A stretch of 39,414 nucleotides of DNA from a virus, in the IMG/VR virus record IMGVR_UViG_3300035670_000567, positions 1-39,414 of that record. One strand, written 5' to 3'. Of the stretch, positions 1 through 39,414 are shown piece by piece; the first letter of the stretch is position 1; every line of letters starts with the position of its first letter. The translations under genes and the position numbers were made by a program. The notes below the pieces were generated by a model, which saw only the letters and a program-made list of their open reading frames with translations, was not told the origin of the DNA and ran no database searches.

Positions 1-110
1 ATCGGCAGATCGTATGTCACGTCCCGCTCCACACCCATGTTGTCCCGCGCCACGATCTCATCATAGGTCAGCGCGGCAATAGCCCGCATCACAGCTTGGT
101 CGTTAGCCAT
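1..110 (-). CDS. Hypothetical protein, N-terminal part (cut by contig end)
   Basis: First 36 or so codons of the gene that is complete at 39068-39322; the C-terminal part is lost because the window ends. The ATG at 110-108 lies inside the last codons of the 37-residue membrane-protein gene, giving an 8-base overlap and probable translational coupling. The function is not recognised. See the complete copy for a description. Confidence 0.75.
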   Translation of the reverse strand, partial: MANDQAVMRAIAALTYDEIVARDNMGVERDVTYDLP

Positions 111-202
111 TTGCAAGCACCCAGATCAACCCGCCAAGCGCAATCCACGAACAGACCGCCAGACACACGATCAACAGGCACGACTGGCCTATGGGCATTT
201 TG
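1..202. repeat. Terminal direct repeat, left copy
   Basis: These 202 bases match the last 202 bases of the window except at one position: G at 75 here, A at 39287 in the right copy. The repeat cuts through two genes (a hypothetical protein and a 37-residue membrane protein) that are read continuously across the junction. It therefore looks like an overlap from circular or permuted assembly rather than a functional repeat. A true short terminal repeat cannot be excluded from sequence alone. The mismatch is best read as strain variation or a read error. Confidence 0.95.
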
Positions 203-216
203 TCATTCTGCATCAT
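103..216 (-). CDS. Small single-span membrane protein, 37 aa
   Basis: A 37-residue ORF, too short for usual gene callers. The first ten or so residues are polar (MMQNDKMPIG), followed by one hydrophobic stretch at about residues 12-35 (SCLLIVCLAVCSWIALGG and onward), so a single transmembrane helix is likely. The ATG at 216 overlaps the stop of the upstream methyltransferase gene in an ATGA arrangement, and the gene's own end overlaps the next start. It therefore sits in a tightly packed operon. Its role is unknown; a small membrane protein among phage early genes could be a host-takeover or lysis-inhibition factor, but nothing here proves it. The translated start could also be the second ATG (213). 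Confidence 0.55.
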   Translation of the reverse strand: MMQNDKMPIGQSCLLIVCLAVCSWIALGGLIWVLANG

Positions 217-737
217 GTCCTCCCATAAAATTGTGTCTGACCATAAAAGTCTAGAACAAACTCATACCAGCAACAATTGTCCTTGCCGGTCATCTTGCTG
301 TCAGGAATCCACTTAACCCGGCCTACACTGACAATGCTCCTGACCGAGCCGATATACGGCGCAGACTGCTTCGTGTGCATCCAGTCGGCATCAAACAGCA
401 ACCAAGCAACCCCCTGCTGTATCAGGTTCTCGATGATCGGGTGCAGCAGCTTGCGGTCCCACGGCGGATTTGTGATGAACAGCCCGCCGCCAAATCCAGA
501 AAGATGGTCCACGGTGGCGTCGGCCTTCCCGATCCAGTCCGCCTTCGGCTCAATGTCCGTTGCATTCGTGCAAATATGCCCGAATCCCTGGAGGTGCTTT
601 ACCAACGCACCATCCCCAGCGCACGGCTCATAGAACTCAACACAGGGGCCAAGATGCGGCAGCAGTGGTAGCACGGCCTCAACCGGCGTCGGGTAGAAGT
701 CCCGCTCTCGCCGCTCGAAGTTGCTACGCTTGCCCAC
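213..737 (-). CDS. Phage DNA N6-adenine-type methyltransferase
   Basis: A 174-residue class I SAM-dependent methyltransferase. It has an RDFYPTP entry motif at residues 12-18 (common in phage adenine methylases), a SAM-binding motif I, EPCAGDGAL, at 37-45, and a catalytic NPPW at 90-93, the signature of amino-methylating (N6-adenine or N4-cytosine) enzymes. No target-recognition domain is evident, and the length is short as usual for phage orphan methylases. The start is GTG at 737, preceded by a purine-rich GGAGGAGG site. It overlaps the DUF3310 gene by 14 bases and ends in an ATGA overlap with the small membrane protein. Likely role: methylating phage DNA against restriction, or regulation. 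No partner restriction nuclease was seen. Confidence 0.8.
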   Translation of the reverse strand: MGKRSNFERRERDFYPTPVEAVLPLLPHLGPCVEFYEPCAGDGALVKHLQGFGHICTNATDIEPKADWIGKADATVDHLSGFGGGLFITNPPWDRKLLHPIIENLIQQGVAWLLFDADWMHTKQSAPYIGSVRSIVSVGRVKWIPDSKMTGKDNCCWYEFVLDFYGQTQFYGRT

Positions 738-1002
738 GCGTCACCTCCTCCAGCTTATCCATGTAGTGCCGCGCCTTGGCAAAATCTTCCGTAGCACTGC
801 CCTTTGACCCGGCCCGCGCCAAATACTTGATGGCATTCCCACGCAGAAACCCGACAAACTGCTCGTAAGTCATCCAAGCCTGCATCGCATCCCACGGCTG
901 GATTGACTGGTGTAGGTAGTGGTCCCCGCCAACCTGTTTGCCACCAGCTACCATATCCATGTGCCGCTGCCACGATCCCGGTTCGCTTTCGGTGTCGATC
1001 AT
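724..1002 (-). CDS. DUF3310 family protein
   Basis: A 92-residue protein with the DUF3310 pattern: VGGDHYLHQSIQPWDAM at about residues 24-40, then a GNAIKYLARAG segment at about 55-65 and a C-terminal helix with DFAKARHYMDKLEE. The family is widespread in phages, often next to nucleotide-metabolism or early genes, and its function is not established. It overlaps the preceding gene by four bases and the methyltransferase gene by 14, indicating one polycistronic message. Confidence 0.8.
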   Translation of the reverse strand: MIDTESEPGSWQRHMDMVAGGKQVGGDHYLHQSIQPWDAMQAWMTYEQFVGFLRGNAIKYLARAGSKGSATEDFAKARHYMDKLEEVTRGQA

Positions 1003-1214
1003 GCCTGTCCCCCATCATAATCCTTACCAGTCACATACCAGTAAACCCTACGCAGTGCGAACAGGTCTTGCTCCCCCTCCAGCAAATCCTCTGGCTGAAG
1101 CGGCGGCTTTGCCAAATCTTCCTCCGTCGCATCAATGTGCCAAGCCAGCCATTGCGTGATGATCTGATCGGCCATCGCCCAATCAATGTCCAGTTTCATG
1201 TCGAAAGGTTTCAT
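999..1214 (-). CDS. Hypothetical small acidic protein, 71 aa
   Basis: The start chosen is the ATG at 1214 (MKPFDMKLDIDWAMAD), because a GGAGAAG ribosome binding site lies directly upstream; a longer reading from 1235 would run into that site. The protein is acidic and rich in Trp and Tyr, with no recognisable motif. The stop overlaps the next gene's start by four bases. It lies immediately downstream of a 30-residue ORF, so the two are probably co-translated. Function unknown. Confidence 0.6.
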   Translation of the reverse strand: MKPFDMKLDIDWAMADQIITQWLAWHIDATEEDLAKPPLQPEDLLEGEQDLFALRRVYWYVTGKDYDGGQA

Positions 1215-1225
1215 CTCACTTCTCC

Positions 1226-1318
1226 TCAAAACCACAAATCATCATCGGCCCACTCGATGCCGTAAATGTCCCAGCCGAAGTTGAGCCAGACCCAATTGCG
1301 TAACGCGGGATCACCCAT
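1226..1318 (-). CDS. Possible small Trp/Asp-rich protein, 30 aa
   Basis: A 30-residue ORF beginning with ATG at 1318, with an AGGAG ribosome binding site just upstream and its stop 11 bases before the next gene. It starts MGDPALRNWVWLNFGWD and ends with an acidic, aromatic tail. A competing frame (1216 to about 1395, possible GTG start) is also open through this stretch and encodes a Trp-rich N-terminal segment. I prefer the short ORF because of its ribosome binding site and spacing. The choice is uncertain. Confidence 0.4.
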   Translation of the reverse strand: MGDPALRNWVWLNFGWDIYGIEWADDDLWF

Positions 1319-1392
1319 AAGGCTACTCCTTCAATCTCAATACCAGCATCCTGCCACCGTAACGCCCACCTGTCAACGGAAAACCAGACCGT

Positions 1393-1534
1393 CACCAACT
1401 GTCTCTTGTATACGCGCGCGATACGGTCGGTATATAAAAAATAGATAAAAACACTGTCTACATACGCAAGAGACAGTCGGTGCCAGTATAACAGTGTTAT
1501 GGCAAAATGCACTGCGGAACTGGCACCGACTGTC
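1393..1534 (-). promoter_or_regulatory. Regulatory region with alternative inverted repeats and extended -10 promoter
   Basis: Intergenic region between the primase gene and the downstream small genes. Three copies of a CACC(G/A)ACTGTC element are present: A at 1394-1408, B at about 1467-1487 (inverted), and C at 1519-1534. B and C form a perfect 16-base inverted repeat (1472-1487 with 1519-1534). B and A form a second one (1467-1481 with 1394-1408, one mismatch that is G:U in RNA). B can thus pair with only one partner at a time. Between B and C lies a 13-base palindrome, ATAACAGTGTTAT (1488-1500). On the minus strand this overlaps an extended -10 element, TGTTATACT, whose hexamer TATACT is at 1490-1485. 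It is probably a repressible promoter with a structured leader. No sequence clearly matching a rho-independent terminator follows. Confidence 0.6.
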
Positions 1535-1579
1535 GTATAGGAATCTGTAAGATTAAGATTGCTGGACCGTCGTCAAGTG

Positions 1580-3961
1580 TCAGCGCGCAGCCATGTCCAA
1601 GATCGCCTGTCTGATCTCATGTCGCCGCAGGCGCTCCATCTCGGCCTTCTCGGCAAACATGGTGTGGACCTCTGGGCGCACCACCCAGGCTGCTGCGTCC
1701 GACCGCTTGTTGTTTGCCTCGATCCAGCCGAACACCTCAAGCTGTTCCATGCAGCGCAGCCGATCCTCCCTGAGCGCCTTACGGAACGAGCGGACATGGC
1801 GCTCGACGACCCGCATTGTGACGCTCTCCAGCCGCTTCGACAGGATGAACCCGGCAACGTCCTGCACCATCTCCTGCCCGTCATCCAGACCAAGCACGTT
1901 GCTGTAGAAGCACAGGCTGTGGCGCATGAGGTAGTCCGACATGAACGAGGCCACCCGCGCGGCTGTCTCGGCGCTCACGGTCAGCGGCAGGGCCTTCTCG
2001 TCGATATGCTCGATGCAGTGCCAGATGATGCACAGCCGGGGAAAGAGGCCGTCGAACTTACCGATATGCGCCGCCAGCTTCTTGTTGAAGCCCTCGGTCG
2101 CCGTGACCTGTCTATGGTGCTTGGCCTCCAACTGCTCGCGGATCGCGCGGGCCTCGTCCGAGAATTGCAGCGGCAGCTTGCCCAAGATGCTCTCCGGGGC
2201 CTGCAAGGCATGAAGCCGCTCTACCAGGCTATCGAAGTCGAATGTGGCACTGCCTACCTCCTCGTCCTTGCCTAACTGCGCTGGACGCAGCACAATCGGG
2301 AAGAACCGCTGGATCAGGCCGTCATCGCTGGCATCAGCCACAATGCGCCGGATGGGATCGGGCTGGACGCCGCCAAGAATAGTGACCGAGAGGTTGTCGA
2401 TCAGGAACGACCCGCGCCCGACTCGGTTGACCGCATACTGTCCGCCGCCGAAGGCTGTCAGCCAAAAGGAGCGGTCCTTGGCGCTGCCTTTGCCGCCGCT
2501 GTATTTTTCGATACCCCCGAACCAGCCGGAAAGTTCGTCCTGAAGCACAAGGATGCCATCGGGGCTGTGCCGACATACCTCCTGCGCCGCTTCCATCGTA
2601 ATGTCCTCGACGCGCAGGCGCGGGCATTGCGGCATCTCGTCACCGCTCTTGCTGCCCCCGGCCTCCTGCCAGTCCAGCATCTTCTTGTTGCCCTCGCGCA
2701 GCAGTTCCGCGTCCATTGCCTTCAGCTTTCCAGCCGCAGCGCGCATGATCGGGCTTTTCTTGAAGGATGGGTCGCCAATCAGCATCGTCCAGATGCGGGC
2801 GCTCTCGGTCCAGCCTTCGTGCTGCTTGACCTTGATCTTGATGCTGTCCCGAATGGCTGCCGCACAAACCGTGATGGCGGACATAGCAAGACCGCCAGGG
2901 TCAACCCCCATCTGCTCGGCCCGCTCATGGGCGAACCGCTCGATTACGTCAGGCATAAGGCCCTTGGGCAGTGCGGGCGGGTCATACTGCGCCCACAGGT
3001 CCACCGGGGCATCCTCAAGCGCGGCCTCCTCGGCCAATGCGCGCTTCTCGTCATTGAAAGTCGTGATGGCCCGCAGCAGGGTCCGCTCGACGCTTTCGTG
3101 GCCCTCTGCCACCGCCTGATCGTTGAAGTCACCATGTCCTGCCTCTGGCCCAGCCACCGGGCAATCCAGTTCCTTCGCCAGCTTGGTCATTTCCTCGACG
3201 GCATTGGCGTCCGCCGCCAGCACGATAGGAACGCCATCCTCGGCCAACTGGCGGGCGACAACGTGCATATTGCCCTTGGAGTAGGTCACGCAGACCTGAT
3301 CGGACATGGCTTCGTAGATGCTGGCTGCCGTGGCGTAGCCCTCTGCCACGATGGTCCGCCCAAGGTGCAGGCCAATCATCATGCGGCCACTGCGAGTCGG
3401 TGCGCCGGATTGGAACAACTTGGCCCCGTCAGCGGCAATGGTCTGGACCGATTGCAGCGCACCATCATGGCCGTAGATAGGCAGCAGCAGGCGTTCGCCT
3501 TCGCACTTGATGTTGTGTGCCTGAACACCCTTGCGCACAAGATATGGATGGTCGGCTGGAGCGGGCTTCTGGGCGGAGTCCCAACGCGCCTTTGCCCGCT
3601 CGATGGCTGCTTGGCGCTCGCGTTCCTGTGCTGCCTCGCGTTCGGCCATCGCTGCGTCACGCTCGGTGCGCTGCTGCGGGGTCAGCTTGACCGCTCCGTC
3701 TCCGGTAAGCAGATCGACCGCCTCCATCGTGGTCAGGCCCTTGGACGCGGCCACGAAGTCAACCACGTCGCCGCTCCAGCCGCAGCCGAAACAATGGGCG
3801 AACTCTTTTTCTGGAATTACATGAAATGACGGGGTTTTCTCGGAGTGGAACGGGCAGCAGCCAACCAGTTCCTTCCCCTGTTTCTTGAGCGGCACGACCT
3901 GCTCGACCACCTGGGCGATGGGGTGGTTTTCCTTGATAGCGGACCAGTCATAATTGGGCAT
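1580..3961 (-). CDS. Primase-helicase-like protein (CHC2 zinc finger, Toprim-like, DUF3987)
   Basis: A 793-residue replication protein. Residues about 33-70 form a DnaG-type CHC2 zinc finger with C36, H39, C57 and C60 (GCCPFHSEKTPSF, then CFGCGWSGD). Residues about 150-285 look like a Toprim-type primase core, with VAEGYATAASI at 205-215 and LAADAN at 248-253. From about 320 on it is a DUF3987-type P-loop domain whose Walker-like element GDPSFKKSP is at 396-404. Such fusions are common in phages and are thought to prime and unwind at the replication fork. A Glu/Arg-rich coiled stretch (about 98-128) links the finger to the core. The gene is the first on the minus side of a divergent promoter at 4021-4052. 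The ATG start gives the expected N-terminal helix before the finger. Confidence 0.88.
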   Translation of the reverse strand: MPNYDWSAIKENHPIAQVVEQVVPLKKQGKELVGCCPFHSEKTPSFHVIPEKEFAHCFGCGWSGDVVDFVAASKGLTTMEAVDLLTGDGAVKLTPQQRTERDAAMAEREAAQERERQAAIERAKARWDSAQKPAPADHPYLVRKGVQAHNIKCEGERLLLPIYGHDGALQSVQTIAADGAKLFQSGAPTRSGRMMIGLHLGRTIVAEGYATAASIYEAMSDQVCVTYSKGNMHVVARQLAEDGVPIVLAADANAVEEMTKLAKELDCPVAGPEAGHGDFNDQAVAEGHESVERTLLRAITTFNDEKRALAEEAALEDAPVDLWAQYDPPALPKGLMPDVIERFAHERAEQMGVDPGGLAMSAITVCAAAIRDSIKIKVKQHEGWTESARIWTMLIGDPSFKKSPIMRAAAGKLKAMDAELLREGNKKMLDWQEAGGSKSGDEMPQCPRLRVEDITMEAAQEVCRHSPDGILVLQDELSGWFGGIEKYSGGKGSAKDRSFWLTAFGGGQYAVNRVGRGSFLIDNLSVTILGGVQPDPIRRIVADASDDGLIQRFFPIVLRPAQLGKDEEVGSATFDFDSLVERLHALQAPESILGKLPLQFSDEARAIREQLEAKHHRQVTATEGFNKKLAAHIGKFDGLFPRLCIIWHCIEHIDEKALPLTVSAETAARVASFMSDYLMRHSLCFYSNVLGLDDGQEMVQDVAGFILSKRLESVTMRVVERHVRSFRKALREDRLRCMEQLEVFGWIEANNKRSDAAAWVVRPEVHTMFAEKAEMERLRRHEIRQAILDMAAR

Positions 3962-4020
3962 TAGTGTCAGTCTCCAGATAGGGCCTAGATCGGGCCAGAG
4001 CGGTAACGTCGATTTATGGC

Positions 4021-4052
4021 TTGACTAAACCTCATTCCGCCCATAGCGTCAA
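4021..4052. promoter_or_regulatory. Superimposed divergent promoters
   Basis: Plus-strand promoter: -35 TTGACT (4021-4026), 17-base spacer, -10 TAGCGT (4044-4049). Minus-strand promoter: -35 TTGACG (4052-4047), 17-base spacer, -10 TTTAGT (4029-4024). The -35 of each overlaps the -10 of the other, and TTGAC/GTCAA form an inverted repeat at the two ends. RNA polymerase could occupy only one direction at a time. This would set the balance between the primase operon (leftward) and the recombination operon (rightward). The -10 boxes are only moderate matches. Confidence 0.5.
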
Positions 4053-4107
4053 GAGGCAGTGTTGGAAAGCGTGTCCTGCCACGCAAAGCCCAATGAGGTA
4101 GAATGAT

Positions 4108-4902
4108 ATGAGTTTGCTTTCGACCATCACCAAACCCACGACCCGCGCACCGATCATCACGATCTGTGGTGACGCTGGCACCGGCAAGACCTCTCTTGCC
4201 GCCACTTTCCCCAAGCCCATCGTGATCCGCACCGAGGACGGCCTCCAGTCGATCCCCGAAGCCACGCGGCCCGACGCCTTTCCGCTGGTCAAGGAAACCG
4301 ATCAGTTGTGGGAGCAGCTTCTCGCCCTGCTGCAAGAAGATCACGACTACAAGACGCTGATTGTTGACAGCGTGAGCGCCGCCGAGCAACTGTTCATCAA
4401 GAACGTGATGGACACTGACGGTCGGGCCAAGTCCATCAATCAGGCACTTGGCGGCTACGGTGCCGGTGTGGCGGCTGTGGTTGCGCAGCATCAGCGGCTC
4501 CGCAAGGCGGCTGGCCTGCTGAACGAGCGCAAGAACATGGGCATCATCTTCATCAGCCACGCCGATCTGGAGGCTGTGCGTCCGCCGGATCAGGAGGACT
4601 ACACGCGCTATAGCCTGCGCATGATGACCAAGAGCCTGCCGCCTTACGTGGACGATGTGGACATGGTGGCGTTCGTGCGGCTGGTGTCCCGCCTGCGCGG
4701 TGACGATGGCGAGCGCAAGAAGGTCGTCAGCAGCGGCGCGCGCGAAGTGATCTGCCATGCCACTGCCGCCAGCGTGTCGAAGAACCGCTACGGCATCACC
4801 GAACCGCTGGAGTTCAGCCCCGGCGAGAACCCGTTCGCAGACGTTTTCGGTCTGCCGAAGCCAAAGGTAGCTGCGGCTGCCGCCAAGAGTGAGAAGGAGT
4901 AA
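4108..4902 (+). CDS. Sak4-like RecA-family ATPase (AAA_24 type)
   Basis: A 264-residue P-loop ATPase. Walker A is GDAGTGKTS at 21-29 and Walker B is TLIVDSV at 83-89. This architecture and size fit the AAA_24/Sak4 group of phage single-strand annealing ATPases, shortened RecA-like proteins used in phage recombination. Its neighbours support the call: an SSB-like protein follows after six bases and a YqaJ/lambda-type exonuclease comes two genes later. The C-terminal Ala/Lys-rich tail (KVAAAAAKSEKE) is flexible. It is the first gene of the rightward operon, with a GAGGTAGA ribosome binding site. Other AAA_24 proteins of unknown role look similar, so annealase activity is inferred. Confidence 0.78.
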   Translation: MSLLSTITKPTTRAPIITICGDAGTGKTSLAATFPKPIVIRTEDGLQSIPEATRPDAFPLVKETDQLWEQLLALLQEDHDYKTLIVDSVSAAEQLFIKNVMDTDGRAKSINQALGGYGAGVAAVVAQHQRLRKAAGLLNERKNMGIIFISHADLEAVRPPDQEDYTRYSLRMMTKSLPPYVDDVDMVAFVRLVSRLRGDDGERKKVVSSGAREVICHATAASVSKNRYGITEPLEFSPGENPFADVFGLPKPKVAAAAAKSEKE

Positions 4903-4908
4903 CCCGAT

Positions 4909-5481
4909 ATGTCGTTCTGGGATTTGGATGACGGCGAATCCGCCGCAACTGGCAACAAGGAATTTGAGCAGCCGACGAGCAACTTCGACCCCATTCCCGA
5001 TGGCTCGAACGTGCTGGCGCTGATCGACGAAGTGAAGTGGGACTTCGACCGGGCCAACAATGAATACCTGTCGGTCCGCTGGGCCGTGCAGGCACCGGAG
5101 CAGTTCGCCAAGCGCAAGATTTACCAGAAGCTGTGGGTCACTGATCTCGACCCGCAGGCCAAGGACGAAACCAAGGCGAAGAAGAAGCGTGACAACGCCA
5201 AGCGGATGCTGGCGACGATTGACGCCAATTGCGGTGGGAAGTTGTCGAAGGTGGCCCGCAAGCCCGACAATGACGACCTGACGCTGGCCCTGACCGACCG
5301 TGAAATGGTCATCAAGTGCCAGGTCTGGGAGATCAAGGACGCCGCCACCGGACAGACCAACAGCGGCAATTGGATCAGCGCCGTTTTCCCGAAGGACAAG
5401 GGCGTGTCTGTGCCGGATGCTCCGAAGCCGAAGAAGGAAAGCGGCGTCAAGATCGAGGATGATAGCATCCCTTTTGATTGA
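4909..5481 (+). CDS. Single-stranded DNA-binding-like protein
   Basis: A 190-residue protein with a central beta-rich segment and a disordered Pro/Lys linker. It ends in an acidic tip, KIEDDSIPFD, closely resembling the DDDIPF tail by which bacterial SSB recruits partner proteins. The N-terminus is acidic (MSFWDLDDGESA). It follows the Sak4-like ATPase after six bases, the arrangement seen for annealase/SSB pairs in phages. I see no classical OB-fold signature by eye, so the assignment rests on tail and context. Proteins of this kind are often listed only as DUF669-like or hypothetical. Confidence 0.65.
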   Translation: MSFWDLDDGESAATGNKEFEQPTSNFDPIPDGSNVLALIDEVKWDFDRANNEYLSVRWAVQAPEQFAKRKIYQKLWVTDLDPQAKDETKAKKKRDNAKRMLATIDANCGGKLSKVARKPDNDDLTLALTDREMVIKCQVWEIKDAATGQTNSGNWISAVFPKDKGVSVPDAPKPKKESGVKIEDDSIPFD

Positions 5482-5512
5482 CGCCATGCCCGTTTTGAGT
5501 TAGGCATAGGGC

Positions 5513-5962
5513 ATGGCGAACGAAAACAAACCTAGCAGCAAGAAATGCTTCAAGTGTGGTGTCGATAAGGCTCTTTCTGAGTTTTATCGACACCCAATGA
5601 TGGCGGACGGGCACCTGAATAAATGCAAGGAGTGCAACAAAGCCGACACTAGAAGGAATAGGGCCAAGAGAGTAGATTATTACCGAGAATACGATAGAGC
5701 GCGCGGCAACAGGCAGTCAAAGGAATACAAGGATGGTTACTATCTGGCATTTCCCAAAAAGACAAAGGCTAGAACCGCAGTCGGCAACGCCATAAGAGAC
5801 GGAAAATTGGTTAAGCCGAAGACATGCGAAAACTGTGGGTCTGGCGGGACAATACACGGCCATCACGACGATTACGACCTGCCTCTTGATGTAAGGTGGC
5901 TTTGCGCACCGTGTCACAGGCGCTGGCATCTCGAAAATGGGCCAGGTGCCAATGGAGAATAA
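5513..5962 (+). CDS. HNH endonuclease with N-terminal zinc-finger
   Basis: A 149-residue protein. The N-terminus carries a C-x2-C ... C-x2-C unit (KCFKCGVDKALSEFY at 11-25, then CKECNKA) typical of small phage zinc-finger/HNH proteins. The C-terminus has CENCG, then GHHDDYDLPLDVRWLCAPCHRRWH, an HNH core with a second pair of cysteines. The gene is visibly less GC-rich than its neighbours and sits between the SSB-like and exonuclease genes, as expected of a mobile free-standing HNH endonuclease. It has no strong ribosome binding site. It could equally be a specific nickase serving replication or packaging. Confidence 0.72.
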   Translation: MANENKPSSKKCFKCGVDKALSEFYRHPMMADGHLNKCKECNKADTRRNRAKRVDYYREYDRARGNRQSKEYKDGYYLAFPKKTKARTAVGNAIRDGKLVKPKTCENCGSGGTIHGHHDDYDLPLDVRWLCAPCHRRWHLENGPGANGE

Positions 5963-5963
5963 T

Positions 5964-6854
5964 ATGACCGAACCCGCCCAACGCACTCCCGCATGGTTTG
6001 AGGCCCGCCGAAACCGAGTGACCGGCTCCGTAGTCGGCGCAATCCTCGGAATTGCACCATACATGAAGCGCAGCGATGTGATGCGCTTGATGGTGCGGGA
6101 GTCGCTGGGGGCAGAGCGCGAGTTCCAAGGCAACATCGCAACCGAGTTCGGGGCCTACAATGAACCCGGCGCGCTGATCGAGTTCCAGATGGAAAGCGGC
6201 CTGCGCGTTCGGCCTGCGCCGTTCCTGATCTACGAGGATTGGCTGGGGGCATCGCCAGACGGCTTTACCAGCGACGGCGGGCTGGTCGAGATCAAGTGTC
6301 CGTTTGGTCTGCGAAAGGATGAGAACCCGGAGTTCAAGTCCATCGACGACCAGCCGCACTATTATGCGCAGATGCAGATTCAGATGTTGGTGGCCTCGAC
6401 GCCATCGCATCCAGTGCGACACTGCCACTTCTACCAGTGGTCGCCGAATGGCACGAAGCTGGAGCGCGTGGAACTAGACCAGTCTTGGCTCGACGAAAAC
6501 CTGCCAAGGCTGCGGCAGTTCCACGCTGAGTTCCTTGACGAACTCGCCAACAACGCTGACGAGCATCTGGCCCCAAAGCGGATTGAGGTCGATACGCCGG
6601 AAGCCGCCAAGATGGTGGCCGAGTGGGATGAGATCGCGGAGCAGCTTGAGCGGCTGGCCGAGCGCAAGCGCGACCTACTGAACGAGATGGTAGCCCTTGC
6701 TGGAGAGAAGAATGCGCTACTGGCTGGCCGAAAATTGACCTTGACGAAGCGCGATGGAGCGATATCGTATGCCAAGATCGTCAAGGATCATTGCAAGGGC
6801 GTTGACCTCGACAAGTATCGTGGTAAGCCAAGTGAGTTTTGGAGTTTGAAATGA
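5964..6854 (+). CDS. YqaJ/lambda-exonuclease-like recombinase
   Basis: A 296-residue nuclease of the YqaJ viral recombinase group, related to lambda Exo. The N-terminal RTPAWFEARRNRVTGS box (7-22) is the family entry motif. The PD-(D/E)xK site is visible as E67 (GAYNEPGALIEF), D99 (ASPDG) and E109-x-K111 (LVEIKCP). The second half carries a long charged coiled coil (about 205-250). The start is ATG 5964, preceded by GGAG; upstream in-frame ATGs at 5937 and 5952 lack a site. Expected role: 5'-3' resection to produce strands for the Sak4-like annealase. It overlaps the next gene by four bases. Confidence 0.85.
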   Translation: MTEPAQRTPAWFEARRNRVTGSVVGAILGIAPYMKRSDVMRLMVRESLGAEREFQGNIATEFGAYNEPGALIEFQMESGLRVRPAPFLIYEDWLGASPDGFTSDGGLVEIKCPFGLRKDENPEFKSIDDQPHYYAQMQIQMLVASTPSHPVRHCHFYQWSPNGTKLERVELDQSWLDENLPRLRQFHAEFLDELANNADEHLAPKRIEVDTPEAAKMVAEWDEIAEQLERLAERKRDLLNEMVALAGEKNALLAGRKLTLTKRDGAISYAKIVKDHCKGVDLDKYRGKPSEFWSLK

Positions 6855-7438
6855 CAATTAACGGCACAAGCCAGTGGGCAATCAAGCGGCGCATGAAAGA
6901 GGCCGGGGCATTTTCCTGCGGGCATGAGTGGTCCATGCAGAACCAAGTCCGCAATGGTAATTCTTATCGTTGCCGCCAGTGCGCAGAGGAACAGAAGGCG
7001 CGGCGGGAAAAGATCAAGAACGAGCGCGACGACAAGATTCGCGCCTATGTTCGCAGTGGTAAAACCATCAAGGAAGCCAGCAAGGAGTTTGGCGTATCCT
7101 ACAACATTGCAGTCAAGGCGTGTGGCGGCCTTGGGACTTTGCGGCGCAGTGAGTTGATTAAAGACCCGCTGTTCTCCTCTCGCGCGCTCAAAGTGGCCGC
7201 CGAGGCCGTGGGGGCGAATCCAGAGCAGCTACGCAAGAACTGGAGGGAAAAGCCGCTTGTGAGGGCGCGGTGGGCCTTTATGATTGCAATGCGCAAGCGT
7301 GGTGCCAGCACGAAGCGGATCGGGAATGTGCTGCACCGGGATCACACGACGGTCATTTATGCACTACGCAAGGCGTTGCCATTGGTGGCGCAAGACCCGT
7401 ATTTTTCAGATTTGGTCAGGCGGGTTGACGCTGCCTGA
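6851..7438 (+). CDS. DnaA-domain-IV-like DNA-binding protein
   Basis: A 195-residue protein. The C-terminal part contains GNVLHRDHTTVIYALRK (158-174), very close to the DnaA signature of domain IV (xLxRDHTTVxxA), which reads DnaA boxes. Before it lie a possible zinc knuckle (C23, H25, C41, C44) and a helix-turn-helix-like segment KTIKEASKEFGVSYNIAVKA (71-90). There is no AAA+ domain, so it is not an initiator by itself. It may mark the phage origin, compete with host DnaA, or repress transcription. The start is ATG 6851, with GGAG upstream. Confidence 0.7.
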   Translation: MTINGTSQWAIKRRMKEAGAFSCGHEWSMQNQVRNGNSYRCRQCAEEQKARREKIKNERDDKIRAYVRSGKTIKEASKEFGVSYNIAVKACGGLGTLRRSELIKDPLFSSRALKVAAEAVGANPEQLRKNWREKPLVRARWAFMIAMRKRGASTKRIGNVLHRDHTTVIYALRKALPLVAQDPYFSDLVRRVDAA

Positions 7439-7581
7439 TTAGAGTTACCGTCCCGACGTATTCCAACTCTCGACCACCCTGGCGGGAGCGAAGGCATGGC
7501 ACCGGAAGGAACAAGCGGGTGTCGGGGTAGCGGGTCATAGTCGCCTGCGAATGCCATGCAACAGGGTATTTATCTTGAGGA
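7439..7581 (+). other. Intergenic gap before helicase gene
   Basis: 143 bases with no convincing gene or clear promoter. Short start-stop ORFs of 11-14 codons occur, one ending across the helicase start, and are not supported further. The gap is a break in an otherwise tightly packed operon, so an internal promoter or leader is possible, but I cannot identify one. Confidence 0.4.
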
Positions 7582-9381
7582 ATGACAGTGCAACTTCGCC
7601 CATACCAAGCCCAAGCCGTGCAGGCTGCGCAAGACTGGATGCGCAGCAGCATTGATCCATGCCTGATTGAAGCGCCTACCGGAGCGGGCAAATCGCACAT
7701 TGTATCTGCGCTTGCAGACTGGCTGCACGGTATTAGCGGAGGAAAGCGTGTTCTGTGCCTTGCGCCGCAAAAAGAGTTGGTGCTTCAAAATGCCGCCAAG
7801 ATGAAGTCAACTGGAACGCCTTGCTCAGTGTTTTCGGCGAGCGCAGGTATGAAGTCTACCAGGCACAAGATTGTTTTTGCAACGCCGTTGACTGTCAAGA
7901 ACTCCATTAGCCGCTTCAAGGATGGATATTGCGCAATCGTTCTGGACGAGGCTCATACACTGACACCGACCGTCCTCGCCATCATTGAGGCCATGCGCGC
8001 CGAAAACCCTAATCTTCGGGTTGTTGGGCTGACGGCCACTCCATTCAGGCTGGGAAGCGGTTACATCTTTAGGCTTTGGCCTGACGGCAGGGTAAATGGC
8101 GACGACACTTGCCGTGACCCGTTTTTCGTCAAGATGGTATACAGGATCGAGGCGCAGGAACTCATTGATGCTGGCTATCTCACTAAGCCGCTAATCGGCT
8201 CCGTCAACGCAGAGTCGTATGATACGACAGGTCTTGAGTTGATGCCAAATGGCAGATTCTCCGACAAAAGCGTTGATATGGCATTTGTCGGGCATGGCCG
8301 AAAGACAGCAGGGATTGTTGGTGATGTGGTAAGACAGGCCAGCAACAGGATGGGGGTGGTATTTTTTGCTGCTACCGTCCGTCACGCCGAGGAGATCATG
8401 GCGAGCCTTCCGCCGTCGCTTTCGGCTATCGTGACTGGCGAAACCCAGAACAGGGCCGCTATCCTGCAAAAATTTGACCGCATGGAGTTAAAATATCTGG
8501 TCAATGTCGGAGTCCTGACGACCGGCTGGGACTGCGCCCACGTAGATGTTATTGCGCTTCTACGGAGGACCGAAAGTGTCGGCTTGTTGCAGCAAATGAT
8601 CGGTCGCGGGCTTAGGCTGCACGACCAAAAAAGCAATTGCCTGATCTTGGACTATGCTGAAAATCTGGAAACACACACGCCGGATGGAGATTTGTTTGCT
8701 CCAAGGATCAAAGCAGGCAAAGCCGCAGGCGACGGAACCGGCATCGAGGCGCTATGCCCTGATTGCGGTCACATCAACGACTTCAAACTGAACCCGGATT
8801 ACGCCGACTTCCAACGGGACGCGAACGGCTACTGCCTTGACGTATTTGGAGAGCGCCTGCAATCCGAGTTCGGGCCAATCCCGGCGCACTACGGGCGGCG
8901 CTGCTGGGGCATGATCCAGACCGGGCCTGCTGGACAATACGAGCGATGCGGACACCGCTGGGCCGGGAAGCCCTGCGAGCAATGCGGAGAGCCGAACGAC
9001 ATATCGGCGCGGTATTGCTATGCGTGTGGCGAGGAACTGGTTGACCCTGGGGCCAAACTGATAGCAACATTCAAGGCTCTAAAGCGTGATCCATACACAC
9101 CGCAAACGGATGAAGTGCTGAAACTGAATGTGACTGAAGGCCTCAGCAAGAGCGGGAATGCGACAATTCGGGCCGACTTCGTGACACCATATCGCCACTT
9201 TTCGTGCTGGTTTATGAAGGAGCCACGATTCCCGCGCCAGCAAAAGGAATTGGCCTCATTCCTAGCAGTTACAGCAGATGGTCCGCCGCAAACTGTTAGC
9301 TATGTCAAGGACAAGGATTCTGGTTTCTATCGCATCTTGGCTTACAACAAGGAAGCTGATAAAGACCCATCATGCAATTAA
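7582..9381 (+). CDS. SF2 DEAH-box helicase with C-terminal zinc ribbons
   Basis: A 599-residue superfamily 2 helicase. RPYQAQAV (Q-like) lies at 6-13, motif I APTGAGKS at 31-38, motif II DEAH at 122-125, motif III TATP at 151-154, and motif VI QMIGRGLR at 338-345. After the second RecA-like domain comes a cysteine-rich region: LCPDCGH at 391-397, CGHRW near 456, CEQCG at 465-469 and CYACG at 479-483. These are probably two zinc ribbons. The family is frequent in phages and is linked to replication or recombination intermediates. The gene overlaps a VRR-NUC nuclease gene by 10 bases, suggesting the two work together. It starts with ATG after TTGAGGA. Confidence 0.87.
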   Translation: MTVQLRPYQAQAVQAAQDWMRSSIDPCLIEAPTGAGKSHIVSALADWLHGISGGKRVLCLAPQKELVLQNAAKMKSTGTPCSVFSASAGMKSTRHKIVFATPLTVKNSISRFKDGYCAIVLDEAHTLTPTVLAIIEAMRAENPNLRVVGLTATPFRLGSGYIFRLWPDGRVNGDDTCRDPFFVKMVYRIEAQELIDAGYLTKPLIGSVNAESYDTTGLELMPNGRFSDKSVDMAFVGHGRKTAGIVGDVVRQASNRMGVVFFAATVRHAEEIMASLPPSLSAIVTGETQNRAAILQKFDRMELKYLVNVGVLTTGWDCAHVDVIALLRRTESVGLLQQMIGRGLRLHDQKSNCLILDYAENLETHTPDGDLFAPRIKAGKAAGDGTGIEALCPDCGHINDFKLNPDYADFQRDANGYCLDVFGERLQSEFGPIPAHYGRRCWGMIQTGPAGQYERCGHRWAGKPCEQCGEPNDISARYCYACGEELVDPGAKLIATFKALKRDPYTPQTDEVLKLNVTEGLSKSGNATIRADFVTPYRHFSCWFMKEPRFPRQQKELASFLAVTADGPPQTVSYVKDKDSGFYRILAYNKEADKDPSCN

Positions 9382-9815
9382 AAACCTGCCCCGTCCCCAT
9401 CTACGGTGACACCTCGTTTCGCGGCACCTGTCACAAGGAGAGCGTCGAGCAGGCCAGCTTTTTTGCTCGGCTACGGCGTGAGTATCCTGACACCTATGGC
9501 CGGATCGGCCTGCACCCGCGCAACGAGGGGCTTAAGAAGGGCGGGCAACTGTCCGCCGTCCTGAAGCACCAAGCAGAGGGCATGACCAAGGGCGCTGCGG
9601 ACATTATCATCCCCGGCGCGCGGACCTTTGTGTGCGAACTCAAGCGCCGCGACCACACCCAGAGCCAGTGGCAGGACGGCCAGCAGGAATACCTTAAGGC
9701 CGCTGCGGACGCCGGGTGCTTCGCCTGTGTGGCGCTGGGGGCAGAAGCCGCATGGCAGGCTTTTGAGGAGTGGCGTATGCGTAGCCAGATGGCCGGGTGG
9801 ATTGAGACATGGTAG
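9372..9815 (+). CDS. VRR-NUC domain nuclease
   Basis: A 147-residue nuclease. The VRR-NUC fold is marked by RIGLHPRNEGLKKGG (44-58), KGAADIIIPG (74-83), CELKRRD (89-95) and S-x-W-x-x-GQQEYL, ending with a helix around AGCFACVALGAEAAWQAFEEW. The family contains structure-specific nucleases such as FAN1 and phage resolvase-like enzymes. The ORF starts inside the helicase gene and overlaps the following gene by seven bases. Likely role: Holliday-junction or flap cleavage in phage recombination. The exact substrate is inferred. Confidence 0.78.
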   Translation: MQLKTCPVPIYGDTSFRGTCHKESVEQASFFARLRREYPDTYGRIGLHPRNEGLKKGGQLSAVLKHQAEGMTKGAADIIIPGARTFVCELKRRDHTQSQWQDGQQEYLKAAADAGCFACVALGAEAAWQAFEEWRMRSQMAGWIETW

Positions 9816-10093
9816 AACAAGCGAGCCTGTTTGAAGCGCCTCCGCCAGAGCGGTCCAAGATGCCGAGCGCACAACTTGACGACCTTATGAACTGCCGGAT
9901 CGCGTGGGATGACGCACCGGAGGCCATCAAGTCATGGGCGCAGTTCTACTTCTACAAGGCTGCCGTTGCGATTTGCCGGATGCCAGATAGGGACAAAAGG
10001 AAAGCGGCCCTGGAGAAAGTTCCAGAGCCGCTTCGCCCGAAGGTTGAGGCAGAGGTTATTCGGATTTGGCCGGTGTTCCGCCCGAAGCCGTAA
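9809..10093 (+). CDS. Hypothetical protein, 94 aa
   Basis: Unrecognised 94-residue protein. The N-terminus, VEQASLFEAPPPERSKM, is proline-rich and flexible, followed by a helical, basic region (YKAAVAICRMPDRDKRKAALEKVPEPLRPKVEAEV). It overlaps the VRR-NUC gene by seven bases and is the last gene of the rightward operon. Its final 38 bases overlap the end of a minus-strand gene, so the two operons are convergent. Its position suggests an accessory to recombination, but no motif supports this. Confidence 0.6.
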   Translation: MVEQASLFEAPPPERSKMPSAQLDDLMNCRIAWDDAPEAIKSWAQFYFYKAAVAICRMPDRDKRKAALEKVPEPLRPKVEAEVIRIWPVFRPKP

Positions 10094-10241
10094 CCAGACC
10101 CTTCTCCATCATCTCGATCTGCGCGCGAACCTGACGCGCCAGATTCCGCAGGTCAAACGAATCCACCTTGCCGTCAGTCTCCTCGGATATGAACGCCAGA
10201 TCGTCGAGACGCTTTGCGATTTTGTTTAGGGCGTTAAGCAT
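10056..10241 (-). CDS. Small helical protein, 61 aa, downstream of ABC-GNAT gene
   Basis: The start chosen is ATG 10241 (MLNALNKIAKRLDDLAF), because GGAG lies seven bases upstream and the ATG overlaps the ABC-GNAT stop as ATGCTTAA. A longer frame from 10466 runs through that gene and is rejected. The protein is predicted helical and charged (NLARQVRAQIEMMEKGL), possibly a coiled coil. It converges with and overlaps a plus-strand gene by 38 bases. Function unknown. Its tight coupling suggests it belongs to the ABC-GNAT cassette. Confidence 0.55.
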   Translation of the reverse strand: MLNALNKIAKRLDDLAFISEETDGKVDSFDLRNLARQVRAQIEMMEKGLVTASGGTPAKSE

Positions 10242-11295
10242 TTTGTTCTCCAATGTATTCATGCGAGTAGCATACGCGGCTGATATGCTTGTGCTTGTGG
10301 CCGTCCTCTTTTGTCCCGTGAGACGAGTTATAGTCCGCCCTAGCCTTTCGGTTTTTACTGGTTGGCTTCCACAGAGGGGAGGCGTTCCGATACTCACCGA
10401 GGCGAGGGTGAGCAGTTTTTGAGAAGTAGCGACACCCATCAGTGACAAAAATCTTGGCAACTGCATCGCTTAGGCGGACGCCAAATCCCAACCCCTGATA
10501 ATCTGGCAAAATCACTGTGCGATGCTCCCTCCATCCGTTATTGAAGTTGCCATTGGGGAACCTTAGGGCTGAAGCAAAACCAATTGGGACTCCATTCCAA
10601 ACCGCGATCCAGCACCTTGCACTCTTGTTTATGCCGCCATCTAAATAATGATGCGGGCGGAAGATCGGCCAGATGCTTGCGGAAGTAGGCAAGACTTCCA
10701 ATTCAATTCTGGGTCGTTGAACTGCCCCCCTTCCGGCCAGATGGCCGGTGCTTGTGTCAAATACCCAATCAGGCTGGAGCCATTCTATTATGTCATAGTG
10801 GCATGAGGCCAGAACAATGTTGCGAAGTTCCTTTTTGTCAACATAGCGCCGCAACGCCACAGAGCAAGCCTTTGCCACGTTCCGGTCGATGACAGAGGTG
10901 AACTCATCAATCACCGCGTTATGATACAGCGATCTCGCTAAATCTGCGCGGAACCTCTCCCCGGTCGAGAGAACATGGTATGGACGAAGCCAAGATGGGA
11001 TGCTGTTCAGGCCCACCGCAGAAAGCCGTTCTGCGGCGTCATCGGCGTCCACAAAGTGAGAGGCCACAGCAAGATCGGGGAACCAAGAATGCTTCCGCTC
11101 GCTTCCAAAGCGGTTGAGCAGCGTGGATTTCCCAGAACCGGATGGGCCGACAATCAACCCTAGTCCAAACTTCGAGGGCACCTCTGGCATGATCGGAGGG
11201 GTGAACCGGGACACTCCGGTAAACTCATAGTCGAACATAGCACTAATGGCATCCGTCACATCGTCTAGTGACACCTTAGAAACAAGATCATTCAT
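10234..11295 (-). CDS. ABC-type ATPase fused to GNAT/Mom-like acyltransferase domain
   Basis: A 353-residue two-domain protein. Residues 1-190 form an ABC-class ATPase: Walker A GPSGSGKST at 50-58, signature-like LSTGER at 109-114, Walker B AVIDEF at 127-132 and switch histidine in SCHYD (166). It lacks membrane spans, so it is not a transporter. Residues about 205-353 form an acyltransferase-like domain with HHYL at 215-218, an ITAP-type strand CWIAVWNGVPIGFAS, and the acetyl-CoA-loop-like LPDYQGLGFG at 263-272, then a conserved-looking basic tail (SPLWKPTSKNRK). The HHY element and GNAT fold recall the phage Mu Mom protein, which modifies adenine in DNA. DNA modification or anti-restriction is an inference. 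The start is ATG 11295 with AAGGAGG upstream; GTG 11298 is also possible. Confidence 0.75.
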   Translation of the reverse strand: MNDLVSKVSLDDVTDAISAMFDYEFTGVSRFTPPIMPEVPSKFGLGLIVGPSGSGKSTLLNRFGSERKHSWFPDLAVASHFVDADDAAERLSAVGLNSIPSWLRPYHVLSTGERFRADLARSLYHNAVIDEFTSVIDRNVAKACSVALRRYVDKKELRNIVLASCHYDIIEWLQPDWVFDTSTGHLAGRGAVQRPRIELEVLPTSASIWPIFRPHHYLDGGINKSARCWIAVWNGVPIGFASALRFPNGNFNNGWREHRTVILPDYQGLGFGVRLSDAVAKIFVTDGCRYFSKTAHPRLGEYRNASPLWKPTSKNRKARADYNSSHGTKEDGHKHKHISRVCYSHEYIGEQNA

Positions 11296-11840
11296 CACTT
11301 ATACCTCCTTGCCTTTTCAATAATCTCTTGCTTGGTCAGCACATTCCGGCCAACCCGCCACCACTTGCCGTTAGCGTTGTAGCGCCCATCTTCGTTGCAG
11401 CGGTTCACCGGAAACCGCTCCCGGCGTAGCACATCTGCGGCCTCCTCGTCCGGGTCTTTTTGATAGATCATGGCGATCGCTGGCTTGCGGACCTTGCCCA
11501 TGCTGGCGAGTCGATTGCGCTTCGGGATATGCCGCCGAGCCGATACACCAGCCTCCTTCAGCCAGCGGTCGATAGTGCCGCTCCACTTGGCTCCGTAGTG
11601 CTGGGCAAGCTGGCTCTTGGTCATGGTCGGGGCGAGTTCAGCGAAGTCGCTGGGCATCGGCTTTTTGTTGTATGCTGTCCGCGTAAGCTGGCTGGCGCAC
11701 CACAATCCTCGCCAAGCTGCTATGCGCCTGATCGACGGGGCCTCACCGAACTTGTCCAGCACCATTTGCCTGATCAGGGTTGCGCTGCGCTCGAATGGGA
11801 CAAGCCCTTTTGCCATTGATTCAGGGTCAGGCCATTGCAT
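11295..11840 (-). CDS. Putative DNA-binding protein upstream of ABC-GNAT gene
   Basis: A 181-residue basic protein with no certain family. Residues about 74-97 (MTKSQLAQHYGAKWSGTIDRWLKEAGV region) read like a helix-turn-helix. The C-terminal third is basic (RRERFPVNRCNEDGRYNANGKWWRVGRNV). The start ATG 11840 has GGAG six bases upstream; a GTG three bases earlier is closer than usual to the site. It is the first gene of a three-gene minus-strand cassette and overlaps the ABC-GNAT start. It could regulate the cassette or guide the modification enzyme to DNA. Both are speculation. Confidence 0.55.
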   Translation of the reverse strand: MQWPDPESMAKGLVPFERSATLIRQMVLDKFGEAPSIRRIAAWRGLWCASQLTRTAYNKKPMPSDFAELAPTMTKSQLAQHYGAKWSGTIDRWLKEAGVSARRHIPKRNRLASMGKVRKPAIAMIYQKDPDEEAADVLRRERFPVNRCNEDGRYNANGKWWRVGRNVLTKQEIIEKARRYK

Positions 11841-11894
11841 CACTTACTCCTCATAGGTCAGTTGATGGGCGGACACTGCCTGCAAAAAAAGTGT

Positions 11895-11922
11895 TTGACA
11901 ACCTCAAAATTGATGGCATTGT
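11895..11922 (+). promoter_or_regulatory. Candidate promoter for the small-gene operon
   Basis: -35 TTGACA at 11895-11900 is a perfect match. With a 16-base spacer the -10 would be CATTGT (11917-11922), a weak match. It lies in the 117-base gap between the divergent minus-strand cassette and the plus-strand small-gene operon, about 35 bases before the first start codon. No promoter for the minus-strand cassette was clear in the same gap. Confidence 0.4.
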
Positions 11923-11957
11923 CTGCGCATCGAAATTGATTGTCACAGGAGATTGAA

Positions 11958-12137
11958 ATGAAGTCTTTCGGATCACATGGCAGCGCCGATCTGTGGCGCG
12001 CACCCGGCTACCGCAACACCACCCGCGTCGATGGCGGTCTTGAGCGTGAGGCTGGCAGCGTTGACATGGGATCGTTCCTGATCGCGCTGACCTGGCTTGT
12101 GCTGCTCGTCGGCATGGCTCTGTCGTCTTGTTCGTGA
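11958..12137 (+). CDS. Small membrane protein, 59 aa
   Basis: The start is ATG 11958, preceded by AGGAG with a seven-base gap. A soluble, glycine-rich N-terminus (MKSFGSHGSADLWRAPGY) is followed by one hydrophobic segment near the C-terminus (SFLIALTWLVLLVGMALSS), so this is a C-terminally anchored membrane protein. First gene of the plus-strand small-gene operon. Function unknown. Confidence 0.55.
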   Translation: MKSFGSHGSADLWRAPGYRNTTRVDGGLEREAGSVDMGSFLIALTWLVLLVGMALSSCS

Positions 12138-12169
12138 TTGCGGCGCAACATCACCCAGGAGACACAACC

Positions 12170-12451
12170 ATGACCGAACTCAAGATCACTCAGGCGGATA
12201 GGGATGCTGCCAATAGGCTGATGGAAATTTGGGACGACGGCGACCTTCACTGCGATGATTTTGTGGAAGCCTTCGCACGCCACCGCATCGCCGCAGAGGA
12301 AGGCAAGGCGGAACTGGTGAAAGCCGCTGAGAGCCTTGCGCCTTATCTCAAGTGGATGCTCGGGCCAGAAAGCCCCGGCTATCACCCTACCATGCCGAGT
12401 GCCGTCGCGCAGTTTAACGCCGCTCTCGCCCGCGTTCGGGGAGAAGGGTGA
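12170..12451 (+). CDS. Hypothetical protein, 93 aa
   Basis: The start is ATG 12170 (MTELKITQADRDAANRLMEIW), with AGGAGACACAACC upstream; a longer frame from 12128 has no such site. Acidic and mainly helical (FARHRIAAEEGKAELVKAAESLAPYLKWML). Its pattern of short helical segments resembles many uncharacterised phage early proteins. It overlaps the next gene by one base. Confidence 0.6.
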   Translation: MTELKITQADRDAANRLMEIWDDGDLHCDDFVEAFARHRIAAEEGKAELVKAAESLAPYLKWMLGPESPGYHPTMPSAVAQFNAALARVRGEG

Positions 12452-12708
12452 TGACCGACCGCAATGAACTGGAAAGGCTGCTGGCTGACGATAAAGCTGC
12501 TCGCGCCTACGGAGGGTTCCCTGATTGCTTGGCTGAACATCTCCGCAACAACGCCCAGCACTACCTCTCGCTCATGGATGAGGTGGAGCGTCTGCGGGCG
12601 GGACTCCGCTCATGTGCCGACTTAGTGCGGCGCTACAATGGTCGCCAGACCGAAAAGCTGGACGACATTCCGGCGATTGTTGCCCAAGCTCTAGGAGAAA
12701 CCAAATGA
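12451..12708 (+). CDS. Hypothetical protein, 85 aa
   Basis: The start is ATG 12451, whose A is the last base of the previous stop (TGATG). Helical and charged, with a possible coiled coil around LRNNAQHYLSLMDEVERLRAGLRS. No family recognised. It overlaps the next gene start by four bases. Confidence 0.6.
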   Translation: MTDRNELERLLADDKAARAYGGFPDCLAEHLRNNAQHYLSLMDEVERLRAGLRSCADLVRRYNGRQTEKLDDIPAIVAQALGETK

Positions 12709-13142
12709 CCACCGAGGAAAAGGCTCTGGCGCTGGTGAACGCGGTGCTTGTTGAGCGTCAACGCGAACCGCTACCATACTTTACCCGCGACAGGTCCGCA
12801 TATGAAGCCCTCTGCCGCGCCATCGAAGCCCACGAAGCCGACAAGAAGGCTTTCAGTGATGCGGTGAAGAAGGCGATTGAAGGCTGTGGCCACAACGGAT
12901 TTATGGCCGGTTACATACAGGCACAGTTCGCCCCCTTCATCCTGCCCGAACCCGAACCGGACCCGCTGGTGGAGATTGCGCGGGAAATGACGCTACTGGA
13001 CGGCGTTGTCCGCACCGACAACCAGAAAGCGGCGATCCGCGAGGGGCGCGCTGGAAACACTGCGTCGGATGACTTTTACGACCGCCTCCGCACCGCCCTA
13101 GCCGCCCGTGGCTACAAGATCGAAAGGATCGACAATGACTGA
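12705..13142 (+). CDS. Hypothetical protein, 145 aa
   Basis: The start is ATG 12705 (MTTEEKALALVNAVL), with TAGGAGAAACCAA upstream; the longer open frame from 12612 is an extension into the previous gene. Residues 1-70 are helical (IEAHEADKKAFSDAVKKAIE). A proline-rich hinge (LPEPEPDPLVEIARE) follows, then a second helical part. Similar modular small proteins are common in phages of alphaproteobacteria; function unknown. Confidence 0.6.
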   Translation: MTTEEKALALVNAVLVERQREPLPYFTRDRSAYEALCRAIEAHEADKKAFSDAVKKAIEGCGHNGFMAGYIQAQFAPFILPEPEPDPLVEIAREMTLLDGVVRTDNQKAAIREGRAGNTASDDFYDRLRTALAARGYKIERIDND

Positions 13143-13308
13143 CCTGATCGAAAGGCTGGAACGGGCAGAGGGGCAGATCGGATCAACCAAGACGACCTGC
13201 TACGAACTCGCAGACGAGGCACGGCTTTCCAACTTGGAAGAAGCTGTCAGGGAAATTACTGCCGTGCTGCTTACAGCCCTTCGCGCCAAGGAGGCTGACA
13301 ATGGGTAA
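13135..13308 (+). CDS. Hypothetical protein, 57 aa
   Basis: The start is ATG 13135 (MTDLIERLERAEGQIG), which overlaps the upstream stop by eight bases; the frame extends to 13108 without a better start. A short, entirely helical acidic protein. Repeats of LIERLERAEG-type starts occur in many phage small genes. Function unknown. Confidence 0.55.
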   Translation: MTDLIERLERAEGQIGSTKTTCYELADEARLSNLEEAVREITAVLLTALRAKEADNG

Positions 13309-13765
13309 GTATGATGAACTGGTGGGGCGGTTGCTGACACCATGCTTCGAGCGCGGCCTTGACGAAGGCTGGATCGACAAAGAACGCGAACAAGCCGCCA
13401 CCGCAATCACCACGCTCGAAGCCGAACTCGCAGCCGTGAAAGCGCGTGGGGATAGGCTGGCGGAAATGGAGGGATCAATGACACCGGAAGAAGTGTGGCG
13501 GGAGGCCAGCGCGGCCTACGAGGACACTGCGAACGATGCCGCCGACCTACCCATGCGCGACATGGTGATTGCTGGCGATGCAGCCGCCACCGCCATCCTG
13601 GCCCAGCGTGACGCTGAAATGCTGGCCGAAGGTGCGCGGCGGGAACGGGAACGGGTGGTGGAATGGTTGGAAGGGCTGCACTGGACGCACCGCCATTACG
13701 AACCGGCCAAGTCATTCGCCCAAGCCATCGCAGCGGGCCAGCATGAGGAGAAGAACGATGACTGA
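13301..13765 (+). CDS. Hypothetical protein, 154 aa
   Basis: Starts at ATG 13301, eight bases before the previous stop, with an AAGGAGG site upstream. Predicted mostly helical. A coiled-coil segment (KEREQAATAITTLEAELAAVKARG) lies at about 27-50. Then comes PEEVWREASAAYEDTANDAA, and near the C-terminus a Trp/His-rich patch (EWLEGLHWTHRHYEPAKS). Unrecognised. Confidence 0.6.
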   Translation: MGKYDELVGRLLTPCFERGLDEGWIDKEREQAATAITTLEAELAAVKARGDRLAEMEGSMTPEEVWREASAAYEDTANDAADLPMRDMVIAGDAAATAILAQRDAEMLAEGARRERERVVEWLEGLHWTHRHYEPAKSFAQAIAAGQHEEKNDD

Positions 13766-13964
13766 CATACCGCAGGGAGTGCTTGATGCTTATTGGCAGA
13801 ATATGCCGTCACCCTACGATCAGGACATGGAAGATGTTGAAGCGGCAAAGCGGCACATTGAAGCCGTGTCTAGCGCCATGTTCCTCGCAGGCAAGCGCGC
13901 GGGGATGGAAACACTGCCCGACGAAATAGAACTATTCAGGATCATCCGGCTGTGGGAGCTGTGA
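13758..13964 (+). CDS. Hypothetical protein, 68 aa
   Basis: The start ATG 13758 overlaps the preceding stop and has GAGGAGAAG upstream. It begins MTDIPQGVLDAYWQNM and is acidic in the middle (DQDMEDVEAAKRHIEAVSS). The longer open frame from 13569 lies within the previous gene and is rejected. Function unknown. Confidence 0.55.
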   Translation: MTDIPQGVLDAYWQNMPSPYDQDMEDVEAAKRHIEAVSSAMFLAGKRAGMETLPDEIELFRIIRLWEL

Positions 13965-14011
13965 CGCCGCCAAGGCGAAGGCCCTCGCCCAAGCAATCAG
14001 GAGTGAGAACG

Positions 14012-14290
14012 ATGGACACGGTTGAACGGGTTGCGCGGGCGCTGTGCCGTGCCGATCTAAACAGCGATCCCGACAAATTGCTTACCCCCGCTCCGGGCGA
14101 GACTCGGCGCTTTGCTTGGGAACTTTACGTGGATGATGCCAAAGCCGCAATCCGCGCGATGCTGGAAGGGCTGGATCAAGACCTTGCGTTGACCGAACTA
14201 GCGAATATCGAAGGCGCGTCGGACGAATGGCTTGACGGCTTCCGGTTTGCCGTCTCGCGCCTGTCAGCATTGAAGGAGGTGGTGGGGTGA
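14012..14290 (+). CDS. Hypothetical protein, 92 aa
   Basis: The start is ATG 14012 (MDTVERVARALCRADLNSD), with AGGAGTGAGAACG upstream. It contains the VERVARALC ... WELYVDDAKAAIRAM pattern recurrent in small phage and prophage proteins of unknown role. The stop overlaps the next start (GTG 14287) by four bases. Confidence 0.6.
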   Translation: MDTVERVARALCRADLNSDPDKLLTPAPGETRRFAWELYVDDAKAAIRAMLEGLDQDLALTELANIEGASDEWLDGFRFAVSRLSALKEVVG

Positions 14291-14496
14291 GTGATTGGCA
14301 ACCGATAGAGACTGCGCCGAAGGATGGGACTTGGTTTCTAGGCTGGAGGCCGTCAAAGTTTGAAGAATGCCGCGTCGATGTGTGGGCGTGGAAAGGTTTC
14401 GACGGCAGAGAAGAAATGTTTGTCGATGCCGCAGACCTTTCAGACGGGTATCAGCCAACCCACTGGATGCCTATTCCACCGCCACCCCAGCCTTGA
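14287..14496 (+). CDS. DUF551-like small protein
   Basis: A 69-residue protein with the DUF551 pattern: SDWQPIETAPKDGTWFLGW at residues 2-20, and THWMPIPPPPQP at the C-terminus. GTG start at 14287. The family is frequent in phages as a short Trp- and Pro-containing protein of unknown function. Last gene of the plus-strand small-gene operon, 36 bases from the convergent phosphoesterase gene. Confidence 0.72.
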   Translation: MSDWQPIETAPKDGTWFLGWRPSKFEECRVDVWAWKGFDGREEMFVDAADLSDGYQPTHWMPIPPPPQP

Positions 14497-14532
14497 CCAG
14501 TTCAAGCCCCCATTCCCGCACCGCCTGAAGCC

Positions 14533-15726
14533 TTACGGTGCTGGCGGTGCGGCCATCATCGCCACATCACACTTGATCCGCTGGACTTCCCCAAAATCAG
14601 CGTGATAAATGATGCAGTTCATGTCCCTGCGGCTCCTGTAGCCTTTGCCAGCGTGCCAAGCGTCCTTGCCTGCAAGGGTGCGGAACGTCTCCACAATAAC
14701 ACCAGGATGCTCTTTCGCGGTCCAGTGGTGGATGTGACCGCATAGCCAGTGACGGAACTCCGTCGCGCCCCAATCTTCCGGCCTATCTGCAGCCATCAGG
14801 AGCGGCAAATCATTTGGCTTAGCTCCGTGACCGTGATGCGCCCCGATCAGAACCCTGCCAAAGCGGTAGAATTTATAGAGAGACGGCGATAAATCGACCT
14901 CGACGCGCGGCTCATTTGAGAAAAACGCGTCCATCGCAATGGCAAGCCACAGGCTGCTATGCGGATCGTGGTTGCCAGCCATGTTCCATACAATGACGCG
15001 CTCATGCTTATCAAGCAGGCGGCGCACGCAATGGACCATTGCCTTTAGTGCAACTTGTGCAACCTTGGCGAACCGAGTATCCACATCGAGCGCATGACCG
15101 CTACTTGGAGTCTGATTGCTGCTGTCATCGGCATGGAAAGCGTCACCAAGATTAACAAAGAGTGCAGTGCGGGCCGCTGGGCTGGAGGCAACCAGCCTGT
15201 CAACGGCTCCACAAGCCATACTTTCCGCTATCTGTAGGTCAAAATTGTCCCCGGTTTCCTCGGCGTAGGAATACAGGCCAAAATGCGGGTCGCCCATTGG
15301 ATATACAGCCAACAGGTCTGCCTCGGCATCTTGCGGGCCAATTGAGAGTGGTGCCAGTCCACGCACATCTTCAGCGAGAGCCATGACAGCATCTCGCATA
15401 ATTTCATACTTGCGTTGTTCATTCAGACTCGACTTCACCCACTGCCCGGTCGGCTTCCCTTCCTTGTTGTAATAGGTCGAGACGCCCTTGACGACATAGC
15501 CTTCCGGCACAGTCCGCGTCATGTCGTGGTCTGGCGAATAGCCCTGCATGGCGGCCTTAGCCATCACGCGGTCACGGGCATTCTGGATCAGGCGCTTGTT
15601 TACGTCCAATGCCTTGGCGGCTGCACGAAGCCCGCCATGCTCGCGCCAAGCCAGCAGGAGTTCCCGCTGGCGAGGTGTAGCGTATTCGAGAAGGTTCAGA
15701 TCGAAGTCGTCACTTGCCGTTTTCAT
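14533..15726 (-). CDS. Calcineurin-like metallophosphoesterase with N-terminal HTH
   Basis: A 397-residue protein. The N-terminal about 60 residues form an HTH-like unit (TPRQRELLLAWREHGGLRAAAKALDVNKRLIQNARDRV). From about 140 on the metallophosphoesterase motifs appear in order: GDPHFG (145-150), GD (194-195), GNHD (251-254), HHGHG (297-301) and GHIHH (330-334), so both metal sites look intact. Such HTH-MPE fusions are common in phages of Gram-negative hosts, lying between the lysis and accessory regions; the substrate is not known. It overlaps the Rz gene end by 17 bases. Confidence 0.82.
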   Translation of the reverse strand: MKTASDDFDLNLLEYATPRQRELLLAWREHGGLRAAAKALDVNKRLIQNARDRVMAKAAMQGYSPDHDMTRTVPEGYVVKGVSTYYNKEGKPTGQWVKSSLNEQRKYEIMRDAVMALAEDVRGLAPLSIGPQDAEADLLAVYPMGDPHFGLYSYAEETGDNFDLQIAESMACGAVDRLVASSPAARTALFVNLGDAFHADDSSNQTPSSGHALDVDTRFAKVAQVALKAMVHCVRRLLDKHERVIVWNMAGNHDPHSSLWLAIAMDAFFSNEPRVEVDLSPSLYKFYRFGRVLIGAHHGHGAKPNDLPLLMAADRPEDWGATEFRHWLCGHIHHWTAKEHPGVIVETFRTLAGKDAWHAGKGYRSRRDMNCIIYHADFGEVQRIKCDVAMMAAPPAP

Positions 15727-16231
15727 ACCACTCTGCCTGTCCAGTCTCTACCTTTTTGCGCGCGTTGTTGTGCGCCTCTATGGCGTAGACGGTGGCGGCG
15801 GAGCAGGCTTGCACATCTCGCTCGGAAACCATGACGGCATCGGCGGGCAGTCCTTTAGGAACGCTGGAATCCGCTCCTTCGGGAGCGGCTGCGGCGGGGC
15901 CGCTACGTAGACCGTTTTGGTGCAGCCGGTTAGCAGAAATGAACCGATCAGCATAAGCACGACCAGCGGCAAGGCCCTTTTCATAGGCATATTGACTATC
16001 CTTTGCATTTTGGGCGGAAACCTTCTCAGCGTCATTGCGCTGCTGAATCACTGCCTTGAGATTGGCGTCATTGGCAGCCAGAATCGCGGTCTGCTTGGCG
16101 CGGCAATCTTCAAGTGCGTTCTTGGTGCGGTGCAACTGCCATGACAGCACCAGCACCGGCAGTAGCATAATCAGCCACCGCCAACGCTTGAACAGCGCAA
16201 TGGCTACATCAAGAGCGGCTGCTATCGGCAT
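15710..16231 (-). CDS. Inner-membrane spanin (Rz-like)
   Basis: A 173-residue protein from ATG 16231, with GGAG six bases upstream; the same frame opens earlier with a TTG. One N-terminal transmembrane helix at about residues 16-32 (RWLIMLLPVLVLSWQ) is followed by a long polar, helical periplasmic region (NALEDCRAKQTAILAAND, QQRNDAEKVSAQNAKD). This fits an i-spanin that fuses inner and outer membranes at lysis. A second lipoprotein frame (the o-spanin) lies within it, as in lambda Rz/Rz1. It sits next to the holin-like and endolysin genes. Confidence 0.78.
   Translation of the reverse strand: MPIAAALDVAIALFKRWRWLIMLLPVLVLSWQLHRTKNALEDCRAKQTAILAANDANLKAVIQQRNDAEKVSAQNAKDSQYAYEKGLAAGRAYADRFISANRLHQNGLRSGPAAAAPEGADSSVPKGLPADAVMVSERDVQACSAATVYAIEAHNNARKKVETGQAEWYENGK
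15778..15990 (-). CDS. Outer-membrane lipoprotein spanin (Rz1-like), embedded in Rz
   Basis: A 70-residue ORF wholly inside the Rz gene in another frame. The start is ATG 15990 (MPMKRALPLVVLMLIG), with AAAGGA upstream. The signal peptide ends in the lipobox LTGC, whose Cys would be lipidated. The mature protein is proline-rich (AAPPQPLPKERIPAF and a PAPPPPSTP tail), the hallmark of Rz1 proteins. The pair is expected to bridge the periplasm. The frame was kept despite its nested position because these features together are very rarely accidental. Confidence 0.8.
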   Translation of the reverse strand: MPMKRALPLVVLMLIGSFLLTGCTKTVYVAAPPQPLPKERIPAFLKDCPPMPSWFPSEMCKPAPPPPSTP

Positions 16232-16490
16232 CGTCATCTCCAATACCCGCCTCGATCCCGTCCAGTCCAGCTTTGATCTTGACAGCGCGGGTCACATTCT
16301 CGGCCCCATAGAAGGCCGTGCCAGCAAAGACAATGCCGATCAGAGCCAGGGCAATCTTGTAAAGCGGTTCCGTCTCGGTGCGCAGGAGATGGATGATCCA
16401 CGCCACCAGCGCCACAATGACAAGCGCGACCACGGCCTGCACAATCGACCGCAGCGCTCGCCTCTTGTCGGGGTTATCAAGCCCTAGCAC
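16209..16490 (-). CDS. Holin-like small membrane protein, 93 aa
   Basis: Read from GTG 16490; a longer open frame to 16634 lies in the endolysin gene without a supporting site. Two hydrophobic stretches, VQAVVALVIVALVAWIIHLL and IALALIGIVFAGTAFYGAE, are separated by RTETEPLYK. The ends are charged. This is the profile of a two-span holin or 3TM-type phage membrane protein. It overlaps the endolysin by 14 bases and the Rz gene by 23. It may be the pore former that releases the endolysin; the neighbouring 71-residue protein is a rival candidate. Confidence 0.6.
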   Translation of the reverse strand: MLGLDNPDKRRALRSIVQAVVALVIVALVAWIIHLLRTETEPLYKIALALIGIVFAGTAFYGAENVTRAVKIKAGLDGIEAGIGDDDADSSRS

Positions 16491-17016
16491 TGGACACCAT
16501 CTTCGCCGCAGCGCCCTCCACTTCGGCGACCCTGCGCAGCCAGCCACGCCCGAAGGTAGGAAACGTGTTAAGCTGCTTGTAATAGTCTCGGCGCATATCC
16601 TGGTAGCGCAGGATGCAGTGATTTGCGCCGACACCCTTGACCAACTGCGCCAGAAGGCTCATGGTCTGCGGGCCGATCACACCATCTTGCTTTGCGCCGA
16701 CAAGGCGCTGGAGGTAGCGGGCTGCGCGAGCGGGGCCAGCATTGACGGCGAAGTCGAACACACACAGGTCAAGGCCAGCAGGAATCTCGTCGCCGCGCAC
16801 CTTGTCCCAATAGTTCTTCTTGTAGAGCGCCCGCACATGATCGACCGTCAGGCCGCGCATGATGGCCTCATTGACGGGATGGCCCACCCAATCCTCGTAG
16901 ACGCGCTGGGTTACGCCAAGGTTGGTGCGGCCACCTGGGTCGCGAGGATGATTGACATAGCCGCCCTCATGCAGGAGAACTTCTTTTAGGCAGCGGTCAA
17001 AGTTCCCCTTCGCCAT
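16477..17016 (-). CDS. Endolysin, glycoside hydrolase family 108
   Basis: A 179-residue muramidase. Residues 13-37 hold the GH108 motif VLLHEGGYVNHPRDPGG followed by RTNLGVTQ, with the catalytic Glu at 17. The C-terminal part has the PG_binding_3 signature around LVGAKQDGVIGPQTM and ends with GRGWLRRVAEVE. There is no signal peptide, so a holin is needed for release. The start is ATG 17016 (MAKGNFDRC), preceded by AAGGAG; an upstream in-frame ATG at 17034 lacks this. It overlaps the flanking small membrane-protein genes on both sides. Confidence 0.88.
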   Translation of the reverse strand: MAKGNFDRCLKEVLLHEGGYVNHPRDPGGRTNLGVTQRVYEDWVGHPVNEAIMRGLTVDHVRALYKKNYWDKVRGDEIPAGLDLCVFDFAVNAGPARAARYLQRLVGAKQDGVIGPQTMSLLAQLVKGVGANHCILRYQDMRRDYYKQLNTFPTFGRGWLRRVAEVEGAAAKMVSSARA

Positions 17017-17212
17017 CGCGGCGCTCCTTACCAAGCCACCTTTGCACCGTATTGGATTCGAGAATCCTTATCAACGTCCAAATGATAGTCAGCAACGCGG
17101 CAACATTCGGAAGCATCTGAAACAGTGTCCCCAGCATAGTGCCGATGGAAAGGGCATCAATCATGTTCTTGATGCCTTCGGGAATGTGGCCCCAGAACTC
17201 GTGGTTGGTCAC
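16997..17212 (-). CDS. Small membrane protein, second holin candidate, 71 aa
   Basis: GTG start at 17212, with TAGGAG upstream. A polar amphipathic N-terminus (TNHEFWGHIPEGIKNMIDAL) precedes a hydrophobic region (IGTMLGTLFQMLPNVAALLTIIWTLIRI) that could be one or two spans, and the tail is charged. Its place immediately upstream of the endolysin, overlapping it by 20 bases, fits a holin or antiholin. Either this protein or the 93-residue one may be the pore former. Confidence 0.6.
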   Translation of the reverse strand: MTNHEFWGHIPEGIKNMIDALSIGTMLGTLFQMLPNVAALLTIIWTLIRILESNTVQRWLGKERRDGEGEL

Positions 17213-17253
17213 TTTTCGCTCCTAAGCCTGTCCTGGCCTACGCCTACCCTAGC

Positions 17254-17601
17254 CTACGCCCACACCCGATAAGGCGTTTCAGGCGGCACGATAACCAGCC
17301 CACCCAATTCCGCTTCCTGCTCTTCGGTCAGACCGGCGCAGCGCACGTTGACGTGCCATTCGGGCAGGATTTGGACGATAGGCTCGCCGTCATCGTCATA
17401 GCCCGTCACGCGGGTGATCGGGCCGATAACGTCGAGGCTCACGAAGGGGGCGGGAACCAGCACAGTGGCCTCGCCCATGATCGGTTCGCCGTCTTCGTCC
17501 TCGCCCGTCTGGACAGGAACGGTTTCGTTGTAAGCCAGACCCGCAGCGATCAGGGCTGCGTTCATGTCGGCTTCAGTCGGTGCCTTGAGATAGAGGTCCA
17601 C
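17254..17601 (-). CDS. Hypothetical acidic protein, 115 aa
   Basis: Acidic protein with two copies of a DGEPI motif (DEDGEPIM and DDDGEPIV) and an EWHVNVRCAGLTEEQEAEL C-terminal stretch. Similar proteins are found near the tail and lysis genes of phages of alphaproteobacteria. The ATG start (MDLYLKAPTEADMNAALIAAG) follows AAGGAGATA. No catalytic motif. Possibly a minor tail or host-recognition accessory; the role is not known. Confidence 0.6.
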   Translation of the reverse strand: MDLYLKAPTEADMNAALIAAGLAYNETVPVQTGEDEDGEPIMGEATVLVPAPFVSLDVIGPITRVTGYDDDGEPIVQILPEWHVNVRCAGLTEEQEAELGGLVIVPPETPYRVWA

Positions 17602-17612
17602 GGGTTATCTCC

Positions 17613-18155
17613 TTAGGCCGTCAGGCGCACAGCACTGCTGCCCGCCCCCGGCTTGCGCTTGGTTTGAGTTGGAAGATGTTTTGTAGCCTCACCCCATACC
17701 TTGCGATGGCGGATCAGGCTGACTAGCGACGACGCAACTCCGTAGTCAGCCGCAATATCCCTATTGGTGCGCGGGTCTTGATAGATCGACACAACAATGC
17801 TTTCGGTCAGCTTTGAGCATCCGTTCGCAGCGCCGCGCAACCGAGCAGCGCGGCCCTTTCTGCTCATATCCGCTGAATTGTCGGCGTTAGTCCCGACAAA
17901 CAGGTGATCGGGATTTACGCATTCCCGATTGTCGCACTTGTGGCAGACCACCAAAGCATCATCGAAAGCCCCGTACATCAGGACGTATGCAATCCGGTGA
18001 GCGCGAACCGTGTTGCCAACGCCCATCTGGAACACGCCATACCCACTGGCAGTTTTTGCGCCTCGCCAAACCCAACATCCCTTGGGGTGGCCGTTTGTAC
18101 TCACCTTGGCCCAGAAGTTCGCAATGCGTTGCGGCGTGAAGTTCATCTTCCTCAT
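17613..18155 (-). CDS. HNH endonuclease, homing-type, with C-terminal HTH
   Basis: A 180-residue protein. Residues about 25-100 contain an HNH_3-type core: WVWRGAKTASGYGVFQ, then HRIAYVLMYG, then VCHKCDNRECVNPDHLFVGT with the cysteine ligands and catalytic His. The C-terminus has a DNA-binding segment, NRDIAADYGVASSLVSLIRHRKVW, which resembles the helix-turn-helix repeats attached to phage homing endonucleases. It is inserted between the tail-fibre-like gene and the 115-residue gene, and its start overlaps the tail gene stop by four bases. It is likely a free-standing mobile endonuclease. Confidence 0.78.
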   Translation of the reverse strand: MRKMNFTPQRIANFWAKVSTNGHPKGCWVWRGAKTASGYGVFQMGVGNTVRAHRIAYVLMYGAFDDALVVCHKCDNRECVNPDHLFVGTNADNSADMSRKGRAARLRGAANGCSKLTESIVVSIYQDPRTNRDIAADYGVASSLVSLIRHRKVWGEATKHLPTQTKRKPGAGSSAVRLTA

Positions 18156-19978
18156 GCCGTGAGCGCCTGCAATTGGGAATTTCCAAGCCTGCTTGGGTAA
18201 TAGCGGATCGAGCGGATGTGGCCGTCGAGGATAGTTGACGAAGAACCAGTGGTGTCGCGGCCAAAGCGAAGCACGTTAATACCGCTTGGGACAGTGCCAG
18301 AAACGTCCGTAACGACAGCCCCGCCATTTGCGCTGATAGCAAAGTCATTTGCTTTGTAAGCAGCGGCAATCTTATTGACATTGCCAACCGAGGCTACCGA
18401 CCCAATGGTATTGGCCTGTGCCACGCCACCCGTGGTCACATCAAAGCCAATTTGGGTCAGGCTGCCGTTCTGGTAAACAGCCATTCGGTTCGAGGTAGTT
18501 CCGTCATCGGCTCGAATGAAGTTGGTAAATCTGGAGGCATCCGCAATCCCATCAGCCTCCACCACAAACGTCCCCTCGCTCTGGTTATACCAAGTCGCGA
18601 AGTTCGGAGCGACGATGCTGGCCTGATCGGCAGTGCGCGTAACCTGCGAGGCCACCGTGGGGATATAGCTGGTGGCGAAGGAGCCTGCTTCGAGTTGTGC
18701 GCCGTAGATGAAGATGCCTCTGGTGCCGTCGCCTGCAAAAACGCTTGCGACGCTGTCGCCGTTTTCCACGTTTACCCGGCAAACGTCGTTTGCAAGCGGT
18801 GATGGGACGGCGATGGCGCAACGATACCAACCATTACCGAAGGACGTAATCGTTCCGGTCATGGTGCCAGCCGTGCCAACAATTCCGTTTGCAATGTCGA
18901 ACGCGCGGCCAACTGTACCAACCCGCAGGCTGATCCAAGTGTATCCAGACGCCTTCACAAACACCGAAAAAACTTGCGCCACCGCCGATGAAACTGGGGT
19001 TTGGTCAATCCTATGCTGAACACCACCTGTCGTATTTGGGACAAACAGATCCGCATCAACCGTGCCATCGGGTGAGGTCGTGGCGTTAGCAGTGATGCTG
19101 CCGTTGATCTTACTCCACGCCGCGTTATCAAATTCCTCCGACCGCAGCAGCAGGTTCGTCCGCTGCTCCTCGATCAGCAGGCCACGCGGGGCGCGGGTCA
19201 CAGGGTCGTAGTCAAACCGGGGCGGGAACAGCCCGCCGAAGTTGCGGGTGTAGTCGGTGGGGGCAGAACCAGACTCCACCTGAGCGCCCCATGCGTAGAT
19301 GAACTCGCCGGGAGTTTCAACGCTACCTGAACTACCAACAAAAAACCGGATTGAGTTACCAAGCGTGGCAGTGGAGGTAAACGGAATAACCACCCGCCAC
19401 CAGCCATTTCCAACCGCAGTCATGGTCGCTCCGGTGCCAACGGTCTGCGTGACAACGCCTGTACTGTAGTCGACTGTAATTGAGGCAAAAGTGAGAGAGG
19501 CTGTCTGATTATAAACAACAAACTTGTTGCTGTCGGTCGCGCCCGACCCCTGCTTGACATAGACCGAGTATACAAACGACCCAGCGCCAATAGTCGTGAG
19601 CGCTTGGTAAATCTGCTGGCCGGAGCCAGCCCCAGCTCCTGCCGTCAGCGTGTCGGCAGTCATCGTCCCATCGGGTGCAGCCGTGCTGTTGGCCGTAATC
19701 GTTGAGTTCGTCTTCGCCCAAGCCGCGTTGTCGAACTCCTCCGTGAACGTCAGCAGGTTCTTGCTCGCAGGGGTCGTGACAATGTTCCCCGCGCTGTTGA
19801 CGTAGGTCGCCGCAGAGGTGCGGGTGAAGGAGATGAGTTGGTTGAAGGTGTAGCCAGCCATAGCAGCAGAGTATCCTTGCCCTCGGAAATTAAGATCAAG
19901 TGTGGCGCTTACTCCAGCGCCGCCACCCAAAGACGATCCGGTCAGAAGGCTGATCCGCGCTAGGCCGATGCCAAACAT
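18152..19978 (-). CDS. Tail fibre or receptor-binding protein with internal duplication
   Basis: A 608-residue protein. The N-terminal about 70 residues (TLDLNFRGQGYSAAMAGYTF) may dock to the tail. Two modules of about 170 residues follow: the first at about 74-245 (NLLTFTEEFDNAAWAKTNST) and the second at about 273-440 (NLLLRSEEFDNAAWSKINGS). Each ends in a YAWGAQVESGS or IYGAQLEAGS element, and they are joined by FDYDPVTRAPRGLLIEEQRT. The C-terminus (450-608) is concanavalin/LamG-like and ends HIRSIRYYPSRLGNSQLQAL. The beta-sandwich modules suggest carbohydrate or receptor binding. It lies after the tip protein, the usual place for host-range genes. Confidence 0.78.
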   Translation of the reverse strand: MFGIGLARISLLTGSSLGGGAGVSATLDLNFRGQGYSAAMAGYTFNQLISFTRTSAATYVNSAGNIVTTPASKNLLTFTEEFDNAAWAKTNSTITANSTAAPDGTMTADTLTAGAGAGSGQQIYQALTTIGAGSFVYSVYVKQGSGATDSNKFVVYNQTASLTFASITVDYSTGVVTQTVGTGATMTAVGNGWWRVVIPFTSTATLGNSIRFFVGSSGSVETPGEFIYAWGAQVESGSAPTDYTRNFGGLFPPRFDYDPVTRAPRGLLIEEQRTNLLLRSEEFDNAAWSKINGSITANATTSPDGTVDADLFVPNTTGGVQHRIDQTPVSSAVAQVFSVFVKASGYTWISLRVGTVGRAFDIANGIVGTAGTMTGTITSFGNGWYRCAIAVPSPLANDVCRVNVENGDSVASVFAGDGTRGIFIYGAQLEAGSFATSYIPTVASQVTRTADQASIVAPNFATWYNQSEGTFVVEADGIADASRFTNFIRADDGTTSNRMAVYQNGSLTQIGFDVTTGGVAQANTIGSVASVGNVNKIAAAYKANDFAISANGGAVVTDVSGTVPSGINVLRFGRDTTGSSSTILDGHIRSIRYYPSRLGNSQLQALTA

Positions 19979-19981
19979 GAG

Positions 19982-20254
19982 TTACCGCCCAATGACGGTG
20001 GCAAGCGTGGCCGTGGTTCCAGTCTGACGAATGACCGAGCAGTGATAGGGAATGATGTAACCAGCAGGTAGGCTGCTCATCGTGATGTCAGCACCTGAGC
20101 CAACCGGGCGGAATACCACATTGCCAGTGGCGCAAACCACAATGGCCTTGACCGTATCATTGACGCTGAAATCACCGCCAGCCAGCGAGATCGTTGCGCC
20201 AGAAAAGCCAAGCGTAGTCGCGCCGCTAGTAAATTCGTTACGGTCGTAGGGCAT
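19982..20254 (-). CDS. Probable tail or baseplate accessory protein, 90 aa
   Basis: A small beta-rich protein (MPYDRNEFTSGATTLGFSGA, SLAGGDFSVNDTVKAIVVCATG) with GCAGGAGG just upstream of its ATG. It lies four bases upstream of the tail-fibre gene and downstream of the J-like tip gene. Glycine- and threonine-rich sequences of this type occur in spike or fibre-associated proteins. No named family. Confidence 0.55.
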   Translation of the reverse strand: MPYDRNEFTSGATTLGFSGATISLAGGDFSVNDTVKAIVVCATGNVVFRPVGSGADITMSSLPAGYIIPYHCSVIRQTGTTATLATVIGR

Positions 20255-20299
20255 AATACCTCCTGCTCACACAAATCGTAGCACAAACCGTGCCAAACC

Positions 20300-22657
20300 T
20301 CAACTGCCAACCGCAGAAACCGTTCCGGTAAAGCTGATAGACTTGGATGGCGTCGAAGAAGTGCGGCGAGCCAGCAGCTTCACATCGTAATTGGTCGATG
20401 CGGTCAAGCCAGTCTTGGTTGGCGATGAGGTAACAGCGCCATTTTCGCGCAGCCACAGCCCGCTGTTTGCCGTATCGTCAATAATCAGCACATCAGGATT
20501 CGACGCAACAGCCGCCGCAACATCAGCCCAGGTTCCACCGCTGGTCAGCTTGTATTGCCACTTGATCTCGACCTCACCCTCGCTGCCAGACAGTGCAGGC
20601 GATGCCTTGGTGGCCGTAACCGTAAGCGGCGCTGAGAACTGGATTTGCCCGCTTGCGCCAGTGCTTACCGTCATAACGTCCGAAATGTCGATAAACGAAG
20701 TGGTCGACACCGCGCCGAGCGTCGAATCAGACACCGTGGTTCCGCCGCCAGTGCCGCCCGTGACTGGCGCAGCCTCGTTGACCTTGGTGACGCCAATCGT
20801 GGCCTCAAGAACCACGCCGTCCCGCTCCGACCGAACCACAATGGAGGCGCTTGAACCCATCGAGATGCCGCTGGGGATGGTCACAGCCCCAACCGACGAG
20901 ATGGTGACGGTTCCGCCAGTAATGCCGGTCTGCGAGACGATACTCCATGTCGTTGTGGAGGAAACGTCATCACCACCCTTGCGGCGCACCATCTGCACGT
21001 TGAACGGCAACTGGTCGGTCAGGAACGCGCCGAGATAGTCGGCGTAAAGCGTGACGGGGGCAATGCCATCAAGTGATGGAGGCAAGGTAGCCCGAATGAA
21101 CGGATTGTTCAGCGGATCGTAGATCGTGGGTGCGGTCGGGGTTACGGGCGCTGAGTCCTCGGCATCCCAAGCGTAGATGGCGGCGTTTTCCTCGACCAGC
21201 ACCAGAGGAACCAGCCCTTCAAAATTGATCTCTTGGCTGACCACGCGAAACAATTTGTTTGACCAGCCAAGCGCCGGGAATGTCAAGCGCACAACTTCGC
21301 CAACCGTGCAGCCTTGCGCCTTGGCCTTGAAAGTGGCGCTAAACATTCCGCGATACTGGTTGCGCTGAAGAATCTGCTTGGCAATGCGCTGCGCCCTGCG
21401 CCCATCCTCGACGTAAGGCAAATCAAGCGTCATCACGCGGTCAATGCCGTCTGGAGAGCCGCCCGCAATCTCGACCTCTGGATAATCGACCAACTGATAA
21501 AGGCTGTTGGTTGACGGGTCCACGAACCGGCCACGAACCTTGTTATAGGTTTCGGTCAGCCCCCGCGTCTGGCTCCACTCGAACTCGCCAATAATGTCGC
21601 CTTCGTCGAAGTCCAGCACATAGTCTGCCAGATCATTCTTGATGACAGTCAGCGCCAGTTTCCCGCTGCTATCACGCAGGGTGCCATTCATGCAGGCGAG
21701 GAACGTATTGATAACGTCCATGCGGTCGTCGCCATCAGAGGCGGTGCCGCTGGTGCGATAGCGTTTTTGCGTTCCGCCGATGGCAAGCGTGACATTTTCA
21801 TCACAGATGTTTGCGGCAGTGATAAAACTCTCAAGGTCAATGCGCTCTGGGGGAACGCCACAGCCGATGGACAAGCGCCCGTTGATTCGCCAACCAAGCA
21901 GCCACCAAAGCAGTTGCAGCGCCGGGTTATCAGTGTCGTCCGCTGCGGTGTAGCTGCCCCATGTGGTCTGGTCGTTGGCTCGGTGAGTTCCAGAGCCGCC
22001 AGTTACAGTGCTATCCTTGCGCGGGTCATAGAGCAGCGCGCCCTCACCAACCACGGTCACGCGGCTCGGCAGGCCATTGACCAGTGGGCTTTCGGCTTCC
22101 TTGCTGTTGCCGCTGCGCTTGATCCGCAAGTGCAGTTGGGCACAGCCGGTCAGCCGTTCATCTGCGCCCCATCGTGACCCACCATTGATGCTAAAGTAGC
22201 TACTGGCGCTGCCCTCAAGGATGGTCGCAACGGTAAGGTAGCCAGAATATGTAGCAGTTACGCCACCACTGGAAGTCCAAGCCTGCTTTTCCTCAAACCA
22301 AATCTCGTCCACTGACTTGATCTTGTGGGCCGCAAGGCAGATCACATAGTCAATGTATTCCTGATCGGTTCCGCTTGCCTCATGGTAGCGCAGATCAAGG
22401 TTAAGCGCCGTGGTCCCAAATGCCGCCTTACGCGGCGTGGTGGTGTCTAGGGTTACGTTAAGGCGGCTACGCTGCGATGCCGGAATCTTGGGCGAGAACA
22501 GGAGTTGCGAGACGCCGGAAAGCGCCATTGCCGCACCCATAGCAATAAGGGTGCCCTTGCCAATGGCAAGACCAAGAAAGCCAAGGCTCCCGCCTCCGGT
22601 AAAGATTGCCGCACCGATCAGAACAGCGCCAGCAATGATGCCTAGAACTTTACCCAT
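20300..22657 (-). CDS. Tail tip / host-specificity protein (lambda J-like)
   Basis: A 785-residue protein. The N-terminal 60 residues are hydrophobic and Gly-rich (IIAGAVLIGAAIFTGGGSLG, IAMGAAMALSG), a feature of tip proteins of this class. The central part matches the J/phage-tail_3 organisation: EEKQAWTSSGG, CGVPPERIDLESFITAANICDENV, then a DDRMDVINTFLACMNGTLRDSSGKL segment. After about residue 540 there are probably Ig/Fn3-like domains rich in Thr and Ser. It contacts the host surface and ends the tail. It overlaps the next upstream gene by eight bases. Confidence 0.8.
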   Translation of the reverse strand: MGKVLGIIAGAVLIGAAIFTGGGSLGFLGLAIGKGTLIAMGAAMALSGVSQLLFSPKIPASQRSRLNVTLDTTTPRKAAFGTTALNLDLRYHEASGTDQEYIDYVICLAAHKIKSVDEIWFEEKQAWTSSGGVTATYSGYLTVATILEGSASSYFSINGGSRWGADERLTGCAQLHLRIKRSGNSKEAESPLVNGLPSRVTVVGEGALLYDPRKDSTVTGGSGTHRANDQTTWGSYTAADDTDNPALQLLWWLLGWRINGRLSIGCGVPPERIDLESFITAANICDENVTLAIGGTQKRYRTSGTASDGDDRMDVINTFLACMNGTLRDSSGKLALTVIKNDLADYVLDFDEGDIIGEFEWSQTRGLTETYNKVRGRFVDPSTNSLYQLVDYPEVEIAGGSPDGIDRVMTLDLPYVEDGRRAQRIAKQILQRNQYRGMFSATFKAKAQGCTVGEVVRLTFPALGWSNKLFRVVSQEINFEGLVPLVLVEENAAIYAWDAEDSAPVTPTAPTIYDPLNNPFIRATLPPSLDGIAPVTLYADYLGAFLTDQLPFNVQMVRRKGGDDVSSTTTWSIVSQTGITGGTVTISSVGAVTIPSGISMGSSASIVVRSERDGVVLEATIGVTKVNEAAPVTGGTGGGTTVSDSTLGAVSTTSFIDISDVMTVSTGASGQIQFSAPLTVTATKASPALSGSEGEVEIKWQYKLTSGGTWADVAAAVASNPDVLIIDDTANSGLWLRENGAVTSSPTKTGLTASTNYDVKLLARRTSSTPSKSISFTGTVSAVGS

Positions 22658-23060
22658 GACCGACGCCCCAGCACTTAGTCCAGTATTCGCGCGGAATCCG
22701 CTCCAGTCCGTTGTCGGACACGAACCAAGCGAAGCCGCCTATCACTACGCCAATCGAGCCGTCAAAGAAAGCAATATCGCCGCGCTGGGCCTGCCCGACC
22801 GAGATAACCGGCAACTTTGTGTCCATAGTCGCCTCAAGGCTGCCCTGCCCGATCTCGACAAGCGCACGAAGGCTCCCGAACTCTGTGTCATAGACACCGC
22901 GAAACTCGGCCATCAGATCCTCGCCGGTAATAGCCTCAATCGCGCCGAAACAGAAGTAGCAGCAGTCATTACTGCCCCACGCGAACGGCTCGTCGCGCTT
23001 AAACATGATGTATTCGGAAAGCCGCGACTCCCAATCTGACAGACGTTCCAGATCAGACAT
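22650..23060 (-). CDS. DUF6950-like / NlpC-P60-type tail assembly protein
   Basis: A 136-residue protein from ATG 23060, with GGGAAGG upstream (the frame extends to 23075). The segment WGSNDCCYFCFGAIEAITG resembles the Cys-containing active-site motif of tail-associated NlpC/P60-like peptidases. A later DIAFFDGSIGVVIGG part fits the strand that carries the partner residues, although a clear His is not evident. In many phages this gene sits directly upstream of the tip protein, as here. It probably helps penetrate peptidoglycan or assemble the tip. Confidence 0.65.
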   Translation of the reverse strand: MSDLERLSDWESRLSEYIMFKRDEPFAWGSNDCCYFCFGAIEAITGEDLMAEFRGVYDTEFGSLRALVEIGQGSLEATMDTKLPVISVGQAQRGDIAFFDGSIGVVIGGFAWFVSDNGLERIPREYWTKCWGVGHG

Positions 23061-23694
23061 GGTAAACCTTCCCACGGTCCAGCATACTAAATCCAGCGCT
23101 GGCCCCGGTCAAATCAGTCACGCCAGACCCAGCGCCCATGCCGTTAGCCGCACCAAGCGTGGCAGATGCGGACAGATCGCCGGAATCGAACAGCTTCTGC
23201 ATCATGTAGGTTTGATCCGGTGCGCCAGACAGCGTGGCTAGGTAGTTCTCGACTGTCAGCGTGATCCGCTGTTCCTTTGGGCTGCCAGCAATGACAACAT
23301 CGTTCATATAGCCAGTGTAATACGGGATGATCTGGCCGACCTGCACCTCATTTTCATCAGCGACATAAAACCACAGCCGAGCGGTCCGCCCCTGCCATTT
23401 AGTCTTGTCGCCAATGATGGCGAGCAGGTCAGTATTGACTACCAGCCCGCTCATCTGGATCGTCACGGTATCGGAGCCGGTTTCGTTGTGCTTTACGGCT
23501 CCGACCTCCATAATCTTGTGGGCGTAGCTTTCGTAGTATCCATCCAACTCCGCGTCACCAGAACCTGAAACGGTCTTGCCATAAATGGCGCTCGTGGCAC
23601 GGAGGGGGTCGCCGTCGAAGTCGGCGTAAAGCAGCGCCCGCCAATATAGAACCCGCTCCTCAAGAGCGGCCTGTGTGGTGGCGTCAACACTCAT
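23053..23694 (-). CDS. Minor tail protein (213 aa)
   Basis: A beta-rich structural protein: EERVLYWRALLYADFDGDPLRATSAI early, IQMSGLVVNTDLLAIIGD in the middle, and QRITLTVENYLATLSGAPDQTYM late. The size and order (tape measure, 215-residue tail protein, this, NlpC-like, J-like) correspond to the lambda M-L-K-type segment. It starts one base from the upstream gene stop and overlaps the next gene by eight bases. The exact role is not recognised. Confidence 0.6.
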   Translation of the reverse strand: MSVDATTQAALEERVLYWRALLYADFDGDPLRATSAIYGKTVSGSGDAELDGYYESYAHKIMEVGAVKHNETGSDTVTIQMSGLVVNTDLLAIIGDKTKWQGRTARLWFYVADENEVQVGQIIPYYTGYMNDVVIAGSPKEQRITLTVENYLATLSGAPDQTYMMQKLFDSGDLSASATLGAANGMGAGSGVTDLTGASAGFSMLDRGKVYHV

Positions 23695-24341
23695 TAGAAC
23701 GACTCACGTAGCTTGAACGAGAAACCGTAGACCATCCCAGGCTCGGTCGGCTCGTCAACCTGTTCCGCGCAATACATTTTTGCGTATGGGTTGCGGAACT
23801 CGATCAACGCATTGTTCGCCGGAGGAACGCGGATTGCTGGCGCGAAACTGATCTCCGCTTCCCCAGCAGCGTTAGACACAACGTCAGCCGTCAGGCGCAG
23901 CAATTGGTCATCAATCGTGATGTGCTGCCCGCGCCGCAGGACTGTAGTGGACGGAATCCATCCCCAAGTGTCAAGTGTCTTGCCGGTCTGATCTGCGCCC
24001 TTTACTGCTGGCTCGCTTCCTGTCGAATATGCGCCGCCAAGGAAGTCGAGATACAGTTCTGGCAGCAGGCCGGTCCACCCGTTGTCCTGCTCACTCGGCA
24101 TCTTCTTGACGTGGAAGTCGTTCTCATCGCCGTTCATTTCAGCGATGAACGCCAGCCACTCCCGCGCATCTTCCTCTCCAACAATCGGCGGAAGCGTTAC
24201 ATCGCACTCCCACCAGCCGCGACCGCTTGGCAGGGTCTGACGGCCACCCGTCCACCCAGAAATGTTGGTCTGCGCTGGCTGGATCAGCCGCCACACCATG
24301 CTCTGCGGCTTGGGAAAAGATGGAAACGTGATAGTAGCCAT
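23694..24341 (-). CDS. Minor tail protein (215 aa), distal-tail-like
   Basis: Begins MATITFPSFPKPQSMVWRLI, a pattern seen in distal tail or tail-tip-proximal proteins of siphoviruses. It contains WTGGRQTLPSGRGWWECDVTLPP and SFAPAIRVPPANNALIEFRNP, suggesting a beta-sandwich. It is directly downstream of the tape measure gene, with a one-base overlap. It probably helps form the tip complex; the call rests on position and size more than on motif. Confidence 0.6.
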   Translation of the reverse strand: MATITFPSFPKPQSMVWRLIQPAQTNISGWTGGRQTLPSGRGWWECDVTLPPIVGEEDAREWLAFIAEMNGDENDFHVKKMPSEQDNGWTGLLPELYLDFLGGAYSTGSEPAVKGADQTGKTLDTWGWIPSTTVLRRGQHITIDDQLLRLTADVVSNAAGEAEISFAPAIRVPPANNALIEFRNPYAKMYCAEQVDEPTEPGMVYGFSFKLRESF

Positions 24342-26362
24342 TATTGCATCACTCCGCCCAGCTTGGGCCGACGAAGGCCAGCGACCGTCCGCGCTTCGGC
24401 AGCAGCGATGATAGCCGGGGCAGCCTCCAAGATGCCTTGCTCAACCTGTCGGCGCACAGCAGCCGGATCAGCCGAGCCGCGAGCATCGACGTTGATGGTC
24501 ATGCCGCCTCCAGCCATATTCTGCGCGCGGTGGGCAGGAATGATGCTTGCGCCGCGAGGAACGTTGATGAGTTCTGGGCCGCGCTCGCCAACCCAAGTCA
24601 TACCACCGCGCCAGCTAGGGGTTCCGTTGGCGTTGCCGGGGAACATTCCCGCAAGCGACTTAGCTCCAGCCGACACGCCAGCCATTGCTGACCCATGCCC
24701 AAACGCGCCGCCCAAGAACTTCGTGACCATGCCGACAATCTGCTGCACGACATACAGTCGCCAGAGTTCGTCAATTACGGCATTGATGATCCCGCGCATA
24801 CCGTCCTTCCACGACATTGCGCCGGTCAGCATACCCTTGAAGGCGTCCGAAACAGTATTGCCGATGGACTCGAAGGACTTCTCCATTTCAGCCCTTTGGC
24901 TATCAATCATGCCAAGGGTCTGCTTAGTCATGTCCTGCAACTTGGCCTGCATGATCTCAAGATTGTCATTGCGACGGGCATCGCTGTTGTTTTCAATCTT
25001 GGTCAGTTCGCCATCAAGCCACTTTGCGCTCTTGAGGCGCTCTTGCGCAATCCACTTATCTTTTTTGAGTTCGTAGGCCACCAACTTACGAATGTTTTCG
25101 TAAGGGTCGCTTTTCTTTCCGGCGGCGCGTGATCCGCGCCCAGCCCCAGCTTTATCGGGGTCTAGGAAGCCAGCCTTTTTGGCCGCATCCCTGTAGCCAC
25201 TTTTTGCATTTTCAGCAGCCCTGTCCTCGACGTTCTGCCAAAACTTGCCCATCCACCCCATCGCGCGGGTAAAAGATTCCTCATATCCAGCACCAAAGGC
25301 TTCCCCGACCTTCTCACCGGCCTTTCTGTTTGCCTCGGCGTATGGATTCGCCAGCCGGTCAAGGCTGACGGTCCCGATTACATTAAAGCCAGCCATTTGC
25401 GCCATGCGCAGAATGGGATTGGTCTGCGCAAGAAAATCATTCAGCGCAGCGATTGACCTGTTAATCATGCCCTCGACGGCACCGATAACAGCGTTCGCCG
25501 TCGCGTAGACTGCATTGCCGAGAGCGTCTGGCAGATTTTCCCACAAAATCACAATAGCCTTGTAGGCTGCCGCGAACGCAGCATAAATGCTTGCCACTTC
25601 CCTCACGGTGGCACGCATAGTGCTGCTGATCGAGTCTCTGGTATCTTTCTGAAACTGCTCAAAAGAGAAGCCAAGTTTCTCGGCAACAACTTCAGAAAGA
25701 TTTACAATTTCACGACCGGCGACTTGGAAGAACGCCACCACAAGGTCAGACAAGGTAATCGTCAAGTCGCCCAGCTTTTGCATTTCCTCGCTGGTCAGAT
25801 TCAGCGACGAAACGAACTCATCAAGATCGCCCTTATAGCGCTCGTTGAGTTCACCGAGGTATCCGCTGGTTTTTTGGGTGCTTTCCCCCACCTTATCGGT
25901 GGCCTTACTCATCTCCATCAGGCCAGCAGTGAGCGGCCCGATAAGCATAGTGGCAATCAACACCGCAGCGCCCCAAGGACCGGCCAGGAAAGCACCAACG
26001 CGGCCAGTGACGCCGCCCATCATGGACATGGCATAGCCAGCTTGGCCCAACTGCTGCGCGAATGCCTGCATCGGACTTGCCCCAGTCGAAACCGAGGTAA
26101 AGAAGTCGTTGACCTGCATCCCAAGCTGCTGGGTGCCTTGCCGATGCTGCCTCAATGCCTTGGATTGCGCATCAAGCATATTGTTGTAGCGGGTGCCGTT
26201 CTTGACCACCGCATCAGTGGACGCAGCCAGTCCAGTGTTGGCGGTCTTGAGCCGCTGGGTTTCTTTCTCAAGGGCGCTGACGCGGTTAATCAGGCCGGAG
26301 AGTTGCTCCATGCCCTGAATGTGAGCGGCGATGACAAAATCAAGTTTGTTTTCCGCCGCCAC
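24341..26362 (-). CDS. Tail tape measure protein
   Basis: A 673-residue protein read from GTG 26362, preceded by AGGAG; an earlier in-frame TTG at 26383 has no site. It has long helical N- and C-regions, a hydrophobic central segment (FLAGPWGAAVLIATMLIGPL), and the typical tape-measure end motif GERGPELINVPRGASIIPAHR. It sets the tail length and carries the central hydrophobic region that may reach the membrane during DNA injection. The gene is preceded by the G/GT chaperones, as in lambda. Confidence 0.87.
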   Translation of the reverse strand: MAAENKLDFVIAAHIQGMEQLSGLINRVSALEKETQRLKTANTGLAASTDAVVKNGTRYNNMLDAQSKALRQHRQGTQQLGMQVNDFFTSVSTGASPMQAFAQQLGQAGYAMSMMGGVTGRVGAFLAGPWGAAVLIATMLIGPLTAGLMEMSKATDKVGESTQKTSGYLGELNERYKGDLDEFVSSLNLTSEEMQKLGDLTITLSDLVVAFFQVAGREIVNLSEVVAEKLGFSFEQFQKDTRDSISSTMRATVREVASIYAAFAAAYKAIVILWENLPDALGNAVYATANAVIGAVEGMINRSIAALNDFLAQTNPILRMAQMAGFNVIGTVSLDRLANPYAEANRKAGEKVGEAFGAGYEESFTRAMGWMGKFWQNVEDRAAENAKSGYRDAAKKAGFLDPDKAGAGRGSRAAGKKSDPYENIRKLVAYELKKDKWIAQERLKSAKWLDGELTKIENNSDARRNDNLEIMQAKLQDMTKQTLGMIDSQRAEMEKSFESIGNTVSDAFKGMLTGAMSWKDGMRGIINAVIDELWRLYVVQQIVGMVTKFLGGAFGHGSAMAGVSAGAKSLAGMFPGNANGTPSWRGGMTWVGERGPELINVPRGASIIPAHRAQNMAGGGMTINVDARGSADPAAVRRQVEQGILEAAPAIIAAAEARTVAGLRRPKLGGVMQ

Positions 26363-26483
26363 GTTTGTCGCGCTCCTTCTCAACCTTGAAGTAGGCTACC
26401 CACTCGTTGATCTCGTCAATCGAGACTTCCTCGATCTCGGAGATGGTCTTGCCCAGACGATCCGCCAAGGTGATGAGATTCAT
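26340..26483 (-). CDS. T-part of tail assembly chaperone (47 aa), reached by frameshift
   Basis: A 47-residue ORF, MNLITLADRLGKTISEIEEV onward, ending GGGKQT. Its only candidate ATG (26483) follows a bare AAGG with no spacing, so independent translation looks poor. The frame is open from the slippery site at 26504-26510 through this ORF without a stop. It is therefore very likely the T-like C-terminal extension of a G-T fusion, as in lambda. It overlaps the tape measure start by 23 bases. Confidence 0.72.
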   Translation of the reverse strand: MNLITLADRLGKTISEIEEVSIDEINEWVAYFKVEKERDKRGGGKQT

Positions 26484-26500
26484 CCTTAGCGGATCAGTCC

Positions 26501-26839
26501 TTAGTTTTTTTCGTGGTCCTCAACGCTGGTGCTGCTCATCATTTCCGCAGCCACACGCGAGATGACCTCGACTTCCTCACGCATCAGAACCGGCTTGTCC
26601 TCCAGCGTGAACATCTTTTCGCCAGCACCGTTCTCGGCCTTCAGCACGATCATGTCCACCATCGCCTCGAACGAGGCAGACTGGAGGAACGTGGGGTGCT
26701 TACGCTGAATGCGGTTCAGTTCACCGGCCAAGAGCGGGCCAAAAAAGACCCGCTCTGGCTTGCCATCTTCGCCCCATTCAGCAACGTCGATATGACGCTT
26801 CTTGCTGGTCCGCGCCTTGATCCGATCTGCGATACTCAT
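26501..26839 (-). CDS. Tail assembly chaperone (G-like), 112 aa
   Basis: A 112-residue protein (MSIADRIKARTSKKRHIDVA) between the tail tube gene and the tape measure. The size, charge and position are those of a lambda G-type chaperone. It ends ...VEDHEKN, where the last codons read GAA AAA AAC TAA and contain the A AAA AAC slip heptamer directly before the stop. A -1 shift adds 54 residues and gives a 166-residue G-T fusion (26340-26839). It is probably needed to load the tape measure during tail assembly. Confidence 0.78.
   Translation of the reverse strand: MSIADRIKARTSKKRHIDVAEWGEDGKPERVFFGPLLAGELNRIQRKHPTFLQSASFEAMVDMIVLKAENGAGEKMFTLEDKPVLMREEVEVISRVAAEMMSSTSVEDHEKN
26504..26510 (-). 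promoter_or_regulatory. -1 ribosomal frameshift site A AAA AAC
   Basis: On the minus strand the codons GAA AAA AAC TAA contain the heptamer A AAA AAC in the right phase, followed at once by the stop. After the slip the reading continues CTA AGG ACT GAT and is open up to 26340. This is the classical slippery site for G/GT tail chaperones. No pseudoknot was worked out. Confidence 0.8.
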
Positions 26840-26860
26840 ACCTATGTCCTTTCAGTCTGC

Positions 26861-27256
26861 TTACGGAGTAACGGTGGTCCGAGTCAGCGCGCCCGTCCCC
26901 TGAAGCTGGATGGTGGACTCGACCATGCCGTCAAACGAAGCGGTCACAGTCTTGCCGGTGACGATGGCAGTGCCCGTGATGTAAGCATCGCCGCTGGTGG
27001 CCCCTTCCGGGTAGAAATTCGCAGTCACTTCGCTGCCGACAGTCAGGGCGGACTGACCGTTGGTGTCGGTTTCGTCCCAGAACACATCAATCGAACCAGA
27101 CCACGACTTGAGCGTGGTCTTGTGGGTGCGATACGAGTCGCCCATCGTGGTGTCCTCAGTCGTATCGGCAGTTTCCTCGACCGAATACGAACGAATCTCG
27201 GCAACAGCGTTAGCGCCCACCTTGACGGTGCCTTCGCTGCCAGTGTGGGTAGCCAT
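26861..27256 (-). CDS. Major tail tube protein
   Basis: A 131-residue protein: MATHTGSEGTVKVGANAVAE, then SVEETADTTEDTTMGDSYRTHK, then SWSGSIDVFWDETDTNGQSAL. The sequence is Thr/Gly-rich and resembles the TP901-type tail tube family, which often has Ig-like features. The position before the chaperone and tape measure genes fits. Its stop lies 22 bases before the chaperone start. Confidence 0.82.
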   Translation of the reverse strand: MATHTGSEGTVKVGANAVAEIRSYSVEETADTTEDTTMGDSYRTHKTTLKSWSGSIDVFWDETDTNGQSALTVGSEVTANFYPEGATSGDAYITGTAIVTGKTVTASFDGMVESTIQLQGTGALTRTTVTP

Positions 27257-27417
27257 TACTCTGCCTCCTCGACTTTCTTGCCCTTCTTGGGCGCGGGTTC
27301 AACGCACTCTGCATCCGTGCTGCCTTCCGGCAGCCACCCGATGCTCGCATAATACTCCAGATCACAGTGGCAAGCCAGAATTTTCTCGCCGCCCTTGTAT
27401 ACGGGAACCATCTTCAT
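27256..27417 (-). CDS. Small protein, 53 aa, upstream of tail tube
   Basis: Not detected by length-limited callers. ATG 27417 begins MKMVPVYKGGEKILACHCDL. The C-terminus is basic then acidic (PAPKKGKKVEEAE). It overlaps its neighbours by four and three bases, so it is in the structural operon. Its start and pattern resemble the MKYVCLKG-type small protein at 28162-28449, so the two may belong to the same kind of head/tail accessory protein. Function unknown. Confidence 0.6.
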   Translation of the reverse strand: MKMVPVYKGGEKILACHCDLEYYASIGWLPEGSTDAECVEPAPKKGKKVEEAE

Positions 27418-27857
27418 CGCGCAGTCTCCACATCGCCAATCGCGGTGATATACTCAACCGCGTAGATCAGCCTGGCCGAAGCAATCGCCTGCTCGCCCTC
27501 AATGTTTACGTCCGTCTCTGTCGCCGTCAGGATGCAGGACTTTGCCAGCCCATTGAGCGTAAAGTCAGCGGCAATCGCCTCCTCAAGCGACACACAGTAG
27601 CCATCAACGGTATCATGGATCGAGGTGCTTGAGCCTTTCGCCATGACCTCGACCGACACGTTAATGACCCGGCGCAGCGTCCGCGCACCAACTGTGATGA
27701 GGCTGCTGCTCTCATCATTGGTGTAGACAAGAATCGCGGGCAGCTTCGCATCGTCGAGCGCATATTTGCGCATCTTGTAGACGCTGGTGCTAAACCCGGA
27801 GACACCCGCCGCCAAAGTGGCAATCCGGTCCCTGATCTGCTGGCGAACGTGGCTCAT
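27414..27857 (-). CDS. Tail terminator-like protein (gpU-like)
   Basis: A 147-residue protein: MSHVRQQIRDRIATLAAGVS, KLPAILVYTNDESSS, RRVINVSVEVMAKG, and AVEYITAIGDVE at the end. It is beta-alpha in pattern, with size and position (after a head-tail joining protein, before the tail tube) like lambda gpU and other DUF3168-like terminators. It is likely to cap the tail tube end before joining the head. It has a one-base overlap with the upstream gene. Confidence 0.65.
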   Translation of the reverse strand: MSHVRQQIRDRIATLAAGVSGFSTSVYKMRKYALDDAKLPAILVYTNDESSSLITVGARTLRRVINVSVEVMAKGSSTSIHDTVDGYCVSLEEAIAADFTLNGLAKSCILTATETDVNIEGEQAIASARLIYAVEYITAIGDVETAR

Positions 27858-28165
27858 TACGCCTTCTCCAGCAACAGGGTAGTAACTCCGGTTCCGTCAG
27901 TGATGACGACCCGCACAAGGTAACTAACAGAGCGAATGACGATGCTGTCGCCCTCAGCCGCGTTCGGCACATCATCTGTGCGGCACACAAACTGCGGAGC
28001 CGGGATCGTTACATCGGCCATGTTAGTGATGCTACGGCTTGCCTGCGGGGCGTCAAAGATGCCCTGGATAGTGGTAGCGCCACCGGCAAGCGGGGTATAG
28101 GTTGCCGCCTCGGCAAAATCGTCGAGTTCAAAAAAGTCCAGACGGTCTGCCGCAGATTCGATCAC
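27857..28165 (-). CDS. Head-tail joining protein (gpFII-like)
   Basis: A 102-residue protein: MIESAADRLDFFELDDFAEA, GGATTIQGIFDAP, then VICRTDDV-like and SYLVRVVITDGTG elements. The order between the capsid genes and the terminator, and the beta-rich character, match gpFII-type attachment proteins. The start overlaps the upstream gene stop by four bases. Medium certainty. Confidence 0.62.
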   Translation of the reverse strand: MIESAADRLDFFELDDFAEAATYTPLAGGATTIQGIFDAPQASRSITNMADVTIPAPQFVCRTDDVPNAAEGDSIVIRSVSYLVRVVITDGTGVTTLLLEKA

Positions 28166-28449
28166 TCTTCACCGCCCCATGCGGTAGCGTCATCCACGTG
28201 TTCAGCCCGGTGGGCGGTAGCAGCCTTCGGCGGACGGCCACGGCGGGGAGCGGCAGCCGGAGCCGCAAACGCGGGCTGCACAGCAACCGGATCACGATGC
28301 TGGATCACAGGCGCGGCCTTTTCCTCGACTTCTGCGAACTTGCCCTGCGAAACCATCACTTTGGCTTCAAGGCCAGCGAGTTCCACAATGTCGCCGGGCT
28401 GGGCCACGCCCTTGCTGGTCACAACGCCCTTCAGGCAAACATACTTCAT
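28162..28449 (-). CDS. Small head or connector accessory protein, 95 aa
   Basis: The start chosen is ATG 28449 (MKYVCLKGVVTSKGVAQPGD), preceded by AAGGA with a seven-base gap; an ATG at 28497 with GGAG upstream is a real alternative (111 aa). The N-terminal half looks like a compact beta unit (VVTSKGVAQPGDIVELAGLE), and the C-terminal half is Ala/Pro-rich and basic, with APRRGRPPKAA. Proteins of this form occur directly after the capsid gene in many siphoviruses. Function not assigned. Confidence 0.6.
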   Translation of the reverse strand: MKYVCLKGVVTSKGVAQPGDIVELAGLEAKVMVSQGKFAEVEEKAAPVIQHRDPVAVQPAFAAPAAAPRRGRPPKAATAHRAEHVDDATAWGGEE

Positions 28450-28556
28450 GGGATTGTCCTTGCTGTCGGCCTTCATGGAGGCAGTGCTTAGAACCATGTT
28501 AGTCACTCCAGAGAGGTAGGGTGGCCGGGACTTCCAACCGACCACCCATTCCCCTG

Positions 28557-29792
28557 TTACACGCCGTCGTTGTTGTAGGCGAACGACACGGCGTGACGAA
28601 CCGCAACATCGACGCTCTGGAGAGCGACAATGCGGACGGTGCCACTGGTCGATGCGGTGTAGGGATCGACCGTCAGGTCAAGCCCGCCCCACATACCGAT
28701 CAGGCAGTCCGACCAGTTGCCGAAGTAGACGTTACCGGCAGTGGCCTGCTGGGTGCGGATCACACGGTAGCCGTTGGCTTCCCCGTTCTCCAGCACGAAC
28801 ATACCCGAACCGCTGTCCTTGCTCTTGGTCTTGAGGCCACCATAAGTAGCAGCGTCAGTGATGTAAGCAAGGTTGCCGAACAGGGCGTTGTCCTCGGCCA
28901 CGGCGGTTTCCAGCGCCACCATTTCCGCGAAGGTCGGGACCGCCGCAGCGAACGACGACGGCTTGTTCACGCCGCTGGTGTTCAGGACGCCGGTCGGCTG
29001 ACCCGACGAGCCGGAACCTTCCAGCGCGCCCTTGTCGATGGCGAGAGCCAGGGCCTGCGTCAGATCGTCGCGGACCAGGGCTTCGACAGCCGGGGTGGAC
29101 TGAAGGATAAGCTGGCGGGTCATGTCGGTGAACGCGCCAACGGTCTTGGGCGACAGCGACACCGTGCTGAAGGTCGGCTCCGACTCGCTTGACGCGCCAC
29201 CTTCGGTGCTGATCCATCCGCCAGCCGAAGCAGTTGCCTTCTTCGGGATGGCGACATTGCCGACCAGACCCGGCAGCATACGCGCACCGGCCTGCATAAC
29301 CGACGACTGGTTGCGCAGAACGTCGATGAACTCGCCAGCCAGCAGGTTGGTGGCAACGATCTCGTTGTCGTCCGAGGTGTTCAGGTCGCGCTGCTTCCAG
29401 ACGCCCAGAACGTCGTTCGGGACCATGATGCCCTGAGCCGAGCGGCCATAGCGGTTGGCGGCGGCTTCCGAGCATTCAAACTCGAAGGCAGCGGCTTCAC
29501 GCAGGCGACGGTCGCCGGGGTTCGACAGAGCGGCAATCGCGCGGACCAGCGAGAAGCTGCGGGCTTCCTTCTTGGTCAGGCCAATGTCGTTGTTGTCGAG
29601 CGGCTTGTCGTTGCCGATCAGGTCGAGCAGTTCGCCACGGAACTGTTCGATGGTCTTGCCAGCCTTGATGGCAGCATCAGCGAGGTCACGCTTGTTGTGA
29701 CGCGCGCCAAGTTCGATGATGGCGGAGACGTTCTGGGCGGCAGCCTTGGCAGCTTCGGCCCGAACCTCATCCAGATTCACTTCGTCAGCCAT
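28557..29792 (-). CDS. Major capsid protein made from an internal in-frame start
   Basis: 411 residues in the same frame as the fusion gene. The ATG at 29792 (MADEVNLDEVRAEAAKA) is preceded five bases away by AAGGAGG (29804-29798), a near-perfect ribosome binding site inside coding sequence. The product would start with the delta-type scaffold helix of an HK97-like capsid protein and would vastly outnumber the protease part. The two products would differ by 229 residues. Confidence 0.68.
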   Translation of the reverse strand: MADEVNLDEVRAEAAKAAAQNVSAIIELGARHNKRDLADAAIKAGKTIEQFRGELLDLIGNDKPLDNNDIGLTKKEARSFSLVRAIAALSNPGDRRLREAAAFEFECSEAAANRYGRSAQGIMVPNDVLGVWKQRDLNTSDDNEIVATNLLAGEFIDVLRNQSSVMQAGARMLPGLVGNVAIPKKATASAGGWISTEGGASSESEPTFSTVSLSPKTVGAFTDMTRQLILQSTPAVEALVRDDLTQALALAIDKGALEGSGSSGQPTGVLNTSGVNKPSSFAAAVPTFAEMVALETAVAEDNALFGNLAYITDAATYGGLKTKSKDSGSGMFVLENGEANGYRVIRTQQATAGNVYFGNWSDCLIGMWGGLDLTVDPYTASTSGTVRIVALQSVDVAVRHAVSFAYNNDGV

Positions 29793-30479
29793 TTTGGCCT
29801 CCTTTTTGATGGATGGTTCAACTTTGGGTTTGGGATCGAGAGCAGCCGCGCTACGGCCCACGCCAACGGACGGGTCGGCGGGAATCGAGACGACGGACAC
29901 CTCAAGGGGCGACCACGACCGGACAAGGTATTCGTCCTTGTTGGTCGATGACCGCTCCATTTTGTTGACGATGTAGCCGACCGAGACGTTCGAGCGGATG
30001 CCATCAACAACGTCCTGAAAAACTTCCTGAGCCATCGCAGAGCGCCCGAACCGGACCTTGGCCCGAAGCACTTTGTCGCCAGAAAGTTCCACGGATTCAA
30101 TAACGCCGATCTGCTGACGCATATCATGGTCAAGCAGCAGCGGTGCGCGCCCAGACGCGAGGAACGCCATGTCGATGGCGCTCTGGTCATGGACAAGAAC
30201 TTCACGGCCAAACGACCGCTCTACCGGGAGTTCCGACGATACCGCGATATTCACGGTGCGGCTGTCGGCGTCAATTGCGCGGGCGTCGAGATCGAAGGCC
30301 CGGTGCGCCAGTTCCGCAACGTTGGTGCGGTCGGCAGCCTCAGCCGGGAGGTCGTCAACGACCTCTGCGGCCTCATTGGCGGGTTCAACGACCTGATCTT
30401 CTTCGGTAGCCATGCCTTCAACAATAGCATCCGGTTCAGGTTCGCTCAAGTTTTCCTGAACGACTTCACTATCCGCCAT
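28557..30479 (-). CDS. Prohead protease–major capsid protein fusion
   Basis: A 640-residue ORF. Residues 1-75 are an acidic extension. Residues about 80-205 form an HK97-type (S78) prohead protease with FGREVLVHDQS (90-100), LLLDHDMRQQIGVI (114-127; H118 is a candidate catalytic residue), GIRSNVSVGYIV (160-171; S164 or S166 is a candidate nucleophile) and WSPLEVSVV. Residues 230-640 are an HK97-fold capsid protein, starting MADEVNLDEVRAEAAKAA with a delta-like helical scaffold. Fusion of protease and capsid is known in some phages. It overlaps the portal gene by 11 bases. An internal start inside this gene probably releases free capsid protein. Confidence 0.85.
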   Translation of the reverse strand: MADSEVVQENLSEPEPDAIVEGMATEEDQVVEPANEAAEVVDDLPAEAADRTNVAELAHRAFDLDARAIDADSRTVNIAVSSELPVERSFGREVLVHDQSAIDMAFLASGRAPLLLDHDMRQQIGVIESVELSGDKVLRAKVRFGRSAMAQEVFQDVVDGIRSNVSVGYIVNKMERSSTNKDEYLVRSWSPLEVSVVSIPADPSVGVGRSAAALDPKPKVEPSIKKEAKMADEVNLDEVRAEAAKAAAQNVSAIIELGARHNKRDLADAAIKAGKTIEQFRGELLDLIGNDKPLDNNDIGLTKKEARSFSLVRAIAALSNPGDRRLREAAAFEFECSEAAANRYGRSAQGIMVPNDVLGVWKQRDLNTSDDNEIVATNLLAGEFIDVLRNQSSVMQAGARMLPGLVGNVAIPKKATASAGGWISTEGGASSESEPTFSTVSLSPKTVGAFTDMTRQLILQSTPAVEALVRDDLTQALALAIDKGALEGSGSSGQPTGVLNTSGVNKPSSFAAAVPTFAEMVALETAVAEDNALFGNLAYITDAATYGGLKTKSKDSGSGMFVLENGEANGYRVIRTQQATAGNVYFGNWSDCLIGMWGGLDLTVDPYTASTSGTVRIVALQSVDVAVRHAVSFAYNNDGV

Positions 30480-31968
30480 CTACGCCTCCATTCGGTGCCT
30501 GTGCGGGCTGCCCCTTGGTCTGCGTGTTCGCCCCGAACGGCTGAAACGCCAGTTCAAGGCCGTACTGCTCGGCCATCTGCTGATCGCGCTGCCACTGCGC
30601 AAAGGTTTCCTCGGCATCGCGGCCATACTGGTTCGCAACGTCCGACAGTGACATGATGCCGTTGTGCATCCCCTCGACGACGGCCTGAATCTCGCGCTGC
30701 GGATCGACCCATTGCCACGAACGGCCTCGGAACGTGGTGGCAGCAAAGAACTTCTCGAAGCGCGATGCCGGAATCGGAATGTAGCCGAACTCCATAACGT
30801 GCTGAAGCCACACACCGTAAGCCCGCAGGACGAAATGATCGAGCATGAACTGCTGGATCATCTCGTAAGCAGCCCGCTCCTCAAGCGCGCCCTGGCGAAT
30901 TGACGAATAGGACGTTTCCGACAAATCGCCGGTCAGACTGGCATATGACACACCAAAGCCAGAGGCAATCCCGCGCAGGATGCCCTTCTGGAAGTCCGCA
31001 AAGGCGGTTGACGGGTGGCTGGGGTCAAACGGCTTGAAGTCCACGCCAGCGGGAAGCTGGTGGAAGGTGCCAGGCTCGGCATCAATGTGCGGAATGCCGC
31101 CAATCTCGGTGTCAGCGGGCATATCCTCGCCGGATTCGGACGTAAAGAAGCCCATCTTGGCGGCAGCCGTCCGCGCAGCCACCAGTTCGGCCTCGCGGTG
31201 CGCGTTCAGCATCTTGAGTTGCGTAATAGCCGAGGCCATCCACGGCTCACCGCGCGTCTGCCCAGCCCGGTCTGGCCGGTAAACATGGATCATGTTCTTG
31301 GCTTCAATGCGAACAGCAGCGCGCGACGAGGTGCTGGCAAAATCGTAGTCGCCGGGGTGCCGCTCCTTGACCCAATAGGCCACCGGGCGCTGCATCGAGT
31401 CTACCTCGACGCCCATCCTGATCTCGTTGCCGTTCTTCAGCCGCTCGTTCTTCTGCTCGTCGATCTGGTCGGCCTCGACCGGGTGAAAAGCGATGCCATG
31501 CGCGAATGCGCGGTTGCGCACCACCTGAATGAACGCCTCGCCATCGCGGGCCACGGCGCGGATCACGTATTTCTGGAGGTCAACCCATGAGCGCAGGCCG
31601 TCAGCGGTGCAGTTTCCGCGCTGTCCGAACACATACCACGCATTCTCCACAATGGTATTACCGACGGCATCAAGCGTGGACTGGTCGCGGTTGTTACGTG
31701 CTTTGACCTGGCACCGGAAACCATTCTGCCCGACCGCGTTCGTCTCCAGCAGGTCCAGATACCGCTTCACGAACACATCATTGCGGGCCAGTTCGCGGCT
31801 GCGGTTGCGCATCAGCACAAGGCTGGAGCGAAGTTCGCTGTCTGCGCTGCGATTCGACGAGGTGAAGTCCGCATACAGCCGACCAGCCGCAGCCGCAGCG
31901 TAGTTGCGCCGACGCGGCGCACCCTTTGGAGCCACAGGAAGGCCAAGAATCTCGCGCCAAAGGCTCAT
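30469..31968 (-). CDS. Portal protein (lambda gpB-like)
   Basis: A 499-residue protein. It starts MSLWREILGLPVAPKGAP and carries the portal pattern LVLMRNRSRELARNDVFVKRYLDLLE (about 51-76). A long central region follows, with RLKNGNEIRMGVEVD, IHVYRPDRAGQTRGEPWMA and SGFGVSYASLTGDLSETSYSS. It forms the ring through which DNA enters the head. It lies between the head-joining protein and the protease-capsid fusion gene, as in lambda order. The ATG overlaps the upstream stop by four bases. Confidence 0.87.
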   Translation of the reverse strand: MSLWREILGLPVAPKGAPRRRNYAAAAAGRLYADFTSSNRSADSELRSSLVLMRNRSRELARNDVFVKRYLDLLETNAVGQNGFRCQVKARNNRDQSTLDAVGNTIVENAWYVFGQRGNCTADGLRSWVDLQKYVIRAVARDGEAFIQVVRNRAFAHGIAFHPVEADQIDEQKNERLKNGNEIRMGVEVDSMQRPVAYWVKERHPGDYDFASTSSRAAVRIEAKNMIHVYRPDRAGQTRGEPWMASAITQLKMLNAHREAELVAARTAAAKMGFFTSESGEDMPADTEIGGIPHIDAEPGTFHQLPAGVDFKPFDPSHPSTAFADFQKGILRGIASGFGVSYASLTGDLSETSYSSIRQGALEERAAYEMIQQFMLDHFVLRAYGVWLQHVMEFGYIPIPASRFEKFFAATTFRGRSWQWVDPQREIQAVVEGMHNGIMSLSDVANQYGRDAEETFAQWQRDQQMAEQYGLELAFQPFGANTQTKGQPAQAPNGGVDGG

Positions 31969-32552
31969 GTGAAGCGGACCTTTACAGTGGTTTTAGTGGG
32001 GCGACCTCGCGCAATTGCGTTCTCGCGCTGCTGCTTCAGCACCTCTTTCCGGTAGTAATCCCGCCATTGCAGGAGGTCGGAAATGCTCATTTTGCTGATC
32101 GAGCGGCCCTGAATCGAGTAGGAGGCCACATCTTTGTCCGCACGGCCTTCCAAAAGGGCTTCGATCTTGTCCAGCATGATCTGGGCATGGGTGCGCGGGT
32201 CCGCTCCGTTGGCATCAAGGTCGGCAATCGCCTCGAACTCGCCTGTCTCAACGACAATGCGGTTTCCAGAGGCCGTTTCAGTGATCTCAAGCTGCCAGTG
32301 ATAGAAGCCAGCGGTGAAATTGGCCGATGTGGCGCTTGGAACGGTGAACAGGTAATACCCCGTTCGCTCGATGGCGGGAAGCGTGATCTCAGTCGATCCG
32401 CCAGCAGTGATCCGAGCGACATACTGCGCCGAATGCGTGGCAGGCGGGTAGGTTTCCGCAAGCGCGGTTTTTTTCCACTGGATAAAGTCGCCAACAACGA
32501 CCTTAAGCGGTTCGCCTTCGGGGGCATTGCTCTCATCGAAAAGATTCGCCAT
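31965..32552 (-). CDS. Head-tail connector-like protein (195 aa)
   Basis: The N-terminal about 110 residues have a beta-sandwich character (VGDFIQWKKTALAETYPPA, SGNRIVVETGEFEAIAD). The C-terminal about 80 residues are helical (HAQIMLDKIEALLEGRAD, MSISDLLQWRDYYRKEVLKQ), reminiscent of the small gpW-type connector helix pair. It sits between the large terminase and portal genes, the slot of gpW. The fusion of a beta domain to such a helix pair is what I see; the role in head completion is inferred. Confidence 0.6.
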   Translation of the reverse strand: MANLFDESNAPEGEPLKVVVGDFIQWKKTALAETYPPATHSAQYVARITAGGSTEITLPAIERTGYYLFTVPSATSANFTAGFYHWQLEITETASGNRIVVETGEFEAIADLDANGADPRTHAQIMLDKIEALLEGRADKDVASYSIQGRSISKMSISDLLQWRDYYRKEVLKQQRENAIARGRPTKTTVKVRFT

Positions 32553-32558
32553 TACCCC

Positions 32559-34424
32559 TCAACGCCAGCTATTAGCAAAACCACCTTTCGGCCTCGCCTG
32601 ATTGGGCCGCACAAGCGGGTGCGGCTTTTCCGTGACTTTAGGGGCCTCGGAAGCCACCCGCTTCTCGATATTAGCATAAAATCGCTTCACAAGGCTATCA
32701 ATATTTACGTTCAGGATATGGAACGCCGCAATGGCGTAAACGCGAACGTCAAGGGCCTCGTTGCGGGTCCGAGTCTTGATCCAGGTCCGCACCGGGTAGC
32801 CCTTGTGATACTTGATGACCTGCTTTTCCGCCGTCAACTGCCGGAAATACTCCTCGTCCCGCGCGGTCGGGAAGTGGCAGTAACCCGGCCCCGGCTCCTC
32901 GATCCGCAGGCGCGCGTAGTGCAATTCCTTCGCGGTATCCACGCCGACAGGATAGAGCGGCACCTTGCCGATGTTGTTCTTCGACGGCCTGCCGACGATA
33001 GGCTTGCCCTCACCGCCGACACCCTTGACGGCCCAGACCCGGTGGCCCGCCCTTGTCTTGGCGTAGTTGTAGACCGCGCGGGTATGGTGGCCCCCGGAGT
33101 CAACACAGGTCGAGCGGATCAGCATAGGCTCCCCGCTCGGATGCTCGTATGTTGCCAGCAGCACTTCGTCCAGCCGCGCCCATAGCTGCGGGGAGGACGG
33201 GTCGCCGTAAATGACCTGATACTCGATCTGCCACGTTTCTTCGCCGCTGGCCCATCCCAGCACCTCGACCTCCAAGCGGTCGTCCTGAACGTCAACCCCA
33301 GCCGTCAGCAGCACAACGTCCTCTGGGATGCCGTCATAGTCCTCGCGGCGCTGGGCAATGGCGTAGTCGTCCACACCCTGCCCCTGATCTTCCCATGTCT
33401 CAGCAAGGATCGTATTCACGAAGGTCTTGAGCCGCATCGGGTCTTTCCGGCAGGCCAAGAACTCCTCGACGGTATCGACCAGATCAACCCACGGCGAGTA
33501 GAGCGCATTGAACCAGAAACCAGCGGCCCCATTAAATGGCTTGGTGGCAACCCACTTGCCTTGGCTGACGGACGCATGGCGTTCGCTTTCGGTCCACGCG
33601 GCCCCGCATTCCGCGCAGTGATAGCGCGCGGTCTTGGGGTTGTCGTCCTGCCAATGCACGTTTGACCACACCAGCAGTTGCTCATGCCCGCAGTGCTGGC
33701 ACGGCACGTAGAACTTACGCTGGTCCGTCTCCTCGTATGCGTCCTCGATCCGGCTCGCCCCCCGGTTGGTCGGGGTCGAGACTTGGATTATCTTGCGGTT
33801 CCAGAACGTAGCCGCTCGGCGCTTTGCCAGAGAGATAGGATCGCCTTCCTCACCAGCCGAAGGGGGATATCGGTCAACTTCGTCGCACAGGACCACACGG
33901 ATCGGACGAGAAGCAAGGGAAGATGGAGAGTTAGCCCCAACAAGAGACAGAGCGCCACCAGGGAATACCTTGTGCAGAGTCGTATTGTTCGCATCTTTCG
34001 CCCTACTGTCGTTGACCAGCCCGCGCAGCGCCGGGGTCGGTTTGATGAGGCCCGCAGTCACACGATCCTTGGAGAAGGACTGCGCCATGTCCACAGTCGG
34101 CTGCATGACCAGTATCGGGCATGGATCGTGGTGCATATGGTAGCCGATGGTGTTCAGGATCGCCTCGGACTTGCCGCTCTGCGTCCCGCACATGACCACC
34201 ACTTCACGCACTGCCGGGTCCGAGCAGGCGTCCATGATCCCGCGCTGATACTCTGCCCGCGAGGTATACCACCGCCCCGGCTCGGCGGACGACTGGCTAT
34301 CCAGCCGCCGCTCCTTGTCGGCCCACTCCGCCACAGACAAGCGCGGTGGCGGTGTCAGGCGGCGCATTGCCCCCGACAACTGCGCCATTGCGCTTGTGCG
34401 GATGGAGGGGTCGAGGAGGATCAT
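32559..34424 (-). CDS. Terminase large subunit (lambda gpA-like)
   Basis: A 621-residue packaging motor. Walker A is GTQSGKS at 80-86 and Walker B RVVLCDEVDRY is at 176-186. A zinc-ribbon-like part (VPCQHCGHEQLL, then YHCAECGAAW) precedes the nuclease domain, where VDSGGHHTRAVYNYAK fits the RuvC-like core. The length and motifs are those of the gpA group, often used by cos-type phages. It probably acts with the small subunit at 34651-35082. Confidence 0.9.
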   Translation of the reverse strand: MILLDPSIRTSAMAQLSGAMRRLTPPPRLSVAEWADKERRLDSQSSAEPGRWYTSRAEYQRGIMDACSDPAVREVVVMCGTQSGKSEAILNTIGYHMHHDPCPILVMQPTVDMAQSFSKDRVTAGLIKPTPALRGLVNDSRAKDANNTTLHKVFPGGALSLVGANSPSSLASRPIRVVLCDEVDRYPPSAGEEGDPISLAKRRAATFWNRKIIQVSTPTNRGASRIEDAYEETDQRKFYVPCQHCGHEQLLVWSNVHWQDDNPKTARYHCAECGAAWTESERHASVSQGKWVATKPFNGAAGFWFNALYSPWVDLVDTVEEFLACRKDPMRLKTFVNTILAETWEDQGQGVDDYAIAQRREDYDGIPEDVVLLTAGVDVQDDRLEVEVLGWASGEETWQIEYQVIYGDPSSPQLWARLDEVLLATYEHPSGEPMLIRSTCVDSGGHHTRAVYNYAKTRAGHRVWAVKGVGGEGKPIVGRPSKNNIGKVPLYPVGVDTAKELHYARLRIEEPGPGYCHFPTARDEEYFRQLTAEKQVIKYHKGYPVRTWIKTRTRNEALDVRVYAIAAFHILNVNIDSLVKRFYANIEKRVASEAPKVTEKPHPLVRPNQARPKGGFANSWR

Positions 34425-34645
34425 TCTCCCTCCCGAACTTCCTCTATCGTGTGCCCAAGGCGCTCAATGATTCTGCGGAAGACATCTTCCGCGTCATAAC
34501 TTTCGCCATCATAGCAGTAAGCGGACGGCTCAAGGTCGATACAGGGAACACCGTCAAATTCCACAGCCGCGCCCGTTGCGTAAGTCCAGCCGCAGGTGTC
34601 GCATTCATGTTCATCGGAAAGCCATTCAATCTTGATCTTTGTCAT
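34421..34645 (-). CDS. Hypothetical acidic protein with zinc-ribbon-like CxxC
   Basis: 74 residues starting MTKIKIEWLSDEHECDTCGWTY. A single CDTCG pair near the N-terminus and a very acidic remainder (DAEDVFRRIIERLGHTIEEV) make it small and unusual. AAGGAG lies upstream of its ATG. It sits between the two terminase genes, its stop overlapping the large-subunit start. It may be a small packaging accessory; not recognised. Confidence 0.6.
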   Translation of the reverse strand: MTKIKIEWLSDEHECDTCGWTYATGAAVEFDGVPCIDLEPSAYCYDGESYDAEDVFRRIIERLGHTIEEVREGE

Positions 34646-34650
34646 GGTAT

Positions 34651-35082
34651 CTACTCCTTCAACTTACTAATCTTCTTCGGCCTGCCTGGGCCGCGCTTTG
34701 GCTTCTCTGCGCTCTGCTCGCCACTGGGCGTCATTGACACCCCCGTCGCAACAGGGTCCACGCTGGGGTTGTAGTTCGCCAGTTCCTCAAGGGCCTCGCG
34801 CACCGACTCCTCCAGCCGCTCCTTGATGGTGCTTATGTCGCTGGTGCCAGCAATGACCGGAGCCATCTTGGTCGGGATCGCCAGCAGCTTGGCGCGGCAG
34901 GCATGAAGAACGCTCTCCCACGCCTTCACCACATCAGCCGTCAGGCACAGGGTGGCCTTGATCCGCTCCAGTTCAAGTTCCGCAATCTCAGCCTCGGCAG
35001 CAATCTTGCGCGTCCGCGCCTCGTCATACGAGGAGCCGATGATGACGCCGCCGGTTGTGGGTTTGCGTTGCTTCTCTGGCAT
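34651..35082 (-). CDS. Terminase small subunit (Nu1-like)
   Basis: A 143-residue protein from ATG 35082 (MPEKQRKPTTGGVIIGSSYD). Its core (EARTRKIAAEAEIAELELER) is a coiled coil, followed by TADVVKAWESVLHACRAKLLAIPTKMA, as in the Nu1/Phage_DNA_packing family. The C-terminus is basic and Pro-rich (PKRGPGRPKKISKL) and may bind DNA. The start has no clear ribosome binding site; an earlier frame to 35121 adds 13 residues from a TTG. It would recognise the packaging site together with the large subunit. Confidence 0.75.
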   Translation of the reverse strand: MPEKQRKPTTGGVIIGSSYDEARTRKIAAEAEIAELELERIKATLCLTADVVKAWESVLHACRAKLLAIPTKMAPVIAGTSDISTIKERLEESVREALEELANYNPSVDPVATGVSMTPSGEQSAEKPKRGPGRPKKISKLKE

Positions 35083-35218
35083 AATGGTTATCGTAATACC
35101 CAAAAAATCGCGGAGCGGCAAATCTCAGAAACCGCGCCCGCCACTTTGTCCGGCTGTTTACATGGCGAACTTGCTACCCGCTCTCCACCGGCGCGGGACT
35201 ATTGGCACGGTCGGCATG

Positions 35219-35247
35219 ATCCTGCCCGCCTCGCGCGAGGGTGTCAA
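35219..35247 (-). promoter_or_regulatory. Candidate promoter of the structural operon with internal palindrome
   Basis: On the minus strand a perfect -35 box TTGACA (35247-35242) is followed after 17 bases by CAGGAT (35224-35219), a weaker -10. The spacer contains the 12-base perfect palindrome CCTCGCGCGAGG (35229-35240), a natural operator placement. The transcript would start about 130 bases before the small terminase gene and run through the head, tail and lysis genes. Confidence 0.5.
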
Positions 35248-35490
35248 GTGGCAAATTTTCGTTCAGGAAAATGGGTCTCAATATTAATGACAGTGGGGAA
35301 AGATCGGGGTCCTAATCACCCGCACGGGCGTTTTGCCCGGAAGGACCCGTTTGGCACGGTTCTTGCATGGCGGACGCGCACAAAACTGTTGCACGAAAGC
35401 AACATGGCCTAAAATGCCCGGAAACGCCCCTTAGAACGCGACAAGCGCAATCCGGCACCTAACCCCTATCCTCGCGCGCAATCGCCTATG

Positions 35491-35507
35491 TGCGCCCCAT
35501 GGGCGCA
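35491..35507. repeat. 17-base palindrome TGCGCCC-CAT-GGGCGCA
   Basis: Perfect seven-base arms around a three-base centre. It lies between two copies of candidate packaging or promoter sequence and the terminator. It could be a protein-binding site. It is directly followed by the AGGCATAGGGCA direct repeats (35508-35534). Confidence 0.4.
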
Positions 35508-35566
35508 AGGCATAGGGCATGCAGGCATAGGGCAAGCCATAGGCCAGCCGCGCGCGTGCAATGGGC

Positions 35567-35595
35567 AAAAGAAAAGCCCGGCACAATGGCCGGGC
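35567..35595 (-). terminator. Rho-independent terminator of the accessory cassette
   Basis: On the minus strand a GCCCGGC/GCCGGGC stem with a six-base loop (35595-35576) is followed by TTTTCTTTT (35575-35567). It lies 29 bases after the XRE-type gene stop, ending the leftward transcript that starts near 37484. Confidence 0.85.
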
Positions 35596-35623
35596 ATGGA
35601 AAGCTTGAACGGTAAAAGCTTGC

Positions 35624-35788
35624 TTAGGTCAATTCATGGGCAATGAGCCGCGCTAGCGTTTCACGGATAGGAGTCGCCCCGGACTCGAGTCTCTTATAAT
35701 GGCGCGGCGATAGGCCTATCCTATCGGCCATGGACTCTTGCGTTAATCCTTTGGCCAAGCGCATAGCGCGCAAGCTTTCCTTATCCAT
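35624..35788 (-). CDS. XRE-family HTH regulator, 54 aa
   Basis: The start is ATG 35788 (MDKESLRAMRLAKGLTQESM), rather than further upstream, because the codon lies within the previous gene's end as ATGGATAA. It is a minimal Cro/C1-type helix-turn-helix: LRAMRLAKGLTQESMADRIG, then SPRHYKRLESGATPIRETLARL. At 54 residues it has the DNA-binding domain only. It is the last gene of the cassette and probably regulates it or phage transcription. No paired integrase or repressor with a sensor domain was seen. Confidence 0.75.
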   Translation of the reverse strand: MDKESLRAMRLAKGLTQESMADRIGLSPRHYKRLESGATPIRETLARLIAHELT

Positions 35789-35954
35789 TGCTAGACTCCC
35801 TAGTCTCAATTGCCATTGCCTCTATCACGATTGCCATGGCTTGCGCCTTGCTAGTGCATGCCGGATTCCGCGCCATAAGGCGCAAGGCGCGCGTCTCTAT
35901 TTCATCGCATAGCGCGTAGGCCATAGCGCGCGCTTGCTTATCTGATATTACCAT
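35781..35954 (-). CDS. Hypothetical small protein, 57 aa
   Basis: The start is ATG 35954 (MVISDKQARAMAYALCDEIE), chosen because it falls just after the previous gene's stop region and has a purine-rich GAGAATAGGGAA upstream. It is helical and Ala/Met-rich, with several cysteines. It overlaps the XRE gene start by eight bases. The frame can be extended to 36053 but that part overlaps another gene. Function unknown. Confidence 0.5.
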   Translation of the reverse strand: MVISDKQARAMAYALCDEIETRALRLMARNPACTSKAQAMAIVIEAMAIETRESSNG

Positions 35955-35958
35955 TTCC

Positions 35959-36165
35959 CTATTCTCCCCCGCAATCGTCAATTGACAGGCTGTCCAGATA
36001 GCAATCGGCCTCTGCCATGATATCGTCCGGATAATAATAGGCGGCCCCGTCATACGTGCCAGCCCGCTTTGCCGCGCGCATAATATCGGAAATAGCTAAG
36101 TCACCAAAGCCATAGCTAGTGAGCATTGCCGCCGCGCGGCCCCACGATATAGCGGCCCCGTTCAT
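35959..36165 (-). CDS. Hypothetical small protein, 68 aa
   Basis: An Ala/Tyr/Asp-containing protein (MNGAAISWGRAAAMLTSYGF, then YDGAAYYYPDDIMAEADCYL). The stop is four bases before the next ATG and the start overlaps the upstream gene's stop by four bases, so it is in a translationally linked row. It might carry a short helix-turn-helix (AISDIMRAAKRAG), but this is weak. Not recognised. Confidence 0.5.
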   Translation of the reverse strand: MNGAAISWGRAAAMLTSYGFGDLAISDIMRAAKRAGTYDGAAYYYPDDIMAEADCYLDSLSIDDCGGE

Positions 36166-36848
36166 GCCCCGACTCCTTCCGCAACGGCGCTTGCCTTGCG
36201 CTTGCTAGTCCCGTGGGCAGGAAAGCCTATGATTGCCTTGCGCCCTATTTCCGCACACAAGCCGCAAGAGGCACAATTCACCGAGTCCGATATAGTGGCG
36301 GGGCAGATTGCGACATGCCTTCCAGCGGGCGTTTTCGTTGCCCTAGTTTGATCCGCTGGCAAAACGACAACAATTGGCGCAATTTCCATTGCCGCTAATT
36401 CATCCGCTTCCGCCAGGTTGTCAGCCGATAGGTTAACGGCAAAGCCTGCCAAATTAGCTTTCGCCACTAGATAGGCATTTTCGGATCCTGGCAATGCAGG
36501 CTTGTGCGTATAGGTAAAGCCGCGCTTTCCACGATTAGCGGCAATCAATTGATCGAAAGCAAGCCTGTCGATTGCATCCCCTATGCCGGGCAAGTCACCG
36601 GCCTGGTTATGCCGCCATAGCGTGCCTTTCGGAAGCTTTCGAATTTCACGCAATGCGGCTTCCCATGAAAGCCCGGCCTTCCGTTCTGTCACCTTGCGCC
36701 AAAATAGGGCAAGCGGCCCCGCTTCCGCATAGCACCCGTTTTTCTTTAACGGGCAAGCTTCCGGGCAGGTTTCTTCACTTGTCGTCGTCACCGGGATAGA
36801 GCCTGTTTTTGCGTTACGTGAAACGCGCGTGAAAGCAATATGGTGCAT
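36162..36848 (-). CDS. Cysteine-cluster protein (DUF7227-like), 228 aa
   Basis: The N-terminal part carries TTTSEETCPEACPLKKNGCY (about 21-40), three cysteines in a tight cluster followed by a CYAEAGPLALFW motif. A region LWRHNQAGDLPGIGDAID follows. The C-terminus has a second cluster, NCASCGLCAEIGRKA, suggesting Fe-S or zinc binding. The family appears in phages and plasmids and is not characterised. The CYAE element is also seen in DUF5131 (phage Gp37/Gp68) proteins, so a distant relation is possible. It is the largest gene of the accessory cassette. Function unknown. Confidence 0.65.
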   Translation of the reverse strand: MHHIAFTRVSRNAKTGSIPVTTTSEETCPEACPLKKNGCYAEAGPLALFWRKVTERKAGLSWEAALREIRKLPKGTLWRHNQAGDLPGIGDAIDRLAFDQLIAANRGKRGFTYTHKPALPGSENAYLVAKANLAGFAVNLSADNLAEADELAAMEIAPIVVVLPADQTRATKTPAGRHVAICPATISDSVNCASCGLCAEIGRKAIIGFPAHGTSKRKASAVAEGVGA

Positions 36849-36887
36849 TGTCTCTAATCCTATTGCTAAAGCTTAATCGATTGCCTG

Positions 36888-37076
36888 TTATGCCTGCCAA
36901 TCGCGAGTCCATCCGAATTCTTTGAATCGCTTTCCTTGGAATTCGTTGCGATAATCGGTGTTGCGTTGAATCCAATGATATCGCCATTTCGCTTGAGTCT
37001 TGCGGAGTCCGTTCCAGACGGATTCCGTTCCATCGGTAAAGCGGACATATGCGCGATAGGTGGAAAGATAGGGCAT
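36888..37076 (-). CDS. Hypothetical small protein, 62 aa
   Basis: MPYLSTYRAYVRFTDGTESV, ending FKEFGWTRDWQA, with AAGGAGTCAACGC upstream of ATG 37076. Aromatic and basic, with YVRFTDGTESVWNGLRKTQA and AKWRYHWIQRN. Similar short proteins accompany plasmid and phage accessory genes, but I cannot assign a function. A longer antiparallel frame across 36866-37123 is a shadow. Confidence 0.6.
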   Translation of the reverse strand: MPYLSTYRAYVRFTDGTESVWNGLRKTQAKWRYHWIQRNTDYRNEFQGKRFKEFGWTRDWQA

Positions 37077-37088
37077 TGCGTTGACTCC

Positions 37089-37202
37089 TTACAGACTAGC
37101 AGCAAGGCAAGCTTGATTGCCATTGCAAGCGGTATTGATATCGGATTCTATATTATGCCAGGCGGCAATGATTCCGATTGCGAGAAAAATTGCCGCGCGC
37201 AT
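37089..37202 (-). CDS. Small exported or membrane peptide, 37 aa
   Basis: ATG 37202 begins MRAAIFLAIGIIAAWHNIES, a hydrophobic N-terminal helix that could be a signal peptide or membrane span, followed by a short Cys-containing tail (DINTACNGNQACLAASL). Its ATG overlaps the stop of the 54-residue gene as TAATG. The two cysteines in the tail suggest periplasmic exposure. Function unknown. Confidence 0.5.
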   Translation of the reverse strand: MRAAIFLAIGIIAAWHNIESDINTACNGNQACLAASL

Positions 37203-37366
37203 TATTCGACTCCTGTTACAAAAGCGGAAAACGATTGGCCATGGATTGCCGCGCCGATTGCGCCATATGCATAGCTATTTTCGATTGCCCCTAGTGCTGC
37301 AATCAATGCCAGCGGGAAAAGGGCGATATCGGCAATGCGCCAATAGATATAGCGAAAGCGATTCAT
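37202..37366 (-). CDS. Small membrane protein, 54 aa
   Basis: ATG 37366 begins MNRFRYIYWRIADIALFPLA. There is one hydrophobic helix (ADIALFPLALIAALGAIE), then a short loop. TAGGAGTCTGAATC precedes the start. First gene of the accessory cassette, about 120 bases after the candidate promoter at 37484-37512. It is coupled to the next gene by a TAATG overlap. Confidence 0.55.
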   Translation of the reverse strand: MNRFRYIYWRIADIALFPLALIAALGAIENSYAYGAIGAAIHGQSFSAFVTGVE

Positions 37367-37483
37367 GATTCAGACTCCTATTAATTAAAGCGATGAAAGC
37401 GCCTTGCGCGCGATATATACGGAAAGCGGAAAATTGACCGATTCCTTTATATTAAACCCGCCGTTTTGTCCGGCGATAAGCAA

Positions 37484-37512
37484 GCAATAGGGACAATTTG
37501 TCACCTAGTCAA
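37484..37512 (-). promoter_or_regulatory. Candidate promoter of the accessory cassette
   Basis: On the minus strand TTGACT (37512-37507), 17 bases, then TATTGC (37489-37484). It lies 118 bases upstream of the first cassette gene (ATG 37366). Downstream on the same strand there is a short GCCGGACAAAACGGC hairpin. The -10 is partial. Confidence 0.5.
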
Positions 37513-37605
37513 CAAAAAAAATGCAACGGTGACGTAGCGACCTGTTTTCCAGGCAATCCCTAGGGCAGAGTCCGCCCCATAAAAGCATAACCGCGATAGG
37601 CTTTC

Positions 37606-37619
37606 CGTTTACGTAAACG
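37606..37619. promoter_or_regulatory. 14-base perfect palindrome CGTTTACGTAAACG
   Basis: A perfect dyad with TACGTA in the centre. It lies about 95 bases upstream of the candidate cassette promoter, between that promoter and the GGAAC repeat. It is a plausible dimeric protein-binding site such as an operator; the binding protein is not known. Confidence 0.45.
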
Positions 37620-37655
37620 TCAACCCGGCTCGTTCATGTTCCGGGCCACTTTCCT

Positions 37656-37720
37656 GAACGGAAGGAACGGAACGGGAACGGAACGGGAACGGACCGGGAA
37701 CGCGGAACGGAACGGGAACG
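37656..37720. repeat. GGAAC-type imperfect tandem repeat
   Basis: About 65 bases built of GGAACGGAACGG/GGGAACGG units with small variations. It is not coding in any convincing way. The array sits between the palindrome and the iteron-like repeats. Such simple repeats may mark an origin, a packaging site or a slippage region. Confidence 0.7.
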
Positions 37721-37728
37721 CTCCAGAG

Positions 37729-37880
37729 GACCCCCCCCTCGGTTTTGCAAGCAAAAATTTGGACCCCCCTCCGGGTTTGGCAGGCAAAAATTTAGGGAGG
37801 CCCGCTTCGCAGCAGACCCCCCTCCCGGTTTGGCAGCCAAAATTTTTGACCCCCTATGCGCTTTCCGAAGCAAAATTTTA
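37729..37880. repeat. Four iteron-like direct repeats
   Basis: Four imperfect copies of a roughly 33-base unit start at about 37729, 37762, 37815 and 37848. Shared features are GACCCCC at the start, a central TTTGGC-like part and a CAAAATTTT end. Spacings are 33, 53 and 33 bases. The third copy contains a perfect TTTGGCAGCCAAA dyad (arms six bases). The first contains TTTTGC-AA-GCAAAA. The last ends at the stop codon of the 76-residue gene. This is typical of binding sites for an initiator or terminase. Confidence 0.65.
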
Positions 37881-38108
37881 CCCGGTGCAACCCTGCCGCT
37901 TTATACCCTCCCTAAACGGCTCCACCACCCCCAACACCTTGGCGCACTCGTTCGCCCAGAACCACGGCTGGTAGACCCGCTGCCCGTCACAGCCGATAGT
38001 GTCCAGCCCGTTGCGCTCCATGTTCCCCAGCAGCAGCATCAGGTCATTCAGCAGCGACACCGCCGCCGCATGGCGCGGACCTTCGATAGTAAGGAGATTG
38101 TCGTTCAT
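37878..38108 (-). CDS. Hypothetical protein, 76 aa
   Basis: MNDNLLTIEGPRHAAAVSLL starts at ATG 38108 after AGGATGTGAA. The N-terminal part is helical and hydrophobic (LLNDLMLLLGNMERNG); the C-terminal part is basic (EPFREGIKRQGCTG). Aromatic YQPWFW lies in the middle. No family recognised. It ends exactly at the iteron-like repeat. Confidence 0.6.
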   Translation of the reverse strand: MNDNLLTIEGPRHAAAVSLLNDLMLLLGNMERNGLDTIGCDGQRVYQPWFWANECAKVLGVVEPFREGIKRQGCTG

Positions 38109-38109
38109 T

Positions 38110-38883
38110 TCACATCCTACTCATATATCGCCGGAAGATTCTCGAAAAATTTACCGGCAGGCTATACTCCACCTGCTTCCGACCAACTCCGAAGAAGTCG
38201 TAGCGCTTCTGATAACCAACAGACCGAGCGAACACAAGCATGATCCGCATTTGGCCGCCAGTGCGCTCGCCAATGGCAATAGCCGGGTCGCCCTTCTTTC
38301 CGCCACGGCGAACCATAGCGAAATAAGAAACGCCCCTGCGCCCCTTAGTCTTGCTTTTCGGCATTTGCTGCTTTGCCATTTCCGACAAAACGCCAAGCTG
38401 ATCGAGCATCTGGGTGTATCGAGCGCCTGGAATGTCCCCAGAGCCATTGCGGGGATACTCGTTGCCCATCACGGTAAACGGGCTTGCGGCATAGCCAATT
38501 CCCGTTAGCCGCCGCTCCGACCGCTTCTGCTTACGCTTGCCCCCAAACACATGAGGCGCAACAATGTCCTCTGGCGACTTCCCGATGGGGAAGTATTCGA
38601 ACCCCGTCCCGGCCTGAAGCACACCCATGCCATAGCGCGCCCGATTGGACTGTTTGCCCGGAGTTCCGCCAGGATACATCTTCTTCAGCCCCCGCAGCAC
38701 ATACGGCGTCGGGTTGTTGAACGACTGCTTCATCTCCATCGTCTGCCGCGAATGCACCGCATCCACGGTATCCGACAGCGCCCCGGTCAGCGCCTTACGC
38801 ACAAGATCAGGCGTCTCCGCCAGCCGCTGCGCCGCTGAGGCAAACTCTGAGGTGTCGATCTTCAGGGCGAGCGAAGCTGCCAC
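38110..38883 (-). CDS. Minor structural protein, gpZ-like, displaced from the tail operon
   Basis: A 257-residue basic protein. MAASLALKIDTSEFASAAQR begins a helical N-terminal part. FNNPTPYVLRGLKKMYPGGT, GKSPEDIVAPHVFGGKRKQK and NGSGDIPGARYTQMLDQLGV follow, and the C-terminal half contains beta-rich basic segments (RIMLVFARSVGYQKRYDFFG). This combination resembles phage minor tail or tail completion proteins of the lambda gpZ kind. In lambda order it would stand between FII and U; here it is about 10 kb away on the other side of the terminase genes. The assignment is tentative. Confidence 0.45.
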   Translation of the reverse strand: MAASLALKIDTSEFASAAQRLAETPDLVRKALTGALSDTVDAVHSRQTMEMKQSFNNPTPYVLRGLKKMYPGGTPGKQSNRARYGMGVLQAGTGFEYFPIGKSPEDIVAPHVFGGKRKQKRSERRLTGIGYAASPFTVMGNEYPRNGSGDIPGARYTQMLDQLGVLSEMAKQQMPKSKTKGRRGVSYFAMVRRGGKKGDPAIAIGERTGGQMRIMLVFARSVGYQKRYDFFGVGRKQVEYSLPVNFSRIFRRYMSRM

Positions 38884-39078
38884 CTAAATTTCCTCCCATT
38901 CCCCGCAAAAATTATGCGGCGCAGTCACCGGATTGAAGAACTTCGCCCTGCCCTGATCGTCGAGGTTCGTGAACACAGGCGGGAAACGACGACAGTAGCC
39001 ATGCGTTGCTGCATGGCTAGGCCGGTAAAAATAGCAGTTCTCACAGCGTTCCCCATCAAGATCAATATCAATCGACAC
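38884..39078 (-). CDS. Small cysteine-rich protein, 64 aa
   Basis: GTG start at 39078, with GAGGAGAGTTTGA upstream. SIDIDLDGERCENCYFYRPS carries a C-x2-C pair; later HGYCRRFPPVF and FCGEWEEI add two more cysteines. The four cysteines could bind zinc or iron. Similar short phage proteins with CxxC and a Trp at the end are common and unassigned. It overlaps the upstream gene by 11 bases. Confidence 0.6.
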   Translation of the reverse strand: MSIDIDLDGERCENCYFYRPSHAATHGYCRRFPPVFTNLDDQGRAKFFNPVTAPHNFCGEWEEI

Positions 39079-39322
39079 TCAAACTCTCCTCAAGCGCAAG
39101 CAGTGCCTCATCAATAGCAGTTGCCAGCGCAAAAAGCAACGTCTGCCCCTTGGCCTTCGACCCAAGCATCCCCTCGATCATCCGCAGATCATTGGCGATG
39201 GACCGGCTGAGGATCGGCAGATCGTATGTCACGTCCCGCTCCACACCCATGTTGTCCCGCGCCACGATCTCATCATAGGTCAGCGCAGCAATAGCCCGCA
39301 TCACAGCTTGGTCGTTAGCCAT
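39068..39322 (-). CDS. Hypothetical protein, 84 aa (complete copy)
   Basis: The start is ATG 39322 (MANDQAVMRAIAALTYDEIV); the frame opens two codons earlier with a TTG. Mostly helical, with LPILSRSIANDLRMIEGMLG and LLFALATAIDEALLALEESL. It is the intact version of the gene cut at the left end of the window, and is coupled to the upstream 37-residue membrane-protein gene. It contains the single base difference between the two repeat copies. Function unknown. Confidence 0.65.
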   Translation of the reverse strand: MANDQAVMRAIAALTYDEIVARDNMGVERDVTYDLPILSRSIANDLRMIEGMLGSKAKGQTLLFALATAIDEALLALEESLSVD

Positions 39323-39414
39323 TTGCAAGCACCCAGATCAACCCGCCAAGCGCAATCCACGAACAGACCGCCAGACACACGATCAACAGGCACGACTGGC
39401 CTATGGGCATTTTG
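39213..39414. repeat. Terminal direct repeat, right copy
   Basis: Right-hand copy of the 202-base terminal repeat. Joining it to the left copy restores two intact minus-strand genes and leaves about 39,212 unique bases. The large terminase resembles lambda gpA, a family often found in cos-type phages, so the overlap is more likely an assembly consequence than a packaging repeat. That is inference. Confidence 0.95.
39315..39414 (-). CDS. Small membrane protein, C-terminal part (cut by contig end)
   Basis: This is the right-hand copy of the 37-residue membrane-protein gene found complete at 103-216. The first codons are missing because the window ends. It reads into 39322 with an eight-base overlap. 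Confidence 0.55.
   Translation of the reverse strand, partial: KMPIGQSCLLIVCLAVCSWIALGGLIWVLANG

Follow-up and report, generated by a model that had tools for sequence, protein, structure and literature searches.

What does a phage protein do when it carries an ABC ATPase and a GNAT acyltransferase in one chain? The question is raised by a gene on the minus strand of a 39.4-kb IMG/VR virus contig (IMGVR_UViG_3300035670_000567), the whole of which, 39,414 nucleotides, is called the window here. The gene and its surroundings comprise the following features:

10234..11295, minus strand: ABC ATPase-GNAT fusion gene, 353 aa, recognised by Pfam, PHROGs, AlphaFold and conserved motifs.
10710..11295, minus strand: ABC ATPase domain, about residues 1-195, recognised by structural matches and invariant motifs.
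10234..10710, minus strand: GNAT acyltransferase domain, about residues 197-353 (Acetyltransf_1 3e-9; Z 14.3 to 1y9k, 13.6 to RimI).
11295..11843, minus strand: upstream gene, 182 aa, possibly HTH-like (no Pfam match; weak phrog_5497 HTH match, 0.013).
10056..10241, minus strand: small helical gene, 61 aa, downstream, overlapping the end of the fusion gene (no family match).
10001..10034, minus strand: intrinsic-terminator-like hairpin of 14 pairs, from a consensus scan only, which could end the minus-strand transcript.
11918..11946, minus strand: weak sigma-70-like promoter match 5' of the minus-strand genes (9/12 matches, no more than chance predicts).

The open reading frame opens at a GTG (10234-11298), and the ATG at 11295, with AGGAGG upstream of it, is the better start. 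The original prediction of a single 353-residue chain that joins an ABC ATPase to an acyltransferase and has no membrane span has held up well. The reading frame was found, and Pfam (Acetyltransf_1 3e-9, ABC_tran 1e-5), PHROGs and AlphaFold agree on its content, while the maximum 19-residue hydropathy of only 1.14 reveals no hydrophobic span. Among the PHROGs profiles, phrog_11143 is a full-length match covering both domains (1.4e-109, residues 7-352 of 354), and the AlphaFold model has a mean pLDDT of 87 (alignment of 31 sequences). All of the motifs that had been pointed out are present in both halves. Because these halves keep their catalytic motifs in 116 non-redundant relatives, in which Walker A, S111/G113, D131/E132, H167, Y218, R260, P265 and G269 are essentially invariant, both are probably active.

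The N-terminal half has a Walker A motif (GPSGSGKST, about residues 50-58), an LSTGE signature, a Walker B motif (AVIDE) with the catalytic Glu, a switch His in CHYD and a predicted ABC fold, all of which place it in the ABC ATPase superfamily; the distance from Walker A to the signature is short, at about 60 residues. The C-terminal half has a predicted GNAT fold and a conserved Q-x-x-G-x-G acyl-CoA loop (Q268-G273), contained in LPDYQGLGFG, as well as a conserved HHYL motif, which place it in the GNAT superfamily. It had been suggested that the two halves be looked at separately, and in the predicted model they do resemble different folds. By structure comparison, residues 1-197 match ABC ATPases (Z about 13-14, 3.0-3.6 Å, 167-178 aligned residues), and residues 198-351 match GNATs, the best being 1y9k (3.4 Å over 139 residues), with RimI also among them. 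In PADLOC, the fusion protein had only weak mad3/mad8 matches, along the Walker A stretch. COG2401, 'ABC-type ATPase fused to predicted acetyltransferase', presumably has the same domain combination.

The neighbouring genes are a different matter. The 182-aa gene, whose stop codon runs into the start of the fusion gene, is probably co-transcribed with it, and the small downstream gene, for which 10241 is the likelier start (61 aa), may belong to the same transcript. The original prediction had drawn the three together as a cassette and had proposed looking for homologues that keep both domains and the flanking genes. The domains are indeed kept, as a conserved fusion, but the flanks are not: none of 80 relatives has a homologue of the 182-aa gene nearby, and for the small gene no more than two weak ones turned up among 80 related loci. 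Since the flanking genes are not conserved, the three genes do not form a unit, and the cassette was rejected as a conserved system. Elsewhere in the window, a putative DNA methyltransferase-like gene lies at 213-737 on the minus strand (weak PADLOC MTase_II match, 4e-6; NPPW motif; no Pfam match), a protein with a DnaA C-terminal-type DNA-binding domain (1e-11) is encoded at 6839-7438 on the plus strand, and a DUF7227 protein (2e-92) at 36162-36848 on the minus strand. An Rfam scan found no RNA family in the window.

The window protein belongs to an existing phage family, phrog_11143, which is biochemically uncharacterised and has no assigned function; it resembles this family over its full length and differs from it in nothing essential, the window representing a clade that lacks the ParB partner described below. 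The phage proteins of Jace, LE4 and Komp_PAO1_1 and a planctomycete protein also match phrog_11143; when used as an IMG/VR query, the LE4 protein had no match beyond itself. Relatives of the window protein number 249 in IMG/VR (single query) and 77 in phage records, and GTDB genomes hold at least 484 places with relatives (alignment query). Many of the GTDB relatives, especially in Planctomycetota, are prophages, since homologues of terminase and portal genes come up repeatedly downstream of them in the genome loci sampled.

The idea of DNA acylation by such a protein is not new, since a GNAT coupled with an ABC ATPase had already been predicted in 2013 to acylate a DNA base (Iyer, Aravind and colleagues, NAR, as described in PMC7824862). 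The same review, from 2021, names Tenacibaculum phage pT24 for the GNAT-ABC ATPase system, and the homologue in pT24 shares 40% identity with the window protein. Through pT24 and the description in the review, we liken the window protein to that predicted system, for which the same role was proposed. Our literature search found no experimental study of the ABC-GNAT family and no modified base reported for any carrier. The exchange with Mom at one genome position, the ParB statistics and a candidate frameshift are evidence from the present analysis.

The resemblance to Mom of phage Mu, part of the original prediction, fails at the level of sequence and gains at the level of genomic context. The window protein has no match to PF25680 or phrog_1384 among its Pfam and PHROGs matches at E<=1, whereas Mu Mom, as a positive comparison, scores 2e-75 on PF25680. 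Profile comparison of the GNAT half with Mom by hhalign gave a probability of 1-2%, not a significant match. In the best local alignment, HHYL stands opposite Mom HYS, and the spacing from the HY motif to the next conserved glycine is 23 residues in both (H217-G240 in the window protein, H58-G81 in Mom), though convergence could account for so short a motif. The Mom structure 8bv8 is absent from the 50 structural matches listed, which speaks neither for nor against a relation. Membership of the Mom family by sequence is thus not supported by PF25680 or hhalign, and neither is homology of the GNAT half to Mom; judged by its motifs, this half reads as a canonical GNAT and not as a Mom-type sequence. 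Mom also differs in having no ABC domain and no Q-x-x-G-x-G loop visible in its alignment. What the two have in common is that both are phage enzymes of the GNAT superfamily and that, in other phages, they share a ParB partner and a genome position.

In most other clades, a ParB_N-like gene of about 180 aa lies directly upstream of the ABC-GNAT gene, usually overlapping it by 3 or 21 nt. It was found in 61 of 80 GTDB loci, in all 12 streptococcal loci and in 22 of 38 loci retrieved with Jace as the query, where the loci without it include several further copies of contigs from the window's clade. Within that clade, none of 80 close relatives has the gene upstream, and neither does the window gene; a profile search found no ParB anywhere in the window. 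A tree of 67 proteins places the window in a clade of 20, all without ParB (SH-aLRT 98), and this tree requires 5 changes of ParB state, compared with 19.6 on average when the labels are shuffled. Distant relatives that have the ABC domain only (in a Nickievirus phage, a Rhizobium phage and phage-like, terminase-bearing Acinetobacter plasmids) also follow ParB-like genes and lie near a helicase; in two of the three, a thioredoxin or Tad2-like gene comes next.

The same kind of ParB accompanies Mom. Of 80 loci with Mom homologues of the Sonny type, 71 have it no more than 700 nt upstream. The Mom-linked ParB of Antuna is 57-61% identical to the ABC-GNAT-linked ParB of Jace over 92-117 aa, and is closer to it than to the Mom-linked ParB of Sonny. 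DNA methyltransferases follow related ParBs or form fusions with them (PADLOC MTase_II 1e-12). Two related Arthrobacter phages differ in which of the two enzymes fills a shared slot: the gene order is EW73, ParB EW74, ABC-GNAT EW75 and EW78 in EastWest, and So68, ParB So69, So70, Mom So71 and So72 in Sonny, with flanking genes that are 64%, 55% and 80% identical. Position points the same way in two Mu-like phages, phage007a_Bg4 and Komp_PAO1_1 (Porphyromonas and Pseudomonas), in which ABC-GNAT follows the tail genes, and lies at the right genome end in phage007a_Bg4; Mu keeps com-mom at the matching position. Mom and ABC-GNAT are not simply interchangeable, or not fully redundant, because Aeromonas phage PX29 carries both. 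In the two Mu-like phages, a formyltransferase homologue (PF00551) overlaps the end of ABC-GNAT (23523-24140; 34410-34883), a hint of a formyl-group variant or a second step.

In some phages, the two halves are encoded apart. Separate ORFs for the ABC and GNAT halves occur in streptococcal, Oenococcus, Enterococcus and Thomasclavelia phages and in one IMG/VR contig, L114 (the split loci being L136, L083, L139, L148, L150, L140, L092 and L114). In these cases GNAT is always in the -1 frame, with an overlap of 97-136 nt. The streptococcal and Oenococcus group has no ATG, GTG or TTG before the conserved HY motif in the GNAT frame, and the streptococcal cases and L150 share a GGTTTTT followed by a predicted hairpin, whose z is about -3 in three of four tested (simple shuffles). 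Going by these sequence signals, the split ORFs are likely a case of programmed -1 frameshifting, and if so, the joined ABC-GNAT protein matters. Tenacibaculum phage pT24 differs in that both halves share a frame, with a stop and about 70 nt between them (5616-5687).

Taken with the ParB partner, the slot exchange with Mom and the com-mom position, from which we infer that DNA is the substrate, the fusion protein is probably an ATP-dependent nucleic-acid acyltransferase, most likely tagging phage DNA, and a functional counterpart of Mom. These lines of context are stronger than the HY-motif likeness, and the strongest of them come from other clades, because the window's own clade lacks ParB (0/80). 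The same three lines favour DNA tagging within the earlier suggestion of a DNA-modification or anti-restriction system, from which the flanking genes drop out as members. We hold more tentatively, though as a serious possibility, that this is a widespread ATP-driven DNA base acyltransferase which is distinct from Mom in chemistry, target or ATP need, alternates with it downstream of a shared ParB-like partner and produces a hitherto undescribed DNA modification.

A mechanism can be proposed along these lines. Two ABC domains would pair head-to-tail around ATP, as in membrane-free DNA-acting ABC ATPases, and the ATP-gated dimer would grip or distort duplex DNA, the distortion presenting a base to the GNAT domain. 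This domain would then move an acyl group from acyl-CoA, the presumed donor, onto an exocyclic amine of the base; HHYL, R260 and W310 would form the wall of the substrate site, with CoA bound by Q268-G273. Where a ParB-like gene stands upstream, as in most clades, its product would load the enzyme onto DNA or control it there, and the window's clade would work without it. The acyl tag may shield the phage's DNA against restriction or label it as self.

Reading the context as DNA modification meets the objection that acyltransferases act on proteins, tRNA and small molecules as well. TmcA is an ATPase-GNAT protein that makes N4-acetylcytidine in tRNA. Like TmcA/NAT10, the window protein is proposed to combine ATP hydrolysis and nucleobase acyl transfer in one chain, and by analogy it might acylate tRNA or rRNA so that the phage protects or retunes translation. 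Some relatives do adjoin tRNA genes or a gene annotated as a tRNA-methyltransferase. We nevertheless consider an RNA substrate unlikely: the ATPase of TmcA/NAT10 is of the helicase type, not ABC, and its substrate is RNA, whereas the ParB partnership and both positional likenesses to Mom point to DNA. About equally unlikely is the acetylation of a host or phage protein (RNA polymerase, ribosome or a defence protein), as is reported for the phiKMV GNAT Rac, with the ABC domain sensing DNA or ATP. The GNAT half is structurally close to amine/protein acetyltransferases such as RimI, and protein-acting phage GNATs have been described (PMC7824862), but they are without a conserved ABC domain, and a protein substrate would leave both the ParB pairing and the alternation with Mom unexplained.

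The two remaining alternatives carry less weight. That the protein modifies a nucleotide or small molecule, either a modified-base precursor or a signal of host immunity, would suit the formyltransferase homologue found as the next gene in the two Mu-like phages and the Tad2-like gene after a distant ABC-only relative. Mom, however, acts on polymer DNA, and no nucleotide-synthesis genes recur around the fusion gene in the sampled loci, so this reading appears quite improbable. Least credible, at the far end of the scale, is a chance fusion between a GNAT and the ATPase of an ordinary ABC transporter. Searched alone, the ABC half has transporter ATPases as its best sequence matches, and the NCBIfam matches to the fusion protein are transporter ATPases only, all below the cut-off. 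Against this stand the chain without a span, the lack of a permease or other membrane partner among the recurrent neighbours, on which grounds transporter identity was rejected, and the conservation of the fusion across hundreds of phages. The homologues, which might have turned out to be ordinary ABC subunits, keep the ABC-GNAT fusion.

If DNA tagging by an ATP-dependent acyltransferase is the right reading, hundreds of phages, cultured ones included, carry an ATP-burning DNA-modifying enzyme. The question can be put to the test straight away thanks to the alternation of Mom and ABC-GNAT behind one ParB family, EastWest and Sonny being related phages that each carry one of the two enzymes. 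The family would then add a class of DNA-acylating enzyme with an ATPase motor, and it would suggest a function for a branch of ParB that is currently without one.
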